This document shows, piece by piece, positions 1-64,000 of a stretch of DNA of 64,000 nt (its first letter is position 1; each line of letters opens with the position of its first letter). The notes under the pieces were generated by a model that made no database searches, was not told where the DNA came from, and was given only the letters and a program-made list of their open reading frames with translations. Both the position numbers and the translations under genes were made by a program. Origin of the DNA: Altererythrobacter sp. TH136 (lineage in GTDB: Bacteria > Pseudomonadota > Alphaproteobacteria > Sphingomonadales > Sphingomonadaceae); assembly GCF_007065885.1 (NCBI RefSeq), contig NZ_CP041409.1, positions 2,093,501-2,157,500 on the forward strand, in the 5' to 3' direction.

Positions 1-318
1 CACTTCCTCGCCGGGCTTTGCCAGGCGCACAGCATCCTCATGCAGCGCGCGCCGGTTGGGTAAGGCGCTGAGGCTGTCCGTCCGGCTCAGATCTTCCAGC
101 CGGATCACGTGCGTAAGGCCGAACCGGCCCAGCGCGAGAACCGCGGCCGCGTAGATTACAATGCATATGGCGGCGATCCATGTCGTGGCGATGTGATCGA
201 TCTGCGCACCGACCAGCAGCAAGCCCGCAAACATGCCGAAGATGGTAGACAGGATGATCAGCGGCGCGAACACCAGCACACGCGGACCGAGAGCAGACGT
301 GTTGTCTCGTGCGTTCAC
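1..318 (-). CDS. putative membrane diguanylate cyclase (GGDEF), 3' end cut by window edge
   Basis: The visible 106 codons read from a GTG start to the window edge. Residues about 13-35 and 47-66 form two hydrophobic membrane helices. They are followed at residues 81-92 by DSLSALPNRRAL, which matches the conserved opening of GGDEF domains (D.LTGLPNRRA.). The product is therefore probably a membrane-anchored enzyme making cyclic di-GMP, but the catalytic GGDEF motif lies outside the window and its activity cannot be judged. A G-rich stretch just upstream of the GTG can serve as ribosome binding site. It lies downstream of cheR on the same strand, 83 bases away, so it may share the chemotaxis transcript. 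That would link chemotaxis and cyclic di-GMP signalling, which is inference. Confidence 0.7.
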   Translation of the reverse strand, partial: MNARDNTSALGPRVLVFAPLIILSTIFGMFAGLLLVGAQIDHIATTWIAAICIVIYAAAVLALGRFGLTHVIRLEDLSRTDSLSALPNRRALHEDAVRLAKPGEEV

Positions 319-401
319 TGGATTCCCCCCGGCGTCACCCCAGAACAGACGCCGGGGAAGATGCCTAACGTGCATTGCCTAATGAACCGCTAAGCCAGAA
401 T

Positions 402-1253
402 TTACCTTCCGATTCCGAGCTTTACCGGCTGGGGCGCGCTGCGCGGAAGGCGGCGGTACAACCCGCTGGTGTCGCAAGCGGCGGAGAACGCGTCTGAATG
501 ACCGGTCACCGTTTCGCCTGCGCCGATCATCAGCCATCCGTCAGGCGCGGTTGCGGCGGCCAGGCGCCCGAGCGCTCTTTCACGGTTCACGGCTGCAAAA
601 TAGAGCAGGACGTTGCGGCACAGAACCAGGTCGAACCGCTGCGGGTCTGGCGGCGCGTCGAGCAGGTTGCGGCGCTGGAATCGGATCGGCCGGCTGAGTT
701 CGGGGCGCGGACGCCAGCCCTCTGGCGTCTCGGTGAACCAAGAAAGCATCTGCGAAACGCCCAATCCGCGCTGAATTTCGAACTGTGAGTAAACACCGCG
801 CTTCGCGGCTTCGATGGCGCGACTGGAGATATCGGTCGCCAGAATGTCGATCCGCCATCCCTGCCATCGCTGCGGCTGGTCGGCGAACAGCATCGCAAGC
901 GACAGCGCCTCTTGCCCCGTCGAACAACCGGCGGACCAGATCGATAACCTCCGCGTCTCCGCACGTTTGCTGGCGAGATCGGGCAGGACTTCCGACGCTA
1001 GCAGATCAAACATCAACCGATCGCGGAAGAAATAGGTCTCGTTGTTAAGCAGCGCTTCGACGACTTCGTGCGTGAGCTTCTCCTCGCGCGCGTCGGCCAG
1101 CAGGCAGACGAGCTGATCGAGGTTGGACAAGCCGCGCTCGCGGAAAATCCCGGCCAGTGCCGTGTCGATCCGCCAGCGACGGCTGGCGGTCAACTGCTGA
1201 CCCGTCCGCGCGAACAGCAGGTCGGCGATGATGCGTTGAGAGACTTCGCTCAC
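402..1253 (-). CDS. cheR: chemotaxis protein methyltransferase CheR
   Basis: CheR transfers methyl groups from S-adenosylmethionine to glutamates of chemoreceptors, the adaptation step of chemotaxis. The 283 aa length is normal. The N-terminal helical domain carries NETYFFR at residues 71-77, the family hallmark. The SAM-binding loop is SAGCSTGQEA at about 107-116, and CRNVLLYF near residue 212 is the expected later motif of the Rossmann domain. The start codon overlaps the end of cheB by four bases (ATGA), so the two adaptation enzymes are translationally coupled. No chemoreceptor gene is in the window, so the substrates lie elsewhere. Confidence 0.95.
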   Translation of the reverse strand: MSEVSQRIIADLLFARTGQQLTASRRWRIDTALAGIFRERGLSNLDQLVCLLADAREEKLTHEVVEALLNNETYFFRDRLMFDLLASEVLPDLASKRAETRRLSIWSAGCSTGQEALSLAMLFADQPQRWQGWRIDILATDISSRAIEAAKRGVYSQFEIQRGLGVSQMLSWFTETPEGWRPRPELSRPIRFQRRNLLDAPPDPQRFDLVLCRNVLLYFAAVNRERALGRLAAATAPDGWLMIGAGETVTGHSDAFSAACDTSGLYRRLPRSAPQPVKLGIGR

Positions 1254-2356
1254 GCCCGGGTCGTTTCGATGGTTCGCGCCATGGCAGCGATGCGCGCGGC
1301 GATCTGCGCGGGCGGCAAGACCGCGGTGGCCAACCCGGCATCGGCAATCGCGCGGGGCATGCCCCAGACGGCGGAGGTGGCCGCATCCTGGGCAAAGATC
1401 GTTCCCCCTGCCGCCACCAATCGGGCGGCGCCGATCGCTCCGTCCCGGCCCATTCCCGACAGCACCGCGCCGATGGCTTGCCCGCCGGTCGCATCCGCCA
1501 GCGATTCGAACAGCGGATCGACCGAGGGTGTGCAGCCGCTGGGTGCCGCGTGATGGGAAATGCCGGTCACCATCTCATGACCCTGTCGCCGGACGACCAT
1601 ATGGCCATGGCCGGGCGCAACGTGGATGCGTCCGGCCTGCACCGGTGTCCCCGCATCCGCGACCACCGCCGGGCGGCCCGATGCCGCGGCGAGCTGGCGC
1701 GCCAGCGTGTCCATGAAGCTTTCAGGCAGGTGCTGCACCACGAGGATTGGCAAATCGCAGTATCGCGGCAGTGCCGCCAATAGCAGGCACAGCGCGTGGA
1801 TTCCGCCGGTCGACGCGCCGATGCCGATCGCTTGCGGCACGCCGGGTTCCCGGCGGCGGTGTGCCAGGGGCATGCTTCGGACGGCCGATGGCGCGGGGTG
1901 GCGGGCGCGGCCTGCCAGTGCGCGGATCTTGCCGATCAGCGCGCGCCCGTATCCCTCATCGAATTCGCCGGCGCGAGGCTTGAGGAGAGTGTCAGCGGCG
2001 CCCATCGACAGTGCCTGCAGCGTATGTTCGGCGCCCGCGGCAGTCAGGGACGAGACGACGAGTACCTGGCCGGCACCCGCCAGGTCGAGGATGCGGGGCA
2101 GGGCGCCAATGCCGCCCATGCCGGGCATTTCGAGATCCAGCAGGATCACGTCGACCGGCGTTTCCGCCAGTCGCGCAATCGCCATTTCACCGGTGGTCGC
2201 CTTGGCCACGATCTCGCAATCGGCCTCAGCCTCGATAATGCGCGACAGGACGGTGCGGGCGACGAGCGAATCGTCGACAATCATGACCCGGATGGGATCG
2301 CGGACAGATCCGCGGCCGATCCCGGGCGGTCCGGTCAGCGGGGCCAGCGGGTCCAC
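1250..2356 (-). CDS. cheB: chemotaxis response regulator protein-glutamate methylesterase CheB
   Basis: CheB removes methyl groups from chemoreceptors when phosphorylated by CheA. The N-terminal receiver domain has the phospho-acceptor D74 in LLDLEMPGM. The C-terminal esterase domain shows the full triad: S182 in GASTGG, H209 in VQHLPESF and D305 in GMGRDGA. The annotated start is GTG, about 22 residues before the first receiver strand; a downstream GTG at residue 18 is a possible alternative. The gene follows cheY after a short gap and overlaps cheR by four bases. The length of 368 aa is typical for the family. Confidence 0.95.
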   Translation of the reverse strand: MDPLAPLTGPPGIGRGSVRDPIRVMIVDDSLVARTVLSRIIEAEADCEIVAKATTGEMAIARLAETPVDVILLDLEMPGMGGIGALPRILDLAGAGQVLVVSSLTAAGAEHTLQALSMGAADTLLKPRAGEFDEGYGRALIGKIRALAGRARHPAPSAVRSMPLAHRRREPGVPQAIGIGASTGGIHALCLLLAALPRYCDLPILVVQHLPESFMDTLARQLAAASGRPAVVADAGTPVQAGRIHVAPGHGHMVVRRQGHEMVTGISHHAAPSGCTPSVDPLFESLADATGGQAIGAVLSGMGRDGAIGAARLVAAGGTIFAQDAATSAVWGMPRAIADAGLATAVLPPAQIAARIAAMARTIETTRA

Positions 2357-2366
2357 CTGCGTAGCC

Positions 2367-2732
2367 TCAGGAAAATCCGACGAGTTGGAGTTTGATCTGC
2401 AGCGTTTCGTGGTCGAACGGCTTCATGACGTATTCGTCGGCGCCGGCGCTGATCGCCTCGCGGATGTGAGCGACATCGTTCTCGGTGGTGCAGAAGACCA
2501 CCTTGGGCCGGTCCCCGCCTTCGCGCTGGCGGAGCTGGACGATGAATTCGATCCCGCTCATCACCGGCATGTTCCAGTCGAGTAGGATGACATCGGGCAT
2601 CGTTTCGCTGCACCGGTCGAGGCCCTCGCGCCCATTTTCCGCCTCGTCGACGGCAAACCCGAGTTCCTCGAGGATGTGCCGTGAAACCTTGCGGATAACC
2701 CGCGAATCATCGACGATCAGGCAGTGCTTCAT
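2367..2732 (-). CDS. cheY: chemotaxis response regulator CheY
   Basis: This is a stand-alone receiver domain of 121 aa that carries the CheA signal to the flagellar motor. The first strand ends in the acidic pair IVDDS (residues 6-10), the phospho-acceptor is D52 in LLDWNMP, and the conserved lysine is in YVMKPFD near residue 104. I chose the ATG that begins MKHCLIVDDS because it puts the acidic pair at the normal distance from the N-terminus; an earlier in-frame start would add an unlikely 21-residue basic tail. It sits between cheW and cheB in the chemotaxis operon. A non-motor role, such as phosphate sink, cannot be excluded. Confidence 0.9.
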   Translation of the reverse strand: MKHCLIVDDSRVIRKVSRHILEELGFAVDEAENGREGLDRCSETMPDVILLDWNMPVMSGIEFIVQLRQREGGDRPKVVFCTTENDVAHIREAISAGADEYVMKPFDHETLQIKLQLVGFS

Positions 2733-2795
2733 GGTCGGGGCGATCCTGTTTTTTTGCTTTGCCTGCGGTGCTACCGGCGAGCGGTAACCATCCAA

Positions 2796-3233
2796 TTAAG
2801 CGGCGGTCTGCAAAGGTCCTGCGAGCAACGCTCCCAGATCAATCAGCACAGCCGGCCCGCGGTCGGTTTCGATCAGCCCGGCGCTGACCCGGTCCCAACC
2901 GGGACCCGCATCACCGGGCACGGCGGCGGGATCCCCAAGAACCGCGGCGACGTCATCGATGGCATCCACCACCAGGGCATAGCGGTGCCCTGCCTGGTCG
3001 ACGATCAACGCGCGGGTGCCCGGAGCGGGCATGCCGGACGGAGGAAGTCCGATCGCCGCTGCCGCGTCGATCACGGTCAGCGTGCTCGAGCGCAATGCCG
3101 TCAAGCCAAGGACGAACGCCGGCGCCCGGGGGACCACTGAAATTGCCTCCAGTTCCACGACTGACTGGACATCACCGGTGCGCAACGCCGCCCGCCGATG
3201 CCCGATTTCGACAATGACCACGAGGTCGCTCAC
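2796..3233 (-). CDS. cheW: chemotaxis coupling protein CheW
   Basis: CheW links chemoreceptors to the CheA kinase through an SH3-like fold. The 145 aa protein consists of one CheW domain. The signature region reads VELEAISVVPRAPAFVLGL, followed by RSSTLTVIDAAAAIGLP, which matches the family core where the inner strand reports a redundant pocket for CheA. It overlaps the end of cheA by four bases, so it is coupled to the kinase. The domain is short but within the family range. Confidence 0.92.
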   Translation of the reverse strand: MSDLVVIVEIGHRRAALRTGDVQSVVELEAISVVPRAPAFVLGLTALRSSTLTVIDAAAAIGLPPSGMPAPGTRALIVDQAGHRYALVVDAIDDVAAVLGDPAAVPGDAGPGWDRVSAGLIETDRGPAVLIDLGALLAGPLQTAA

Positions 3234-5587
3234 GCGGCGGCCCTCCCGCTACGCAAGGCGGAAAGCGCGGCGATGAGACCGGCACGGTCATAGCGGTACA
3301 GCGCGCCCGGCAGCTGTTCTGCCTGCGCAGGGTCGGAACACAGCTTGATGACCGATCGCTCGCCCGTTGCGGCCGATCCGCCTTCCGTCTCGATGGCCAC
3401 GTCCGCGGTTCCTCCAAAGGTTTCGTCGACCACCTTGTACCCGACGCTTTCGACGAGGGGCGCCAGGATGGTCCGGGCCCAGGGATCGTTGGCCGGCAAG
3501 CGGCACAGCGGGGGATCGAACGCCCGGCTCGGGGCGGCCAGGCCGGCGAACAGCCAGTGGGTGTCGAGCACCTCGGCGGGCAATCCATCGACCAATGCCG
3601 TACCTTCGGCGGCGCCGGCGGTGCGGGCGGGGGCGATCTCGCCAACGAGTTCGACCGTATCGATTATCCGGTCAATGGCATAGGCGATCTCGCTGCCGCC
3701 ATCACCGAGGCGCAGCACGCTCAACTGTCCATGGTCGGGAAGGGCGCCATCGACGCCTGCGAGCGGGAACAGCGCGTCTCCGATGACGACGCGCGGCGGA
3801 TCGGAGGAGAGATCGGCCGCATCGGCGGACACGCGTTCGATGCGGTTGATCGTGCCGAGCCGGACCAGCTTGCGGGTTCCGCCGAGACCGACGAACAGCA
3901 GCGCCGGCGTACCGCGCGCCGCTTCGTTCGCGCTCGGCTCCTCGCTGACGCGGCTGCGCCGCTGGGTTTCGCTAAGCAACCGGGCCTTGCGGGCAATTCC
4001 GGTGATGTCCAGCATCAGGACGGGGTGACCATCGTCGAGCAACGTGCTGCCCGCATAGATACCGGTGGCCATGACCGCCGGCGCCAGCGGCTTGATCACC
4101 AGTTCCTCGTGATCGAATACGCGATCGACCGCGAGCGCGAACAGCTCTCCGTGCGCTAGACGGATCAGGACGAGGGTGCTGGCTTCAGGATCCGCCGGGT
4201 CAGGGAGGCCAAGCTGGCCGGCAAGCGACAGACAGGCGACCCTTCGGCCGCGCACCGTAACCAGCACGCGGTCTCCTGCGCGAGCGAAGTCGATATGGCT
4301 CGCGCCGCCGTGCACGATCTCTTCCACGGATGATCGCGGCAGTGCGAACAGGTGTCCGCCAGCCCCGACCGTCAATGACGGAATGATGCTGAGCGTCAGC
4401 GGCAGGCTGAGGCCGATTCGGGTGCCCTCTCCCGGCGTGCTGCCGACCTCGATCGTGCCTCCCACGCGCTCGATGTTGGCGCGCACGACATCCATGCCGA
4501 CGCCTCGACCGGAGACCGAGGTGACTTCCTGCGCAGTCGACAGGCCCGGCTCGAAGATCAGGCTGTGGCGCCCTGTTTCGCCGAGCGTTTCCGCGTCCGC
4601 CCGCGACAGGGCGCCGGCGGCGATGGCCTTGTCGACCAGGCGTGCGCCGTCGATGCCCCGGCCATCGTCGCTGATGGAGATCATGATCCGGTTACCGCTC
4701 TGGCGAGCCGCGATATGCAGCGTGCCGATCTCGCGCTTGCCGGCCGCCAATCGCTCCGACGGGCGTTCGATACCGTGGTCGATGGCGTTGCGGATGATGT
4801 GCGTGAGAGGATCGCGGATCATCTCGATCATCTCGCGATCCAGTTCGACGTCAGCCCCTTCCAGATCGATCATGACCTGCTTGCCGAGCTCTGCAGAAAG
4901 GTCGCGCACCAGCCGTGGCAGCGCGCCGAACAGGTGTTCGATGCGTTGCATGCGCATGCGGGTAACCGCTTCGCGAACCTGGTCGAGAATTGTCGAGAGA
5001 CGTTCGAAAGGGCCGTGGACGGATGGATCGACCCCGGCATCGCGCAACCGGCGGGCGAGGTCGTTGCGGGCAAGGACGAGATCGGAGACGCTGCCCATCA
5101 CCCCGTCGAGCAGGCCGACCGGCAGGCGGATCGAGCGCTGCGCGCTCCCGGAAACCCTGGCTGGATGAGCCCCGTCGTTATCGGACAAGTTGTCGTCCGC
5201 AAGGTCCGCGGCGTCGTTGCTGTCGGGCTCCAGCGCGGCAAGCAACACGTCGTCGCCCCTGGCAGGCAGTTCCTCGCCTGCCTCGATCGCGTCGACCATG
5301 ATGGCAATCCGGTCGATGATCGCAAGCACGGCCGTGACCAGGCGCGGGCTGACCGAGCGCCGGCCGGCGCGGACTTCGGCAAGAGCGTCCTCCGCGCCGT
5401 GGCTCAGCGCTTCCAGGCGCGGAAAGTCAAAGAACCCGCAGTTGCCTTTGACCGTGTGTACGAAGCGGAAGATCGCATCGAGCCGCGCCCGGTCGCACGG
5501 GTCCGCCTCCCACGCCACCAGCTCGCCGCCGATGGCGGTCAGCATCTCGCGCGTTTCGGCCAGGAATTCGCCCAGCAGATCGTCCAT
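3230..5587 (-). CDS. cheA: chemotaxis histidine kinase CheA with degenerate C-terminal receiver-like domain
   Basis: CheA autophosphorylates in response to receptors and phosphorylates CheY and CheB. Domains in order: an Hpt domain with phospho-acceptor H44 in RFVHTVKGN; a dimerization helix pair; an HATPase domain with N-box RNAIDHGIE and DDGRGID; and a CheW-like domain around PSLTVGAGGHLFALP. A second weak CheW-like segment follows. The last 90 or so residues (about 693-785) have the layout of a receiver domain, with RTILAPLVESVGYKVV resembling a first receiver helix, but no phosphorylatable aspartate is in place. The Hpt-proximal CheY-binding P2 domain is not obvious. An AGGGGG ribosome site precedes the ATG, and a CtrA-like half-site lies 41 bases upstream. 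Confidence 0.95.
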   Translation of the reverse strand: MDDLLGEFLAETREMLTAIGGELVAWEADPCDRARLDAIFRFVHTVKGNCGFFDFPRLEALSHGAEDALAEVRAGRRSVSPRLVTAVLAIIDRIAIMVDAIEAGEELPARGDDVLLAALEPDSNDAADLADDNLSDNDGAHPARVSGSAQRSIRLPVGLLDGVMGSVSDLVLARNDLARRLRDAGVDPSVHGPFERLSTILDQVREAVTRMRMQRIEHLFGALPRLVRDLSAELGKQVMIDLEGADVELDREMIEMIRDPLTHIIRNAIDHGIERPSERLAAGKREIGTLHIAARQSGNRIMISISDDGRGIDGARLVDKAIAAGALSRADAETLGETGRHSLIFEPGLSTAQEVTSVSGRGVGMDVVRANIERVGGTIEVGSTPGEGTRIGLSLPLTLSIIPSLTVGAGGHLFALPRSSVEEIVHGGASHIDFARAGDRVLVTVRGRRVACLSLAGQLGLPDPADPEASTLVLIRLAHGELFALAVDRVFDHEELVIKPLAPAVMATGIYAGSTLLDDGHPVLMLDITGIARKARLLSETQRRSRVSEEPSANEAARGTPALLFVGLGGTRKLVRLGTINRIERVSADAADLSSDPPRVVIGDALFPLAGVDGALPDHGQLSVLRLGDGGSEIAYAIDRIIDTVELVGEIAPARTAGAAEGTALVDGLPAEVLDTHWLFAGLAAPSRAFDPPLCRLPANDPWARTILAPLVESVGYKVVDETFGGTADVAIETEGGSAATGERSVIKLCSDPAQAEQLPGALYRYDRAGLIAALSALRSGRAAA

Positions 5588-5627
5588 CGGTGCCCCCTTA
5601 GCCTTCCACGGGAGCTATGGGGGCGCG

Positions 5628-5635
5628 ATGGTTAA
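5628..5635 (-). promoter_or_regulatory. CtrA-like half-site upstream of cheA
   Basis: Read on the minus strand, the octamer is TTAACCAT, an exact match to the CtrA half-site known from Caulobacter. It lies about 41 bases upstream of the cheA start. CtrA commonly controls motility and chemotaxis genes in alphaproteobacteria. No second half-site at the usual spacing is seen, so binding is inference. Confidence 0.35.
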
Positions 5636-5700
5636 CCTCTCGTAAGCGAGCGGCGACCGGCGCTTGAACAAGCGGCGGCCGGGAGGTAGCGCCAAACAGC

Positions 5701-6240
5701 ATGACCGCGCTCACCGTCAACGGCCGCCCCTTGCGCTTCGACGTCGATCCGCGAACCCCGTTGCTATGGGCGCTGCGCGATGCGGCGAACCTGACCGGCA
5801 CCAAGTACGGCTGCGGAGTGGGGGATTGCCACGCCTGTACCGTGATCGTCGATGGCGAGGCGCTGCGCAGTTGCCTGATTTCAGTCGCCGAGGCGGAGGG
5901 GCGCGTGGTGACCACGATCGAGGGGCTGAGCCGCGATCGCAGTCATCCGGTGCAACAGGCTCTGGTGGCGGAGCAGGCGATCCAGTGCGGCTTCTGCACG
6001 CCCGGCATCGCCATGGCCGCCGCTGCGCTGCTGTCACGCAACGCCGATCCCTCCGTCGACGAAATCAAGGCGGCGCTTCCCAATCTATGCCGCTGCGGCG
6101 TGTATCCCCGGCTGGTGCGCGCGGTTCAGCGGGCGGGGCGGGTTGCGCGGCGCGAGGAGACGGTCAGCGCAGCGCCAGCCCCGGGCATCAGCGCCGAAGA
6201 TGCGGCCCGCACCGTGCCGGCACTCGATCGCGGAGATTAG
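5701..6240 (+). CDS. orphan [2Fe-2S] subunit of a molybdenum hydroxylase (IorA-like)
   Basis: The protein resembles the small iron-sulfur subunit of xanthine-dehydrogenase-family enzymes such as isoquinoline 1-oxidoreductase alpha. The plant-type ferredoxin domain has GTKYGCGVGDCHACTV at about residues 36-51. The second four-helix domain has QCGFCTPGI and LCRCGVY, which bind the second [2Fe-2S] cluster. Residues after about 150 form an Ala/Pro-rich tail. These subunits normally pass electrons to or from a large molybdopterin subunit encoded next door; none is present here, and the gene is followed by a convergent PepSY protein. It overlaps that gene by four bases at the stop codons. The physiological substrate is unknown. 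Confidence 0.85.
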   Translation: MTALTVNGRPLRFDVDPRTPLLWALRDAANLTGTKYGCGVGDCHACTVIVDGEALRSCLISVAEAEGRVVTTIEGLSRDRSHPVQQALVAEQAIQCGFCTPGIAMAAAALLSRNADPSVDEIKAALPNLCRCGVYPRLVRAVQRAGRVARREETVSAAPAPGISAEDAARTVPALDRGD

Positions 6241-7355
6241 GCCGCGACTGCCGATCTCCGCTGTGCAAGCTGAGCGCGCCAGCTTCGTGCGCGCCACCAC
6301 ATGATGATCCCGGTCACCGCCAGCGCCGCGGGCAAAATCCCTCCCAGGAACACGATGATCTGCCATGCGAGTGGCATTTCATTCCCGTCGTGGATGCGGC
6401 GCATCAGGCGAGCCAGCGTTTTCGGCTGCTCCCCCGCGCCCCGCTCTACAGTCGCCGAGTTGTCCGCCGCTGCGACTTTCACGTCCGTGGAATCCTCTCC
6501 CACGGTGTCCCCAGCGGCCGGCTGCACGGCGATGGTCCACTCGCTGGCTTTTTCCGTCGGCCACGCGACTGACACCGCCTGTCCTCCAGCTGCCTTCTCC
6601 GCCGCATCAACAGCGCCGGCGACGGCTGAGAGCGGTAGCTGCAACGGGGCTGCAAAGCGCCCCGGTCCGCCCGGAGCGCGCTCCGCCTGGGTCGCCTCAA
6701 AGCCGGCAAACCACTGTGGGAAGGAAATCCACACCCCAGTCAGAGACAGGATGAACAGTGGCAGCGAGATCCAGAAGCCGAATTGGTGGTGGAGATTGGC
6801 GTCCAGGTTCCGATGCCGTTTCCACCGCAGCCCGCGCCTGACACTGCCGACGAGCGGCCACCACAGCCAGAGGCCGCTGATCGAACTGACCAGCATGGCG
6901 ACCCCGATCCATCCGACGATCTGGCGCCCCACGCCGGGCACCATGAGGGAACCGTGCAGTACGTGCATCACCTGGAACACGCCTTCGCCACTGCGGGCGG
7001 TGTCGAGCACCTTGCCGGTCGCGGGGTCGAGGAACAGCGTCAGGCGTTGCGGCCGGCCTTTTCCGGGCTTGGAGGCGCGAACCGTCACTGGTTCGCCAGC
7101 CTCTGCCGGCAACTCGATTCTTTGCAATCGTTCCCCGGGGCCAAGGCGCGCCTGTGCCGCTTGGGCGTATCGGGCCACCGGCAGCACGGAGGTGCCGCTG
7201 AGGGCGTAGCGTTCGGGGTTGAGCGCTTTCTCGAGCGGATCGTGCCAGACGAGCGCCGAGCCGGTCAGCGAAATGGGGATGATGACGGCCGCCAGGATCA
7301 AACCGATCCACTTGTGCACCTGAAACCAGGCGTTCCGCAAACCAACTTTCGTCAT
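6237..7355 (-). CDS. PepSY-associated transmembrane protein (PiuB-like)
   Basis: This 372 aa inner-membrane protein opens with the family signature [20 protein letters not shown] and has about four membrane helices (around residues 12-34, 150-172, 200-220 and 325-350). Between them lie periplasmic PepSY-type segments, including DPATGKVLD. Such proteins accompany TonB siderophore receptors and are thought to act as reductases or helpers in ferric-siderophore use. Context agrees: it diverges from a PiuC-type hydroxylase across a 77-base gap holding a Fur-like box, and a catecholate receptor follows. The exact reaction is not established. Confidence 0.85.
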
Positions 7356-7398
7356 CAGCCACTCCGCTCAAGGCGCAAGCGCTTCGCAGTCCGGCTAT

Positions 7399-7413
7399 TG
7401 CAAGTCAATCTCA
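7399..7413. promoter_or_regulatory. putative Fur box in divergent PepSY/piuC promoter
   Basis: The 15 bases TGCAAGTCAATCTCA fit the 7-1-7 Fur pattern (TGATAAT-N-ATTATCA) at 9 of 14 positions. They lie between two divergent iron-uptake genes, 20 bases before piuC. Iron-dependent repression of both genes is likely; this is inferred from the match and the neighbours. Confidence 0.5.
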
Positions 7414-7432
7414 TTTAGAGCATCCGATCGCG

Positions 7433-8116
7433 ATGATGATAAAGATCGAGGGTGTGCTGGACGGCGCAGGCGTAGCTCAGGTGCGTGCGATCGTTGACGC
7501 CGCGGAGTGGGTAGACGGGAACGAAACGTCGGGGCACCAATCGAGCGTTGCCAAGCGCAATCGCCAGTTGCCGCAGGGCAGCAAGGCGGCTGCGAGAGCA
7601 GGGCAGATCGTCCTGGACGCCGTGGGTCGGGCGCCCGAGTTCATCGCTGCAGCGCTCCCGCTCAAAGTCTTCCCGCCCCTCTTCAATCGCTACGAGGGCG
7701 GCGAGGCGTTTGGCGCTCACATCGATAACAGCATCCGGGTCGATGCCGGATCCGGTTTCCGCATCCGCAGCGACCTGTCGTGCACCCTCTTTCTTGAGCC
7801 GCCAGAGGCATACGAGGGCGGGGAACTTGTCATCGAGAGCCTGTATGGGGAGCAGCGCGTCAAGCTCGCCGCAGGCGACATGGTTCTCTACCCGGCGTCA
7901 AGCGTGCACCGGGTCACGCCGGTTACCCGTGGTGCCCGGACGGCGGCGTTTTTCTGGCTGCAGAGCATGATTCGCGACGATGGCGAACGAGAGCAACTCT
8001 ACTGCCTGGACCGCACCATCCGTGATCTGTCAGCCGAGCGCGGCCCGGACGACCGTGCCGTCATCGAATTGACGGGGCTTTATCACAACTTGCTCCGTCG
8101 CTGGGGTGACCTCTAA
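7433..8116 (+). CDS. piuC: Fe(II)/2-oxoglutarate-dependent PKHD-type hydroxylase PiuC
   Basis: The protein (227 aa) belongs to the PiuC/YbiX family of iron- and 2-oxoglutarate-dependent dioxygenases linked to siderophore receptors. The metal-binding HxD motif is in [10 protein letters not shown], and the distal histidine is in [14 protein letters not shown], whose final Arg binds 2-oxoglutarate. The opening segment around [11 protein letters not shown] is also typical. It is flanked by a PepSY protein and a Fiu-type receptor, the usual piuABC association, and has a Fur-like box just upstream. The first ATG is chosen; the second codon is also ATG. The substrate is unknown. Confidence 0.9.
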
Positions 8117-8134
8117 CCATAGCGCAACTCTTCT

Positions 8135-8149
8135 TGCGAATAATTCTCA
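8135..8149. promoter_or_regulatory. Fur box upstream of the catecholate receptor
   Basis: TGCGAATAATTCTCA matches the 7-1-7 Fur consensus at 11 of 14 positions, the best such site in the window. It lies 63 bases before the receptor start, a normal promoter position, so iron repression is likely. Confidence 0.7.
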
Positions 8150-8211
8150 TTAGCCTTGACTGATCGCATCGTCTGCGCAACAGCGCGGCCAAAGCAATCA
8201 CAGGGACATTT

Positions 8212-10371
8212 ATGAGGCACTTTCCGACCACCGCGACCGGCAGCTTCCTGGCGCTGAGCTGCATTGGCTTCATCGCCAGTGCTCCGGCACTTGCTGAAGA
8301 CGCCGAGCAGATCGTCGTGAACGGACAGGGACAGAGCGAGACGTCCTCGCCAAAGAATACCGCACCGCTTGTCGACACCCCGCGGACGATCAGCGTGATC
8401 TCCGAAGAGACGATCCAGAACACGGCGTCGTTCTCGATCGAGGATGCGCTGCGGACGGTCCCCGGGATCACGCTGGGTGCCGGCGAGGGCGGCGTATCCA
8501 GCGGCGATGTGCCGCTAATCCGCGGCGTCAATTCGACCGGCGACATCTTCGTCGATGGGGTGCGCGATCCCGGCTCGCAGCAGCGGGAGTCGTTCGCGAT
8601 CGAATCCATTGAGGTGTCCAAGGGGCCGAATGGCCCGATGGCGGGCAGGGGAGGCGCGGGCGGCACGATCAACCTCGTTACCAAGCTGGCACGGGCGGGA
8701 TCGTTGTCTACCGCGCAGGTGACGGCTGGGACATCGGATCTGATCCGGGTGACGGGCGACGTCAATCGCCAGCTTGGTGACGAAGTCGCGATCCGGGTGG
8801 CCGGCATGTATCACGACTCCATGGTCGCCGGCCGCGATCGCGTGTTCGATGATCGCTGGGGTATTGCCCCGTCAGTGACATTCGGCCTGAACGGACCGCT
8901 CAGCGCGACGGTCGGGTATTATCATCTCGAGACCGACGGGATGCCCGATTACGGCATTCCGCTGACCTCCCGCCGTCAGTTAAATGCTGACCCGGCCGAC
9001 CCCGATATTCGCCGGCCCGCGGATGTGGACCGTGACAACTTCTACGGTCTCGTCAACCGCGACTTCCAACGCGGCAAGGTCGACGCGGTCACCGGCAAGG
9101 TATCGGCGGAGCTGGCCCCGGGGGTCGTGCTCAGCAGCACCACCCGCTATAGCTGGACCCGCAACAACTACATCGTCACCAACCCCGACGACAGCGCCGG
9201 CAATGTCGTTCGCGGTCTGGTCTGGCGCAACATCAAGTCGCGCAATGCCCGAACCGAAGGCGTCGCCAGCAACTTGAACCTGAGCGCCGAAATTGCCACG
9301 GGTAGTGTAACCCACAGCCTGGCGGCCGGCGTCGAGTATACTGACACCAGACAGTCCAACGTGCCCTATGTGGTCGCAACCGGAAACCGCGCGTGCACGC
9401 CGGCGGACATCGCGGCGTTCAACTGCACCGATCTGTTCGCGCCAAACCCGAGCGATCCGTGGTCAGGCACCATCACGGCCAGTCCCAACGTGAGCTCCGC
9501 CGCGGTCCGGGACACAAGCGCCTATCTGTTCGATACCGTCACCTTGATCCCCGAACTGCTGCTCAGCGGCGGCGTTCGCTGGACGGACTACGCCGCGCGC
9601 GCCTCGGGCTTCACCAGCGGCGTGCCGTTCAGCGCTGCGAGTGGCGGCGATTTCTGGTCGTACCAGCTTGGCGCGATCGCAAAGCCGAGTGCCAACGCCA
9701 GCCTTTACGTATCTTACGGCAATTCCAAGTCTCCCCCGGGCGCGTCGGCCGGCGAGGGTGAGGACGCGTTGAACCTGGTCACCGAGTTACAGCGACCGCA
9801 AGGCACCGAAAGCTGGGAAGCGGGCGCCAAGGCAGAGGTGCTTGGGGGTAACCTGCTGCTGGCTGGTGCTCTGTTCCAGATTGATCGCAGCAACATCCAG
9901 CAGACCGATCCCACCGGCACCGTAACCGAAGTGTTCGCCGCCGCCCGGACCCGCGGCTTCGAATTGAGCGCGAGCGGACGCGCGGGGCCCGTTACCATGC
10001 TGGTCGGCTACACCTATCTCGACGCAAAGCTGCCTGACGACGCGCCCGCGAACGCTGGCAATACCTTGCCGCAAACCCCCAAGCACAATCTGGCGGCGAC
10101 GATCGCCTGGCAAGCGACCCCGCAACTGAGCATCGGCGGCGGTGCTTATGGCGCTTCGCGGCGTTACGCTGATCCGGCGAACCTGATCTCTGCGGGCGGT
10201 TATCTGCGGTTCGATGCGCATGCGCAATTTCAGATCAGCGACCAGTTCTCCGTCCGCGTGAACCTCAACAACGTGACCGACGAGCGCTATTTCGTGAAAC
10301 TGCGCAACCCGCATTTCGCAGTACCGGCGGACGGTCGTCAGGCGCTGGTGACGCTGGTCGCGCGTTACTGA
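8212..10371 (+). CDS. TonB-dependent catecholate-type siderophore receptor (Fiu/PiuA-like)
   Basis: This is a 719 aa outer-membrane transporter for ferric siderophores, powered by TonB. It has a signal peptide ending in APALAED and a TonB box near EQIVVNG. The plug domain (about residues 40-160) contains IEDALRTVPGITLG, RGVNSTGDIFVDGVRDPG and IEVSKGPNGPMAGRGG, the arrangement seen in Fiu-like catecholate receptors. The remainder is a 22-strand barrel ending in the aromatic LVARY. The neighbours PiuC and PepSY and the Fur box support iron uptake. The substrate class is inferred from similarity, not shown. Confidence 0.92.
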   Translation: MRHFPTTATGSFLALSCIGFIASAPALAEDAEQIVVNGQGQSETSSPKNTAPLVDTPRTISVISEETIQNTASFSIEDALRTVPGITLGAGEGGVSSGDVPLIRGVNSTGDIFVDGVRDPGSQQRESFAIESIEVSKGPNGPMAGRGGAGGTINLVTKLARAGSLSTAQVTAGTSDLIRVTGDVNRQLGDEVAIRVAGMYHDSMVAGRDRVFDDRWGIAPSVTFGLNGPLSATVGYYHLETDGMPDYGIPLTSRRQLNADPADPDIRRPADVDRDNFYGLVNRDFQRGKVDAVTGKVSAELAPGVVLSSTTRYSWTRNNYIVTNPDDSAGNVVRGLVWRNIKSRNARTEGVASNLNLSAEIATGSVTHSLAAGVEYTDTRQSNVPYVVATGNRACTPADIAAFNCTDLFAPNPSDPWSGTITASPNVSSAAVRDTSAYLFDTVTLIPELLLSGGVRWTDYAARASGFTSGVPFSAASGGDFWSYQLGAIAKPSANASLYVSYGNSKSPPGASAGEGEDALNLVTELQRPQGTESWEAGAKAEVLGGNLLLAGALFQIDRSNIQQTDPTGTVTEVFAAARTRGFELSASGRAGPVTMLVGYTYLDAKLPDDAPANAGNTLPQTPKHNLAATIAWQATPQLSIGGGAYGASRRYADPANLISAGGYLRFDAHAQFQISDQFSVRVNLNNVTDERYFVKLRNPHFAVPADGRQALVTLVARY

Positions 10372-10401
10372 CCTTGCCATAATGCCCGTTGGAGGAATGC
10401 G

Positions 10402-10746
10402 GTGAAAGCAACCATTTGGCACAACCCGGAGTGCGGCAAATCGCGCGCGACCCTCGCGATCCTGCAGGCGCGTGAGGGGGTGGACCTCGAAGTAGTCGAG
10501 TATCTCAAGAATCCGCCAACACGCGAGAAGCTCGCACAGCTTTACCGCAGCGCCGGCATGGCGCCGCGCGAGGGCGTGCGCACGTTCAAGACCGATGCGG
10601 AGGAGCGCGGACTGCTATCCGCCGACGATGACACCGTGCTGGACGCCATGGTCGCCGAGCCGCGGCTGATCGAACGCCCGCTGGTCGAAACAGACAAGGG
10701 CGTGCGGCTGTGCCGTCCTCCCGAGACGATCGAGGAAATCCTCTAG
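10402..10746 (+). CDS. arsC: ArsC-family arsenate reductase (glutaredoxin-type)
   Basis: The 114 aa protein has the ArsC thioredoxin-like fold with catalytic C11 in NPECGKSR and the later LIERPLV segment that shapes the active site. Family members reduce arsenate with glutathione and glutaredoxin, though chromosomal single-gene copies (YfgD-like) are often of unproven function. The start is GTG, preceded by GGAGGAATGCG. It follows the siderophore receptor after 30 bases and may be read through from it. No arsenic regulator or arsenite pump is adjacent, so arsenic resistance is uncertain. Its stop codon shares a CTAG with the convergent transporter gene. Confidence 0.85.
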   Translation: MKATIWHNPECGKSRATLAILQAREGVDLEVVEYLKNPPTREKLAQLYRSAGMAPREGVRTFKTDAEERGLLSADDDTVLDAMVAEPRLIERPLVETDKGVRLCRPPETIEEIL

Positions 10747-12107
10747 CGGGGTGCTTCGAGCACCTCGTCGTTTGCGAGCGATCTCCACCCGACGACGAAC
10801 ACCACGGCGCACATCGCGCAGATCGCGAAGAAGCCGATCCATGCGTGGTGGCCGTATAGCCACACCCCCAGCGGCGCCGCGATCACATATGCGGCGCCGT
10901 TGACGGAGGCGACGATGCCTCCGATCTGTCCTTGCTCCGCCCGGGTCACCGCTAGCGAGGCGCCTGCCGTGAAACCCGGACGGTAGAGACCAAACCCGAG
11001 CGAGGCGATCGCCATGCCCAGCGCTATCGAATGGAGGTTGGCGGACAACGCGAACACCAGGATGCCGACGATCGACAGCGCCATTCCCCATAAGGTAGAA
11101 CTGCGCGGGCCGAGCTTGAGCATCGGAATCAGGCCCCACTGGGCCAGCAACGTCGCGATCGCGCCGCACATCAGCACCAGCCCGATCGAGCCGGTACCTG
11201 CAGCTGGAGTGTCCCGCAGGCCTAAGCGGTCGAGGATGAAGAAGCCCACGATGCCAAGGAATGCGGCCTGCGCGTGCCCGCCGACTAGGCCCGCCACGAG
11301 CCAGGGCCGCAGCCGGGGATCGCGCCAAGACAGGTTGGGGATGGCCGACTGATCCGCGGTGCCGGCCAGGCTGTCCTCGTCAGCCTCCTGCGGACGGGGA
11401 TTGGAATTGGACCCATAGGGAGCGCCGACCACCTGGCTGCGGGCGGGAAACATCGGGTCGTCATTGGGGAGGGTCACGCGCAAGGCGACCAGCACCACCA
11501 GCGCGAGCAGGGCAAAGGCAAAGAACGGGCCCGGCAGACCGGTGGCCGGAAACACCAGCAGCGGCGCCAGCGCCGGGCCGATGACGGTGCCTAGGCCAAA
11601 GCTCGACGCGATCAGCGCCATCGCCTGCGTCCGCTCCGCACGCGGCGTACGGCTGGCCACATAGGCTTGTACGGCCGGAGGAGCAGCAGAGCCGAACCCG
11701 CCGTAGAGGCTGCGCGCCGCAGCGAACAGCAACAAGGTCCACAGCGCGGGCAGCAGGCCGGACAGCCCGAACCACAGGATGACGCCGCACAAGGCAAAGC
11801 TGGAAATGAAGCCGATCAGGCCGAGCGCCATCATCGCTTTTCGGCCACGCCGATCGGATCGGCGGGCCCATACCGGCGCGCACACGACCCACAACAGGGC
11901 GGACCAGGTATAGGCGAGGCTGATCCACACGTCCGCCACACCCAGTTCGGTGCCGATCGACGGCATCACCGATTGCATCGCCGTGTTGCCCGCGGCGGTC
12001 ACCAGCATGACCATGAACAGCAGCGCCATGCGCTCCCTCGAGATGGGTTTGCGCACCGCGTCGGCTTCGGCAGCCGCGGCGTGGAGGTCAGGGTCGCGCT
12101 CGCTCAT
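10743..12107 (-). CDS. MFS transporter (TetA/drug-efflux-like)
   Basis: The protein (454 aa from the chosen ATG) has 12 predicted membrane helices, with a long cytoplasmic loop after helix 6 (around PMFPARSQVV to LSWRDPRLRP). The loop between helices 2 and 3 contains RRSDRRGRKAMM, the classic motif A of drug/H+ antiporters. A tetracycline-resistance-like efflux role is possible, but the substrate cannot be read from sequence. I chose the ATG of MSERDPDLHA because the in-frame extension upstream is rich in Arg/Ala and would run into the divergent gene. It ends in a four-base overlap with arsC. Confidence 0.85.
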   Translation of the reverse strand: MSERDPDLHAAAAEADAVRKPISRERMALLFMVMLVTAAGNTAMQSVMPSIGTELGVADVWISLAYTWSALLWVVCAPVWARRSDRRGRKAMMALGLIGFISSFALCGVILWFGLSGLLPALWTLLLFAAARSLYGGFGSAAPPAVQAYVASRTPRAERTQAMALIASSFGLGTVIGPALAPLLVFPATGLPGPFFAFALLALVVLVALRVTLPNDDPMFPARSQVVGAPYGSNSNPRPQEADEDSLAGTADQSAIPNLSWRDPRLRPWLVAGLVGGHAQAAFLGIVGFFILDRLGLRDTPAAGTGSIGLVLMCGAIATLLAQWGLIPMLKLGPRSSTLWGMALSIVGILVFALSANLHSIALGMAIASLGFGLYRPGFTAGASLAVTRAEQGQIGGIVASVNGAAYVIAAPLGVWLYGHHAWIGFFAICAMCAVVFVVGWRSLANDEVLEAPR

Positions 12108-12142
12108 CTTAGCGGGGCTAGCGTTCGTCCGCAGCGCTTGCA

Positions 12143-12844
12143 ATGCGCCTGCTAAACTGTCAGTGGCGCGCGCTTGAATTCGGCCCCCCGGTGGGGCGTA
12201 GACAGGGCGCGCAAGCTTTGACCCCTCCCAATGAGTTGGCAATTCGCCGCCAAGAAAGCTTCGGCCAGCGCGCGACGCGTTTCTTCGGCCAGTGGGGCGT
12301 GTTCTTTCGGGGGTTCGTCGAACATCCCAAGATGGTCGGCTCGATCATCCCGTCATCAGGCTTCACGATCGCCAAGATGCTGGCCCCGGTCAAATGGGAC
12401 GAGTGCCAGGTGTTCGTCGAGTACGGGCCCGGTGTCGGCACCTTCTGCCGACCGGTGCTCGAACGGATGCGGCGCGACGGCACCCTGATCGTGATCGATA
12501 CCAACCCGCTGTACATCGACTATTTGAAGCGGACGATCACCGACGGACGCTTCAAGGCGGTGCTGGGCAGCGCATCGGACGTGGAGGAAATCGTGCGCGC
12601 GCACGGGTTCGATCACGCCGACTATGTGCTTTCGGGTCTGCCGTTTTCGACCCTGCCGGATGGCATTGGCCCGGCGATCGCGGCGGCGACGCACCGCATC
12701 CTGCGTCCGGGCGGCGCCTTTCTGGTCTACCAGTTCAGCGCCGCCGCGCGCGATTTCATGGCGAAGCATTTTCGCCATATCGACAGCGGGTTCGAACCCT
12801 TGAACGTTCTTCCCTGTCGCCTGTTCTGGGGCTGGAAGGACTGA
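12143..12844 (+). CDS. SAM-dependent phospholipid N-methyltransferase-like protein
   Basis: The protein has a class I methyltransferase fold: VFVEYGPGVGTFCRPVLERM is the SAM-binding loop, with an acidic residue in LIVIDTNPLYIDYL. DYVLSGLPFSTLPDG matches the family's post-loop motif, and the C-terminus LNVLPCRLFWGWKD is typical of PmtA/KsgA-like phospholipid methyltransferases. The lead FVEHPKMVGSIIPSS is also characteristic. The role may be phosphatidylethanolamine methylation, but no lipid gene is nearby. The start is uncertain: the first in-frame ATG gives an unusual 30-residue lead, so a later GTG or TTG nearer position 12190-12235 may be real. Confidence 0.8.
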   Translation: MRLLNCQWRALEFGPPVGRRQGAQALTPPNELAIRRQESFGQRATRFFGQWGVFFRGFVEHPKMVGSIIPSSGFTIAKMLAPVKWDECQVFVEYGPGVGTFCRPVLERMRRDGTLIVIDTNPLYIDYLKRTITDGRFKAVLGSASDVEEIVRAHGFDHADYVLSGLPFSTLPDGIGPAIAAATHRILRPGGAFLVYQFSAAARDFMAKHFRHIDSGFEPLNVLPCRLFWGWKD

Positions 12845-12848
12845 CCAT

Positions 12849-13676
12849 TCAGTCGAAGGTTTCGTGCACCGCTTCGCCGGACGTGCCGGCGAGCTGGCGA
12901 TAGATCGCGGCGATCACGCCCAGGAAGATGACGTAGAACACGGCGTTGACCAGGCCGGATACGAGCGCCTGTCCGATCACCGCGGCCTCTGCGCCAGCGA
13001 GCGCAAACAGCAGGCCCAATATCATGCTGAACACGCCGCCGACGATCATCACGGCGACGAACAGCAGGAAGATGAACAGGAATATCCTGAGCGAATTACC
13101 CTTGGTCAGTTGCCAGGAACGACTGAGGGCGCTGATCGGATTGGCCTGCCGCTCGATCGCGATGACCGCCGGGGTCAGGAGGAATTTGACGAACAGGTAA
13201 ACGAACGCGATCACCGCGGCGATGCCAAGCACGACGCCGGCGGCGGCGGAAGCGCCCGCACCGACCGCAATCGGCACCAGCAACAGCAATCCGAACACCA
13301 CGCCCATCAGCAATTGCGCGCCGAAGTAGGGGAGGAACAGCCGCGCCCCGCTCGCCAGCGCGGCACCGACCGTAGGCCGGCTGCGGTCGGTCAGCAGGGT
13401 CAGCAGACCCAGCATGCCGACCCCCTGGATCACCATGAACAACAGAATGACCCACCAGACATCGCCGTAGAAGGTCATCATCGCCGCGCCCATCGCTTCG
13501 GGATCCGGGTTGGATGCCTGCGCGGCCTCCAGCGCGTTCATCTGGTTCATGAACAGCAGCATGAACGCAAGGTAGGGCAGAAAGAAAAACACCCCCGCGA
13601 CGATCGTGATCACCTGCCGGTTGGCCGAGATCAGGCGCAACGCCTCGTTCCACGCGGCGCTCATGTCGAATTTCAT
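12849..13676 (-). CDS. glycerophosphodiesterase-membrane-domain-like integral membrane protein
   Basis: The 275 aa protein is almost entirely hydrophobic, with about six helices, including [20 protein letters not shown] and long Val/Ile/Phe runs. The central [20 protein letters not shown] is typical of the membrane domain found in some glycerophosphoryl diester phosphodiesterases and in many stand-alone alphaproteobacterial proteins. No catalytic domain is attached, so function is unknown. The chosen ATG ([13 protein letters not shown]) has an AGGAGA ribosome site nine bases upstream; a longer reading would overlap divergent lipB. It is convergent with the methyltransferase. Confidence 0.75.
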
Positions 13677-13740
13677 CGGGCTATCTCTCCTGCGCGCCGT
13701 TGAAGGTCTTGATAACCGGCGCGCACCGCCCCACGCAACG

Positions 13741-14409
13741 ATGATGTCCACAGGACTCGCAGCTGATATCGAATGGCGCACATCGGCCGCGCGCGTACCC
13801 TATCGCGATGCGCTGGCGGAGATGGATGAACGCAACCGTGCGATTGCCGCTGGAGGCGCGCGCGAGTTGGTGTGGTTGCTCGAGCATCCGCCGGTCTACA
13901 CCGCGGGGACGAGCGCCGCTGGCGACGAACTGCTCGATCCCCGGTTCGAGGTGGTCGAGGCGGGCCGCGGAGGGCGCTACACCTATCACGGGCCGGGTCA
14001 GCGGGTCGGCTATGTCCTGCTCGATCTTGGCCAGCGCGGACGGGACGTGCGGGCGTACGTCCACGCGCTGGAGGGCTGGGTTATCGACGCCCTCCGCGAT
14101 GTCGGGCTTGAGACCTGGCGCGCTCCGGGCCGGGTCGGCATCTGGACCCGCGACGTTGACGGCTCCGAAGCGAAGATCGGGGCGATCGGGGTGCGCGTGC
14201 GGCGATGGGTCACCATGCACGGTTTCTCGGTCAACCTGGCGCCTGACCTTGCCCACTTCGGCGGGATCGTCCCTTGCGGGATCGCCGAATTCGGCGTCAC
14301 GAGCTTGGCGAGGCTCGGCATCGATCTTGCGCCCGAGGCCTTCGATGCGGCATTGCTCGCCCGCGCCGGCGATTTCCTTGCCGCGCTGAAGCCGTGCGAG
14401 AACCGTTGA
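13741..14409 (+). CDS. lipB: octanoyltransferase LipB
   Basis: LipB moves octanoyl groups from acyl carrier protein to lipoyl domains, the first step of lipoate synthesis. The signature [13 protein letters not shown] binds the acyl chain. The catalytic lysine lies in [18 protein letters not shown] and the catalytic cysteine in GGIVPCGI. The length of 222 aa is normal. Two consecutive ATG codons (13741 and 13744) can start it; longer readings would overlap the divergent membrane protein. No lipA is in the window. Its stop overlaps the ATG of the next lipoprotein gene by one base (TGATG). Confidence 0.95.
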
Positions 14410-14729
14410 TGTTGCCGAGCCGCCTGTCCCTTTCCCTGCTGGCACTCACGATGCTTTCCGCTTGCGGCGATCAAAAGAGTGACGAGCCCGAACGCAAGAC
14501 CGCCGCGGGCGAAGTGCTCGGCGGGTCGATCAGCGACTCCATGTTGCCGCTCGACACGGTGCGGTCGCAAAGCCCGCCCCTGCGCGAGAGCGCTGCGGAC
14601 GACAGCGGGGCTGGTCCATCCGAAGCGGCGGACGACGACGACGACGAGGAGGAGAAAGCCCCCGCCCCGTCATCATCGCCGTCTACGTCGGAAACCGCTC
14701 CAGCCGCAGCGCCGGCCGAAGCGGACTGA
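14409..14729 (+). CDS. small acidic lipoprotein of unknown function
   Basis: The 106 aa product has a signal peptide of about 18 residues ending in the lipobox LSAC, so it is a lipoprotein with Cys19 as the lipidated residue. The mature part is low-complexity: EAADDDDDEEEKAPAP, followed by a Ser/Pro/Ala tail. No domain is recognisable. It is translationally coupled to lipB through a TGATG overlap. Similar short acidic lipoproteins are common in sphingomonads, and none that I know has an assigned role. Confidence 0.7.
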   Translation: MLPSRLSLSLLALTMLSACGDQKSDEPERKTAAGEVLGGSISDSMLPLDTVRSQSPPLRESAADDSGAGPSEAADDDDDEEEKAPAPSSSPSTSETAPAAAPAEAD

Positions 14730-14732
14730 GTC

Positions 14733-15845
14733 TCAGTCGGCGACCGCCGCCGGTTGCTGTTCCATCGCCGGGTAGTCGATGTAGCCAGCCGGGCCAGGTA
14801 GGTACCAGCTAGCGGGCACGTTGACATTCGGCGCCCATTCCGCGCCCGCGCGGATGCGTTCGGCCAGGTCGGGGTTGGAGATGTAGGGCCGGCCAAAGGC
14901 GATCGCGTCAGCGCGGCCGCTCTTCACGTCCGCTTCTGCGCTCTCGGCCGTATAGTCGCTGTTGAGCACCAGCGGCCCGGAATAGATCGCGCGGATCACG
15001 CCATCCTGCTGCGGCACGTCGGTCTGGCCAAAGGTGCCCTCTGGCCCCGGCTGACGCAGTTCCACGAAGCCGAGCTTCAGGTCCTGGCAGACCTGCGCCG
15101 CCGCGCCGAAGGTGGTTGCCGGATCACTGTCGTCGCACCCCTGCGTCTCTCCGTTTGGTGACAGTCGCACGCTGACCCGATCAGCGCCCCAGACATCGAC
15201 CAGCGCTGAGAGCACTTCGCGCAGGAAGCGGGTGCGGTTTTCGGCGCTCCCGCCGTATTCGTCGGTCCGCAGGTTGGTTGCATCGCGCAGGAATTGATCC
15301 ACCAGATAGCCGTTCGCGCCGTGGAGTTGGACGCCATCGAATCCGGCGGCCTTCGCGTTCTCCCCCGCCTTGCGATAGTCGGCAACGACGCGGGCGATCT
15401 CGTCCTTGGTCAACTCACGCGCGGGCTGGTAGTCCTGCCGGCCGGTGGGCGTGTGGGCGTGGCCCGGCGCGCACGTCGCGCTGGCGGAGACCGGCGGGTT
15501 GCCGCCGAGGAAATCCGGGTGCACCAGTCGGCCCATATGCCACAGCTGAAGCACGATCTTGCCCCCGGCATCGTGGACTGCCTGGGTGATCGGCTGCCAG
15601 CCGGCGACCTGTTCGTCGCTCCAGATGCCCGGAGCGGCGGGCCAGCCCGACCCTTCGACGCTGATGCCGGTCGCTTCGCTGATGATCAGGCCGGCGCCGG
15701 CGCGCTGGCGATAGTATTCCAGCATCATGTCGTTGGGCACCGAGCCCGGCTGGCTGGATCGACCGCGGGTGAGCGGCGCCATCAATATCCGGTTGCTGGC
15801 GCGGATTGCTCCCAGATCGATCGGCTGGAACAGGGCTTCGTGCAT
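14733..15845 (-). CDS. old yellow enzyme family NADH:flavin oxidoreductase (NemA-like alkene reductase)
   Basis: This FMN-dependent TIM-barrel enzyme (370 aa) reduces activated C=C bonds and nitro or N-ethylmaleimide-type electrophiles. Family marks are LMAPLTRGRS near the start, QLWHMGRLVHPDF, FDGVQLHGANGYLVDQFL with RTDEYGGSAENRTRF, and AFGRPYISNPDL at the FMN phosphate site. The chosen ATG follows AAAAGGATCGCC; the longer reading frame upstream is antisense to the divergent transporter. It probably handles electrophile stress. The natural substrate is unknown. Confidence 0.9.
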   Translation of the reverse strand: MHEALFQPIDLGAIRASNRILMAPLTRGRSSQPGSVPNDMMLEYYRQRAGAGLIISEATGISVEGSGWPAAPGIWSDEQVAGWQPITQAVHDAGGKIVLQLWHMGRLVHPDFLGGNPPVSASATCAPGHAHTPTGRQDYQPARELTKDEIARVVADYRKAGENAKAAGFDGVQLHGANGYLVDQFLRDATNLRTDEYGGSAENRTRFLREVLSALVDVWGADRVSVRLSPNGETQGCDDSDPATTFGAAAQVCQDLKLGFVELRQPGPEGTFGQTDVPQQDGVIRAIYSGPLVLNSDYTAESAEADVKSGRADAIAFGRPYISNPDLAERIRAGAEWAPNVNVPASWYLPGPAGYIDYPAMEQQPAAVAD

Positions 15846-15898
15846 CGATGGCGATCCTTTTCGCTGGTTTCGTTTCGCAACCGAGCTAGGGGGCGCGC

Positions 15899-16816
15899 GT
15901 GAGCAGCGCAACCGACCCGGCAGACAAGAAAGAGTATCGTGCCGGCGCGTGGCACTTGGCCGCGCTGATCGGCGGCAATGCCGCGCTGGCGCTTGGGCCA
16001 TGGCTGGTCCGCCTCACCGACACCGGGCCGGTGGCGGCGGGGTTCTGGCGGATGCTGTTGCCGTTGCCGCTGTTCGCCTGGCTCGCGTGGCGGGAGCGGG
16101 CGACGTGGACCGCCAGCGCCCGCACCGTGTGGCTGCTGCTGGCGGCGGGCGCATTCTTCGCGGCCGATCTGGCCAGCTGGCATATCGGGATCGAGCAGAC
16201 CCGGTTGGGCAACGCGACGCTGTTCGGCAACGCGGGCAGCCTGCTGCTGGTGATCTGGGGCGTGATCGCGCTGCGGCGGGCGCCGAGCCGGCCGGAGATA
16301 CTGGCGCTGGCCGCGGCGTTTGGCGGGGCGGCCATTCTGCTGGGCCGCAGCCTGGAAATCTCGACGACTTCGCTTATCGGCGATCTCCTGTGCCTGCTCG
16401 CGGGCGTGTTCTACGTGTTCTACCTGGTCCCGGCGCAGCGCGCGCGAGAGACGCTGGGGCAGTGGAGCGTGCTGGCGCTGGTGTGCGCCGCTGCCGCGCC
16501 GCCGCTGCTTCTGATCGCACTGGTCCGGGGGGAGCCGGTGCTGCCCGGCGGGGCGGGGTGGCTTCCGGTCGTCGCGCTGGCGATCAGCAGCCAGATCGTG
16601 GGACAGGGGCTGCTGGTCTTCGCCCTCAAGCATTTCTCCCCGCTGATCATCGGGATGGCCTTGCTGACCCAACCGGCGCTGGCTGCGGTTGTCGGCTGGC
16701 TGGCGTTCGGCGAAACGCTCGGCGCGCTTGACCTTGCGGGCATGGCACTGGTCAGCGCGGCGTTGGTCCTCGCCCGCGCCAAGGCCCCCGGCGGAGCCCC
16801 TCGCGCCCGGGCCTAG
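15899..16816 (+). CDS. EamA/DMT-superfamily transporter
   Basis: The 305 aa protein has ten predicted membrane helices in two EamA repeats. The first repeat contains DTGPVAAGFWRMLL and the second ends in LTQPALAAVVGWLAFGE, a typical EamA close. Family members export amino acids, metabolites or nucleotide sugars; the substrate here is not deducible. The start is GTG (VSSATDPADKKEY). It is divergent from the old yellow enzyme gene and convergent with nadA, sharing a CTAG at the stops. Confidence 0.88.
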   Translation: MSSATDPADKKEYRAGAWHLAALIGGNAALALGPWLVRLTDTGPVAAGFWRMLLPLPLFAWLAWRERATWTASARTVWLLLAAGAFFAADLASWHIGIEQTRLGNATLFGNAGSLLLVIWGVIALRRAPSRPEILALAAAFGGAAILLGRSLEISTTSLIGDLLCLLAGVFYVFYLVPAQRARETLGQWSVLALVCAAAAPPLLLIALVRGEPVLPGGAGWLPVVALAISSQIVGQGLLVFALKHFSPLIIGMALLTQPALAAVVGWLAFGETLGALDLAGMALVSAALVLARAKAPGGAPRARA

Positions 16817-17802
16817 CGCGCGCCGAGGTCGCCCAGACCGATCGTGCCGCTCGCCATTTCAAGCATCCGGTCGAGGCTGCGCTTCGCATCCAACCGCAAG
16901 CCTTCCTCGATCTCGATCCGCGGCTCCAGATCACGCAGCGCGGCGTAGAGCTTCTCCATCGTGTTCAGGGCCATGTACGGGCAGATGTTGCAGCTGCAGT
17001 TGCCGTCCGCGCCCGGAGCGCCGATGAAGTTCTTTTCCGGCAGCGCTAGCTCCATCTGGTGGATGATGTGCGGCTCGGTCGCGACGATCAGCGTGTCGCC
17101 GGGAAACGTCTTGGCGAATTGCAGGATGCCGCTGGTCGAGCCGACGTAATCCGCGTGCTCCACGATCGTTGGCGGGCATTCGGGGTGCGCGGCGACCGGC
17201 GCGCCGGGGTGCTGCGCCTTGAGCTTCAACAGCTCGGTCTCGCTGAACGCTTCGTGCACGATGCACACGCCCGGCCACAGCAGCATCTCGCGCCCGAACT
17301 TGCGCGACAGGTAGCCGCCCAGATGCCGGTCGGGCCCGAAGATGATCTTCTGTTCGGGCGGGATCTGGCTAATAATGGTTTCCGCCGACGAGCTGGTGAC
17401 GATTACGTCCGACAGCGCCTTCACCTCGATCGACGAGTTGATGTAAGTCAGCGCGATGTGGTCGGGGTGCGCCTCGCGGAACGCCTTGAACTTCTCGGGC
17501 GGGCACGAATCTTCCAGGCTGCACCCTGCATCCATGTCGGGCAGGACGACGATCTTTTGCGGGGACAGGATCTTAGCCGTGTCGGCCATGAACTTGACCC
17601 CGCAGAACGCGATCACGTCAGCGTCGGTCTCCGCCGCCTTGCGCGACAATTCAAGCGAATCCCCGACGAAGTCGGCGATGTCCTGGATCGCGGGCGTCTG
17701 ATAATAATGCGCCAGGATCACCGCGTTGCGTTCCTTGCGCAGACGGTCGATCTCGTTGAGCAGGTCGTCGCCGGCGAGCGGGATGCGGGTCTGGTCGGTC
17801 AT
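16813..17802 (-). CDS. nadA: quinolinate synthase NadA
   Basis: NadA condenses iminoaspartate with dihydroxyacetone phosphate to quinolinate in de novo NAD synthesis, using a [4Fe-4S] cluster. Cluster-ligand regions are visible: C67 in FCGVKFMADTAKIL, HPECPPTI in the middle, and GNCSCNICPYMALN near the end. YQTPAIQDIADFVGDSL and YINSSIEVKA are other family signatures. The length of 329 aa is normal. The chosen ATG (MTDQTRIPLAG) fits homologues; the long upstream reading is spurious. nadB and nadC are not beside it, which is unusual because they often form an operon. Confidence 0.95.
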   Translation of the reverse strand: MTDQTRIPLAGDDLLNEIDRLRKERNAVILAHYYQTPAIQDIADFVGDSLELSRKAAETDADVIAFCGVKFMADTAKILSPQKIVVLPDMDAGCSLEDSCPPEKFKAFREAHPDHIALTYINSSIEVKALSDVIVTSSSAETIISQIPPEQKIIFGPDRHLGGYLSRKFGREMLLWPGVCIVHEAFSETELLKLKAQHPGAPVAAHPECPPTIVEHADYVGSTSGILQFAKTFPGDTLIVATEPHIIHQMELALPEKNFIGAPGADGNCSCNICPYMALNTMEKLYAALRDLEPRIEIEEGLRLDAKRSLDRMLEMASGTIGLGDLGAR

Positions 17803-17993
17803 CGGAATCCTTGACGCTGGGGCGCGAAATGGATGCGCCGCGAGCGCGAGATAGGGGGCGGCGCGCCGCGCGGCAATGGCAGGGGTGAGCGCGGCGGAGG
17901 CGGTGGTAGACTTTCTGACCGTCGGCAGCGCGCTCGATGCTGAGGCAGCTTCGCTGATGCAGGAAGGGTCAGTTCGGCCCGGCTCCCGGCTTG

Positions 17994-18776
17994 CTACATC
18001 GTGAAGCCAGGGGGGAGGAAGGCGTGCATCGGTCGCTCCGCTCCGGGAGTGCCCGCCACGATCCGTTCGGTGATCGCATACCCCAGCGGACTGAAGGCCA
18101 GCAGCATCGAGATCACGAAGGTGCCCGCATAAATGCCCGTTCCCCACCAATACGCCGGATGCACCCGGCCATGGCGGCGCCTGTCGGCCATCATCGCGAT
18201 CGCCGGGAAGATCAAGGTAGCCAGGAACGAGGCGGTCCAGCCATACGGGATCATCAATGGCATCGGCAGCAGGCGCCCCAGGCCCGGACCCGTGAGCACC
18301 GCCACCGCGACCAGCATCAGTCGACGGTGCCAACCACTGTGGCGCCGGATCCTGAGCGACCACAAGGCCAGCCCGGCAAAGCACACCAGCAACGCCAGGT
18401 TGCTGATCAGAAATTCGTTGAGCGCGAAGAAGGGAGGCCCGCCGTGCACTCGGGCCGACCGTAGCATGATGATGCCTCCCGCGAGGACCATCAGCGGGAT
18501 CCAGACGTAAGCCACCTTGCCAAGACGGATATGCAGCGCGCGGCGTCCGCTCGCGATGGTGAAAGCCTGTGCCAGATACAGCGCGAGCCAGCCCATGAAG
18601 ATGACCCCGTGACCATGCACCACGGGCGGAGCCGCGAACGAAGAGCGGCCCATTGCGATGTTGAGTGAAAAGCCGGCGACGATCGTCGCGGCCATTGCGC
18701 AGGCCATGATGAAAAAGAATCGCCGCTCGCGCGCCTCAGCGGTAAGCGGCGCTGCACCCGGTGCCAAAGTCGCCAT
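17994..18776 (-). CDS. integral membrane protein of unknown function (about seven helices)
   Basis: The 260 aa protein has roughly seven hydrophobic helices. Several histidines sit in or near them: VVHGHGVIFMGWLALYLAQ, HIRLGKVAYVW and HSGWHRRLMLV. That pattern resembles DUF2306/cytochrome-b561-like small membrane proteins, but I do not recognise a specific family. It precedes nadA on the same strand with a 191-base gap; I see no gene in that gap, which probably holds the nadA promoter. No function is claimed. Confidence 0.7.
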   Translation of the reverse strand: MATLAPGAAPLTAEARERRFFFIMACAMAATIVAGFSLNIAMGRSSFAAPPVVHGHGVIFMGWLALYLAQAFTIASGRRALHIRLGKVAYVWIPLMVLAGGIIMLRSARVHGGPPFFALNEFLISNLALLVCFAGLALWSLRIRRHSGWHRRLMLVAVAVLTGPGLGRLLPMPLMIPYGWTASFLATLIFPAIAMMADRRRHGRVHPAYWWGTGIYAGTFVISMLLAFSPLGYAITERIVAGTPGAERPMHAFLPPGFTM

Positions 18777-18841
18777 CGCACAACTCCCTCAAGTTGCGTC
18801 CCCGGTTGCGGGGCATAGCAGACTTGCGGGCGCGAGAGAAT

Positions 18842-19543
18842 TCAGTCTGCGGGCTGTTCGCCTTCGAACCGGACGCTGACCTTGGCGTTCTGGTATCCGG
18901 CAACCTGCAACGGGATGGCCAGGTTCTGGCGGATCGCATCCTTGGCGGCGTTGCGGGCCAGTCCCAGCACTTGCGGGTTCTTGGCAAACGTCGCCGCCTT
19001 GCGCTCCGCCTGCATCGAATTGTTGCGCGACAGGTTGCGCTGCGCGCCCGCCGTCACCCAGGTGCCCTCGGTGAACACCCGCGCCTGCGCCTCGTCCAGA
19101 TTGGGGCGTGAAATGCGCAGCGGCGGCAGCACCACGTTGAGGGTTTCGCTGGCCGCGTCCCACGCAAATGCATCGCGGTCCATGTTGCCGAGGTCGAGCC
19201 GGTAGGTGACCGTCGCCGGAATGATCGTCGCCTGCCGGCTTCTGAGCAGGTCGATGCCGAACACGCCTTGCGCGTTCTGGCTCTCGGCCACGATCTCGAA
19301 CCGGCTGGAGAATACGTTGAGCGAGTTCTGCTTCTCGAACGCCAGCATCGCGCTGCCGACCGGATCGCCTTCTGCATTATAAAAGAATGCCCGCCAGCTG
19401 AGCCAGGCCACCGCTGCAATCAACGCAACGACGATCAGCCACGGCACCGCCTGGATGCGGGCGAGCGACGGTTGGTGAGTTGCAGGCGCGGGTACGACGG
19501 GTCCGTCGCCGGAACGAGTGGGGGTGCTTACTGGGCGGTCCAT
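18842..19543 (-). CDS. DUF4230 domain-containing membrane-anchored protein
   Basis: The 233 aa protein has a short Pro-rich cytoplasmic lead, one membrane helix (about residues 34-51, LIVVALIAAVAWLSWRAFF), and a DUF4230 domain. Recognisable parts are TYRLDLGNMDRDAFAWDAA, LNVVLPPLRISRPNLDEA and a C-terminal helix that ends in QVAGYQNAKVSVRFEGE. Function of the family is unknown; the domain is probably periplasmic. It starts 16 bases inside the end of the preceding hydrolase gene, so the two are translationally coupled. Confidence 0.82.
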   Translation of the reverse strand: MDRPVSTPTRSGDGPVVPAPATHQPSLARIQAVPWLIVVALIAAVAWLSWRAFFYNAEGDPVGSAMLAFEKQNSLNVFSSRFEIVAESQNAQGVFGIDLLRSRQATIIPATVTYRLDLGNMDRDAFAWDAASETLNVVLPPLRISRPNLDEAQARVFTEGTWVTAGAQRNLSRNNSMQAERKAATFAKNPQVLGLARNAAKDAIRQNLAIPLQVAGYQNAKVSVRFEGEQPAD

Positions 19544-20403
19544 GTATCGTCTGAACGGGCGACCATGCCGCGGCGTTCCAGATCGACGAGGTGCGCAGTC
19601 ACGCTCATTTCCGCCGCTCCCACAAGGCGCGGGTCCAGCCCCTTGTACATCAACGGCACGAAATCGCCTGCGCGCATCGGACCTTCGTTGGTCAGCAGGC
19701 GGACGATCTGGTTCTCGCGCTGGCGGCGGTGGCCGATCATGCCGCGGACGAGCTGACGCGGGTTGTCGATTTGCGGGCCATGGGCGGGGTAGTAGACCCG
19801 GTCTTCCCGCGCCTGGAGATGGTCCAGGCTGGCCATGTACTGGCCCATGTCGCCGTCCGGCGGGACCACGACGCTGGTTGACCAGCCCATCACATGATCG
19901 CCGGTGAACAGCGCGGCCGATTCCTCCAGCGCGAAGCACAGGTGGTTGGAGGTGTGGCCGGGGGTATGCACCGCCCGCAGCGTCCAGTCGGGTCCGGTCA
20001 TCGCCTCGCCGTGCTCCATCACGCGGTCGGGTGCATAGTCGCGGTCGAACGAGGCGTCGGCGCGGGGGCCGCTGTCGTCGAGCACCAGCGGCGCGCATCC
20101 GACGATCGGCGCGCCGGTCGCGGCGGCGAGAGGGCGGGATGCGGGCGAGTGGTCGCGGTGGGTGTGAGTGCACATGATCGCCGCAACGCTCGCCTCACCG
20201 ATCGCGGCGAGCAGCGCTGTGACATGCGCCGGATCGTCAGGGCCGGGATCGATCACCGCGATCCGCTCACCGGTGCCGACGAGGTACGTCTGCGTGCCGG
20301 TGTACGTATAGGGAGAGGGATTGGGCGCCAGAACTCGGCGCACAAGTGGTTCAACCTGCTCGGTCAGGCCGGTCGGCCAGGGTTTGGGGGGCGGTCCTGC
20401 CAT
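19528..20403 (-). CDS. MBL-fold metallo-hydrolase (LACTB2-like)
   Basis: The 291 aa protein has the metallo-beta-lactamase metal motif THTHRDHSP, with further ligands in HTPGHTSNHLCF and the aspartate of LFTGDHVMGW. The C-terminal winged-helix part, QRENQIVRLL to LVDLERRGMV, is the LACTB2-type extension, whose human relative is an endoribonuclease. RNA or thioester hydrolysis is possible, and the substrate is unproven. The ATG of MAGPPPKPW is chosen because it leaves 40 bases to the divergent glpK. It overlaps the downstream DUF4230 gene by 16 bases. Confidence 0.85.
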   Translation of the reverse strand: MAGPPPKPWPTGLTEQVEPLVRRVLAPNPSPYTYTGTQTYLVGTGERIAVIDPGPDDPAHVTALLAAIGEASVAAIMCTHTHRDHSPASRPLAAATGAPIVGCAPLVLDDSGPRADASFDRDYAPDRVMEHGEAMTGPDWTLRAVHTPGHTSNHLCFALEESAALFTGDHVMGWSTSVVVPPDGDMGQYMASLDHLQAREDRVYYPAHGPQIDNPRQLVRGMIGHRRQRENQIVRLLTNEGPMRAGDFVPLMYKGLDPRLVGAAEMSVTAHLVDLERRGMVARSDDTWTAQ

Positions 20404-20443
20404 GCGCTTGCATATGGAGCGCCGCATGCCGCATGTCACGCTT

Positions 20444-21904
<1,461 letters not shown>

Positions 21905-21914
21905 AGCGCCATGC

Positions 21915-22373
21915 TCACAGCGATCCGAGCGCCCGGCCGAGCCGTTCGCGCTGCCCGAGCACCGCCGGCGCCACCACGAACCGTTCGCGCCAGGCGCTAT
22001 CCAGCCGCGCGATGCGCCCGTGCAGCGCTTCGGTCTCGCGGATCAGCGCGCACGTCGCCGGTTCCAGCAGCGCGAGCTGGTCGGGATCGGCGGGGCGGTC
22101 GGGCGGCAGAACGCCGTGGCGGCGGAGCTGGAAGTCCGACAGTTCGCCGGCGAAATACGCGCGGTGATTGAGCAGCCAGGCGAGCACATGCATCATCCGG
22201 GTGGTGGTGCGCAGCCCCTCGCACGACAGGGCGATGCGGACCAGATCCTCCTGCTCGCACCGCCGCGGCGCCAGGTCGAACGCGGCGCGCACTTCGTCGG
22301 CAAGCACCAGCGCCTCGCAATAAAGCGCCTCGATGATGGGTCGGCTGAGGTCGGCGGGAACAGTCATTGCCAA
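21915..22373 (-). CDS. rcdA: DUF1465 protein, RcdA homologue (regulator of CtrA degradation)
   Basis: The 152 aa all-helical protein belongs to DUF1465. The Caulobacter member, RcdA, is an adaptor in the ClpXP hierarchy that degrades the cell-cycle regulator CtrA. Recognisable segments are YCEALVLADEVRAAFD, LVRIALSCEGLRTTTRMMHV and WLLNHRAYFAGELS. It therefore suggests a CtrA-based cell cycle in this organism, which fits the CtrA-like half-sites noted elsewhere. The start is the first of two nearby ATGs. It converges with glpK across ten bases. Confidence 0.82.
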   Translation of the reverse strand: MAMTVPADLSRPIIEALYCEALVLADEVRAAFDLAPRRCEQEDLVRIALSCEGLRTTTRMMHVLAWLLNHRAYFAGELSDFQLRRHGVLPPDRPADPDQLALLEPATCALIRETEALHGRIARLDSAWRERFVVAPAVLGQRERLGRALGSL

Positions 22374-22488
22374 CCCCCGCTACGCCTCGCGACTCGGCGC
22401 CGCCACAACGCTAACCTAACAATCCCGCGCCAATTTCAGTCCGTGCCGGGATGGGACAGTTTTACCCGGGATTCACTTTACCCCGTTC

Positions 22489-22704
22489 TCAGGCGATGAT
22501 GTCAGGGAGCAGCTGGTCCTCCACCACCGCGATCTGGTCCTTAAGGCGCAGCTTGCGTTTCTTCAGCCGCGCGATCTGCAACTGATCGGTCGATCCGGTG
22601 CCGCTGAGCGCATCGATCGCGGCGTCGAGGTCGCGATGTTCGGTGCGCAAGGCAGCCAGCAGCTTGGTCAGTTCCTGTTCGGTCAACCGTCCCTCGTCCC
22701 TCAC
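22489..22704 (-). CDS. YdcH-family (DUF465) small coiled-coil protein
   Basis: The 71 aa protein is helical and charged, with a coiled-coil ending in LKKRKLRLKDQIAVVEDQL, the DUF465 signature. Function of the family is unknown. A perfect nine-base inverted repeat lies immediately upstream of the start codon, and a second, shorter DUF465 gene is transcribed in the opposite direction 192 bases away. Confidence 0.8.
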   Translation of the reverse strand: MRDEGRLTEQELTKLLAALRTEHRDLDAAIDALSGTGSTDQLQIARLKKRKLRLKDQIAVVEDQLLPDIIA

Positions 22705-22705
22705 C

Positions 22706-22734
22706 CGCGCGATGCGTCATCGGCTCATCGCGCG
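22706..22734. repeat. inverted repeat between the two DUF465 genes
   Basis: CGCGCGATG (22706-22714) and CATCGCGCG (22726-22734) are perfectly complementary, with an 11-base spacer. They touch the start of the minus-strand DUF465 gene. The repeat could be an operator or a 5' leader hairpin; no regulator is identified. Confidence 0.5.
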
Positions 22735-22896
22735 ATAATCGGCGGCTCGTCGATTAGGCGACTGGCAGGTCTTCGCAAGGCCTCATTCGTGTGGTCCTAT
22801 CCTCTCAGCGCGGCTGGTGCCTGCGCGGGCACGAGTCGCCTTGAAGAAGGTCCGCCCCCCCTTGCAGGGGTGTGGTCCGCAACCAGGAGAACACGC

Positions 22897-23055
22897 ATGC
22901 TGTCTTCGTCCCATTCCACTGCACTCCAGTCCAAGCACGCCGGCATCGAAGCCCGGCTGCGCGAAGAAATGGGCCGGCCGTCGCCGGACGCAGGGACGAT
23001 CCAGCAACTGAAGCGCGCCAAGCTCCGGATCAAGCAGGAGCTTACCGCTCTCTGA
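22897..23055 (+). CDS. short DUF465-like protein
   Basis: This 52 aa gene has a clear ribosome site (CAGGAGA, six bases before ATG). The product is a single coiled coil ending in LKRAKLRIKQELTAL, closely similar to the C-terminal half of the neighbouring DUF465 protein. Function is unknown. It is the divergent partner of that gene and is followed by a strong terminator, so it forms a monocistronic unit. A GC-rich stem (CCCC-ttgca-GGGG) sits in the leader. Confidence 0.75.
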   Translation: MLSSSHSTALQSKHAGIEARLREEMGRPSPDAGTIQQLKRAKLRIKQELTAL

Positions 23056-23105
23056 CCTCGCGCCGACAGACGATTTCCGATTAGCGGCTGAAGCTGCGGG
23101 AGGGG

Positions 23106-23154
23106 ATGGCGCGCGCCGGCTGCCAGCGAGTGGGCGGCCGCGCGCGCCATTTTT
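23106..23154 (+). terminator. intrinsic terminator after the short DUF465 gene
   Basis: ATGGCGCGCGC (23106-23116) pairs perfectly with GCGCGCGCCAT (23140-23150) and is followed by a run of T. The stem is very GC-rich. It ends the small plus-strand gene and lies 149 bases before ptsP. Nothing else is seen in the gap up to ptsP. Confidence 0.75.
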
Positions 23155-23302
23155 CCCGCGTGGCATTCCCGCAGGCGCTTGAGTGGTCATCGCGGCGGCC
23201 GGGGCGCGCGGCCGCGTTCAGTGTTCGTCGGGTATCAACCGAACTTTGGCCGCGCGATGGCCGTTTCCCTTGGGCGCCCGGATAGGCTAGGCCCGGACAC
23301 GC

Positions 23303-25570
23303 ATGTCAGCCGCCGCCGCCGCCCGCCAGATCCTCACCCAGTTGCACGAGGTCATGGCATCGCGCCTGCACCCGCAGGCCAAGCTCGACCGCGTCGTCGA
23401 AGTGATCGGCGAAGTCCTCGATAGCGAGGTCTGCTCGATCTACCTGCTGCGCGAAGGGATGCTGGAACTGTTCGCCACTCGCGGGCTGGAACAAAGCGCG
23501 GTGCACGTGACCCAGCTGGCGATCGGCGAAGGCCTGAACGGCATCATCGCCGAACGCAGCGAAACGCTGAACCTGGCCGAAGCAGCCGCGCACCCTGACT
23601 TCGCCTACCGGCCGGAAACCGGCGAAGAAAAATTCCATTCATTCGCCGGTGTGCCGATCGTCTATCGCGAACGGGCGATTGGCAGCCTGTGCGTACAGCA
23701 TGCCGATCCGCGCCGCTACGAAGATATCGAGATCGAGACCCTGCAGACCGTGGCGATGGTGCTGTCGGAACTGATCGCGCACGCCGGCCTGGTCGACGAC
23801 GAGACCGCTGCCCTGGGCGCGGCGGCGAGCGGTCCGGTGATGCTCCAGGGACTGACGCTGGTCAAAGGGATCGCGGGCGGGTCCGCGGTCTATCACCAGC
23901 CGCGCGTCCATATCGACCATGTCGTGGCCGAGGATACCGAGGCGGAGCGCCAGCGGGTCTACCTCGCGTTCGACAAGATGCGCGACCAGATCGACACGAT
24001 GGCGAGCCAGGCCGAATTCGGCGTGGGCGGCGAGCATGTCGATATCCTCCAGACCTACAAGATGTTCGCCTACGACGAAGGTTGGGGGCGCCGGATCAAC
24101 GAGGCGATCGACGCCGGCCTGACCGCCGAGGCGGCAATCGAGCGGGTGCAGCAGCGCACCCGGATGCGGATGCGCGAGATCGACGATCCGCTGCTGGCGG
24201 ACCGGATGCACGATCTGGAAGACCTGTCGAACCGGCTGCTGCGGATCGTCTCGGGCCAGCTTGGCACCGCGGCGACGCAAGGGCTGAAGCGGGATACCAT
24301 CCTGATCGCCCGCAACCTGGGGCCGGCCGAGCTGCTGGAATACGACCGGCGCCGGCTGAAGGGCGTGATCCTCGAAGAAGGTTCGCTGACGGCGCACGTG
24401 GTGATCGTCGCGCGGGCGATGGGCGTGCCCGTGATCGGCCGGGTCCGGGGCTTGCGCGGGATCGTGCGCGAAGGTGACGAGATTCTGGTCGATGCGGACA
24501 AGGGCATTGCCCACGTCCGCCCCGTCCAGCAGACCGCAGACCTGTTTGCCGAACGCTTCGCGCAAAGTCGCCAGCGGCAGGCGGCCTATGCCGAGATGCG
24601 CGATATCGAGCCGTTCACTCGCGACGGCACGCGCATCCAGGTGATGATGAACGCCGGACTGCGCGATGACCTCGCCGCGCTGCCGCTGGTCGGCGCGGAC
24701 GGGATCGGGCTGTTCCGCACCGAGTTCCAGTTCCTGGTGTCCGCCACGCTGCCGGCGCGCGAGCGGCAGACCCGCCTGTACCGCGACGTGCTGGAAGCGG
24801 CGGGCGACAAGCCGGTGATCTTCCGCACAGTCGACATCGGCGGTGACAAGGCGGTGCCGTACCTCGATTCCGTGACCAGCGAGCATGACGAGAACCCGGC
24901 GATGGGCTGGCGTGCGCTGCGACTGGCGCTCGAACGCGAAGGGCTGCTGAAAGCACAGGCGCGCTCGCTGCTGGAGGCTGCCGCGGGCCGAAAGCTCTAT
25001 GTCATGTTTCCGATGGTGTCGGAGCCATGGGAGTTCGACGCGGCCAAGGCGGTGTTCGATGGGCAGCTCGCCTTTCTGAAAGCGCGCAAGAAGCCGCTGC
25101 CCGAGGCGATCCGTTATGGCGCGATGCTGGAAGTGCCGGCGCTGGCCGAAGTGCTTGACCAGTTGCTGCCCAAGGTCAGCTTCCTGTCGGTCGGCACCAA
25201 CGACCTGACCCAGTTCCTGTTCGCCGCCGACCGCGCCAATCCCAAGCTGGCCGAACGGTACGACTGGCTCAGCCCCGCGATCCTGCGCTTTCTGGCGCGG
25301 CTGACGCAGGGCACGGTGGGCAGCGGGGTGGACCTCGGCATCTGCGGCGAAATGGGTGGGCGCCGGCTGGAAGCGCTGGCCCTGCTCGGCCTCGGGTTCC
25401 GCCGGTTCTCGATCACGCCGGTTGCGGTGGGTCCGATCAAGGAACTGATCCGCAAGGTCGACCTGCCACAGATCGAGGAGACGATGAAACGGCTGCTCGC
25501 ATCCCCCACCGCCAGCATCCGCGCCGAACTGCAGGCCTGGGCGGAAGCGAACGGGATCGACACCGACTGA
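23303..25570 (+). CDS. ptsP: phosphoenolpyruvate-protein phosphotransferase PtsP (EI-Ntr)
   Basis: EI-Ntr starts the nitrogen phosphotransferase relay by autophosphorylating from PEP and passing phosphate to NPr. The N-terminal GAF domain (about residues 1-165; LDSEVCSIYLL, FHSFAGVPIVY) can sense nitrogen metabolites such as glutamine. The swivelling domain contains the active-site histidine in EEGSLTAHVVIVARAMGVP. The C-terminal PEP-binding barrel has GADGIGLFRTEFQFL, VGTNDLTQF and ICGEMGG. The length of 755 aa is normal. NPr and EIIA-Ntr genes are not in the window. The first ATG is used. Confidence 0.95.
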   Translation: MSAAAAARQILTQLHEVMASRLHPQAKLDRVVEVIGEVLDSEVCSIYLLREGMLELFATRGLEQSAVHVTQLAIGEGLNGIIAERSETLNLAEAAAHPDFAYRPETGEEKFHSFAGVPIVYRERAIGSLCVQHADPRRYEDIEIETLQTVAMVLSELIAHAGLVDDETAALGAAASGPVMLQGLTLVKGIAGGSAVYHQPRVHIDHVVAEDTEAERQRVYLAFDKMRDQIDTMASQAEFGVGGEHVDILQTYKMFAYDEGWGRRINEAIDAGLTAEAAIERVQQRTRMRMREIDDPLLADRMHDLEDLSNRLLRIVSGQLGTAATQGLKRDTILIARNLGPAELLEYDRRRLKGVILEEGSLTAHVVIVARAMGVPVIGRVRGLRGIVREGDEILVDADKGIAHVRPVQQTADLFAERFAQSRQRQAAYAEMRDIEPFTRDGTRIQVMMNAGLRDDLAALPLVGADGIGLFRTEFQFLVSATLPARERQTRLYRDVLEAAGDKPVIFRTVDIGGDKAVPYLDSVTSEHDENPAMGWRALRLALEREGLLKAQARSLLEAAAGRKLYVMFPMVSEPWEFDAAKAVFDGQLAFLKARKKPLPEAIRYGAMLEVPALAEVLDQLLPKVSFLSVGTNDLTQFLFAADRANPKLAERYDWLSPAILRFLARLTQGTVGSGVDLGICGEMGGRRLEALALLGLGFRRFSITPVAVGPIKELIRKVDLPQIEETMKRLLASPTASIRAELQAWAEANGIDTD

Positions 25571-25697
25571 CTTCGCCGCGCAGGGGCGGCGCTTCGTCGT
25601 GCGCGATCAACAGTCTGGCAGCGGCCAACCTTGACATACCGCGGCTCTGCCGTCTCAAGAGGAGGGGGGGGCGTGGATCGATAGTTCGGGACGCCAG

Positions 25698-26537
25698 ATG
25701 AACGAGGAAACAAGTCCGCCTGACGGACAGCTGCCGCTGCACGGCGTGGGCGATCGCCTGCGCATGGCGCGCGAGCAGCAAGGCCTGACCCTGGCGCAGC
25801 TGTCGGCCGAAACGCGCATTCCCGCGCGCCACCTCGCCCTGATCGAGAAGGGCGAGTTCGCCGGACTTCCCGCCAAGACCTATGCCACCGGCTTTGCCCG
25901 CACCTACGCGAAGGCGGTCGGCCTCGACCAGCGTGCGGTGGTCGAGGAAGTGCGCGCAGAGCTTGCCCGCAGCCACGGCGGTGACCGTTATCGCGCCGCC
26001 TCTTTCGAACCCGGCGACCCGGCGCGCATTCCATCGCGCGGGCTGGCGCTGTTCAGCCTGGTTGCGCTGATCCTGCTGCTGGTGGGCGGGGTGATGTTCT
26101 ATAACCGCGTGCTGGCTCCGGGTTCGGGACCGGGTTCGCTGCTGGAGGAAGAGCGGCTCGCCGCCCAGAACGCCAAGGCGATTCCGCCGGCCGCGGCTCG
26201 TCCGGGCGCGGGTGCCGCCCGTCCGGCGGGGCCGGTGGTGTTCACCGCGCTGGAGGACGGCGTGTGGGTCAAGTTCTATGACGGCACCGGCGCACAGCTG
26301 ATGCAGAAGCAGATGGCGCGCGGCGAACGCTATACCGTGCCGGCCGAAGCGACCGGGCCACAGGTGTGGACCGGGCGGCCCGACGCGCTGGCGATTACCG
26401 TCGGCGGCAAGCCCGTGCCCAAGCTGGCTGAGAGCGAGGGCATCATCCGCGACGTGCCGGTGACGGCGCAGGCGCTCCTTGCACGGGGACAAGCGGCCCC
26501 GGCGGCGGCGCCCGCGGCTGGACCGACCGGGACCTAG
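25698..26537 (+). CDS. rodZ: RodZ-like cell-shape protein (HTH plus DUF4115)
   Basis: The protein begins with a Cro/CI-type helix-turn-helix (GDRLRMAREQQGLTLAQLSAE to HLALIEKGEFAGLP). This is followed by one membrane helix at about residues 115-135 and a periplasmic DUF4115 domain containing WVKFYDGTGAQLMQKQMARG. This order defines RodZ, which ties MreB filaments to the membrane in rod-shaped cells. The linker is Ala/Pro-rich. It precedes cpoB on the same strand. A CtrA-like half-site lies just after its stop. Confidence 0.88.
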   Translation: MNEETSPPDGQLPLHGVGDRLRMAREQQGLTLAQLSAETRIPARHLALIEKGEFAGLPAKTYATGFARTYAKAVGLDQRAVVEEVRAELARSHGGDRYRAASFEPGDPARIPSRGLALFSLVALILLLVGGVMFYNRVLAPGSGPGSLLEEERLAAQNAKAIPPAAARPGAGAARPAGPVVFTALEDGVWVKFYDGTGAQLMQKQMARGERYTVPAEATGPQVWTGRPDALAITVGGKPVPKLAESEGIIRDVPVTAQALLARGQAAPAAAPAAGPTGT

Positions 26538-26540
26538 GCA

Positions 26541-26548
26541 TTAACCAT
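26541..26548 (+). promoter_or_regulatory. CtrA-like half-site upstream of cpoB
   Basis: The octamer TTAACCAT is an exact match to the CtrA half-site. It lies in the short gap between rodZ and cpoB, 73 bases before the cpoB start. Without a second half-site, cell-cycle control of cpoB is only a possibility. Confidence 0.3.
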
Positions 26549-26620
26549 CCGGTTCATCGGCGGTTCGCCCACAGAAGGCGACACTGGTGCTCGGGACAAG
26601 ATTTGGACGGGAAAGTATCG

Positions 26621-27553
26621 ATGGGGATCAAGTTGAACCGCGCCTTCGCGGCGCCGTTGGCGATCGTGGCGCTGGGCCTGGGCGCGTTGCCGGCGTCTGC
26701 GCAGGATTCTTCGACCGATGCGCGGCTGCGTAAGGCGGAAACGGAAATTCGCGCATTGCAGCGCAAGGTGTTCCCGGGTTCGGACGGCAAGTATTTCGAA
26801 CCGGAGATCACGGCCGCGCAACCGGCGGGCGCGGTCGCCGGGCGGCCCTCGACTACCGCGGTCACCGATATCCTCGCCCGGCTCGATGCGCTGGAAGGGC
26901 AGATCGCCCGGCTGACCTCGCAGACCGAAGAGAACACCAATGCCATCGCTCAGCTGGGCACCCGGCTGGGCGCGCTGGAAGTGACCAGCACGGCGGCGAC
27001 TGCGGCCAATCCGCCGATCGCGGCAGTCAGCCAACCCGCCTCCACAGTGGTCACACCCGCCCAAAGGCCCGCCGCGGCCACGCCCCCGCCGGCGGCGGCG
27101 CCGACTGGCCCAACCGCGCAGCGCCTCGCGGCGGTGCAGGCGATCCCCAAGCCGCAAACCGACGATGCCGGCAAGGACGAATACGATTACGGCTTCCGCC
27201 TGTGGGAGGCCAAGTTCTATCCCGAAGCGCAGCAACAGCTGACGCTGTACGTCGAGAAGTATCCGCGCCACGCGCAGATCAGCTATGGCCGCAACTTGCT
27301 GGGCCGGGCCTACCTCGATGGCGGCAAGGCGGCGGAAGCGGCGCCCTGGTTCCTCAAGAATTACCAGTCCGACAAGCAGGGCGCGCGCGCACCCGACAGC
27401 CTGCTGTACCTGGCGGAAAGCATGATCGCGATGAAGGACACCAAGCGCGCCTGCATCGCGCTCGCGGAGTTCAGCGAAACCTATCCCGCGGTCGCCAGCG
27501 GCCGGTTGAAGAGCCAGTACGACGCCGATCGCCGCCAGGTTAAGTGCAATTGA
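26621..27553 (+). CDS. cpoB: CpoB/YbgF-like periplasmic TPR protein
   Basis: The 310 aa protein has a signal peptide (MGIKLNRAFAAPL to PASAQ), an N-terminal coiled coil (LRKAETEIRALQRK, then LARLDALEGQIARL), an Ala/Pro-rich linker and three C-terminal TPR units (DEYDYGFRLWEAKFYPEAQQ onward). CpoB coordinates outer-membrane constriction with peptidoglycan synthesis at division. In most alphaproteobacteria it follows tolQRAB-pal; here those genes are absent and rodZ is upstream, while tilS downstream is the usual neighbour. I chose the ATG before the signal peptide rather than an upstream TTG. Confidence 0.88.
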   Translation: MGIKLNRAFAAPLAIVALGLGALPASAQDSSTDARLRKAETEIRALQRKVFPGSDGKYFEPEITAAQPAGAVAGRPSTTAVTDILARLDALEGQIARLTSQTEENTNAIAQLGTRLGALEVTSTAATAANPPIAAVSQPASTVVTPAQRPAAATPPPAAAPTGPTAQRLAAVQAIPKPQTDDAGKDEYDYGFRLWEAKFYPEAQQQLTLYVEKYPRHAQISYGRNLLGRAYLDGGKAAEAAPWFLKNYQSDKQGARAPDSLLYLAESMIAMKDTKRACIALAEFSETYPAVASGRLKSQYDADRRQVKCN

Positions 27554-27632
27554 TACGGCGCTTTCGCCTGAGCTGATCGCACGTTTCGGGGCGGATTTTC
27601 GCCAGGTCTGGCGCGCCGGGGCCGACGCCTCG

Positions 27633-28529
27633 TTGCCGTTTGGCGTGGCGGTGTCCGGGGGTCCGGACAGCATTGCGCTGATGCTGCTGTGCCATGCCTG
27701 TCGTCCCGGGCAGTTCGAGGTGGCGACCGTCGATCACGGCTTGCGGGCTGACAGCGCGGCCGAGGCAGCGATGGTGGCCAAGATCTGTGACCAGCTCGGA
27801 ATCCGCCACGCGACCTTGCCGGTCGAGGTTTCCGGGGGAAACCTGCAGAATGCCGCGCGCACCGCGCGCTACGCCGCGCTCGGCCGCTGGGCACGCGACC
27901 GGGACCTGGTGGCGCTGGCAACCGCACACCACGGCGACGATCAGGCTGAAACCGTCATCATGCGGCTCAATCGGGGGAGCGGGATTTCCGGTCTCAGCGG
28001 TATTCGCCCGATGACCAGTCACCCAGGGACCGGCATCGCGATTTTCCGACCGCTATTGAACTGGTCCAAGGATGAGTTGACCGAGATCGTGACCGGTGCC
28101 GGCATAAGCCCCGCGACGGACCCATCGAACGCGGACCCCCGCTTCGACCGGGCACAGGTTCGCGCGGCATTGAAAGGGGCGGACTGGCTCAATCCATTGG
28201 CGATCGCGCGCTCTGCGGCCTTGCTGCACGAAAGCGACCTGGCGCTCGGCTGGATCGCAGCGCAGATCTGGGACCGGACGATCGCCTACGTCGACGATGC
28301 GGTCGAGTGGAGCCCGCAGGATGAACCGCGCGCGGTGCGGTTGCGCATCGTTGCGCGGGCCATCGCCGAAGCGGGCGGTACGGACTTCACCATGAGCGCG
28401 GTCGCGCGCCTGCACGACGCCATCATCAACCAGGATGTGCGCGGCGGTACGCTGGCTGGCGTGCAGCTTTCCGTTCGCAAGGGGACGTGGACCTTCCGTC
28501 CGGAGCCGCCCCGGGCGACCGTCAGCTAG
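27633..28529 (+). CDS. tilS: tRNA(Ile)-lysidine synthase TilS
   Basis: TilS adds lysine to C34 of tRNA-Ile(CAU), which is essential for reading AUA. The PP-loop SGGPDS is present, followed by TVDHGLRADS, AARTARYAALGRWA and ATAHHGDDQAETVIMRL, all family marks. The product is at the short end of the family, with a reduced C-terminal domain. The start is in doubt: the given TTG leaves only six residues before the PP-loop. In-frame coding-like sequence (SPELIARFGADFRQVWRAG) extends back to an ATT at 27549 that overlaps the cpoB stop and has an AGG nine bases upstream. Its end shares CTAG with the next gene. Confidence 0.92.
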   Translation: MPFGVAVSGGPDSIALMLLCHACRPGQFEVATVDHGLRADSAAEAAMVAKICDQLGIRHATLPVEVSGGNLQNAARTARYAALGRWARDRDLVALATAHHGDDQAETVIMRLNRGSGISGLSGIRPMTSHPGTGIAIFRPLLNWSKDELTEIVTGAGISPATDPSNADPRFDRAQVRAALKGADWLNPLAIARSAALLHESDLALGWIAAQIWDRTIAYVDDAVEWSPQDEPRAVRLRIVARAIAEAGGTDFTMSAVARLHDAIINQDVRGGTLAGVQLSVRKGTWTFRPEPPRATVS

Positions 28530-29194
28530 ACGATCGGATCGCCCTGCTGCAGCATCTCGCCGCGGGTGACGATGACCTTGTCCCCCGGCTGCACGATGGC
28601 GAAGATTTTCGAGATGAACCCGTCGGGGCCCGAAATGCAGCCGTGGCTGGCATAGCCGTTCTCGATCGTGTGACCGCCGTGGATCGCGACCCCGTCACTG
28701 GTCAGGAACATCGACCAGGGCATCGGCGCATTGTCGTATTTCTCCGACACGTTGTGCCGTTGCTTGCGCAGGATCGGAAAGGTACCGAGCGGGGTGGGGT
28801 ATTCGTCGGTCCCCAGCAGGACCGCAGCGGCGCCGATTTCGTACCCGCCCTTGAACACCGACAGCACGCGCGCGTCGAGATCGACGGTCATCACGATCGG
28901 GCCGTCGGGCACGTTCGCATCGTCCCAGTGCCATTCGCCGTACTTGATCGGGCCGTCGATCGGCAGGACGCGCTTGACCGTCAGGCGCTCCGCCCGCGCG
29001 GGCCAAGGCTGGGCCGGGCTCGTGAAGAAGCCGGACTGGTCCGCCCGGGCCGGTTGCGCGAGCGCTGTCGCCGGCTCGGCCGGCGTCGCGGGCCGTTCCG
29101 GCGCGGTGAACTGACCCGTCGCAAACGCGGCGCCGGTAAAACCGAGAACCACCGCAGCTGTCGCTCCGCCTAACCACCTGATCATCGCGTTCAT
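28526..29194 (-). CDS. L,D-transpeptidase (YkuD domain)
   Basis: The 222 aa protein has an N-terminal signal or anchor helix, a Pro/Ala-rich linker, and a YkuD domain from about residue 95. The catalytic motif is IHGGHTIENGYASHGCI, with H172 and C186. Such enzymes make 3-3 cross-links in peptidoglycan or attach proteins to it. The residues just after the catalytic Cys (SGPDG) differ from the usual R and suggest a divergent subgroup. It is a single gene, convergent with tilS. Confidence 0.88.
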   Translation of the reverse strand: MNAMIRWLGGATAAVVLGFTGAAFATGQFTAPERPATPAEPATALAQPARADQSGFFTSPAQPWPARAERLTVKRVLPIDGPIKYGEWHWDDANVPDGPIVMTVDLDARVLSVFKGGYEIGAAAVLLGTDEYPTPLGTFPILRKQRHNVSEKYDNAPMPWSMFLTSDGVAIHGGHTIENGYASHGCISGPDGFISKIFAIVQPGDKVIVTRGEMLQQGDPIV

Positions 29195-29277
29195 GGAACA
29201 GGCTATGCGGCACGGCGGCAGGCGGTTCCACCGGCCGGCAGCCGGCGTCCCCTCACGGGACAGCGGCGCGGCAGAGG

Positions 29278-30075
29278 TTAACCGTCCTGACGGGTGACGC
29301 TGACCGTCTTGTCACCGAATTGCGAAGCCCCGAAGCTGGTCAGGAAGCTGACGTCGGCAGCATCGCGCCCGATGCCGATCTTCACCACTTCTGCGGGATC
29401 AGCCATCTCGGTCGCATCGACGATGTACCAGGCGCCGCCGCCGGGTGTGTGCGGGTCGGCCAGGAACACTTCGGCCAGCGCATGGAAATCGGGCGGCTCC
29501 ACCCCCGGTGCGAAGCACGAGACATAGCGCGCCGGAATGGTGGAGGCGCGCGCCAGCGTGATCAGGACGTGTGCGTAATCGCGGCAAATTCCCCGCCGCT
29601 CCACGAAGCTGTCGAGCGCGGTCGTGCTGGTGGTGCTGACCTGTTCGTAGGTGAAATGCTGGACCAGCCAATCGTGGATCGCCTGCACCCGCGCGCCCCC
29701 GGACGTGCCGCCGAATTCGTCTTCCACGAACGGCTGGAACCGGTCGGCGGGGCAGTACCGCGAATCGAGCAGGTAATCGAGCGTCTCTCCGGGCAGGTCG
29801 TGGGGAGAGAGTTGTTCGAGCTCCGCGAGTTCGGGCACCAGCCGCTGCACGTCGACCACCGCCTGATAACTGACCTCGATCTTCCCTTCCGCCTGGAACA
29901 GCACGCGCTCCCCCACACCGTCATGCGCGGGCACCCGGGCGGCATCGGTCGGGGTTATCCGGGTGTTGGCCGAGATGATCTTCTGTTCGGGAATATCCGC
30001 CGCTTCGAACTGCAGGATAATGTCGGTGGGCTGGTCGAGCTGGAAGTCGAACCGGGCGTTGATGGCGATCGTCAT
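29278..30075 (-). CDS. transglutaminase-like protease-fold protein
   Basis: The 265 aa protein has the transglutaminase-core triad: C164 in RRGICRDYAH, H198 in PDFHALAEVF and D220 in WYIVDATE. The N-terminal half is a beta-rich domain typical of bacterial transglutaminase-like proteins that often act as peptidases. No signal peptide is visible, so it is probably cytoplasmic. The ATG (MTIAINARF) has GGAG ten bases before it; an upstream TTG is less likely. Substrate is unknown. Confidence 0.85.
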   Translation of the reverse strand: MTIAINARFDFQLDQPTDIILQFEAADIPEQKIISANTRITPTDAARVPAHDGVGERVLFQAEGKIEVSYQAVVDVQRLVPELAELEQLSPHDLPGETLDYLLDSRYCPADRFQPFVEDEFGGTSGGARVQAIHDWLVQHFTYEQVSTTSTTALDSFVERRGICRDYAHVLITLARASTIPARYVSCFAPGVEPPDFHALAEVFLADPHTPGGGAWYIVDATEMADPAEVVKIGIGRDAADVSFLTSFGASQFGDKTVSVTRQDG

Positions 30076-30167
30076 GGTGGGCTCCAACGCGCAACGGTGG
30101 CGCGGGTTTCGCTCCCTCTGTCATTCGTCGCAGGCCCGCGCTAGTCGCATCGGCAAAGGAGACGCCG

Positions 30168-30620
30168 ATGCCGGGTTTGTGGTTCGATGAATTGGCCGTG
30201 GGCCGGGTGTTCGATCATGCGATCCGCCGAACGGTGACGGAAACCGACAACCTGCTGTTCACAACGCTGAGCCACAATCCGGCCGCGCTGCATCTCGATG
30301 CAGAGTACATGAAAGACAGCGAATATGGCCGGGTCCTGGTCAATTCGTGCTTCACGCTATCGCTGATGGTCGGCGTGTCGGTGGGGGACACCACGTTGGG
30401 CACCGCGGTCGCAAATCTCGGCTGGGACGAGGTGCGTTTTCCAGCGCCGGTGTTCATCGGCGATACGCTGCGGATCGAGACCGAGGTGCTGGAACTGCGC
30501 GCCAGCAAGTCGCGCCCCGAAGCCGGCATCGTCACCTTCGCGCACCGGGCGTTCAATCAGGACGGAGTTCTGGTGGCGACTTGCAAGCGGAGCGGTCTGC
30601 AGCGGCGGAAACCATCGTGA
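30168..30620 (+). CDS. MaoC-family hotdog dehydratase
   Basis: The 150 aa protein has one hotdog domain with the hydratase-like motif TETDNLLFTTLSHNPAALHLD, where the Asp/His pair of MaoC enzymes is expected. NLGWDEVRFPAPVFIGDTLRI is also typical. Such proteins hydrate enoyl-CoA thioesters, including mesaconyl-CoA and itaconyl-CoA. It is the first gene of a four-gene operon and overlaps the CitE-like gene by four bases, which suggests that the hydratase and lyase act in sequence. It has a strong AAAGGAGA ribosome site. Confidence 0.87.
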   Translation: MPGLWFDELAVGRVFDHAIRRTVTETDNLLFTTLSHNPAALHLDAEYMKDSEYGRVLVNSCFTLSLMVGVSVGDTTLGTAVANLGWDEVRFPAPVFIGDTLRIETEVLELRASKSRPEAGIVTFAHRAFNQDGVLVATCKRSGLQRRKPS

Positions 30621-31507
30621 GCCGCGCTCTCCGATCGCTGCTGTTCATCCCCGGCGACAGCGACAGGAAGCTGGCCAAGGTCGCCGGCTGCGGCGCCGAT
30701 GCGGTGATCCTGGATCTGGAAGACGCCGTGGCGCCGGCGAACAAGCTCATCGCTCGGGACAAAGTGGCGGAATTTCTCCGCGGGTTTGACCGCACGGCGG
30801 AGGGCGCGCCGGAACTCTGGGTGCGAATCAACCCGCTCGACAGCGGGCTCGCCGAGCGCGACCTGGCGGCGATCATCCCCGCACGCCCAGACGGTATCAT
30901 GCAGCCCAAGCCCGATGGCCCGGATGATGTCGCCAAGGTTTCCAGCCTGCTCGACCACATGGAACTGGCGCACGGGATTCAGCCCGGCTCCATCGGGATC
31001 ATCCCGGTGGCCACCGAGACCGCGCTCGCACCGTTCCGGCTGGGCGAGTACGCCACCGCCGGACTGACGCGGCTGCGCGGACTGACCTGGGGGGCGGAGG
31101 ATCTGGCCGCAGCTCTGGGCGCCACCGGCAATCGCGGCCCGGACGGCGAGTGGCTGTTCACCTACCGCCTGGTCCGCTCGCTGACGCTGATGGCGGCCCA
31201 TGCGGCGGGCGTGCCGGCGATCGAGACGCTGCATGCCGATTTCCGCGACGAGGCAGGGCTGCTTGCGTCGAGCCGGCAAGCCCGCGCCGAAGGGTTCTCT
31301 GGCCGCCTGGCGATCCACCCCGCGCAGGTTGAGCCGATAAACGACGGCTTCACCCCCAGTGCCGAGGAGGTGGCGTTCGCCCGGCGCGTGGTCGCGGCGT
31401 TCGCGGCGGAGCCGGACGCGGGAACAGTGGGAATCGACGGCAAGATGTTCGACATCCCGCACCTCAAGTCCGCCCGCCGCACCCTGGCCGCCGCGGGCGA
31501 GGGGTGA
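30617..31507 (+). CDS. HpcH/HpaI-family CitE-like CoA lyase
   Basis: The 296 aa TIM-barrel protein is CitE-like: SLLFIPGDSDRKLAK opens the barrel, AVILDLEDAVAP carries the metal-binding Glu/Asp, and WVRINPLDS and TWGAEDLAAALGA are family signatures. Relatives cleave malyl-, citramalyl- or citryl-CoA. The start GTG overlaps the stop of the MaoC gene (GTGA). No other citrate lyase subunit is present, so classical citrate lyase is ruled out; citramalyl-CoA or methylmalyl-CoA lyase activity is more plausible. Confidence 0.87.
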   Translation: MSRALRSLLFIPGDSDRKLAKVAGCGADAVILDLEDAVAPANKLIARDKVAEFLRGFDRTAEGAPELWVRINPLDSGLAERDLAAIIPARPDGIMQPKPDGPDDVAKVSSLLDHMELAHGIQPGSIGIIPVATETALAPFRLGEYATAGLTRLRGLTWGAEDLAAALGATGNRGPDGEWLFTYRLVRSLTLMAAHAAGVPAIETLHADFRDEAGLLASSRQARAEGFSGRLAIHPAQVEPINDGFTPSAEEVAFARRVVAAFAAEPDAGTVGIDGKMFDIPHLKSARRTLAAAGEG

Positions 31508-31514
31508 GCGCAGC

Positions 31515-31931
31515 GTGTCGGTTGCACAAGGCCTGCTGCGGTTTGAGACCGGCGGACAAGGGCTGACCGACATCACCGGCGAGGTGGCCGGGTGGCTCAC
31601 CCAGTCGGGCATGCGCACGGGCGTACTGACCGTCTTCTGCCGCCACACCAGCGCCGGACTGCTGATCACCGAGAACGCCAGCGTGGCAGTGCAGCGCGAT
31701 CTGTTGCGCTGGCTCGACCGGCTCGCGCCCGAGAGCACTGGCTATGAGCATGATGACGAGGGACCGGACGATATGCCGGCGTACATCAAGACGCTGCTTA
31801 CCGGCAGCGCGTTGACGATCCCGTTCTCCTCCAACCGGCTGCTGCTGGGCACCTGGCAGGGCGTCCTCCTCGCCGAACACCGCGCGCGCGGTCACTCGCG
31901 CGAGGTGGTGCTGACGGCCATCGGCGAATGA
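31515..31931 (+). CDS. YjbQ/UPF0047 family protein
   Basis: The 138 aa protein carries the UPF0047 signature FCRHTSAGLLITENA and the ending LAEHRARGHSREVVLTAIGE. The E. coli member has weak thiamin-phosphate synthase activity in vitro; the true role is uncertain. It starts with GTG seven bases after the lyase gene and overlaps the kinase gene by four bases, so it sits inside the operon. Confidence 0.85.
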   Translation: MSVAQGLLRFETGGQGLTDITGEVAGWLTQSGMRTGVLTVFCRHTSAGLLITENASVAVQRDLLRWLDRLAPESTGYEHDDEGPDDMPAYIKTLLTGSALTIPFSSNRLLLGTWQGVLLAEHRARGHSREVVLTAIGE

Positions 31932-32824
31932 GCGGCCGGCCTGCTTCCCTGGTCGGCGCAGTCGAGGCTGGCGGGACCAAATTCGTGCTGGCCGTAGCGG
32001 ACGAGCGCGGTGCGATTCTGACGCACGCGCGGATACCCACCGGCCGGCCCGAGGAAACCTTGCCGCCGATGATGCGGTTCTTCCGCGCCGCCGCGCAGGA
32101 GCACGGGCCGATTGCCGCGTTCGGGGTGGGCACCTTCGGGCCGATTTCGCTCGATCGTCGCGCGCCCGATTGGGGGCGGTTCACCACCACTCCCAAGCCG
32201 GGCTGGGGCGGCGCGTCGCTGCCAGAGGCGCTGGCGGAGTTCGGCGTGCCGGTGGCGCTGGACACCGACGTCAACGCCGCGGCTCTGGGGGAGTGGCTGA
32301 CGGGGGCCGGGCAGGGCGCGGAGACGCTCGCCTATACCACCGTGGGCACCGGGATCGGCGTGGGCGTGCTGCGCGGTGGCGAGCCGCTTGGCGGGATCAC
32401 CCATTACGAAGGCGGTCATGTCCGTCCGCGGCGGGTAGACGGCGATGACTTTCCAGGCGTCTGCGCTCGGCACCGCGACTGTGTCGAAGGCCTGGCCTCC
32501 GGTCCTGCGATCCAGGCGCGGTGGGGTGCCAGCCTCGATCGGCTGGGCGAGTTCGAGGTCGATCTGACCGCGCGCTACCTGGCGGAGTTCGCCACCTCGC
32601 TGGTGCTGCTGCACATGCCGGAGCGGCTGATCTTCGGCGGCGGGGTGTGCAAGACGCCCGGGCTGATCCCGGCGCTGCGGCGTCATACCGAACGGTTGCT
32701 GGAAGGCTACGTCGTTCACCCGGCGTTCGATCCGGGGCTCGAGCGGTATATCGTCACGCCCACGCTCGGCGACGATGCGGGTATTCGCGGCGCGATCGAG
32801 CTGGGGCGGCGGATGCTGCGCTAG
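31928..32824 (+). CDS. ROK-family sugar kinase (fructokinase-like)
   Basis: The 298 aa protein starts with the ROK ATP loop GAVEAGGTKFVLAV. It contains the phosphate loop TTVGTGIGVGVL and the zinc motif with ligands in HYEGGH, CARH and RDC, followed by VEGLASGPAI. These match bacterial fructokinases and mannokinases. The nucleotide-proximal LIFGGGVCKTPGL is also family-typical. It is the last gene of the MaoC-CitE-YjbQ operon, a mix whose logic is not obvious. Confidence 0.88.
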   Translation: MSGRPASLVGAVEAGGTKFVLAVADERGAILTHARIPTGRPEETLPPMMRFFRAAAQEHGPIAAFGVGTFGPISLDRRAPDWGRFTTTPKPGWGGASLPEALAEFGVPVALDTDVNAAALGEWLTGAGQGAETLAYTTVGTGIGVGVLRGGEPLGGITHYEGGHVRPRRVDGDDFPGVCARHRDCVEGLASGPAIQARWGASLDRLGEFEVDLTARYLAEFATSLVLLHMPERLIFGGGVCKTPGLIPALRRHTERLLEGYVVHPAFDPGLERYIVTPTLGDDAGIRGAIELGRRMLR

Positions 32825-32834
32825 GCTGCGCGGG

Positions 32835-33605
32835 TTATCCGGCGAGGTTGTCGTGCTCGCTTTGCAGGTGCAGCGGACCTTCGCCGTACAGGTACGCCGG
32901 ATCGAAGTCGCCGAACTTTTCCAGGCGGGTCCGGTCGCGCACGACCACCAGCCCGCGGCGGAACTCCACCACCTCCTCACGCCGCAGCTCCGACAGCGCG
33001 CGGTTCATGTGGATGGGGGTGGTCCCGCACATGTCGGCAAGATCGGTCTGGGTAAGCGGGGAACGGAAGCCGTTCGCCCGGCCGAGCCCGACCATCTCGA
33101 GCCGATTCCAGATTTCCGATAGCCGGTGCGCCACCCGGCGACTGGCCTTGAGCTGCTCCAGCTTCAGCGTCCATTGCCGGTGGATCGCCGCGTCCAGCAA
33201 GGTGGAAAACCAGAACAGGCGCGCCAGATGCGCCTCATTTTCCAGGATCAGGCCGATCCGTTCGTGCGTGACATAGCCGATCCTGGACGGGCCCACCGAG
33301 ATCACGTCATGATCGAGCCGCTTGAGCGCGTACGCATGCAGATCGACAAAATCACCCGGAACATGGATGCCGACGATATGGCGCCGGTCCCCTTCGTAGA
33401 TTGTCCTTAGCATGAATCCTTCGATCAGGATGGCGCTGCGGTGGGCTAGTTCGCCGCGCGCCAGGATCCGATGCGGCCGGTCGTACTCACCGACCTCGCA
33501 AACCGAATCCTCGAGAAGCTGCTTGTCCGCCTCGCTCATGGCATGGCGCGACCGCCCCATGAGAAAGCGGCCCGTGAGCGGGTAACGTTGTGCCTCCTCC
33601 ACCAT
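32835..33605 (-). CDS. Crp/Fnr-family transcriptional regulator
   Basis: The 256 aa protein has an N-terminal cyclic-nucleotide-type beta-barrel (AHRSAILIEGFMLRTIYEGD, HVPGDFVDLHAY). The C-terminal winged helix has its recognition region in LTQTDLADMCGTTPIHMNRALSELR. The four-cysteine cluster of true FNR is absent, so oxygen sensing through an iron-sulfur cluster is unlikely. The effector and regulon are unknown. The start gives an ordinary N-terminus; the reading frame continues upstream but is antisense to DUF2339. Confidence 0.85.
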   Translation of the reverse strand: MVEEAQRYPLTGRFLMGRSRHAMSEADKQLLEDSVCEVGEYDRPHRILARGELAHRSAILIEGFMLRTIYEGDRRHIVGIHVPGDFVDLHAYALKRLDHDVISVGPSRIGYVTHERIGLILENEAHLARLFWFSTLLDAAIHRQWTLKLEQLKASRRVAHRLSEIWNRLEMVGLGRANGFRSPLTQTDLADMCGTTPIHMNRALSELRREEVVEFRRGLVVVRDRTRLEKFGDFDPAYLYGEGPLHLQSEHDNLAG

Positions 33606-33682
33606 GTGATCCCTAGTGCCTGGGGTGGGGATTCGGTTCCGCGCAGACTTGAAAATTCTGCAACGAGCGCCGAGCGTAGGGC

Positions 33683-36211
33683 GTGACCTGGCTGTTCTAT
33701 CTCCTGGCAATCGGGTTTGTAGCCTGGCTGTGGCGGCGGGTTGTGATCCTAGAGCGAGAGGTCGCCCGCTTGCGCGACGGGGTGGCCGCGGTGCCGTCCA
33801 CGCCGGCTTTCGCACCGTCTCCGTCTGTGGATCCCGCGCCCCGGCTGGCTCTGGAGCCGACTCCGCCGCCCGCTGCGCGGGCCGAGGAGCCTGCGCCGAC
33901 GAGCCTGGGCAGCCGCGCGGGCGATGCGCTCGCCTGGCGGCCCAGCCTCGATCTGGAGGATCTGTTCGGACGCCGTCTGCCGATCTGGGCAGGCGGGGTG
34001 ACGCTGGCGGTCGCGGGGTTTTTCCTGGTGCGCTGGTCGATCGACGCCGGATTGTTGACGCCCGCCGTGCGTGTGCTGCTCGCCGGACTGTTCGGCGCGG
34101 CCCTGATCGCCGGCGCGGAGGTCGCCTATCGCTGGCGAGAGCGTGTGGCGGACCCGCGCGTCGCCCAGGCGCTCGCCGGCGCGGGGCTGGCGACACTGTA
34201 TGCGGCGTTCTATCTCGCAGGCAGCGCTTATGGCCTGATCGGATCGACCCTCGCGTTCCTGGGCCTGGCGGCGGTGACCGGGGCGGCGATCGCGCTGTCA
34301 TATCGCTTCGGATTGCCCAGTGCGGTGCTGGGACTGGTCGGCGGGTTCGCCGCCCCGGCGCTGGTTGGCAGCGACCAGGCCAATGTGCCGCTGCTGACGC
34401 TGTACCTTGCGCTCGTGACCGCCGGCCTGGCCTTGACCGGCAAGCGGCAGGACCGGGCGTGGCTGGGCGTGGCGGCCCTCGCCGGAGGGCTCGGCTGGGG
34501 TGCGCTGCTGATGGCGGGCGGCATCCGGCAGCCGCCCGATGCGGCGGTGCTGGGCGCCTATCTTGTGCTGCTGGGAGCCATCGTGCCGGGCCTTACCGGC
34601 GTCGCCGCCGCTCGGCCGCATTGGCTGGTGCGGGTGGGGGCGGCCGCGCTGGCGGCGCTGCAGCTCGCCTTTCTGGTGCAGCAGAGCGGGTTCGGGGCGC
34701 TCGAGTGGTCGCTGTATCTGCTGCTCGGAGGTGCCCTCGCGTGGTTCGGCTGGCGGCAACCGGCGATGCGCGAGGCCAACGCCGCCGCCGCCGGGGTCGG
34801 GGCGGCGTTGCTGCTCTTCTGGCCCACGCCGGACCCATGGGGCTTTGCGTTCGTCGCCGCAGCACTGGCGATTATCTTCGCCGGCGTCCCGCTCGCGCAA
34901 GTGGCCCGCGGACAGGGGCGACCGCTGGACCTGGCGCAAGCGGCGCTGTTCGCGCTTGCCGTCGCGCTTGCGGTGCTGTGGCACTTCGGCACGGTCCTGC
35001 CGGACGATCCGCAGCCGCTGATTGCGCTCGTATCGCTATCGCTCGCGGGAATTGCCGCACTGGCGGTGGCTCTCGCACCGCGTTTGCCCGGGACGCAGGG
35101 CGGGCACGCGCTGCTGACGGCGCAGGCGGTCGCGGCATTGCTCGGCTTCGGCGCGCTGGCGCAGGTGCTGCCCCAGGACGCGCTCGCCTTTACGGGCGGG
35201 CTTGCCGCCGCGCTGCTGGCCTGGCGGCTGCCCGGTCTGCGGGGAGCGATCGCCACGCTGGCGCTGATCACGTTCGGTTGGGCGCTCGCGCCGCTGGCGC
35301 AGTGGCTGCAGGTCGGCTGGATGGCGCTGGTCGGGGAGCCGATGCAGACCAGCGCGCTTCCCGCGCTGCGCGCGATGCTTCTGCATATCGTGCCGGCCGC
35401 GGCGGCCTGGGCCGCGTGGTGGGTGGTGCTACCGTCTGATAAGGCGGAACTGCGCAAGGGCATCGCCGTGGGCGCAATCGGGCTCGCCGCGGTGGCCGGG
35501 CATGTGATTTTCCGTCAGGCTTTCGCTGCCGTGGCGGGGACCGATTTCGTCGCCACCGGAGTGGCCGAGCGCATGGTGTGGGAAGCGCTGCTGCTCGTCG
35601 CCGCATGGCTGGCCGCCCGGCGCGGGTGGCGCGGGGCCGCGGTGGGCCTCGCCGCGTCGGCGCTGGCGCACTTCGCCTGGTTCTCCCTGACGCTGCACAA
35701 TCCGCTGTGGAGCGCGCAGGCGGTTGGACCGCTGCCACTCGCGAACGCGCTCTTGCCGGCTTACGCGGTGGGCTGCGCGGGGCTGCTGCTGCTCCGCCGC
35801 TGGCTTGGGGAGGCGGCCTTTATGCGCTGGCTCGTCGATGCGGCGCTGATGATGGTGATCGCGCTGTTTGCGCTCAGCGAGTTGCGCCAGATGTTCGCCG
35901 GATCAATTCTGGTGGCGCCGCCGATCAGTCCGACCGAGGACTTGCTGCGCTCGCTGCTCGGCATCGCGCTCGCCGCCGGATTCCTGGCGTGGGGCGCGCA
36001 TACCCATGAGCGCAGCTGGCGCATCGGCAGCCTGGTGTTGATGGTGATCGCGGTGCTGAAGGTGTTCCTGGTCGACGCGGCGGGTCTGGCAGGGCTGGCG
36101 CGGATCGCGTCGTTCATGGCGCTGGGGTTCAGCCTAATCGGCATCGGCTGGTTCTATTCGCGGCAACTTCGCGCCTCGCCGGCTGAAACGACAGCAGCGG
36201 CGGAAGCGTAA
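33683..36211 (+). CDS. DUF2339 large integral membrane protein
   Basis: The 842 aa product begins at a GTG with a membrane helix and a coiled-coil/proline-rich stretch (about residues 1-90). It then has more than twenty hydrophobic helices and ends in a short Ala-rich tail. The segment DLFGRRLPIWAGGVTLAVAG, then VRWSIDAG, is the start of DUF2339. Family function is unknown; it may be involved in the envelope. The gene is divergent from the Crp/Fnr regulator with about 78 bases between the starts. It is one of the most GC-biased genes in the window. Confidence 0.85.
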   Translation: MTWLFYLLAIGFVAWLWRRVVILEREVARLRDGVAAVPSTPAFAPSPSVDPAPRLALEPTPPPAARAEEPAPTSLGSRAGDALAWRPSLDLEDLFGRRLPIWAGGVTLAVAGFFLVRWSIDAGLLTPAVRVLLAGLFGAALIAGAEVAYRWRERVADPRVAQALAGAGLATLYAAFYLAGSAYGLIGSTLAFLGLAAVTGAAIALSYRFGLPSAVLGLVGGFAAPALVGSDQANVPLLTLYLALVTAGLALTGKRQDRAWLGVAALAGGLGWGALLMAGGIRQPPDAAVLGAYLVLLGAIVPGLTGVAAARPHWLVRVGAAALAALQLAFLVQQSGFGALEWSLYLLLGGALAWFGWRQPAMREANAAAAGVGAALLLFWPTPDPWGFAFVAAALAIIFAGVPLAQVARGQGRPLDLAQAALFALAVALAVLWHFGTVLPDDPQPLIALVSLSLAGIAALAVALAPRLPGTQGGHALLTAQAVAALLGFGALAQVLPQDALAFTGGLAAALLAWRLPGLRGAIATLALITFGWALAPLAQWLQVGWMALVGEPMQTSALPALRAMLLHIVPAAAAWAAWWVVLPSDKAELRKGIAVGAIGLAAVAGHVIFRQAFAAVAGTDFVATGVAERMVWEALLLVAAWLAARRGWRGAAVGLAASALAHFAWFSLTLHNPLWSAQAVGPLPLANALLPAYAVGCAGLLLLRRWLGEAAFMRWLVDAALMMVIALFALSELRQMFAGSILVAPPISPTEDLLRSLLGIALAAGFLAWGAHTHERSWRIGSLVLMVIAVLKVFLVDAAGLAGLARIASFMALGFSLIGIGWFYSRQLRASPAETTAAAEA

Positions 36212-36240
36212 CAAGCCCGTCACATCCGCGCGGCATTCCG

Positions 36241-36263
36241 GTCTTGCAAGGTGTCTTGCAGGG
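36241..36263 (+). repeat. direct repeat upstream of the winged-helix response regulator
   Basis: GTCTTGCAAGG (36241-36251) and GTCTTGCAGGG (36253-36263) differ at one base and are spaced 12 bases start to start. They lie 15 bases before the regulator start. OmpR/PhoB-type regulators bind tandem repeats at near-helical spacing, so autoregulation is possible, but this is inference. Confidence 0.35.
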
Positions 36264-36278
36264 CCGGGGGCTGCACGC

Positions 36279-36953
36279 ATGGACGTGGTCGAAATTCTCC
36301 TGAGCGATCCCTCTGCGGCGGGCATGGAGCCGTGGGAGGAGGGCGGCCGCACGTTCGCGTTCGCGCCGCTGGCGGGCGCAAGTGCAGTGGACGCCGGCAG
36401 GCGCCCGGTGTGGGCGTTCGTCGACTGGGTCATGCCCGAGATGTCGGGGCTTGAGATGTGCCGCCGGCTGCGGGCCGATGCCCGCACCGCAGCGGCGCAC
36501 ATCACCATGATTCTTGAAGGCCACAGCAGCGAGGACAGCCGCCGGGCGCTCGCGGCAGGGGCGGACGATTACATGGTCGGGCCGGCGGACCGGGACAAGG
36601 TACTGGAGCGGGTGCTCGCGATCGATCCGCAGCTTCACCGGCGGCGCGGCGCGCAACAGGTGGTGGTCGGCGCGCTGACGATCGATCTCAACGCGTTGCA
36701 GGCCCGCTGGGCGGGGCGTCCGCTGACCCTACCGCCCAACGAGTTTCGTCTGCTGCGCTTCCTCGCCGACAACCCCGACCGGGTGCTCACCCGTCCGGAA
36801 CTGATCGAAGGGCTCGGCAAGCACGATCCGCCGCTGGATGCGCGCACGGTAGACGTCTGGATCGGTCGCCTGCGCCGGGCATTCCGCGCGGCGGGTGCGG
36901 GCAATCCGCTGCGGACCGTGCGGTCTGCCGGGTATGTGTTCGACACGCCCTGA
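36279..36953 (+). CDS. atypical OmpR/PhoB-type response regulator
   Basis: The 224 aa protein has an N-terminal receiver domain and a C-terminal winged helix (LTLPPNEFRLLRFLADNPDRV to RTVRSAGYVF). The phospho-acceptor aspartate is kept (AFVDWVMPEMSG). The usual acidic pair near the N-terminus is replaced by ILLSDPS, and the conserved lysine after the last strand is replaced by Gly (YMVGPAD). Such receivers often act without normal phosphorylation. No histidine kinase is adjacent, and no regulon is known. The stop codon lies in the left arm of a downstream inverted repeat. Confidence 0.82.
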   Translation: MDVVEILLSDPSAAGMEPWEEGGRTFAFAPLAGASAVDAGRRPVWAFVDWVMPEMSGLEMCRRLRADARTAAAHITMILEGHSSEDSRRALAAGADDYMVGPADRDKVLERVLAIDPQLHRRRGAQQVVVGALTIDLNALQARWAGRPLTLPPNEFRLLRFLADNPDRVLTRPELIEGLGKHDPPLDARTVDVWIGRLRRAFRAAGAGNPLRTVRSAGYVFDTP

Positions 36954-36982
36954 TCGCCACGCGTGCGCAGGCGATCAGGGCG
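36946..36982. terminator. perfect 13-base inverted repeat between convergent genes
   Basis: CGCCCTGATCGCC (36946-36958) and GGCGATCAGGGCG (36970-36982) pair perfectly around an 11-base loop. The stem overlaps the end of the response-regulator gene and lies just before the stop of the convergent TonB receptor gene. It is probably a two-way terminator, although no clear T-run follows in either direction. Confidence 0.6.
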
Positions 36983-36989
36983 CTGCTGC

Positions 36990-39725
36990 TTAGAGTTTCA
37001 CGCCGATGGAGAACGCCAGCGTGGTGCCCACATCGTAGCTGTTGATGTCGATCCGCCGGTCACCGAACTCCTGGAATTCACGGTGCCCGCGGCCCAGGAT
37101 GTTGCGCGCTTCGAACTTGGCTTCGACCTCGGTCCCGAACAGGTCCACGCCTTCACGCCACACGAAATCGAGCTGCATGCCCGGGCTCTCGATCACATCC
37201 GGTTGTGGCGGCGTGCCATTGAGCCCACGGCTGACCACCCGGTCGCTGGCGTAACTCAGCAGGATCGTCTGCTGAGACAGGCGGTCAGTGTCTTCCAGAC
37301 CAAGCTGCAGGTTGACGATGTGGTCCGACTGCCCCGTCAGCGGCGCGCCGTTGCGGAAGTAGCTGGCTGCGTCCGATGCCGCCGCACCGAACACCGCGAC
37401 GGTATCATCGGCGCTCACCTTCAGCTTGGACTGGCTGAACGTGTAGTTGGCGATCGTCACCAGCCGGCGTGGGGCGAAGAACCCGCTGCCGATCCCCTCC
37501 AGCGGCCAGTACTTCACTGCCTCAAGCTCTCCGCCGTATAGCTGCGCCTCGGGCGCGTTGGCGTACGAGGTCGTGAAGTCGCCGCTGAAGTTGACCACGT
37601 AGGCCTCAATGGGGCGGTCGATCTTCTTGTAGAACGCGGAGGCGGACACCCGCTGCTCGGGCGCGAAGTAGTATTCGAGCCGGGCTTCGGCGTTGAACAA
37701 CTGGCTGTCGACCAGCAGCGGGTTGCCGCGGTACGACCGGTTGTCATCAGGATCGTAATACGGCTGGGCGATCAGCTCGCGGAACTGCGGGCGGGCGATG
37801 GTCTTGGATGCGTTGAGCCGCGCCTGCATCCCGTCCGCCAGGTCGAAGGTCAGCGTCGCCGCGGGCAGCCAGTACCCGCGCTTCAACTCCGTGCCCGTGA
37901 CCGACGGCGGGACGGAGGCGAACACCGCCAGCGGCTTGGTGAACTGGACCGCATCCTCGTATCGGACGCCCGCGTCGAGCGAGACCGGGCCGAAGGCGGC
38001 GTTCCCCTTAAGATAGGCGGCCTTGATCTCCAGCCCGGCATCGAATGCAGGCGTGCCTGGATCGGATTCGATCAGCGTCAGCCCGCCCGCGCCCGGCGTG
38101 TTGGCCGCGACGAACTTGGGGTCGGTCAGCGTCGCGATGAGGTCGTCGATCCGTTGCAGGCCGAAGGCGCTGATCACGTCGCTGTTGCCGCGGAAGTTGT
38201 TGGGGGCCAGGAACAGGAATGCGCGGCGCGTGCTGGTGCGCAGCGTGTCGCTGTAAGCGGCGCCCGTCGTGAGCGAAAAACCGTCCAGGGCACGCCAGGT
38301 GATGTCGCCGCTGGCGGCATACAGGTCTTCGCTGAGGTTGGAGAAAGTCACCTCGCCATCGCCGCCGTTGCCGTTGTTGAGGCGGTTGACGAACTGGCCG
38401 GCGAAGGGGCCGCTGTTTGAACGGACGTACTCGAAGAACAAATCGGACGGCGCGTCGCGTTTCGTGTTCGCGTACGCTGCCCTGAGGTCGATTGCGAGAC
38501 GGTCGCTCGGCTTGAGTTCGGCCACCACCTGGCTGTCGAACAACTGGCGTTCAAACCACGATGTCCGCTGGCCCATGAAGTCGGTGTCGGCGCCGCTCTG
38601 CGCAGGCTTCTGACCCAGCGACAGCGCGGCTTTCTTGACGGTTTCGTGGATGTAGACGTTGGTCCAGCGCAGCTTGCTGTCACCCGCCTCGAACCCAAAG
38701 CCGAGCAGCCCGTTGACCAGGATCCGCTGGTCAGTGTTGACCGTGCGGAAATCTCGTTCGATCGAGGTCAGGTCGAAACTGGACGAGCGCTGCTGCGTGA
38801 TGTCGCGTGTCAGCCACTTGTTGCTGTAGCCGGCAGCGGCGATCACGCCCAGATCGGCATCGCCCACCGGAAAGGTCTTGCCCGCCGACAACGAGGCCGA
38901 GAAATTCGGCATCGTGTTCTTGTCGCGCTGGACCACTGCGTTGCGCGCAGAAACGAGCCGGCGCGCGATCGCGGTGGTGTCGACCGGATCGGTGCCGATC
39001 AGCGCGCGGCTGTCGAAATAATCCTGCAGCAGCGGGGGAACGTCGCGGTTGCCGTTGTCGTACCCGGTCCAATCGCTGCTGCTGCCGTAATATGTGTAGC
39101 CGGTGTTGAAGGTCGTCTCGGTATCGCCCGACACTCCGAAGCCGAGCGACAGGAACGGCTCGTTCGGCGTGGACCTTGTGGTGAGGTTGATCACGCCGCC
39201 GCCGAATTCGCCGGGGTAGTTAACCGAGTAGCTTTTCTGCACGAGCGACGAAGCGATCACGCCGGTGGGGAACAGGTCCAGCGGCACCACCCGCTTCAAA
39301 GGCTCGGGGCTGGGCAGCGGAGAACCGTTGAGCAGCGCCAGGCTATAGCGGTCACCCAGACCGCGCACATAGACAAACCCGCTGCCGACCACGCTGAGGC
39401 CGGTGACGCGGCCGAGGGCGCCGGCAATGTTGCCTTCACCGGTGCGCGCGATTTCGGCGGTGCCGAGCACCGACACGACCTGCGCCGACGTGCGCGCGAC
39501 GTTGCTCTCGCGCCGCCCGGACACGACAATTTCGCCGCTACCGCCGGGGATCGAGACCTCGACATCCTCTGCGGGTGCCGCGACCGCGGGTTCGGCTACG
39601 GCATCGCCAGTGGGCGGGGTCACCGCGGTGCTCGCGCCCGTTTCGGACTGTGCATGGACGATACCGGGCGCGACCAGCGCGCTGGTCAGAAGCAGCGCGC
39701 TCGCCAGCCTCAGATTGGTGGACAT
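36990..39725 (-). CDS. TonB-dependent outer-membrane receptor
   Basis: The 911 aa receptor has a signal peptide ending in IVHAQ and an Ala/Pro-rich linker. The TonB box is near GEIVVSGRRES, followed by a plug with GFVYVRGLGDRYSLALLNGSPLPSPEP and FGGGVINLTTRS, and a large barrel. These traits point to the group that commonly pairs with a surface lipoprotein. It is downstream of the lipoprotein gene at 39808 with only 82 bases between, so they are probably co-transcribed. The substrate is unknown. The upstream region has PhoB-box-like repeats, which hints at phosphorus-containing substrates. Confidence 0.9.
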   Translation of the reverse strand: MSTNLRLASALLLTSALVAPGIVHAQSETGASTAVTPPTGDAVAEPAVAAPAEDVEVSIPGGSGEIVVSGRRESNVARTSAQVVSVLGTAEIARTGEGNIAGALGRVTGLSVVGSGFVYVRGLGDRYSLALLNGSPLPSPEPLKRVVPLDLFPTGVIASSLVQKSYSVNYPGEFGGGVINLTTRSTPNEPFLSLGFGVSGDTETTFNTGYTYYGSSSDWTGYDNGNRDVPPLLQDYFDSRALIGTDPVDTTAIARRLVSARNAVVQRDKNTMPNFSASLSAGKTFPVGDADLGVIAAAGYSNKWLTRDITQQRSSSFDLTSIERDFRTVNTDQRILVNGLLGFGFEAGDSKLRWTNVYIHETVKKAALSLGQKPAQSGADTDFMGQRTSWFERQLFDSQVVAELKPSDRLAIDLRAAYANTKRDAPSDLFFEYVRSNSGPFAGQFVNRLNNGNGGDGEVTFSNLSEDLYAASGDITWRALDGFSLTTGAAYSDTLRTSTRRAFLFLAPNNFRGNSDVISAFGLQRIDDLIATLTDPKFVAANTPGAGGLTLIESDPGTPAFDAGLEIKAAYLKGNAAFGPVSLDAGVRYEDAVQFTKPLAVFASVPPSVTGTELKRGYWLPAATLTFDLADGMQARLNASKTIARPQFRELIAQPYYDPDDNRSYRGNPLLVDSQLFNAEARLEYYFAPEQRVSASAFYKKIDRPIEAYVVNFSGDFTTSYANAPEAQLYGGELEAVKYWPLEGIGSGFFAPRRLVTIANYTFSQSKLKVSADDTVAVFGAAASDAASYFRNGAPLTGQSDHIVNLQLGLEDTDRLSQQTILLSYASDRVVSRGLNGTPPQPDVIESPGMQLDFVWREGVDLFGTEVEAKFEARNILGRGHREFQEFGDRRIDINSYDVGTTLAFSIGVKL

Positions 39726-39807
39726 CTCGTTTCCCCTGGAAGGTCGATACGAAGAGGGGGCAGCGCCCCAAGCGGCGGCTGCCCCCTCAAGTTCGGGTTG
39801 CCGCCGC

Positions 39808-41463
39808 TTACGTGGTCGGCAGCGAGGTGCAGGCGCTTGCTCCGCCGAGCGGGGCGAACGCGCTGTTGCAGGTCCAGCCGGCGTACCAGGCCGTGTTGCC
39901 CGGGAACGCCGCGCCGATCTTGTACGGGGTGGGCGAGGCGGTGAAGAACCCGGCGGCGATTACGGTGCCGGTCGACAGGCCGCTGGGGTCGGTCGGGTTG
40001 ACCGCGTTCTCGTTGGCGCCGTTCACGAAGGTCATCGTCAGCGAGTTGACGAACGCTTCGTTGTTCGATGCATCCCCGGTGATGAACCCGCGCACCTGGG
40101 CGGCGGTGAACGGTGCGGAGCCCGACCCGTCGCCGATGAACTTGGCGTCTCCGGTACCCGAGCACTGGAGCGCGACCGAGCGGGCAGTCAGCGTCGCGTC
40201 GTTGGCGGCATCGGTGTTCGACGTCATCCGGATGCACTCGTTGTTCGGCGAGATGATCAGGCCGTTGTAGAGCGTGACGTCGGCGTTGCCGCGGAACAGT
40301 GCGGAAGCCCGGTCTCCGGTCGTGTTGTTCTGGTTGCTCGCCAGCGGCTGGATGGCGGTGAAGTTGACCACCTTGAGGTTGGTGCGCGGCTGATCGAGCT
40401 CGTTGCCGTTGGAGTCGATCTCCATCAGCGCGTCGCCCTCGCCGGGACGTTGGAGCAGCAGCGCGTACTGAATGCTCGCGCGGGAGCCGGTGTCGACATC
40501 AAGGCTGTCGTCGTCCGCACCGGTGGCCACGTAGTGCTTCATCTTGACCACACCGCCGAAGAATTCGGCGCCGTCGTCCGAGCTGTTGTGCGACTGGATG
40601 TGGTCGAGCGTGGTGCCAGAACCGATCCCGCTGGGGGTCAGCGCTTGCAGTTCCTTGTCGGAGCTGAGCACGAAGCCGGAATAACGGATCTGCACGTAGC
40701 TCATCGTGCCCGAACTGTCGGCATCGTTGTTGCCGCCATACGACGCCTTGTTGACCGCGCCTTCGGTGTCGCGTTCGCAGTTGCCCGCGGCGACCGAGCC
40801 GGTGACGCAGTCGGTGATCCGCCCGCGGCCGAGCAGCACGACGCCGCCCCACTGGCCGATCGAGTTATCGGTGTTGAGCCCGGCGACATTGTCCTGGCTG
40901 GTGAAGATGATCGGCGCGGTGGCGGTGCCGACCGCGTTGATCTTGTTGCCGCGGTTGACCGCCAGCCACGACTGGCCGGTCCGGGCGTAGAAGATCACGC
41001 CCGGCTCGACCGTGAGCGTCACGTTGGTGTCGGCGGTTAGCGGCGCGGTGCAGCCGACGGTGGTGGAGGTGTAGGGTGCGGCGGCGGAGGGTGCGCTGAA
41101 GCCACCATCGCAGCCGACATCGACCCGGCCGTTCATCGCGTACAGCAGGCCCGAGATGCGGGGCAGGGTCACGCTGCGGGCGATGCGGCTGGGCAGTTCG
41201 CACACGCGGTAGCTGCCAGTGGGGCCGCTGATCGTGCCGCGATCGGTCAGTCCGACGGTGCCGTCGTTGGTCAGCGTCGGGCAGGCGCCGGCGGGGGTGA
41301 TCGTCGCGCTGGTCGGCGGCGGCGGCGGCGGGGGAGGCGCGGGGTTGTTGATGACGACGTCGACACCGCCGGTCGTGCCGGGTGAGGAGATGTCATCCGG
41401 ACCGCACCCGGTCAGAATTGCCAGGCCGCAGCCAAGCACGATGGTCCGCTGAATGGTATTCAC
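39808..41463 (-). CDS. large surface lipoprotein with beta-helix-like repeats, paired with TonB receptor
   Basis: The 551 aa protein begins at GTG after a GAGGGGG ribosome site, with a lipobox in AILTGCGPD. The mature part starts with a proline run (NPAPPPPPPPP), followed by segments such as TVEPGVIFYARTGQSWLAV, PIIFTSQDN and GQWGGVVLLGRGRI that resemble right-handed beta-helix proteins of bacterial surfaces. Conserved cysteines suggest disulfides. It is encoded just before a TonB receptor, as in many sphingomonad and xanthomonad pairs, so it probably binds or processes the receptor's substrate. No enzymatic domain is recognised. Confidence 0.75.
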   Translation of the reverse strand: MNTIQRTIVLGCGLAILTGCGPDDISSPGTTGGVDVVINNPAPPPPPPPPTSATITPAGACPTLTNDGTVGLTDRGTISGPTGSYRVCELPSRIARSVTLPRISGLLYAMNGRVDVGCDGGFSAPSAAAPYTSTTVGCTAPLTADTNVTLTVEPGVIFYARTGQSWLAVNRGNKINAVGTATAPIIFTSQDNVAGLNTDNSIGQWGGVVLLGRGRITDCVTGSVAAGNCERDTEGAVNKASYGGNNDADSSGTMSYVQIRYSGFVLSSDKELQALTPSGIGSGTTLDHIQSHNSSDDGAEFFGGVVKMKHYVATGADDDSLDVDTGSRASIQYALLLQRPGEGDALMEIDSNGNELDQPRTNLKVVNFTAIQPLASNQNNTTGDRASALFRGNADVTLYNGLIISPNNECIRMTSNTDAANDATLTARSVALQCSGTGDAKFIGDGSGSAPFTAAQVRGFITGDASNNEAFVNSLTMTFVNGANENAVNPTDPSGLSTGTVIAAGFFTASPTPYKIGAAFPGNTAWYAGWTCNSAFAPLGGASACTSLPTT

Positions 41464-41573
41464 GTGAACGTCCCCCTCATAAGCCGAAGAATCGATTGCG
41501 TTGAACGCAGGTCGCAAGAGGAGCGCTAGGGGCCGTACGTGACAGTTTATTTTCAAAAGTCGGCTTATCGAAA

Positions 41574-41592
41574 CGTGACTTAACTATGACGA
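41574..41592 (-). promoter_or_regulatory. PhoB-box-like repeat upstream of lipoprotein/receptor genes
   Basis: On the minus strand the sequence TCGTCATAGTTAAGTCAC holds GTCA-type heptamers 11 bases apart, as in a Pho box. Each heptamer matches the consensus CTGTCAY at five of seven positions. It lies 110 bases before the lipoprotein start. The match is moderate. Confidence 0.35.
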
Positions 41593-41676
41593 TTGCGTGT
41601 CTTGCTCGTCATACTTCGAGGCCGCAAAACGATCCGCACCCCACAACCGTGAGCTTCTCCCATCGGCTTCACGAGC

Positions 41677-41694
41677 CTGTCACCGCATTGTCAC
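41677..41694 (+). promoter_or_regulatory. PhoB-box-like direct repeat upstream of the VirB operon
   Basis: CTGTCAC (41677-41683) and TTGTCAC (41688-41694) are spaced 11 bases start to start with a four-base gap, exactly the layout of a Pho box. It ends 37 bases before the VirB1-like start, so phosphate starvation may control the secretion operon. Confidence 0.5.
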
Positions 41695-41731
41695 TTAGTG
41701 TATGCAGAGGGTCCGGGACGGAGGGCTCGCG

Positions 41732-42385
41732 ATGATTCTCGGCAGACTATGCGGCATGGCTATGGTTGCGCTCGCCTGCGCACCGGTCGCCGCACGCGCT
41801 GATGTGCTGGAGATCGGGCCGAACGGCGCGCAATGGATCGCCGGGGCGCTCGCGGCGTCTCCCCAGGTGCCCAAGAGCGCCGTCGAACAAGTCGAGCTGT
41901 CGGCGGACTTCCCGGTGCCGCAGCACGCTATCGCCGATGCAGCCCGGCAGGCGGGAGTGGTGCCGTCGCTTTATGCCGTCAAGGTGGGCGAGCTTGCGCG
42001 CCGGTTCGATCTCAGCCCGACCCTGATCGAGGCGCTGGTCTGGCAGGAAAGCCGCTGGCGCGCGAACGCAGTTTCGCCGGTGGGCGCGCGCGGACTCGCC
42101 CAGCTGATGCCCGGGACCGCGCGTTATCTGGGGGTCGATGCCAACGATCCGTTCGCCAATCTGGAGGGCGGTGCGCGGTACCTGCGCGAACAGCTCGACC
42201 GGTTCGGTGGCGATATCGAAAAGGCGCTCGCCGCCTACAACGCGGGACCCGGCCGGGTGATCGCGGCCGGGGGCATTCCCCGTATCCGCGAAACGCAAGG
42301 CTACGTCGCTTCGATCATGGGGCGCCTGTCCAACCACTCCCGGCCCAACCATTCACGCCCTTCCTCATCACGAGAGCCGAACTAG
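41732..42385 (+). CDS. virB1: VirB1-like lytic transglycosylase
   Basis: The 217 aa protein has a signal peptide and an SLT domain. The catalytic glutamate is in EALVWQESRWRANAVS, with GARGLAQLMPGTARYLGV and ALAAYNAGPGRVIAAGG as further marks. VirB1 enzymes open the peptidoglycan for type IV secretion assembly. I chose the ATG after the GGAGGG site; an earlier ATG at 41702 is less well placed because it would overlap the Pho-box promoter. It is the first gene of the operon, with VirB2 four bases after its stop. Confidence 0.85.
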   Translation: MILGRLCGMAMVALACAPVAARADVLEIGPNGAQWIAGALAASPQVPKSAVEQVELSADFPVPQHAIADAARQAGVVPSLYAVKVGELARRFDLSPTLIEALVWQESRWRANAVSPVGARGLAQLMPGTARYLGVDANDPFANLEGGARYLREQLDRFGGDIEKALAAYNAGPGRVIAAGGIPRIRETQGYVASIMGRLSNHSRPNHSRPSSSREPN

Positions 42386-42388
42386 ACC

Positions 42389-42691
42389 ATGCTGCGTTTG
42401 ACCCGCCTCCTGCCCATCGCCCTGTTGATGAGCCCCACTGCCGCGTTCGCCCAAGCCGCCGATCCGCAAGGGTCGGGGCCGATCGTCGCCGCGCTCGGCT
42501 GGCTGCAGGGCACGCTGCTGGGCAACGTCGCCACCGCTGTCGCGGTCATGGCGGTGGCTGCGGTCGGCTTCATGATGCTGACCGGCCGGCTCAACTGGCG
42601 GTTCGGCGCGACCGTGATCATCGGCGTGTTCATCCTGTTCGGCGCCGCTTCGATCGTCGCCGGCATCCAGGGCGCGGCGGCGGGAGCGTAG
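42389..42691 (+). CDS. virB2: VirB2/TrbC-like pilin
   Basis: The 100 aa protein has a signal peptide (cleavage after AFAQA) and two hydrophobic helices, VATAVAVMAVAAVGFMML and FGATVIIGVFILFGAASIV, separated by a short basic loop. This is the TrbC/VirB2 pilin plan. It forms the pilus or channel subunit in type IV systems. Its position between VirB1 and VirB3 supports the call. Confidence 0.85.
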   Translation: MLRLTRLLPIALLMSPTAAFAQAADPQGSGPIVAALGWLQGTLLGNVATAVAVMAVAAVGFMMLTGRLNWRFGATVIIGVFILFGAASIVAGIQGAAAGA

Positions 42692-42695
42692 GGCA

Positions 42696-42977
42696 GTGGA
42701 ATTGGCACGTCACCGCGTCCACCGTGCGCTGACCCGGCCGCAGATGTTCGCGGGCGTGACCTACAACTATTTCATCATCAACTTCGCGCTGACCACCGAA
42801 CTGTTCCTCATCACCGGCAGCTGGTGGACGTTGGCCGCCGCGGCGGGGTTCCACCTGGTGGGCTATTTCGCCTGTCTGCGTGAGCCGCGGATTTTCGATT
42901 TGTGGCTGACCAAGGTCTCGAAGTGTCCACGGGTGCGCAACTGGTCGCGGTGGGGCTGCAACAGCTATGCCGCGTGA
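42696..42977 (+). CDS. virB3: VirB3-like inner-membrane protein
   Basis: The 93 aa protein starts with GTG and has two hydrophobic stretches around residues 17-53 (MFAGVTYNYFIINFALTTEL and the following WWTLAAAAGFHLVGYF). It carries the RPQMFAGV entry motif of the VirB3/TrbD family. It sits directly before VirB4, as in known type IV systems. Confidence 0.85.
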   Translation: MELARHRVHRALTRPQMFAGVTYNYFIINFALTTELFLITGSWWTLAAAAGFHLVGYFACLREPRIFDLWLTKVSKCPRVRNWSRWGCNSYAA

Positions 42978-43007
42978 ACGAGAGGCCGCGCCGATGAGGG
43001 ATTGGCC

Positions 43008-45458
43008 ATGACCAAGTGGATCGGCGCCGCCGCGTGGAGTGCAAAGGAAGCGCGCGCAGGCGATCGCCTGCCGTATCTGCGGCTGATCGACGGCAGCACC
43101 GTGTTGCTGCGCGACGGCAGCGTCATGACCGCGCTGCAGGTGCCGGGGCTGCTGTTCGAAACCGAGGATTCCGACGCGCTCAATCACCATGCGGCCACCC
43201 GCGAGGTGATGCTGCGATCGACGCTCGACGCACGGTTCGCGCTGTATCATCATGTCGTGCGCCGGCGGGTGCAGATCGAGCTTGAGGCAGAGTTCCCCGA
43301 CGCTCTGAGCGCGCACATCGACCGCCGCTGGAAGGAGCGGCTGGGCAGCGGATCGCTGTTCGTCAACGACCAGTTCGTCACCCTCATCCGTCGCCCGGCT
43401 CGAGGGCGCGCAGGCTTGGCCGAGAGGGCGACGAAGCTGTGGAGCCGCGCGGGTAAGCGGGGAGGGGGGCAATCCGAGGCAGAAGCTGACCCCAAGGACA
43501 TCCGCGCGCTCAAGGCGGCGGCCACCGGGCTGGTCGCCTCGCTGCAGGCTTATGGCGCGGCGCTGCTCGGCGATTACCAGGGCCCCAGCGGCGGCACCAA
43601 CAACGAAATACTGGAACTGCTGAGCGCGCTCTACAACGGCGAGATGCGCCCGGTACGCCGGCCCGCGGCGGGGACCGACATCGGCCAGATGCTACCCTAT
43701 CGGCGAGCGAGCTTCGGGCTCGATGCGATGGAGCTGCGCGGCAGCGGCGAACCCGATTTTGCCGCGATCCTCAGTCTCAAGGATTATCCGGAGGCGACCA
43801 GCCCCGGGCTGCTCGACGCGCTCCTGCGCCAGCCGTTCGAGATGGTCGTGTCCGAAAGCTATGCACCCACCGAACGGACCACCGCGCGTGAACGGATGGA
43901 CCTGGCGATCCGCCGGCTGAAGTCGGCCGACGAGGAAGCGATGGCCGAACGGGCCGACATGCTGGCCGCCCGCGATGCGCTTGGCAACGGCGCGGTGGGG
44001 TTCGGGGATCACCACCTGACGGTTCTGGTGCGCGCCCCGCACTTGCCCACGCTCGACGAGGCGACCGCATCGTGTGCCGCTGCCCTCGCCGACACGGGCG
44101 CGATCGTGGTGCGCGAGGATACCAATCTGGAACCGGCGTTCTGGGGCCAGTTCCCCGGCAACGAGGCGTACATCGCGCGCCGGGCGATGATCTCCAGCGC
44201 CAACATGGCGAGCTTCGGCTCCCTGCACGGCATGGCGCTCGGCCAGGCGGAAGAGAACCACTGGGGCGAGGCGGTCACGCTGCTGCAGACAACCAGCCAG
44301 ACGCCGTTCTTCTTCAACTTCCACAACGGCGACCTCGGCAACTTCACGGTCATCGGACCGTCGGGTTCGGGCAAGACGGTGGTGATGAACTTCCTGGCCG
44401 CGCAGGCGCAGAAGTTCTCCCCCCGCACGATCCTGTTCGACAAGGACCGCGGCGCCGAATTGTTCATTCGCGGCATCGGGGGGCGTTACGACCGGATTGC
44501 CGCGGGCGAACCGACCGGGTTCAATCCATTGGCGCTGCCCGACACGCCGACCAACCGGGCGTTCCTGCGCGATTGGCTGGGCGTGCTCCTGGCGGCGGAG
44601 GGGCCGGAAGAGCTGGCGACCATCGCCGGTGCGGTCGATGCGGCGTACGCCAACGACGCTTCGCTGCGCCGCCTGCGGCATTTCCGCGAGCTGCTGTCGG
44701 GCGCCAGGCGCCCGCAGCCGGGCGACCTTGCCGACCGCCTGTCGGCCTGGATCTTGGGCGGGGAGAACGCGTGGCTGTTCGACAACGAACGCGACCGGCT
44801 GGACCTGTCCACCCGCGTGCTCGGCTTCGACATGACCGCGCTGCTGGAAAACCCGCGGTTGCGCACGCCGACGATGTTGTACCTGTTCCACCGCATCGAC
44901 GAGCGGCTCGATGGCAAGCCGACGATGGTGCTGATCGACGAGGGCTGGAAGGCACTGGACGACGCGGTGTTCGCGGCGCGCATCCGCGACTGGCTGAAGA
45001 CGCTGCGCAAGCGCAACGCGCTGGTCGGGTTCGCCACCCAATCGGCGCGGGACGCGCTGGAAAGCCGGATCGCCACCGCGCTGGTCGAACAGACCGCGAC
45101 AATGATCTTCATGCCGAACGCCCGCGCCCGGGCAGAGGATTATTGCGACGGGTTCGGCCTAACGAGCCACGAACTGGCCCTGATCCGCAGTCTGCCGGCC
45201 CACAGCCGGGCGTTCCTGATCCGCCAGCCGGATGCCAGCGTGGTGGTGCGGCTCGATCTGTCGAATGCGCCTGAGGTGCTGGCGGTGTTGTCAGGCCGCG
45301 AAAGCAGCGTGCGGCGGCTCGACCTGCTGCGCGAGGCAGTGGGCGACAATCCGGCCGACTGGTTCGGACCGCTCACCGGCCATGCCTGGCCGGGCGGCAC
45401 ACCAGCGTTCGAGGATGGCGGAGACGCCGACCTGCCCTTGCGCCTGGCGGCCGAGTGA
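43008..45458 (+). CDS. virB4: VirB4-like type IV secretion ATPase
   Basis: The 816 aa protein is the large ATPase of type IV secretion. The Walker A motif GPSGSGKTVV is near residue 450, Walker B is in TMVLIDEGWKAL, and the N-terminal CagE/TrbE-VirB domain has RLPYLRLIDGSTVLLRDGS. It ends in the usual RQPDASVVVRLDLS segment. The ATG follows GAGGG; an in-frame TTG six bases upstream is less likely. All motifs needed for ATP hydrolysis are present, so the system is not obviously decayed. Confidence 0.93.
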   Translation: MTKWIGAAAWSAKEARAGDRLPYLRLIDGSTVLLRDGSVMTALQVPGLLFETEDSDALNHHAATREVMLRSTLDARFALYHHVVRRRVQIELEAEFPDALSAHIDRRWKERLGSGSLFVNDQFVTLIRRPARGRAGLAERATKLWSRAGKRGGGQSEAEADPKDIRALKAAATGLVASLQAYGAALLGDYQGPSGGTNNEILELLSALYNGEMRPVRRPAAGTDIGQMLPYRRASFGLDAMELRGSGEPDFAAILSLKDYPEATSPGLLDALLRQPFEMVVSESYAPTERTTARERMDLAIRRLKSADEEAMAERADMLAARDALGNGAVGFGDHHLTVLVRAPHLPTLDEATASCAAALADTGAIVVREDTNLEPAFWGQFPGNEAYIARRAMISSANMASFGSLHGMALGQAEENHWGEAVTLLQTTSQTPFFFNFHNGDLGNFTVIGPSGSGKTVVMNFLAAQAQKFSPRTILFDKDRGAELFIRGIGGRYDRIAAGEPTGFNPLALPDTPTNRAFLRDWLGVLLAAEGPEELATIAGAVDAAYANDASLRRLRHFRELLSGARRPQPGDLADRLSAWILGGENAWLFDNERDRLDLSTRVLGFDMTALLENPRLRTPTMLYLFHRIDERLDGKPTMVLIDEGWKALDDAVFAARIRDWLKTLRKRNALVGFATQSARDALESRIATALVEQTATMIFMPNARARAEDYCDGFGLTSHELALIRSLPAHSRAFLIRQPDASVVVRLDLSNAPEVLAVLSGRESSVRRLDLLREAVGDNPADWFGPLTGHAWPGGTPAFEDGGDADLPLRLAAE

Positions 45459-45468
45459 GGCGCGGCGG

Positions 45469-46665
45469 ATGAGCGTGGCCTGTGATGCCGCCGCGCAGGA
45501 GCTCGGCAATGGCGTGGCGGCCGCGCTGCGGGCGGTCGATTGCGTTGCCGGCGAAACCATGACGGCCGCCTTTGGCCGACTGTTCGCGCCCGGCGGAGCA
45601 ATGGTGACGGTGCTCACCATCCTGCTCGGGCTGTTCGTTGCCTGGTTTGGCATCAACCTTTTGCTGGGTCGCGCGAATCTCAGCGTCCGGTCACTGACTC
45701 CGCGCATGATGACCATGGGCGCGGTGTTGACGCTGGTGACCAGTTGGGTTGCCTATAGCACGCTGGTTTTGAACCTGACCGTTGGCGGGCCTGACTGGAT
45801 CGCCGGAGTGATTACCGGCAGCCCGGGTTCGGCGACACAGGTGTTTGCGCAGAAGATCGACGTCGTGTTCCAGGCGTTGCAGCAGGCAAGTCCGCAGACC
45901 GAAGGCAAGGACGTCGGCGCGTTTTCGCCCGAAGGCATGATGTGGCTGGGCGCGATGCTGTTCCTGCTCGGCACCGTCGGCGTGCTGGTCACCGCGCGCA
46001 TCGCGCTGGCGGTGCTGGTCGCGGTGGGGCCCATCTTCGTGGTGCTGGCGCTGTTCCAGGGCACGCGCGGGCTGTTCACCGGCTGGCTCAAGGGGCTGGT
46101 GATGCTGGCGCTGGTCCCGCTGTTCGCGGTGCTGGGAGGCAGCGTGATGCTGGAACTGGCGGTGCCGGTGCTCGCCGCGCTGGTGCAGACCCCGGGGCAG
46201 GTCGACCCCCAGGCAGCGGTCGCGTTTTTCCTCGTCGGCTCGGTTCACATGGCGCTGATGGTGATGGTGCTCAAGGTCACCGGCACGATGGTGTCTGGCT
46301 GGCGGGTGTTCGGCCTGGTGCCGGAAGGCGGCGCGGGAGAGGGGCGGTCCGCTCCGTCGTATGGCGTGTCCGCGGTGCCGCCGCTGGCCGCCGCCCCGAC
46401 GCCTGCCGCGTCCCCCGCCACACCCGCTGCAGATCGGCGCATCCCCCTGTCGTCGTTTGCCGTCGCTCCGGCGGCGAACGATGCCTCGCCCGCCGCGCAC
46501 ACCCAGGGCCGGGACACGCGGGTGATCACGCGCGAGGTTGCTTCAGGCTCTGCTCAGATCGGTGCGGTCACGGGGGAGGCGCCGTCGCGGGTTCGCGGGA
46601 TCGGCAGCCGGTTCCGCGCGCCGCCGCCCCGGCACCCGACCCGCTATTCGGAGAAAGTGAAATGA
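45469..46665 (+). CDS. virB6: VirB6-like polytopic membrane protein
   Basis: The 398 aa protein has five to six hydrophobic helices, including VTVLTILLGLFVAWFGINLL, ARIALAVLVAVGPIFVVLAL and VMLALVPLFAVLGGSVML, which match the VirB6/TrbL family. The C-terminal 110 residues are a Pro/Ala/Arg-rich cytoplasmic or periplasmic tail. It overlaps the VirB9 gene by four bases. In known systems VirB5 would precede it, but only ten bases separate it from VirB4 and no VirB5 is present. Confidence 0.87.
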   Translation: MSVACDAAAQELGNGVAAALRAVDCVAGETMTAAFGRLFAPGGAMVTVLTILLGLFVAWFGINLLLGRANLSVRSLTPRMMTMGAVLTLVTSWVAYSTLVLNLTVGGPDWIAGVITGSPGSATQVFAQKIDVVFQALQQASPQTEGKDVGAFSPEGMMWLGAMLFLLGTVGVLVTARIALAVLVAVGPIFVVLALFQGTRGLFTGWLKGLVMLALVPLFAVLGGSVMLELAVPVLAALVQTPGQVDPQAAVAFFLVGSVHMALMVMVLKVTGTMVSGWRVFGLVPEGGAGEGRSAPSYGVSAVPPLAAAPTPAASPATPAADRRIPLSSFAVAPAANDASPAAHTQGRDTRVITREVASGSAQIGAVTGEAPSRVRGIGSRFRAPPPRHPTRYSEKVK

Positions 46666-47447
46666 TCCGCGCAGCTTTCGCGCTCGTCCTGACGGCAACC
46701 TCGGCCGGCGCACTGGCGGACGATTCCCGCATCGTGGAGAGGTTCTACGACGCAGGTCAGGTCGTGCGGATCGACGGGCGCACCAAGGTCCAGGCGACGA
46801 TCCAGTTTGGTGAGGACGAGCACATCGAGAACGTCGCCATCGGCGATTCGCAGGCGTGGCAGGTTACTCCGAACAAGCGGGCCAACCTGTTGTTCGTGAA
46901 GCCGCTGGCGACGACCGCTAGCACCAACATGACGGTGGTGACCGATCGCCGCACCTATCTGTTCGATCTGGTCGCCAGCGCCTCGGCCAAGCCGCTGTAC
47001 GTGCTGCGATTCACTTATCCCGAAGAGCCGAAGGCGGACGCCGCCGCGCAACTGGCCGCCGCCGACGCGCCAACGGCAGAAGAAATGGGTGCCGCGGCGG
47101 CGCCGCAGGTGGTTACCGATCCGGCCGCGCTCAATTTTGCCTGGGCCGGGAAGGGCGACCGCAAGCTGCTGCCGTCGCGCACCTATGACGATGGTACGGC
47201 GACCTTCCTCGCATGGCCGTCGGGAAGCCCGGTTCCGGCGATTCTGATCAAGGATGCCAACGGCACCGAAGGGCCGGTGAACTTCACCGTGCGCGGGGAT
47301 GTAATCGTGGTGGACGGCGTGCCGCGCGAAATCGTTCTGCGGTCGGGCAAGCAGGCGGCAACGCTGGTGAACGGCGGGCCGGTGGCCTCCGCGCCGCAGA
47401 CTTCGCTCGCCCGCAGCGACAACAGCACCCTGAGGGAGAACCGGTAA
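46662..47447 (+). CDS. virB9: VirB9/TrbG-like outer-membrane channel protein
   Basis: The 261 aa protein has a signal peptide and the VirB9 features: IQFGEDEHIENVAIGDSQAW, LFVKPLATTASTNMTVVTD and YLFDL in the N-terminal half, and FAWAGKGDRKLLPSRTYDDG in the C-terminal half. It would form part of the outer-membrane core complex with VirB10. Its usual lipoprotein partner VirB7 is not present. Confidence 0.9.
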   Translation: MIRAAFALVLTATSAGALADDSRIVERFYDAGQVVRIDGRTKVQATIQFGEDEHIENVAIGDSQAWQVTPNKRANLLFVKPLATTASTNMTVVTDRRTYLFDLVASASAKPLYVLRFTYPEEPKADAAAQLAAADAPTAEEMGAAAAPQVVTDPAALNFAWAGKGDRKLLPSRTYDDGTATFLAWPSGSPVPAILIKDANGTEGPVNFTVRGDVIVVDGVPREIVLRSGKQAATLVNGGPVASAPQTSLARSDNSTLRENR

Positions 47448-48583
47448 TGCGCCTCGCCATGCGGCTGCCGGCCAAGAAGCCGGGCGAAACCATCGCCAAC
47501 GACCTTGACCCGCGCGAGGGCGAGACCGCCGAGATCATCGATCTTGCCAGCCGCAATGCGTTTCCCGCGGTTACGCAGCGCAAGGGCAAGTCCGACGGGT
47601 TGGGGCTCGCCGTAGGGGTCGCGGTGATCGGATTGCTCGGCGCCGTGACCTTGTGGTCGATGAATGCCGCCCGGACGGAGCAGCCGCAGAACGGCGTCGG
47701 TAGCCAGCAGGCTTCTCAGCCCCAGACGATGATGCTTCCGCCCCAGGCTGTGACGACCATGCAGCAGCCCGGTCAGCCGCAGCCGGTCGGCATGCCGCGG
47801 CCCGACCCCGCGCCGCAACCGGTCCTGTCATCGATGCCGGGATACTCTCCAGGTGTCGCACAGGTGCCGGTGACCAATCCTTTTGCCAATCCGACGGTGG
47901 TGTTCGATGCCGGCAATCTGGCGCCAGGCATGGGTGAACCGGGCTCCGGCCCGGCAGGCGCCAATCCGGATGCCGTCACGGGCAACGCCAACGATTTCGC
48001 CAGCAGGGTCGGCGGGGTCGGGGGAGGGACCGCTCAGGCCAAGGCCATGGTCAATCCGCAGACGACCGTCACGCAAGGCACCCTGATCCCTGCGGTATTG
48101 GAGACCGCGATCAATACCGATGTGCCGGGCTTCGTGCGGGCGGTGGTGAGCCAGGACGTCCGCAGCTTCGACGGCACCCGCGTGCTGGTCCCGCGCTCCA
48201 GCCGCTTGATCGGCCAGTATCAGTCCGGTCTGCAAGGCGGGCAGAAGCGGGCTTACGTCATCTGGACGCGGCTGATCCGGCCCGACGGTGCTTCGGTCAA
48301 TCTGGCCTCTCCCGCGGTGGGTTTCGACGGCACCACGGGGCTGGCGGGTACGGTGAACAGCCACTTCTTCAAGCGCTTTGGATCGGCCATGTTGCTGTCG
48401 GTCATCGGGGGCCTCGCCACCGGCGGCGCGTCGGTAGTGCTCGGCGGCGGAACGAGCGCGGCCAGCACCGCGCTGCAGCAGGACGGGCAGATCGCGCCGA
48501 CCGTGCGCGTGCGCCAGGGCGAACCGATCCGCGTGTTCACCGCCCGCGACCTGGATTTCAGCCAGGTAGCGGCGGTCAAGTAG
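47447..48583 (+). CDS. virB10: VirB10/TrbI-like core channel protein
   Basis: The 378 aa protein has a cytoplasmic N-terminus, one membrane helix (about residues 49-67), a long Pro/Gln/Met-rich linker and a C-terminal beta-barrel domain. Family marks are GTLIPAVLETAINTDVPGFV, GTRVLVPRSSRLIGQY and VRVRQGEPIRVFTARDLDF. It spans both membranes in type IV systems. The ATG overlaps the VirB9 stop by one base (TAATG). Confidence 0.92.
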   Translation: MRLAMRLPAKKPGETIANDLDPREGETAEIIDLASRNAFPAVTQRKGKSDGLGLAVGVAVIGLLGAVTLWSMNAARTEQPQNGVGSQQASQPQTMMLPPQAVTTMQQPGQPQPVGMPRPDPAPQPVLSSMPGYSPGVAQVPVTNPFANPTVVFDAGNLAPGMGEPGSGPAGANPDAVTGNANDFASRVGGVGGGTAQAKAMVNPQTTVTQGTLIPAVLETAINTDVPGFVRAVVSQDVRSFDGTRVLVPRSSRLIGQYQSGLQGGQKRAYVIWTRLIRPDGASVNLASPAVGFDGTTGLAGTVNSHFFKRFGSAMLLSVIGGLATGGASVVLGGGTSAASTALQQDGQIAPTVRVRQGEPIRVFTARDLDFSQVAAVK

Positions 48584-48593
48584 TGCGCGCGCG

Positions 48594-49589
48594 ATGACCG
48601 CCGACGTCCACCCCTTGCCCGGCGTGGCGCCCGTTGGCGAACGAAGCGTCTATCTCGACGCCTACCTCGCGCCGTTCGCACAGTGGTTGGCGCGCGATTC
48701 CGTCACCGAGATCCTGGTCAACCGGCCGGGCGAAGTGTGGATCGAGGATGCGACGCTCGGCGGAATGCAGCGGATCGCCGCGCCCGAGATCGACGATCGG
48801 CTGGTCCAGCGCCTCGCCGAGCAGGTCGCGCGCGTCAGCCACCAGGGCATCAACCGCGAGCATCCGTTGCTGGGCGCGACATTGCCCGATGGCGCGCGAG
48901 TCCAGTTTTGCGGGCCGCCCGCCTCGCGCAAGCACTGGGTGATGGCGATCCGGCGCCATCGGCGGCTGGACCTGCCGTTGGACGCCTACGACGCGGGTCC
49001 GCTCACCGGTTCGGCGACTGCCTCGCTGCCGGACCCGCAGGCAGAGCCGATCGCATTCCTGCGCGCCGCCATCGCGCAGCGGCAGACGATCCTGATCTCC
49101 GGCGGCACCAGCACCGGCAAGACTACTTTCCTCAACGCCATGCTCGGCGAGATTCCGCGCGACCAGCGAGTGATCCTGGTCGAGGATACGCCGGAGCTGA
49201 AGCTGCCCGGCGACAACGGCGTCGGCCTGGTGGCGGTGAAGGGGGAACTCGGCGAGGCCAAGGTCACCGCCAACGAACTGCTGCAGGCTGCGCTGCGGCT
49301 GCGTCCCGACCGGATCGTGCTGGGCGAATTGCGCGGTGCGGAGAGCGTCAGCTTCCTGCGCGCGATCAATACCGGCCATCCGGGTAGCTTTTCCACCATC
49401 CACGCCAACAGCCTGCGCGGCGCGCTGGACCAGCTGGCGCTGATGGTCATGCAGACCGGCATCGGCCTCACCCGCAGCGACACGATCGCCTACGCCGCCA
49501 GCGTAATCGACATCATCGTCCAGCTGGGACGGGATGCGTCCGGGCGGCGGGGTATCACGGCGATCGCACAAAGCGCCGCGCTGGTTTGA
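48594..49589 (+). CDS. virB11: VirB11-like secretion ATPase
   Basis: The 331 aa protein is a hexameric traffic ATPase. Walker A is SGGTSTGKTTF near residue 170, the Asp box is LVEDTPELKL, Walker B is RIVLGELRG, and the His box is TGHPGSFSTIHAN. It has 10 bases to VirB10 and is the last gene of the operon. No VirD4 coupling ATPase is found near it. Confidence 0.92.
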   Translation: MTADVHPLPGVAPVGERSVYLDAYLAPFAQWLARDSVTEILVNRPGEVWIEDATLGGMQRIAAPEIDDRLVQRLAEQVARVSHQGINREHPLLGATLPDGARVQFCGPPASRKHWVMAIRRHRRLDLPLDAYDAGPLTGSATASLPDPQAEPIAFLRAAIAQRQTILISGGTSTGKTTFLNAMLGEIPRDQRVILVEDTPELKLPGDNGVGLVAVKGELGEAKVTANELLQAALRLRPDRIVLGELRGAESVSFLRAINTGHPGSFSTIHANSLRGALDQLALMVMQTGIGLTRSDTIAYAASVIDIIVQLGRDASGRRGITAIAQSAALV

Positions 49590-49775
49590 CGCACTCCGTG
49601 CGAACAGGATCGCCTCAGAAAGGCTCTGCGACCTCTCGCGGAAATGGGCAACAATGTTTCGTCAACAGGGCGTTTGTCTGCCGCGCATGTAGCCTATTGC
49701 CAGCACGTCGGAAATTGCATTAGCTTCGCTCCCGAAGAGAGCCGCGCCTAGACGGCCATTCAGAGGAGAGGAACT

Positions 49776-52754
49776 ATGAGGGTCAAAGCAACCCTGCTGG
49801 CGGGAATCTGTGCGTCGTGCGTCGCCTTTCCGGCTGCTGCGCAAGACGTGTCACCCGAAAGTCCGCCCGATCAGACCGAACGCGCCGGGCCGATCGAGTC
49901 CGGCAACGTCATCGTCGTGACCGCGCAGCGCCGCGCGCAAGCCCTCCAGAATGTTCCGATCGCAGTCAGTGCGTTCACTGCCGAGGCCCTCGAGGCGCAG
50001 CAGATCGACAACGCGTCGGACTTGCAGCTGACCCTGCCGAACGTCACCTTCTCCAAGGGCAACTTCACCGGATCGAGCTTTACCATTCGCGGTGTGGGCG
50101 ATCTATGCGTCGGCAACAGCTGCGACAGCGCCACCGGCATTCACATCAACGGTTCGCCGCTGTTCGGCACCCGCCTGTTCGAAACCGAATATTTCGATCT
50201 CGAGCGGGTCGAGGTGCTGCGCGGGCCGCAGGGCACTCTGTTCGGGCGCAACGCGACCTCGGGCGTGGTCAACTTCGTGACCGCCAAGCCCAACCTGGCA
50301 GAGTTTCAGGGCAAGGCCGAAGGCGAATACGGCAACTTCAATTCGATCAAGGCCAAGGGGATGATCAACGTCCCCGTTGGCGAAACGCTCGGCGTGCGCG
50401 TCGCGGGGTTCTACCTCAAGCGCGACGGCTACACGAAGAACCTGTTCGACAACTCCGACATCGACGGGCGCGACATGTACGCGGTGCGTGGATCGATCCG
50501 GTGGGAACCGGGCCCGAATACCACGGTCGACCTGATGGGTTATTACTTCCGGGAAAGTGACGACCGGCTGCGCATCCAGAAGCAGCTCTGCCAGCGCGAT
50601 CCAACCGGGGTTCTGGGATGCCTGAACAATCGGCGCGACGCGGCCAAGGTCAACGGCAACTCCACCTTCCCGGCCGTTCTGGGTTCGCGCGAGGTGTTCG
50701 CGCTCAATGGGATCAGTCCGTTGCTCGGACTGGGGGTGGGCAGTCTCTATGGCCCCGATGGCAACGCCACCGCGGTCGAGCCGAGAGACGTGCGCACGGT
50801 CAACACCGATTTTACCCCGGAATATTTCACCGACGAAATCCAGGCACAGGCCCACATCGAGCAGTCGTTCGGCGACATCAATTTGGGACTGACCGGCATC
50901 TACCAGAAGGTCCGCATCGAATCCCGGCAGGACTACAACCTCGACGTGTCCGGGCGAACGACGATCCAGCCCGGGCTGAACTCTCTCGCATTCCTGGCCG
51001 CGAACGGCATTCCGGGCCTGCCGGGCACCGCTGCCTATTTCGCGCCCATCGCTGCGGCCCTGATCCCCAATGGACCGGGCGGGCAGCTCTGCACGTCGAA
51101 CACCAACGCCAATGGCCTCGGAGCGTTCGGCGGCGACAGCGTCTGCGGCGACGGTCCGCTTGCATTCGACAGGTCGAACGGACGCAGCCAATCGTGGTCG
51201 GCGGAAGCGATCATCAGTTCGGACTTCGACGGACCGTTCAATTTCCTGCTGGGCGCGATCTACGCGCAGAACGAGATCACGAACGGCGATTATTACGTCA
51301 ACGCATTCGCGATCGACTATTTCGCGTCCCTGTTCGGCACTTTCACTGCACTGAGCAACGGCCTGCCGCCATCGTACCTGGGCTCGCCGTACTTCCGCAA
51401 CCACCTGGAGCGGTTCAAGCTGAAATCGTACGGCATCTTCGGTGAAGCGTACGTCGACATCTCGGACCGGCTCAAGCTCACCGCCGGTATCCGCTACAAC
51501 AACGACAAGAAGCACGACGAATCGAACTCGACGCTCGCGTCGTTCCTGGTGCCGTACAGCACCACGACCGACATCTTCGATTCCCCGTTCGCCGGCAGCT
51601 TCGATGCCGACACCGGGGCCACGGGACTGCCGGGCGCGCAGCAACTGCGCATTCGGGACGTCAGCTTCGACGAGTTCACCGGGCGGGCGGTGCTCGACTT
51701 CCAGGTCACGCCCGATAATCTGATCTATGCGTCGTATTCGCGCGGCTACAAGTCCGGGGGCATCAACCCAGCCTTGCAGTTCTCGATCCCGGGGGTGACG
51801 GAATCGTTCGATCCGGAAATCGTCAACGCGTTCGAAGTGGGGTCGAAGAATACGTTCGCCAACGGCGCAATGCAGCTGAACCTCACCGGGTTCTATTACA
51901 AGTACAAGGGGTTGCAGCTCAGCCGCATTCTTGCCCGCACGTCGATCAACGACAACATCAATGCCGATATCTACGGTGCAGAGGCGGAAGCCGTCATTCG
52001 GCCGGGGCCCGACACCCTCGTCAACCTGGGTTTCAGCTACCTGAAGACCAAGGTCACCGACGATACCCTGTTCATCAATCAGCGCGATCCGTCGGGCGGG
52101 CTGCCGAACTCGGTGATCATCAAGGACATCGGACAGGCGTTCAACTGCGCCGTGGTGGCCAACGTCGGCGGACAGGCGTTCGCCGACGGCTTCGTCACAA
52201 GCGTGAACAACGGCATCAATGCCTCGCGCGGACTGACTGCCGCCAACGGGCTGCGGGGTCCCACTCCGTTCCCGGCCGATGCGAACGTCGGTGCAGGAAG
52301 CGGCGCCTTCAGCAGCTGCGCTGCGCTGGAAGCCGCCGCGGCTGGTACAGGCGGTGCGATCACCGTTTACGGCGGCGGCGTACCGGTCAGCATAAAGGGC
52401 AACAGTCTGCCCCAGGCGCCCAACTTCAAGGCGTCGATGGGCATCCAGCACACCATCCGGATGAACAGCGGGATGACCCTGGTTCCCCGGGCGGACGTGA
52501 CCTACACCGGGGAAAGCTTCGGCAATATCTTCAACGGCCGGGTCAACAAGGTGCGAAGCTACGTCCAGGCGAACGCGCAGGTGCAGCTCAACGGAGTGGA
52601 CGATCGCTGGTATGTGCGCGGTTTCGTGCAGAACATCTTCGACAGCAACGCGACCACGGGCCTATACCTGACCGACCAGTCGTCGGGTCTCTACACCAAC
52701 ATCTTCACGCTTGAACCGCGCCGCTACGGCATCGCGGCCGGGTTCAACTTCTAA
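49776..52754 (+). CDS. TonB-dependent receptor (large, 992 aa)
   Basis: The receptor has a signal peptide ending in AFPAAAQD and a TonB box near NVIVVTAQRRAQ. The plug has TLPNVTFSKGNFTGSSFTIRG and RVEVLRGPQGTLFGRNATSGV, and the barrel ends in AAGFNF. The QRRAQALQNVPIAVSAF opening is typical of the sphingomonad receptors that take up diverse organic substrates rather than siderophores. A GAGGAGAGG ribosome site precedes the ATG. The plug has two extra cysteines (GDLCVGNSCDSATG) that may form a disulfide. The substrate is unknown. Confidence 0.9.
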   Translation: MRVKATLLAGICASCVAFPAAAQDVSPESPPDQTERAGPIESGNVIVVTAQRRAQALQNVPIAVSAFTAEALEAQQIDNASDLQLTLPNVTFSKGNFTGSSFTIRGVGDLCVGNSCDSATGIHINGSPLFGTRLFETEYFDLERVEVLRGPQGTLFGRNATSGVVNFVTAKPNLAEFQGKAEGEYGNFNSIKAKGMINVPVGETLGVRVAGFYLKRDGYTKNLFDNSDIDGRDMYAVRGSIRWEPGPNTTVDLMGYYFRESDDRLRIQKQLCQRDPTGVLGCLNNRRDAAKVNGNSTFPAVLGSREVFALNGISPLLGLGVGSLYGPDGNATAVEPRDVRTVNTDFTPEYFTDEIQAQAHIEQSFGDINLGLTGIYQKVRIESRQDYNLDVSGRTTIQPGLNSLAFLAANGIPGLPGTAAYFAPIAAALIPNGPGGQLCTSNTNANGLGAFGGDSVCGDGPLAFDRSNGRSQSWSAEAIISSDFDGPFNFLLGAIYAQNEITNGDYYVNAFAIDYFASLFGTFTALSNGLPPSYLGSPYFRNHLERFKLKSYGIFGEAYVDISDRLKLTAGIRYNNDKKHDESNSTLASFLVPYSTTTDIFDSPFAGSFDADTGATGLPGAQQLRIRDVSFDEFTGRAVLDFQVTPDNLIYASYSRGYKSGGINPALQFSIPGVTESFDPEIVNAFEVGSKNTFANGAMQLNLTGFYYKYKGLQLSRILARTSINDNINADIYGAEAEAVIRPGPDTLVNLGFSYLKTKVTDDTLFINQRDPSGGLPNSVIIKDIGQAFNCAVVANVGGQAFADGFVTSVNNGINASRGLTAANGLRGPTPFPADANVGAGSGAFSSCAALEAAAAGTGGAITVYGGGVPVSIKGNSLPQAPNFKASMGIQHTIRMNSGMTLVPRADVTYTGESFGNIFNGRVNKVRSYVQANAQVQLNGVDDRWYVRGFVQNIFDSNATTGLYLTDQSSGLYTNIFTLEPRRYGIAAGFNF

Positions 52755-52779
52755 CGCGACTTGCGTTCTCGGGGGGAGG

Positions 52780-52809
52780 AAGGGCCGGGCGGAAACGTCC
52801 GGCCCTTTT
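52780..52809. terminator. bidirectional terminator between TonB receptor and transporter genes
   Basis: AAGGGCCGG (52780-52788) pairs with CCGGCCCTT (52799-52807), followed by a T-run on the plus strand and preceded by AA on the other. It lies between two convergent genes and can stop transcription from both sides. Confidence 0.75.
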
Positions 52810-52810
52810 C

Positions 52811-53551
52811 CTATCTGCTGCTGCGGCCGAACGGCGAAAAGTCGGTCGCGGTGTCGAACACCTCGGCACCCTCGCGGCGCTTCAGCGCGCCGACCACCAC
52901 ATAGGTCACCGGGGTCAGCGCCGCCTCCCACGCGGTCTTGATGGCCCACTGTGACAGGACCACCTGCATCAGTTGCTCGGGCGGCCACCCGGTCAGGCCA
53001 TAAAACGCCAGCGGATAGAAGATCAGGCTGTCGAGGCCCTGGCCAACCACGGTGGACCCGATCGTGCGCATCCACAGGTGCTTGCCCCCGGTCATCACCT
53101 TCATGCGGGCGAGCACGAAGCTGTTGGCGAATTCCCCCACCCAGAACGCGATCATCGACGCCGCGACGATCCGCCAGGAGTTGCCGAACACGAATTCATA
53201 CGCCGGTTGCCCGGGCCAGCCTGCGGCAGGCGGCAATGCAACGACGACCGCGGCCATGAACGCCATGAACGCCAGTGCGGCAAACCCGGTCCAGATCACC
53301 CGCCTAGCCCGGGCATAGCCGTACACCTCGGTCAGGACGTCCCCGATGATGTAGCTGATGGGGAAGAACAGCACCCCGGCGCCGAACGACCACTCCGTCC
53401 CGCCGGGCAGGGTCACATAACTGGGCTTGGCCGCGCCGATGATGTTCGACAGCAGCAGGATGGCAACGAACGCCGCCATGATCAGATCATAGTAGCGGAA
53501 GTGACGCGGCGCTGCGGCGTCGCCCTCGATGCGGGTAACCGGTTGGTCCAT
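52811..53551 (-). CDS. queuosine precursor transporter (YhhQ/VUT family)
   Basis: The 246 aa membrane protein has about six helices and the family signature FGAGVLFFPISYIIGDVLTEVYGY, with FWVGEFANSFVLARMK and GQGLDSLIFY as further marks. YhhQ imports the queuine precursors preQ0 and preQ1 for tRNA modification. Four helices contain the small-residue patterns of the family. The next gene downstream on the plus strand is a tRNA-Arg. Confidence 0.9.
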   Translation of the reverse strand: MDQPVTRIEGDAAAPRHFRYYDLIMAAFVAILLLSNIIGAAKPSYVTLPGGTEWSFGAGVLFFPISYIIGDVLTEVYGYARARRVIWTGFAALAFMAFMAAVVVALPPAAGWPGQPAYEFVFGNSWRIVAASMIAFWVGEFANSFVLARMKVMTGGKHLWMRTIGSTVVGQGLDSLIFYPLAFYGLTGWPPEQLMQVVLSQWAIKTAWEAALTPVTYVVVGALKRREGAEVFDTATDFSPFGRSSR

Positions 53552-53607
53552 GCCGCGGATTATCGCGATTTGTCCGCGGCGAAAAGCAGGCTATGCGGCC
53601 CCGGCGC

Positions 53608-53684
53608 GCGCCCGTAGTTCAACTGGATAGAGCACGAGCCTTCTAAGCTTGGAGTTGCAGGTTCGAGTCCTGCCGGGCGCGCCA
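53608..53684 (+). tRNA. tRNA-Arg (anticodon TCT)
   Basis: The 77 bases fold as a cloverleaf: acceptor GCGCCCG (53608-53614) pairs with CGGGCGC (53674-53680), and discriminator G is followed by an encoded CCA. The anticodon loop is CTTCTAA, giving TCT, which reads AGA/AGG. The T arm is GCAGG-TTCGAGT-CCTGC. No integrase or repeated 3' end is nearby. Confidence 0.95.
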
Positions 53685-53815
53685 GCGCAACGAGTGGTTC
53701 ACATCGCGGCCATTCGCCTCGGTGGGAGCGGTCTTACTTTCGGGTTGGCCTCCTCGCGACCCGCACATATAACTAAAGTTCAACAACTGGTCGCGCTGCG
53801 TCCAGGGAGTCGCAT

Positions 53816-54355
53816 TTGAAGTCACCACTTCGGGAGCTGACCCGGGCGGAGCACGCTCGCGTCGACCTCCTGTATTCGCAGTTCAGGCTGGATACGCCCG
53901 CCGGCTATGCATCGTTTCTGTTGGCGCAAGGCGCCGCTTACTGCAGCATAGAGGCAGAACTCGACCGCAGCGGCGTCGAACGGTGGATCGACGACTGGCC
54001 GGCGCGCAGCCGCCGCGACCTCCTGCTCGCCGACCTGACCGAGCTCGGCGTGCGAGCCCCGGTATCCGACTGGGACCGCCGCCTGGAGCGGCCACCGGAG
54101 ATGCTGGGCGCCGCTTACGTGCTCGAAGGATCGCGGCTGGGAGGCAAGCTGCTGGCCAGGCAGTTGTATCGCGGGGCGCCCCGACGATTTCTGGACGCGG
54201 CGGGTCCGCCAGCGGCCTGGCCCCGTCTTTTGAGCTTGCTGAACAGGAACCTTGTGTCTCCGACTGAACTTGAGGCTGCTGCCAGCGCCGCAAAAGACTG
54301 CTTTCGCTGTTTCGAGCGTGCGGCCCAGCAGAATGAGGAACCAGAACTTGCCTGA
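53816..54355 (+). CDS. bphO: biliverdin-producing heme oxygenase (BphO-like)
   Basis: The 179 aa helical protein has the heme-oxygenase proximal histidine H13 in TRAEHARVD and the distal-helix motif LGAAYVLEGSRLGGKLL. It opens heme to biliverdin, CO and iron. The start is TTG, with an AGGGAG ribosome site. It overlaps the bacteriophytochrome gene by 23 bases; the enzyme therefore makes the chromophore for the photoreceptor encoded right after it. Confidence 0.92.
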   Translation: MKSPLRELTRAEHARVDLLYSQFRLDTPAGYASFLLAQGAAYCSIEAELDRSGVERWIDDWPARSRRDLLLADLTELGVRAPVSDWDRRLERPPEMLGAAYVLEGSRLGGKLLARQLYRGAPRRFLDAAGPPAAWPRLLSLLNRNLVSPTELEAAASAAKDCFRCFERAAQQNEEPELA

Positions 54356-56936
54356 TCCGCAAACAGCGGTCGATCTGACGAACTGCGATCGGGAACCGAT
54401 CCACCTTCTGGGCGGCATCCAGCCGATCGGCTTTCTGCTGGCGCTTGCTCCCGACTGGACGATCACGCGCGCCTCGGCGAACCTTGACGCATTCTTCCCT
54501 GCACCGCCCCCGCAGCCGGTGGGAATGCCGCTGGACCAGGTGTTCTCCAGCGAGGCGGTGCACTCGCTGCGCAACCGGGTCGCGATGCTGATCGGGGAGG
54601 ATTCGCTCGAGCGGATTTTCGGCATCGACCTGTTCGCAAACGGCGCGCGGTTCGACCTGGCGGTGCACGTGTCGAACACCGAAATCGTGGTCGAAGCGGA
54701 GCCGACAGCCGATCACGACAGCGATGCGACGAGCATCGTCCGGTCGATGGTCGCCCGGCTGCAAGGCACCGGCACGATGATGGAATACCTTGGCACGAGT
54801 GCGCGTCTCATCCGCAGCCTGACCGGGTATGACCGGGTCATGGTGTATCGCTTTTCGCCCGATGGATCAGGCGAAGTGGCGGCCGAGGCGTGCGGCCCAG
54901 ATATCGGCAGTTTCAAGGGCCTGCACTATCCTGCCAGCGACATCCCCGCGCAGGCGCGGGAGCTTTACAAGCGCAACCTGCTGCGCGTGATCAGCGACGT
55001 CGAGGCCGAGCCGGTGCCGATCGTTCCCGCACTGGACAATGACGGCAATCCCCTGGACCTTTCGCTGTCGATCCTGCGATCCGTTTCGCCAATCCACATC
55101 GAATACCTGAAGAACATGGGCGTCGCTGCATCGATGTCGATCTCGATCATCGTGGACGGCGAATTGTGGGGCCTGTTCGCCTGCCACCATTATTCCCCGA
55201 CCTCGCCGTCCTTCAAACGGCGTTCGGTGTGCGAACTCTTCGCGCAGATGTTCTCACTGGGCCTGGAGGTGCGCGAACACCGCGAGGTGGTGCAGTTCGA
55301 AAGGCACGCCCGCGACCTGTCGGACCAGCTCCTGGGCGCGGTCGCGTCCGATGAATCGCTGCTCAACGATCCCGACTGGTTGAGTGACATCCTGACGAGC
55401 GCGATCCCGGCCGACGGCGTGGGCGTCTGGATGAACGGAACCGCCGCGATGTCGGGGCAGACCCCCAGTCCCGAAGAGTTTCGCCAGATCATCGGCCACC
55501 TGACCGCCACCGCCAACAGCGACGTGGTGGCGACCGATCACCTCGCGTCGATCATGCCGGGTGCCGAGCATTTCGCGCACAAGGCCGCCGGCATGCTCGC
55601 GATCCCGCTGTCGCGCACCATGCGCAACTACGTGCTGCTGTTTCGCGAGGAGTTGGTCCGATCGGTCAGCTGGGGCGGCGATCCGCATAAGCCGGTCGAA
55701 TACGGGCCCAACGGACCGCGACTGACGCCGCGAGAGAGCTTCGCCGAATGGAAGGAAACGGTCCAGGGCCACTCCAAGCCGTTCACGTCGTCCGAACTGC
55801 GGGTCGCGGAAACCTTGCGCACCACCTTGATCGAGGTCGTGCTGCGAATGGCCGACGAGGCAACGGTCCAGCGCAAGCAAGCCAACGAGCGGCAGGAGCT
55901 GTTGATTGCCGAGCTCAATCACCGGGTCCGGAACATCCTCGGTGTGATCCGCGGTCTGGTCCGGCAATCCAAGCAGCATGATGGCGATGTCTCCGCGTTT
56001 GTGGAGACGGTCGACGGCCGCATTCACGCGCTCGCACGGGCGCACAACCAGATCACTGACGATCATTGGGGCCCTGCTCCGATCCAAGCTCTGATTGACG
56101 CCGAGGCGGCCGCCTTCCTGTCCGATCGGCCCGATCGGATCACCACCAGTGGCGGGTACGTGCTGCTGAACCCGCAAGCGTATTCCACGATGGCCTTGGT
56201 GATCCACGAACTGGTGACCAATTCGTCGAAGTACGGGAGCCTGTCGACCGATGGGATCGTCGACATCTCGTGGCGCCGCAGCCCGGACGGCGATTTGTTA
56301 GTCGACTGGGTCGAACAGAACGGTCCGCGGGTGAAACAGCCCAGCCGACAGGGCTTCGGCACGACCATCATCAATCGCTCGGTCCCGTATGATCTGGGCG
56401 GGCGCGCATCCATCGATTATCCGGCGGAGGGGGTGCGGGCGCATTTCTGCATTCCGTCCCGGCACGTCAGCGAATCCTCTGCGGATCACATGCCGGTCAT
56501 CAAGTACCCGCGTCCGGCGATCGGCCATCCCGTGCCGCCACCACTCCACATCCTGGCGGGCCATTCGGTGATCCTTGTCGAGGACAGCCTGATCATCGCC
56601 TACGATGCAGAGGACATCCTTGACCGGCTCGGAGCTGAGGCCGTGCTCACCGCCGCCAATGCGGCCAATGCACTGGAGTTACTCGACCGTACGGCGCCCA
56701 CGATCGGCATGCTGGACATCAATCTTGGCGAGGGGACGAGCCTGCCGGTGGCGGACGCACTGGCCGATCGCGGCATCCCGTTCTTTTTCGCCACCGGGTA
56801 CGGGGACCAGGCGCAGCTTCCCGATCGGCATGCCCATCGGCCCATCCTGCAGAAACCGTACACCCTGGAGAACGTCGCGAAAGCATTCGACGCCTTGCTG
56901 GCCATGCAGGTAGCAGGGACTGACGCGACCTCTTGA
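54333..56936 (+). CDS. bphP: bacteriophytochrome with HWE histidine kinase and fused receiver
   Basis: The 867 aa red/far-red photoreceptor has PAS-GAF-PHY domains. C18 in LTNCDREPIHLLG is the biliverdin-binding cysteine, and GSFKGLHYPASDIPAQARELY is the chromophore pocket. The PHY region is at about 320-500. An HWE kinase domain follows, with phospho-acceptor in ELNHRVRNILGVIRGL near residue 529. The C-terminal receiver has D794 or so in IGMLDINLGEG. HWE kinases with a fused receiver often feed general-stress or phosphorelay circuits. The ATG lies inside the end of the heme oxygenase gene. Confidence 0.94.
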   Translation: MRNQNLPDPQTAVDLTNCDREPIHLLGGIQPIGFLLALAPDWTITRASANLDAFFPAPPPQPVGMPLDQVFSSEAVHSLRNRVAMLIGEDSLERIFGIDLFANGARFDLAVHVSNTEIVVEAEPTADHDSDATSIVRSMVARLQGTGTMMEYLGTSARLIRSLTGYDRVMVYRFSPDGSGEVAAEACGPDIGSFKGLHYPASDIPAQARELYKRNLLRVISDVEAEPVPIVPALDNDGNPLDLSLSILRSVSPIHIEYLKNMGVAASMSISIIVDGELWGLFACHHYSPTSPSFKRRSVCELFAQMFSLGLEVREHREVVQFERHARDLSDQLLGAVASDESLLNDPDWLSDILTSAIPADGVGVWMNGTAAMSGQTPSPEEFRQIIGHLTATANSDVVATDHLASIMPGAEHFAHKAAGMLAIPLSRTMRNYVLLFREELVRSVSWGGDPHKPVEYGPNGPRLTPRESFAEWKETVQGHSKPFTSSELRVAETLRTTLIEVVLRMADEATVQRKQANERQELLIAELNHRVRNILGVIRGLVRQSKQHDGDVSAFVETVDGRIHALARAHNQITDDHWGPAPIQALIDAEAAAFLSDRPDRITTSGGYVLLNPQAYSTMALVIHELVTNSSKYGSLSTDGIVDISWRRSPDGDLLVDWVEQNGPRVKQPSRQGFGTTIINRSVPYDLGGRASIDYPAEGVRAHFCIPSRHVSESSADHMPVIKYPRPAIGHPVPPPLHILAGHSVILVEDSLIIAYDAEDILDRLGAEAVLTAANAANALELLDRTAPTIGMLDINLGEGTSLPVADALADRGIPFFFATGYGDQAQLPDRHAHRPILQKPYTLENVAKAFDALLAMQVAGTDATS

Positions 56937-57040
56937 TGCGTCGCGGTAAGGGCGCGACGCGAGCCCGATGATGCCGGCGTTCGCTTGGGGTACATGTGCG
57001 ACCCTGTATCAGGTGCCTGAGCAACTGGGAGATTGATACA

Positions 57041-58348
57041 ATGCTGCGCGTGATGGGGTCACTGGCTGCAGCCGTGATGCTGACAGCAGCGCCGGCATCT
57101 GCGCAGATCGAGCGGATCGATGTGCCGCCGAGCCGCCAATCCGGGCTGGACATGACCCTGATCGACGCAGACGCGATGCCGCCCGAGCCGGAACTGGCGC
57201 GGCGCCAGCGGGACGATGAGGTCGAAGGGTGGAGCGATGCCCCGCTCGACCCGCTTGCCCCAGTTCATCCGCTGTACGCCGATCTGCAAAAGCAGCTGGA
57301 CCAGTACCGGAGCAAGTGGAGCCAACTGCCGCAGGTCCGCATCAACACAGGTCCGGCCATGTCGGCCGGCTCGACGGACCCCCGAGTCTCGGCCTTGCGG
57401 GAGCGGCTGGGCCTGTCCCGCGCGGGGCGGTTCGACGCGGCGCTTTCAAGCCGCATTTCCGAATACCAGAAGGCACATGGCCTGGTGGCTGACGGCAAGG
57501 TCAGCGCGCAGACCATCGAGTCCCTCAACAAGGGCGCCGTTTATTATGAAGCCCTGATCCAGTTGAACATGGAGCGCGCCCGGCGGCTCCCGACTGCCGC
57601 CAGCAGCGGACGATACGTGCTGGTCGATGCCGGATCGGCGCGCTTGTGGATGTATGAGAACGGCCGTCCGGTGGACAGCATGAAAGTCGTGGTCGGCTCT
57701 CCAGATACGGAGACGCCAATGATGGCAGCCCCGCTGCGGTTCTCCAGCGTCAATCCATACTGGAACGTGCCGCTGGAACTCGCGCAAAGGTTGATCGCTC
57801 CGAACGTGCTGAAAGGCGGGCTCACGTATCTGTCCGACCGGGGTTACGAGGTGCTCGATGGCTGGTCCGATGATGCGCCGGTTGGCGATCCGCGATCGGT
57901 GGATTGGGAGGGCGTGGCGCGCGGCGACGTCAAGATCCGGGTACGGCAGCTTCCGGGCGGAGCAAACTCAATGGGCGAGATCAAGTTCATGATGCCGAAC
58001 CAGTTTGGCATCTATCTGCACGACACACCGAACAAGGCGCTGTTCAATGAAGAGGAGCGGTGGGTGAGCAACGGCTGCGTGCGGGTGGAAGATGCGCGCC
58101 GCCTGGCCCGTTGGCTGCACGGCGAAATGCCGCAGGGCGCATCGCCCAGGCGGGAGGAGCAGGTCGAGCTCGATCAGCCGGTCCCGGTTTACATCACGTA
58201 CTTGACCGTCGGAGCGGACTCAGGAGGGCCGGTCTTCCGGAAGGACCGGTACGAACGCGATGCTGCCGTGCTCCGGCGCATGAACGTCGGGACGGGTAGG
58301 ATGCTCGATCGCGATGCCGAATTCCGCGAGGCGATGACGCTGGGTTAG
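57041..58348 (+). CDS. L,D-transpeptidase with peptidoglycan-binding domain (YcbB-like)
   Basis: The 435 aa protein has a signal peptide (MLRVMGSLAAAVMLTAAPAS) and a peptidoglycan-binding helix bundle around residues 110-165 (RVSALRERLGL, YQKAHGLVADGKVSAQTIESLNKG). A YkuD catalytic domain follows, with FGIYLHDTPNKALFNEEERW and SNGCVRVED. This order is that of YcbB/LdtD-type enzymes that make 3-3 cross-links. The ATG is chosen because it begins the signal peptide. It is the second L,D-transpeptidase of the window. Confidence 0.9.
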   Translation: MLRVMGSLAAAVMLTAAPASAQIERIDVPPSRQSGLDMTLIDADAMPPEPELARRQRDDEVEGWSDAPLDPLAPVHPLYADLQKQLDQYRSKWSQLPQVRINTGPAMSAGSTDPRVSALRERLGLSRAGRFDAALSSRISEYQKAHGLVADGKVSAQTIESLNKGAVYYEALIQLNMERARRLPTAASSGRYVLVDAGSARLWMYENGRPVDSMKVVVGSPDTETPMMAAPLRFSSVNPYWNVPLELAQRLIAPNVLKGGLTYLSDRGYEVLDGWSDDAPVGDPRSVDWEGVARGDVKIRVRQLPGGANSMGEIKFMMPNQFGIYLHDTPNKALFNEEERWVSNGCVRVEDARRLARWLHGEMPQGASPRREEQVELDQPVPVYITYLTVGADSGGPVFRKDRYERDAAVLRRMNVGTGRMLDRDAEFREAMTLG

Positions 58349-58376
58349 TCCAGCCGGCCCGATCTCCGCGCGTTCA

Positions 58377-59153
58377 TCAGCCGCGCGCAACCGACGTCAG
58401 CGGCTCTCCCGTGATCGGATAACCGGCGTCGTCGTCGATCATCAGCCAGTTCTCGCCATCACGCTCCGCGATCCAGGGGGTGATCGTCTTGACCGGGACA
58501 GCCTCGGCCTGGGCGCGAGCGTCTTCGAATGAAGCGAACTCTGCCAGCCGTTCCAGATTGCGGCGCGTGGGAAAGATCAGCGCGATCTCGCCGTGCTCGG
58601 CGGCTGTCAGTGCATCGGCGGCACCAGTCCAGAAAAGATGCGTGTTCTCCGTCGCGTCGATCTCCAGGTCCACCGCCCCGGTGCCGAGATCGGCCAGGTA
58701 AAAGCGGGTGTCGAAAATGCGCGGCAGTCGCTCGTTTTTCGGGTGCCAGCGGGCGAACGGGATGATTGCATCCAGATCGAGCGTCCACCCCATTGCTTCC
58801 AGCACCGGCGCGAGCGCACCGCCTTCCAGCAGCAGCTTGCGCGCCGCCGCCGCTTCGCTGGCGGATGGACATTGGGTGATGCCGACGACCAGCCCGGTTT
58901 CCTCGAGCGTTTCGCGCACCGCTGCGATCCGGTGTGCGACTTCTTCGGCATCGAATGCGCAGTCGAGCGACGCGGCGAGATCGTAATCGGCGGGATCGAC
59001 CCGTCCGCCCGGGAATACCGCCATGCCGCCGGCGAAGGTCATGGCCCGGTGGCGCGTGATCATCAGGATTTGCGGTGCGCCACCGTCCGGAGAGCGACGG
59101 AATACGATCACGGTCGCGGCGGGGATCGAGGCGGGCTGCTGGTCGCTATCCAT
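58377..59153 (-). CDS. Nudix hydrolase family protein
   Basis: The 258 aa protein has a Nudix box split by an insertion: FPGGRVDPADYDLA, then after about 30 residues RETLEETGLVV. This longer form resembles the NUDT19/CoA-diphosphatase-like group, so acyl-CoA or nucleoside diphosphates are possible substrates. It is convergent with the L,D-transpeptidase and divergent from the putative small RNA locus. Confidence 0.82.
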   Translation of the reverse strand: MDSDQQPASIPAATVIVFRRSPDGGAPQILMITRHRAMTFAGGMAVFPGGRVDPADYDLAASLDCAFDAEEVAHRIAAVRETLEETGLVVGITQCPSASEAAAARKLLLEGGALAPVLEAMGWTLDLDAIIPFARWHPKNERLPRIFDTRFYLADLGTGAVDLEIDATENTHLFWTGAADALTAAEHGEIALIFPTRRNLERLAEFASFEDARAQAEAVPVKTITPWIAERDGENWLMIDDDAGYPITGEPLTSVARG

Positions 59154-59258
59154 TGCCCGGTTGTGGCGAGCCGCCGGTTTGTTGCCAAGCCCTATCGCGA
59201 TCCACGCGGATGTCGGGAAACTTTACATCCGGCCCAAGCGGTTAAGGCAATTAACCTT

Positions 59259-59285
59259 CGAACCTGCCGGATTTGCGCAGGTTCG
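59259..59285. promoter_or_regulatory. inverted repeat upstream of sigma-54-like promoter (possible activator site)
   Basis: CGAACCTGC (59259-59267) and GCAGGTTCG (59277-59285) are perfectly complementary with a nine-base spacer. They lie just upstream of a -24/-12 promoter, so they could bind an enhancer-binding protein, though real enhancer sites are usually farther away. Confidence 0.4.
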
Positions 59286-59290
59286 CAGGA

Positions 59291-59307
59291 TTGGCACGGC
59301 TCGTGCA
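59291..59307 (+). promoter_or_regulatory. sigma-54-type (-24/-12) promoter
   Basis: TTGGCACGGCTCGTGCA contains TGGCACG and the TGCA of the -12 element, with ten bases between the invariant GG and GC, the required spacing for RpoN promoters. Transcription would start near 59318 and run into the hairpin array below. No protein-coding gene follows on this strand. Confidence 0.5.
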
Positions 59308-59317
59308 GAGTAACCGT

Positions 59318-59441
59318 TACCCCAACGGTCTTCGTGCGGAGGAAGAGCCTTTTGTCTCCCGGCTCTTCCTCCCGGCCACCCAGAACCCAGAACGCAAAAG
59401 AAAACCCGTCCGGCCTACCCAGCCGGACGGGTTCTTTCTTT
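59318..59441 (+). ncRNA. candidate small RNA with hairpins and terminator
   Basis: Downstream of the sigma-54-like promoter the sequence holds no open reading frame. It does hold a perfect 12-base stem GGAGGAAGAGCC/GGCTCTTCCTCC (59338-59349 and 59361-59372) with an 11-base loop containing CTCCC, then a C-rich single-stranded stretch, then an intrinsic terminator. This is the layout of a trans-acting small RNA; the CCUCC-type motifs could pair with Shine-Dalgarno sequences of target mRNAs. The ends are estimated. No Rfam comparison could be made. Confidence 0.5.
59403..59441. terminator. strong bidirectional terminator
   Basis: AACCCGTCCGGC (59403-59414) and GCCGGACGGGTT (59422-59433) form a perfect 12-base stem with a seven-base loop, followed by CTTTCTTTT on the plus strand and, read the other way, TTCTTTT. 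It can end both the putative small RNA and the leu-grxD operon arriving from the right. Confidence 0.9.
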
Positions 59442-59457
59442 TACCGGAGGTCGCGGT

Positions 59458-59787
59458 CTAGCCGGCCTGAGCCGTGCCGCGCTCGGCGAGCAGTCGCTGA
59501 AGCTCGCCCGCCTCGTACATTTCCATCATGATGTCGCTTCCGCCAAGAAACTCACCGCCAACGTAAAGCTGCGGAATGGTCGGCCATTCGCTGTAGCCCT
59601 TGATCCCCTGGCGGATCTCCATGTCCTGCAGGACATCGACGCTTTCGTATTGCGCCCCGCAGTGGTCGAGAATGGCGATTGCGCGGCTGGAGAAGCCGCA
59701 TTGAGGGAACAGCGGCGTGCCCTTCATGAAAAGGACCACGTCGTTGCTATGAACGATATCGCTGATGCGCTGATTGACGTCGGACAT
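59458..59787 (-). CDS. grxD: monothiol glutaredoxin GrxD (Grx4)
   Basis: The 109 aa protein has the CGFS active site at C30 (PQCGFSSRAI) and the Grx4 marks MKGTPLFPQ and WPTIPQLYVGGEFLGGSDI. Such glutaredoxins carry [2Fe-2S] clusters and often work with BolA partners. It is last in the operon, after bolA, which agrees with a cluster-delivery role. Confidence 0.95.
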   Translation of the reverse strand: MSDVNQRISDIVHSNDVVLFMKGTPLFPQCGFSSRAIAILDHCGAQYESVDVLQDMEIRQGIKGYSEWPTIPQLYVGGEFLGGSDIMMEMYEAGELQRLLAERGTAQAG

Positions 59788-59823
59788 GGCCGAACCCTTT
59801 TAAACTGGAGAAAACCTGGACTC

Positions 59824-60057
59824 TCAGTTGGGAGCGGCGGTGGTCAGTTGCAAGGCGTGGAGCTCTCCGCCCATGCGCCCGCCGAGCGCCTCGTACACCA
59901 GTTTATGCTGAGCAATCCGCGTCTTACCGGCAAACGCGGATGAGACCACGTGCGCGGCATAGTGATCGCCGTCGCCCGCCAGATCGCGGATTTCGATCTG
60001 CGCATCGGGCAGGGCGGCGCGGATCAGCGCCTCGATCTCGGCCGCTGCCATCGCCAT
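59824..60057 (-). CDS. BolA-family protein (IbaG/BolA2-like)
   Basis: The 77 aa protein has the BolA signature AFAGKTRIAQHKLVYEALGG and the C-terminal HALQLTT. Short BolA proteins form [2Fe-2S]-bridged heterodimers with CGFS glutaredoxins, and one lies immediately downstream. Two ATG codons six bases apart are possible starts. It lies four bases after the DUF1476 gene. Confidence 0.93.
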   Translation of the reverse strand: MAMAAAEIEALIRAALPDAQIEIRDLAGDGDHYAAHVVSSAFAGKTRIAQHKLVYEALGGRMGGELHALQLTTAAPN

Positions 60058-60061
60058 GCGA

Positions 60062-60385
60062 TCAGCTTTCGCTCATGAGTTGGCGGCGGGCTTCGACACT
60101 CTTCTCATCAAGCGCCGCGCGTACTTCGGCCTCGTCGACTTCGCAGCCCGCGCCCGTGAGATCGCCCAGGACCTTGCGGATCACATCCTCGTCGCCCGCT
60201 TCCTCGAAATCGGCCTGGACCACCGCCTTGGCATAGGCATCGGTTTCCTCGGCGGTGAGACCCATCTTCTCAGCCGCCCAATGACCGAGGAGACGGTTCC
60301 GGCGCGCGTTGACCCGGAACGTCGTTTCCTCGTCCATCACGAACTTGCGTTCTTCGCCGCGCTGACGGTCACTGAAATCGGTCAT
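60062..60385 (-). CDS. DUF1476 protein, F1-ATPase inhibitor subunit zeta
   Basis: The 107 aa helical protein is DUF1476; in Paracoccus this zeta subunit binds F1-ATPase and blocks reverse rotation. Recognisable parts are FSDRQRGEERKFVMDEET, RRNRLLGHWAAEKMGL and VVQADFEEAGDEDVIRKV. The ATG follows a GAGAGG site; the longer frame extends into the oxidoreductase gene region and is not used. Confidence 0.9.
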   Translation of the reverse strand: MTDFSDRQRGEERKFVMDEETTFRVNARRNRLLGHWAAEKMGLTAEETDAYAKAVVQADFEEAGDEDVIRKVLGDLTGAGCEVDEAEVRAALDEKSVEARRQLMSES

Positions 60386-60439
60386 TGTCGCCTCTCGAGT
60401 AGCTTTCCCGCCGGCCATACGGCTGCTGGCCGGCCAAGA

Positions 60440-61438
60440 CTAGCCCATCGTCACCACCAGCTTGCCGACGGCCTCGCGGTTTTCGAGCTTGGCGATCGCT
60501 TCGCCGCCCCGCTCGAGCGGGAACGTCTCTGAGATCAGCGGGTCGATCTTGCCGGCCTTGAGCAATTCGAACAGCTCGTCCGCCTGCGCGTGAAACTTTT
60601 CCGGCTCGCGCGCGGTGAACGCGCCCCAGAACACGCCGCAGATGTCGCAGCTTTTCAGCAGGGTGAGGTTGAGCGGCATCTTGGCGATCCCGGCGGGGAA
60701 GCCCACCACCAGGAACTTGCCCTCCCAGGCGATCGAGCGCAGCGCCGGTTCGGAATACTGGCCGCCGACAATGTCGTACACGATGTTGGCGCCATCGGGC
60801 CCGCACGCGGCCTTGAAACGGTTCGCGAGATCCTTGGAAGCATCCTTGTCCATCTGATCCTTGGGATAGACGACCACGTCGTCGGCGCCTGCGCGGCGGG
60901 CGACTTCGCCTTTCTCCTCGCTGGAGACCGCGGCGATGACTTTTGCGCCGAACGCCTTGCCCAGTTCGACCGCAGAGAGACCGACACCGCCGGCCGCGCC
61001 CAGCACGAGCATCACGTCGCCCGGCTTGATGTGAGCCCGGTCCTTCAGGCCGTGGATGGTCGTGCCGTACGTCATCATCAGCGACGCGGCTTTTTCCAGC
61101 GGCACGCCTTCGGGCACCGGGAACAGCCGCTTGGCGTCGACCGCGATCTTTTCCGTCAGCCCGCCATGACCGATGCCACCGAACACGCGGTCACCGGCCT
61201 TGAACTGGGTCACGCCTTCGCCGACCGATTCCACCACGCCAGCGATCTCGCCGCCCGGGGCGAACGGGCGTTCGGGCTTGAACTGGTACATGTCGCGGAT
61301 GATCAGACCGTCAGGGAAGTTGATCGCGCATGCCTTGACGGCGACCACCACTTGGCCAGCTCCAGCCTGGGGATCGTCGATCTCGTCGAGCGTCAGGCTG
61401 TCAGGTCCGCCAACGGCGTGCGTGCGAAGGGCTTTCAA
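60440..61438 (-). CDS. NADPH:quinone oxidoreductase family (zinc-free MDR)
   Basis: The 332 aa protein has the MDR fold without the zinc ligands. Recognisable parts are the N-terminal [34 protein letters not shown], and the nucleotide loop [20 protein letters not shown]. It probably reduces quinones or enals with NADPH. The start is a TTG that overlaps the leuD stop (TTGA), indicating coupling to leuD. Its role beside leucine genes is unknown. Confidence 0.88.
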
Positions 61439-62049
61439 GCGGCTTTCTCCGTAGTCTTGGTAAGGCTGGGGGCGAGCCACGGCATGTCATGCGCGCGCCT
61501 CTGTTCGTAAGTGGCGATGGCTTCGTTCCGCGCCAACGTGAGGCCGATCTCGTCGAGGCCGTCCATAAGACAAGCCTTGCGGAAAGGGTCGATCTCAAAC
61601 CCGAAGCGGTCCTGAAAAGGAGTGCTGACGACCTGATGTTCCAGGTCGATCGCCACCGGATCGGTGCGCGCGACCTCCAGCAGGCGGTCGACATCGGCTT
61701 GCGGCAGGACGACCGCGAGGATCCCGTTCTTGAACGCGTTGCCGGCAAAAATGTCGGAAAAACTGGGCGCGATCACTGCGCGCACGCCCATGTCGCGCAG
61801 GGCCCAGGCGGCATGTTCCCGGCTCGATCCGCAGCCGAAGTTGTCGCCCGCGATCAGGATCGGCGCGCCCGCGAATTCCGGATGGTCGAACACGTTGCCG
61901 GGTTGCGCGCGCACCGTTTCGAACGCGCCGCGCCCGAGCCCTTCGCGGGTGACTGTCTTGAGCCAGTGCGCGGGAATGATGACGTCGGTGTCGACGTTCT
62001 TGGCACCGAACGGGATCGCCCGGCCTGTCACTTCGCGCAATGGATCCAT
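61435..62049 (-). CDS. leuD: 3-isopropylmalate dehydratase small subunit LeuD
   Basis: The 204 aa protein is the small subunit of isopropylmalate isomerase in leucine synthesis. Marks are [18 protein letters not shown], the active-site loop [19 protein letters not shown], and [19 protein letters not shown]. The ATG overlaps the stop of the preceding 51 aa gene by one base (TGATG). The large subunit leuC lies two genes upstream. Confidence 0.96.
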
Positions 62050-62204
62050 CAATCGGTTTCCGGGGGTTCGCCCGAAGGGGGCGCAGGCCGGTCGGACGCT
62101 TTCCGCTCCTTGCGTTTGTTGGCATACAGCAGCGCGGCTGCGATGGCGGCAGACCCGATGGCCGCGCCCGCTGCGATGGCTTTTCCGGAAAGTTTATCGC
62201 TCAT
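62049..62204 (-). CDS. 51-residue membrane-anchored hypothetical protein
   Basis: This short gene reads [20 protein letters not shown], then an Ala-rich helix ending at [16 protein letters not shown], then a Pro-rich tail and TGA. It has one membrane helix and a basic and proline-rich C-terminus. Its stop overlaps the leuD ATG, so it is translated just before leuD and is probably real. No family is recognised. Confidence 0.6.
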
Positions 62205-62243
62205 GGTTCAACCATGCGGCCCGCTCTGGATGCACGCAAGGGG

Positions 62244-62738
62244 TCAGACCAGGAAATCGGCTAGTCGTGCCCAAAGCCGCTCTTTCTCGGCGAGTGGCAG
62301 GGAAGCGTGGGCGGGTGAGGACGAGGCCAGGTCGATCAAGGCCAGGCCGCTGCCGACCAGTTGGGGACGGCCGATGACGGCGCTCTTGCGCCCGTTGAAC
62401 GCCACGGCGCGCAGGTCGGGGAGAGCGGCGACGAGTTCTGCCACCGTGGCGTGCTCGGCATCGCGAATGGCGGCATCGAGGCTGCCGACCCGGGTGGCCG
62501 AGGCGACCGTGTCCCACAGCGCGATCCGCGCGCGCTGGAGAGCGGAGATCCGGTCGGCATAGTCGAGCCCGACAAGGTCCGTCCCGATCACCCCTCCGAT
62601 CAAATGCCAGAACAGGTTGCGCGGGTGCGCGTAGTATCGCTGCTCCGCGAGCGACGCTTCCCCGGGCAGGCTGCCGAGGATGAGCACCCGTGCATCGGGC
62701 GTCGTTATCGGCGGGAATGCGGCCTTGCGGTTCGTCAG
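62244..62738 (-). CDS. uracil-DNA glycosylase-superfamily protein (DNA-deoxyinosine glycosylase-like)
   Basis: The protein (164 aa as given) has the family marks [41 protein letters not shown] and a C-terminal SSSPAHASL. These match the bacterial deoxyinosine/mismatch-specific glycosylase group, which repairs deaminated bases. No ATG, GTG or TTG lies near the conserved N-terminus; a CTG that overlaps the leuC stop (CTGA) gives an N-terminus that looks right ([10 protein letters not shown]). It is coupled to leuC. Confidence 0.82.
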
Positions 62739-64000
62739 CCGACCAACTCGCGTACGTCCGTTAGCCTGCCGGTCACGGCGGCCGCCGCGGCCATCGCCGG
62801 AGATACAAGATGCGTGCGGGCGCCGGGTCCTTGCCGGCCGACGAAGTTGCGGTTGCTGGTGGAGGCGCACCGTTCGCCCGGCGGCACTTTATCGGGGTTC
62901 ATCGCCAGGCACGCCGAACAGCCAGGTTCGCGCCATTCGAAGCCTGCGTCGGTGAACACCCGATCGAGACCCTCGGCTTCGGCCTGCGCCTTGACCAGCC
63001 CGGACCCGGGCACCACGATCGCCCATTTCACGCCTAACGCCTTGCGCCGCCCGCGCAGCACGGCGGCGGCGGCGCGCAAGTCCTCGATCCGGCTGTTCGT
63101 GCAACTGCCGATGAAGACGTTCTCGATCGTCACTTCCGCCAGCGTCTGTCCCGGCTCGAGCCCCATGTAGGCGAGGCTGTTGCGCACGGCTTCCTGCTTG
63201 GCGGGGTCGGCAAAGCTTTCGGGCAACGGAACCGAGCCCCCGATCGGCGCGACATCTTCCGGGCTGGTCCCCCAGGTCACCGTCGGCTCGACCTCGGCGG
63301 CGTCGATGACCACCACCTTGTCGAATGCGGCGCCGTCATCGGTTCGCAACGATCGCCACCAGGACACGGCGCGCGTCCACTCTTCGCCGGACGGGGCGAG
63401 AGGCCGTCCGCGCAGGTAATCGAACACGACATCGTCCGGTGCGATCAGTCCAGCCCGAGCACCGGCCTCGATGCTCATGTTGCAGACGGTCAACCGGCCT
63501 TCGACACTCATGGTTTCGAACACCTCCCCGCGGTACTCGATCACGTGGCCGGTCCCTCCGGCGGTGCCGACGCGGCCGATGATGTGCAGGATCAGATCCT
63601 TGGCGCTCACCCCAGCGCCCAGCGCCCCAGTGACGCGCACTTCCATGGTCTTCGACTTGCGCAGCAGGAGGGTTTGCGTGGCGAGCACATGCTCGACCTC
63701 GCTGGTGCCAATCCCGAAAGCCAGCGCGCCGACCCCGCCATGCGAAGCGGTGTGGCTGTCGCCGCAGACGATGGTGGTGCCGGGCAGCGAGAACCCCTGT
63801 TCGGGGCCTACGACATGGACGATACCTTGCGCTGGCGCGGTCGCGTCGATGTAGGCGACCCCGAATCCGGCGGTGTTGCGCTCCAGCGCCGCCAGCTGCG
63901 CGGCGCTTTCGGCGTCGGCGATCGGCAACCGGTTGCCTGTCGCGTCCCGCCGGGCGGTCGTGGGAAGGTTGTGGTCCGGCACCGCGAGCGTCAGCTCCGG
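62735..64000 (-). CDS. leuC: 3-isopropylmalate dehydratase large subunit LeuC (5' end cut by window edge)
   Basis: LeuC isomerises 2- to 3-isopropylmalate with LeuD using a [4Fe-4S] cluster. Marks are [25 protein letters not shown] in part, [16 protein letters not shown] and the cluster cysteines in [11 protein letters not shown]. The frame is open to the window edge, so about 50 N-terminal residues are missing. It heads the leu operon on the minus strand, with the glycosylase gene overlapping its stop. Confidence 0.96.

Follow-up and report, generated by a model that had tools for sequence, protein, structure and literature searches.

The window analysed here comprises 64,000 nt of Altererythrobacter sp. 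TH136 (assembly GCF_007065885.1, NZ_CP041409.1, forward-strand positions 2,093,501-2,157,500). Eight genes in the order virB1-B2-B3-B4-B6-B9-B10-B11 lay contiguously on the plus strand between 41702 and 49589, and no gap exceeded 30 bp; from virB1 to virB11, the intergenic spacings were 3, 4, 30, 10, -4, -1 and 10 bp. Their identities were established with Pfam profiles, all above the curated cut-offs, and additional NCBIfam models were used for VirB4 and VirB11. The lytic transglycosylase gene virB1 (41732..42385; SLT, E 4.4e-24) was followed by the pilin gene virB2 (42389..42691; TrbC/VirB2, E 4.9e-18) and by virB3 (42696..42977; VirB3, E 4.7e-28), which begins with GTG. The ATPase gene virB4 (43008..45458) matched CagE_TrbE_VirB (PF03135, E 6.2e-40) and TIGR00929 (710.9 bits against a cut-off of 643.1). 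It preceded virB6, encoding a polytopic inner-membrane protein (45469..46665; TrbL/VirB6, E 1.7e-38), virB9 (46662..47447; CagX, E 1.2e-52) and virB10 (47447..48583; TrbI, E 3.6e-49). The last gene, virB11, encodes a second ATPase (48594..49589; T2SSE, E 2e-36; TIGR02788 VirB11, 296.6 bits against a cut-off of 249.95).

The contiguity, tight packing and intact ATPase motifs described in the original prediction were confirmed by the Pfam matches, the short gaps and the P-loops present in VirB4 and VirB11. The predicted span of 41677..49589 was correct at its end; for VirB1, whose reading frame opens at 41702, the ATG at 41732 was preferred to 41702 or 41677 as the start common to several relatives. 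Pfam found no fused extra domain in the eight window proteins. The operon combined a VirB4 ATPase with VirB3, VirB6, VirB9 and VirB10, as VirB-type type IV secretion systems (T4SSs) do.

Subunits not found in the genome

The genome, a single contig of 2.6 Mb marked 100% complete, was searched as a whole. It contained no match to the VirB8 profile PF04335 at E 0.001, nor any match to the VirB5 profile PF07996 or the relaxase profile PF03432 at E 1. The best VirD4 match in the genome scored 10.1 bits, below the cut-off of 20.1, which separates the machine from the VirD4-dependent classes (conjugative, effector and Xanthomonas-type bacteria-killing systems). The VirB8 bitopic protein with an NTF2-like domain, another mark of VirB-type systems, was found neither in the genome nor in the locus. 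The genes virB6 and virB9 overlap by 4 bp (46662..46665, plus strand) at the site where sister clusters carry virB8 (about 250 codons); because of this spacing of -4 bp, no gene fits there. Likewise, the operon had no room for VirB7, a very short lipoprotein.

The behaviour of the profiles was checked in 14 control genomes. PF04335 matched none of them and 69 of the 149 genomes of the family compared here, and matches above the cut-off were obtained in none of the controls for PF07996 and in one for PF03432. A VirB8 profile built here from 13 sequences gave E 0.0097 on the Pfam-positive VirB8 of locus L111 and missed the VirB8 proteins of loci L102, L107, L108, L109 and L110. Therefore, it was considered too narrow, and the Pfam profile was used instead.

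VirB8, VirB5 and VirD4 had originally been reported as absent from the window, and this holds genome-wide, for VirD4 in the sense of a match below the cut-off. The reported absence of VirB7 stands for the operon, and that of a relaxase stands for PF03432. Since VirB8, VirB5, PF03432 and VirD4 above the cut-off were not found in the complete contig, the suggestion that the missing parts were encoded elsewhere on the chromosome was left without support.

Distribution and evolution of the cluster

Among the 149 genomes, the best 60 VirB9 places, belonging to 59 genomes, had no VirB8 match within 10 kb, and all of the next 20 had one within 0.83 kb. A PF04335 match occurred nowhere in 36 of the 59 genomes carrying the VirB8-less cluster. 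A strong VirD4 match, defined as E<1e-40, was lacking in 34 of these 36 genomes, TH136 included, and present in the other two (G045 and G125). It was also present in 13 of the 23 cluster genomes that had VirB8 elsewhere.

Spacing and motifs were surveyed in 37 VirB8-less loci, including the window. The distance between virB6 and virB9 ranged from -10 to +44 bp in all of them, the VirB4 P-loop was present in 37 of 37, and the VirB11 Walker A motif in 36 of 36. All eight genes were found in 33 loci; of the remaining four, two ended at a contig edge and two lacked only a detected virB1. Across these relatives, the cluster was conserved as a unit. Among 924 matching records, no plasmid VirB4 reached 60% identity. 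The VirB8-less operon looks conserved and reduced, neither broken nor scattered, in agreement with the earlier suggestion of a machine of reduced design, given its recurrence in 59 of 149 family genomes and the failure to find the missing parts elsewhere.

In the tree, the VirB8-less clusters formed one clade with a support of 100, sister to VirB8-bearing clusters; virB8 was therefore lost once within the sampled clusters. The eight operon genes are under purifying selection, with median dN/dS values of 0.10-0.23 per gene. On the VirB8-less branch, the stems were long for VirB6 (0.84) and VirB11 (0.82), middling for VirB4 (0.26) and short for VirB3, VirB9 and VirB10 (0.00-0.07), values that are exploratory only because the alignments held mis-extended reading-frame starts and the division between the two stems rests on the outgroup.

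The VirB8-bearing sister clusters were L109, L110 and L111, placed by the tree, and L124, on plasmid NZ_CP098765.1 of Sphingomonas aerolata, assigned by similarity and outside the tree. Their VirB4 proteins were 53-54% (L109-L111) and 52.4% (L124) identical to that of the window, and the shared genes followed the same order, although L111 had no virB1 match and virB6 of L124 was unannotated. As in the window, there was no room for VirB5 between virB4 and virB6 in L109-L111; of the sister-cluster genomes, G106 and G072 had no VirD4 match and G042 had a weak one (7.9e-11). In contrast to the window, VirB8 preceded VirB9 in the sister clusters, and the virB6-virB9 spacing of 772-799 bp in L109-L111 held a PF04335 VirB8.

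The absence of VirB8 was already noted in 2009 for Erythrobacter litoralis HTCC2594 and Erythrobacter sp. NAP1 in a footnote to Table 1 of PMC2702493. As described there, the method of that study counts VirD4 as present in the scored genomes, whereas VirD4 above the cut-off was not found in TH136. We infer that the T4SSs of HTCC2594 and NAP1 belong to the same VirB8-less clade. According to PMC4919336, all 14 Erythrobacter genomes carry one T4SS copy, which co-evolved with the hosts.

The surroundings of the operon were also compared. A lipoprotein gene on its upstream side (39808-41463, minus strand) was the commonest neighbour; it occurred in 51 of the 59 cluster genomes and in 54 of the 90 others, within 10 kb of 39 of the 60 cluster places and elsewhere in the genome for 13. 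Because it was common without the cluster and often distant from it, this gene was treated as a neighbour by synteny and rejected as a substrate or VirB8 substitute. Its AlphaFold model was unusable (mean pLDDT 43.4). A small TPR-like gene, which preceded virB1 in 20 of 35 loci, was rejected as a VirB8 substitute because it had no match in the TH136 genome at E 1e-5. In 33 approximate upstream regions, consensus patterns for CtrA, EcfG, LexA and RpoH matched none or one. GANTC was present in all 33, as so short a pattern is by chance; no regulatory lead emerged.

Comparison with known systems and possible function

Among minimised type IVA systems, the Agrobacterium VirB/VirD4 system and R388 Trw share homologues of the eight subunits, whose genes follow numerical order in the window; in contrast to these systems, TH136 had no VirB5 or VirB8 match and no VirD4 above the cut-off, and its operon leaves no space for VirB7. 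The conjugation apparatus of Mycoplasma ICEs, which belong to wall-less bacteria, differs in having a VirD4 homologue, whereas the window has VirB1, VirB9, VirB10 and VirB11 and no VirD4. In the R388 structure, VirB8 makes up the arches and also anchors VirB4, its tails being bound to the outer VirB4 subunits; VirB5 is located on the VirB6 stalk (PMC9259494). According to PMC5494299, assembly depends on VirB8 as an essential factor in the VirB/D4 systems studied. The outer-membrane subcomplex of the Cag system, in contrast, remains stable and in place when its VirB8 homologue is missing (PMC5494299), which shows that VirB8 is not needed for a core to form. The Helicobacter ComB system for DNA uptake, as described in PMC13395361, resembles TH136 in having no VirB5 or VirD4 and in its VirB4 and VirB11 motors, ComB9 and ComB10. 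It differs in possessing ComB8, the VirB8 counterpart not found in the TH136 genome, in its operons without VirB1 and in the location of comB11 apart from the comB operons.

The TH136 chromosome carries a VirB operon without virB8 that purifying selection maintains, and the genome has no detectable VirB8, VirB5 or PF03432 relaxase and no VirD4 above the cut-off. As the best explanation, it is tentatively proposed that a conjugation machine was domesticated on the chromosome and works without a coupling protein, VirB8 arches or VirB5, with ComB-like DNA uptake as its most likely job. The ancestral machine would have lost VirB5 and VirD4 in a first step, as in the VirB8-bearing sister clusters, and VirB8 in a later one. 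The present machine would still assemble VirB9 and VirB10 into the outer-membrane complex and VirB3, VirB4 and VirB6 into the inner-membrane platform, with VirB11 as the motor and VirB2 as the pilin, and would leave out the VirB8 arches and VirB5 stalk cap. Without a coupling protein, cytoplasmic substrates would not be taken by the known VirD4 route. DNA might cross the outer membrane through the VirB machine, as in ComB, with ComEC serving the inner membrane.

DNA uptake across the outer membrane is a first guess that is more probably wrong than right. A ComEC domain was present in the TH136 genome; however, the full-length ComEC model was below its cut-off, and ComEC is common, being matched in 12 of 14 controls. 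The two other T2SSE matches in the genome were nearest to TadA, by a wide margin over PilB, PilT and GspE, so no type IVa pilus motor for DNA uptake was found, and Tad systems might import DNA. The presence of ComB8 in ComB, the lack of VirB1 in the ComB operons and the strong VirD4 matches in some cluster genomes also speak against the proposal. No report of natural transformation in these bacteria was found among the literature titles listed. It is doubtful that the whole picture applies, namely a working Gram-negative T4SS that needs no VirB8, VirB5 or VirD4, is held without arches by VirB3, VirB6 and VirB10 alone, is chromosomal in much of the family, including Tsuneonella-like bacteria, and imports DNA.

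The main rivals to DNA uptake are periplasmic export and a pilus. Export of periplasmic protein through the VirB9/VirB10 complex without VirD4 would resemble Ptl, which functions without VirD4 on a periplasmic substrate but possesses a VirB8 homologue. The low VirD4 score in TH136 and the lack of a strong match in most VirB8-free relatives agree with such export, as does the absence of VirB5 from Ptl (PMC2653234). However, no substrate gene was tied to the operon, and this explanation is considered unlikely. It is similarly improbable that VirB2 is polymerised for attachment or aggregation with no other substrate moved. The conservation of VirB2, VirB3, VirB4, VirB6 and VirB11 at low dN/dS and the failure to find a coupling protein would suit such an organelle, but VirB5, the minor pilus subunit, was not found in the genome, which already holds two TadA-like motors, and the Agrobacterium VirB2-VirB5 pilus complex is reported to need a VirB4-VirB8 interaction (PMC2653234). 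A contact-dependent machine, also suggested originally, found no direct support, and a strong VirD4 was lacking in 34 of the 36 VirB8-free genomes.

The requirement for VirB8 in the studied systems (PMC5494299) would be accommodated if an unrelated or extremely diverged protein coded elsewhere had replaced it and the arches were still present, since unrelated substitutes escape profiles. The lack of PF04335 in 36 of 59 genomes, the closed virB6-virB9 spacing in all 37 loci and the absence of fused domains render this rather unlikely. Decay of a conjugative element could account for the missing parts, including the PF03432 relaxase and coupling protein that were not found, but was rejected as very improbable in view of the dN/dS values, the kept ATPase motifs and the near-complete loci across relatives. 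An ordinary T4SS split over two chromosomal places, for which no supporting evidence was found, was practically excluded by the whole-genome profile searches for VirB8, VirB5, VirD4 and PF03432.

If the domesticated machine is an arch-less DNA importer, VirB8 would be dispensable once a machine no longer serves VirD4-dependent export. A lineage that keeps eight core genes without VirB8 is a natural deletion experiment on the role of this protein, and structural studies could use its operon as a small VirB machine from a Gram-negative bacterium. The findings point to a vertically kept envelope machine in many environmental bacteria, where a T4SS is easily taken for a conjugation or virulence system.

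Composition of the operon and search for the missing subunits

The operon comprises eight genes on the + strand, each of which scored above the curated Pfam cut-off for its family: virB1 (41732-42385, in a frame that opens at 41702), virB2 (42389-42691), virB3 (42696-42977), virB4 (43008-45458), virB6 (45469-46665), virB9 (46662-47447), virB10 (47447-48583) and virB11 (48594-49589). The intergenic gaps from virB1 to virB11 were, in order, 3, 4, 30, 10, -4, -1 and 10 bp, with a 4-bp overlap between the VirB6 and VirB9 reading frames, so the contiguity and tight packing of the original prediction were confirmed.

The source genome is a single contig of 2,608,152 bases marked as 100% complete. 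No match to VirB8 (PF04335) at E 0.001, or to VirB5 (PF07996) or a relaxase (PF03432 profile alone) at E 1, was obtained in this genome, and its best VirD4 (PF02534) match reached 10.1 bits versus a cut-off of 20.1. PF04335 matched in none of 14 control genomes but in 69 of the 149 sampled family genomes; therefore, the profile works in this group. PF07996 was over its cut-off in none of the controls, and Pfam does detect VirB5 in four other loci (L102, L105, L107 and L108); PF03432 was over its cut-off in one control. Thus, the predicted lack of VirB8, VirB5 and VirD4 in the window extended to the whole genome, and the suggestion that these parts lie elsewhere on the chromosome was not borne out. 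A split of the machine over two chromosomal sites was not supported.

The divergent neighbour of the operon (39808-41463, - strand) encodes a predicted lipoprotein of 551 aa, with an LTGC lipobox read by eye and no Pfam or NCBIfam match. At E 1e-20, it was matched in 105 of the 149 family genomes, 54 of which had no virB cluster. In 20 of 35 loci, a gene for a small TPR-like protein, the secretion signal of which was read by eye, was located upstream of virB1 (e.g., L001:4538-4999); at E 1e-5, this protein matched in 66 of 149 family genomes and had no match in the window's genome. Large TonB-dependent-receptor-like ORFs, named by eye, lie on either side of the operon (36990-39725, - strand; 49776-52754, + strand). 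In some relatives, a polyphosphate-kinase-like gene, also named by eye, followed virB11. The sole tRNA found in the window was tRNA-Arg (tct) at 53608-53684 (+ strand).

Conservation of the VirB8-less cluster

VirB9 was matched at E 0.001 or better in 105 of the 149 family genomes, and the best 80 VirB9 places were counted, weaker ones being left out beforehand. When distances were measured against all 125 VirB8 places of the family search, places 1-60 (59 genomes) were free of VirB8 matches to a distance of 10 kb, although some places (in G018, G135 and G125) lay on short contigs or close to the end of one, where the view was partial. The nearest VirB8 was 10.4 kb off, beside another VirB9 (G123). 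Places 61-80 had VirB8 within 0.83 kb in 20 of 20 cases. Genome G125 held two VirB8-less places at contig starts (C29:966 and C31:954), possibly a duplication or an assembly effect.

VirB8 had no match anywhere in 36 of the 59 genomes and was found elsewhere in the genome in the other 23. VirD4 matches were strong (E < 1e-40) in two of the VirB8-free genomes (G045 and G125), weak in 12 and absent in 22; the corresponding numbers for the 23 genomes were 13, 3 and 7. Seven of the 12 weak matches, those with listed places, covered only profile positions of approximately 262-426 (six) or positions 131-425 (one), within reading frames 612-872 codons long. These were taken for putative FtsK.

Gene order was compared in 37 VirB8-less loci, window included, with one place represented twice (L005 and L087). 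All eight genes were present in 33; the set ended at a contig edge in L003 and L086, and every gene except virB1 was detected in L100 and L101, which come from a single genus in a different family of the class. The B6-B9 spacing ranged from -10 to +44 bp across the 37 loci, whereas in the VirB8-bearing sister clusters L109, L110 and L111 it was 772-799 bp and contained PF04335 VirB8. The cluster was thus conserved as a unit, and the observation that it lacks VirB8 proved correct and wider than first stated. Beyond the family, similar VirB4 was rare: among 289 sampled genomes of the class, with at most three candidates scored in each, 12 matched at E 1e-100 or better, and three of those 12 belonged to the family.

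The ATPase motifs were intact, as predicted: the VirB4 P-loop was found in 37/37 VirB8-less loci and VirB11 Walker A in 36/36, with a Walker-B-like VirB4 pattern in 36/37 and the VirB11 STIHA pattern in 29/36. Median dN/dS in ten pairs from five close relatives was 0.14 (B1), 0.16 (B2), 0.12 (B3), 0.10 (B4), 0.23 (B6), 0.21 (B9), 0.21 (B10) and 0.12 (B11), with a top single-pair value of 0.72 (B9); these values are possibly inflated because some ORF starts were mis-extended.

According to a table footnote of 2009, VirB8 is missing from the T4SSs of two strains, Erythrobacter litoralis HTCC2594 and Erythrobacter sp. NAP1 (PMC2702493). All 14 Erythrobacter genomes were reported in 2016 to have one T4SS copy that co-evolved with the genomes, and in five strains a T4SS was described as adjoining a TonB-dependent transporter gene (PMC4919336). 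Neither a follow-up of the missing VirB8 nor an account of the family-wide pattern was found in the literature searched, which covered few subscription journals. Mycoplasma ICEs are described as having no VirB8-like components (PMC12857230); therefore, absence of VirB8 alone is not unique.

Ancestry of the cluster

A tree of concatenated VirB3, B4, B9, B10 and B11 was constructed with IQ-TREE (1000 ultrafast bootstraps) from 42 rows, namely 36 VirB8-less loci (L003 omitted) and six VirB8-bearing loci, of which L102, L107 and L108, carrying both VirB8 and VirB5, were the outgroup. All VirB8-less rows formed one clade with support 100 (value printed after rooting), and L109-L111 were its sister (support 92). 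Because the VirB8-less rows form a single clade, virB8 was lost once in this sample, which had six VirB8-bearing rows. The window paired with Tsuneonella rigui, which together with T. litorea was its nearest named VirB9 relative (80%). VirB5 and VirD4 were probably lost before VirB8, since the B4-B6 interval of the sister clusters was too small for VirB5 and VirD4 gave no match in two of their genomes (G106 and G072) and a weak one in the third (G042).

Among 924 plasmid records matching VirB4 at E 1e-100 or better, there was no close copy, since every one was below 60% identity. The best (52.4%), from Sphingomonas aerolata, belonged to a cluster with VirB8 and was the only record examined for VirB8 content. 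A second VirB2-like gene was seen in this cluster (L124:16985-17353) and in VirB8-bearing L111 (3908-4783).

Possible function of the VirB8-less machine

In R388, the outer VirB4 subunits are bound by VirB8 tails, the arches are VirB8 periplasmic domains, the central VirB4 is wrapped by VirB3, and the VirB6 stalk is topped by VirB5 (PMC9259494). Subtraction of VirB5 and VirB8 would leave VirB3/VirB4/VirB6, VirB11 and the VirB9/VirB10 core, a set that amounts to one ring, one platform and a pair of motors. The Cag outer-membrane subcomplex assembles without the VirB8 homologue, but CagA translocation is lost (PMC5494299).

Without VirD4, the known path for cytoplasmic substrates is shut, which leaves import, periplasmic export or the assembly of fibres as jobs. 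Fibre assembly and periplasmic export are the main rival candidates to import. With regard to import, Helicobacter ComB, like the window operon, is without VirB5 and VirD4 and is driven by VirB4 and VirB11 (PMC13395361). A ComEC domain was detected in the window's genome (195 bits), with the full-length ComEC model below its cut-off. The other two T2SSE matches of the genome were nearest TadA (TIGR03819, 341 and 330 bits, below the cut-off of 373) and gave 43-65 bits with the PilB, PilT and GspE models. These two ATPases (L121, C1:7097; L122, C1:1162584) possibly represent two Tad pilus systems.

Against import, ComB differs from the window operon in possessing a VirB8, and ComEC is a common protein. 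A role in natural transformation was earlier predicted for alphaproteobacterial T4SSs (PMC4919336, citing Hubber 2004 and Aylward 2013). Because of the likeness to ComB, the ComEC domain and the TadA-nearest matches, import is nevertheless favoured as the putative function of the VirB8-less machine.
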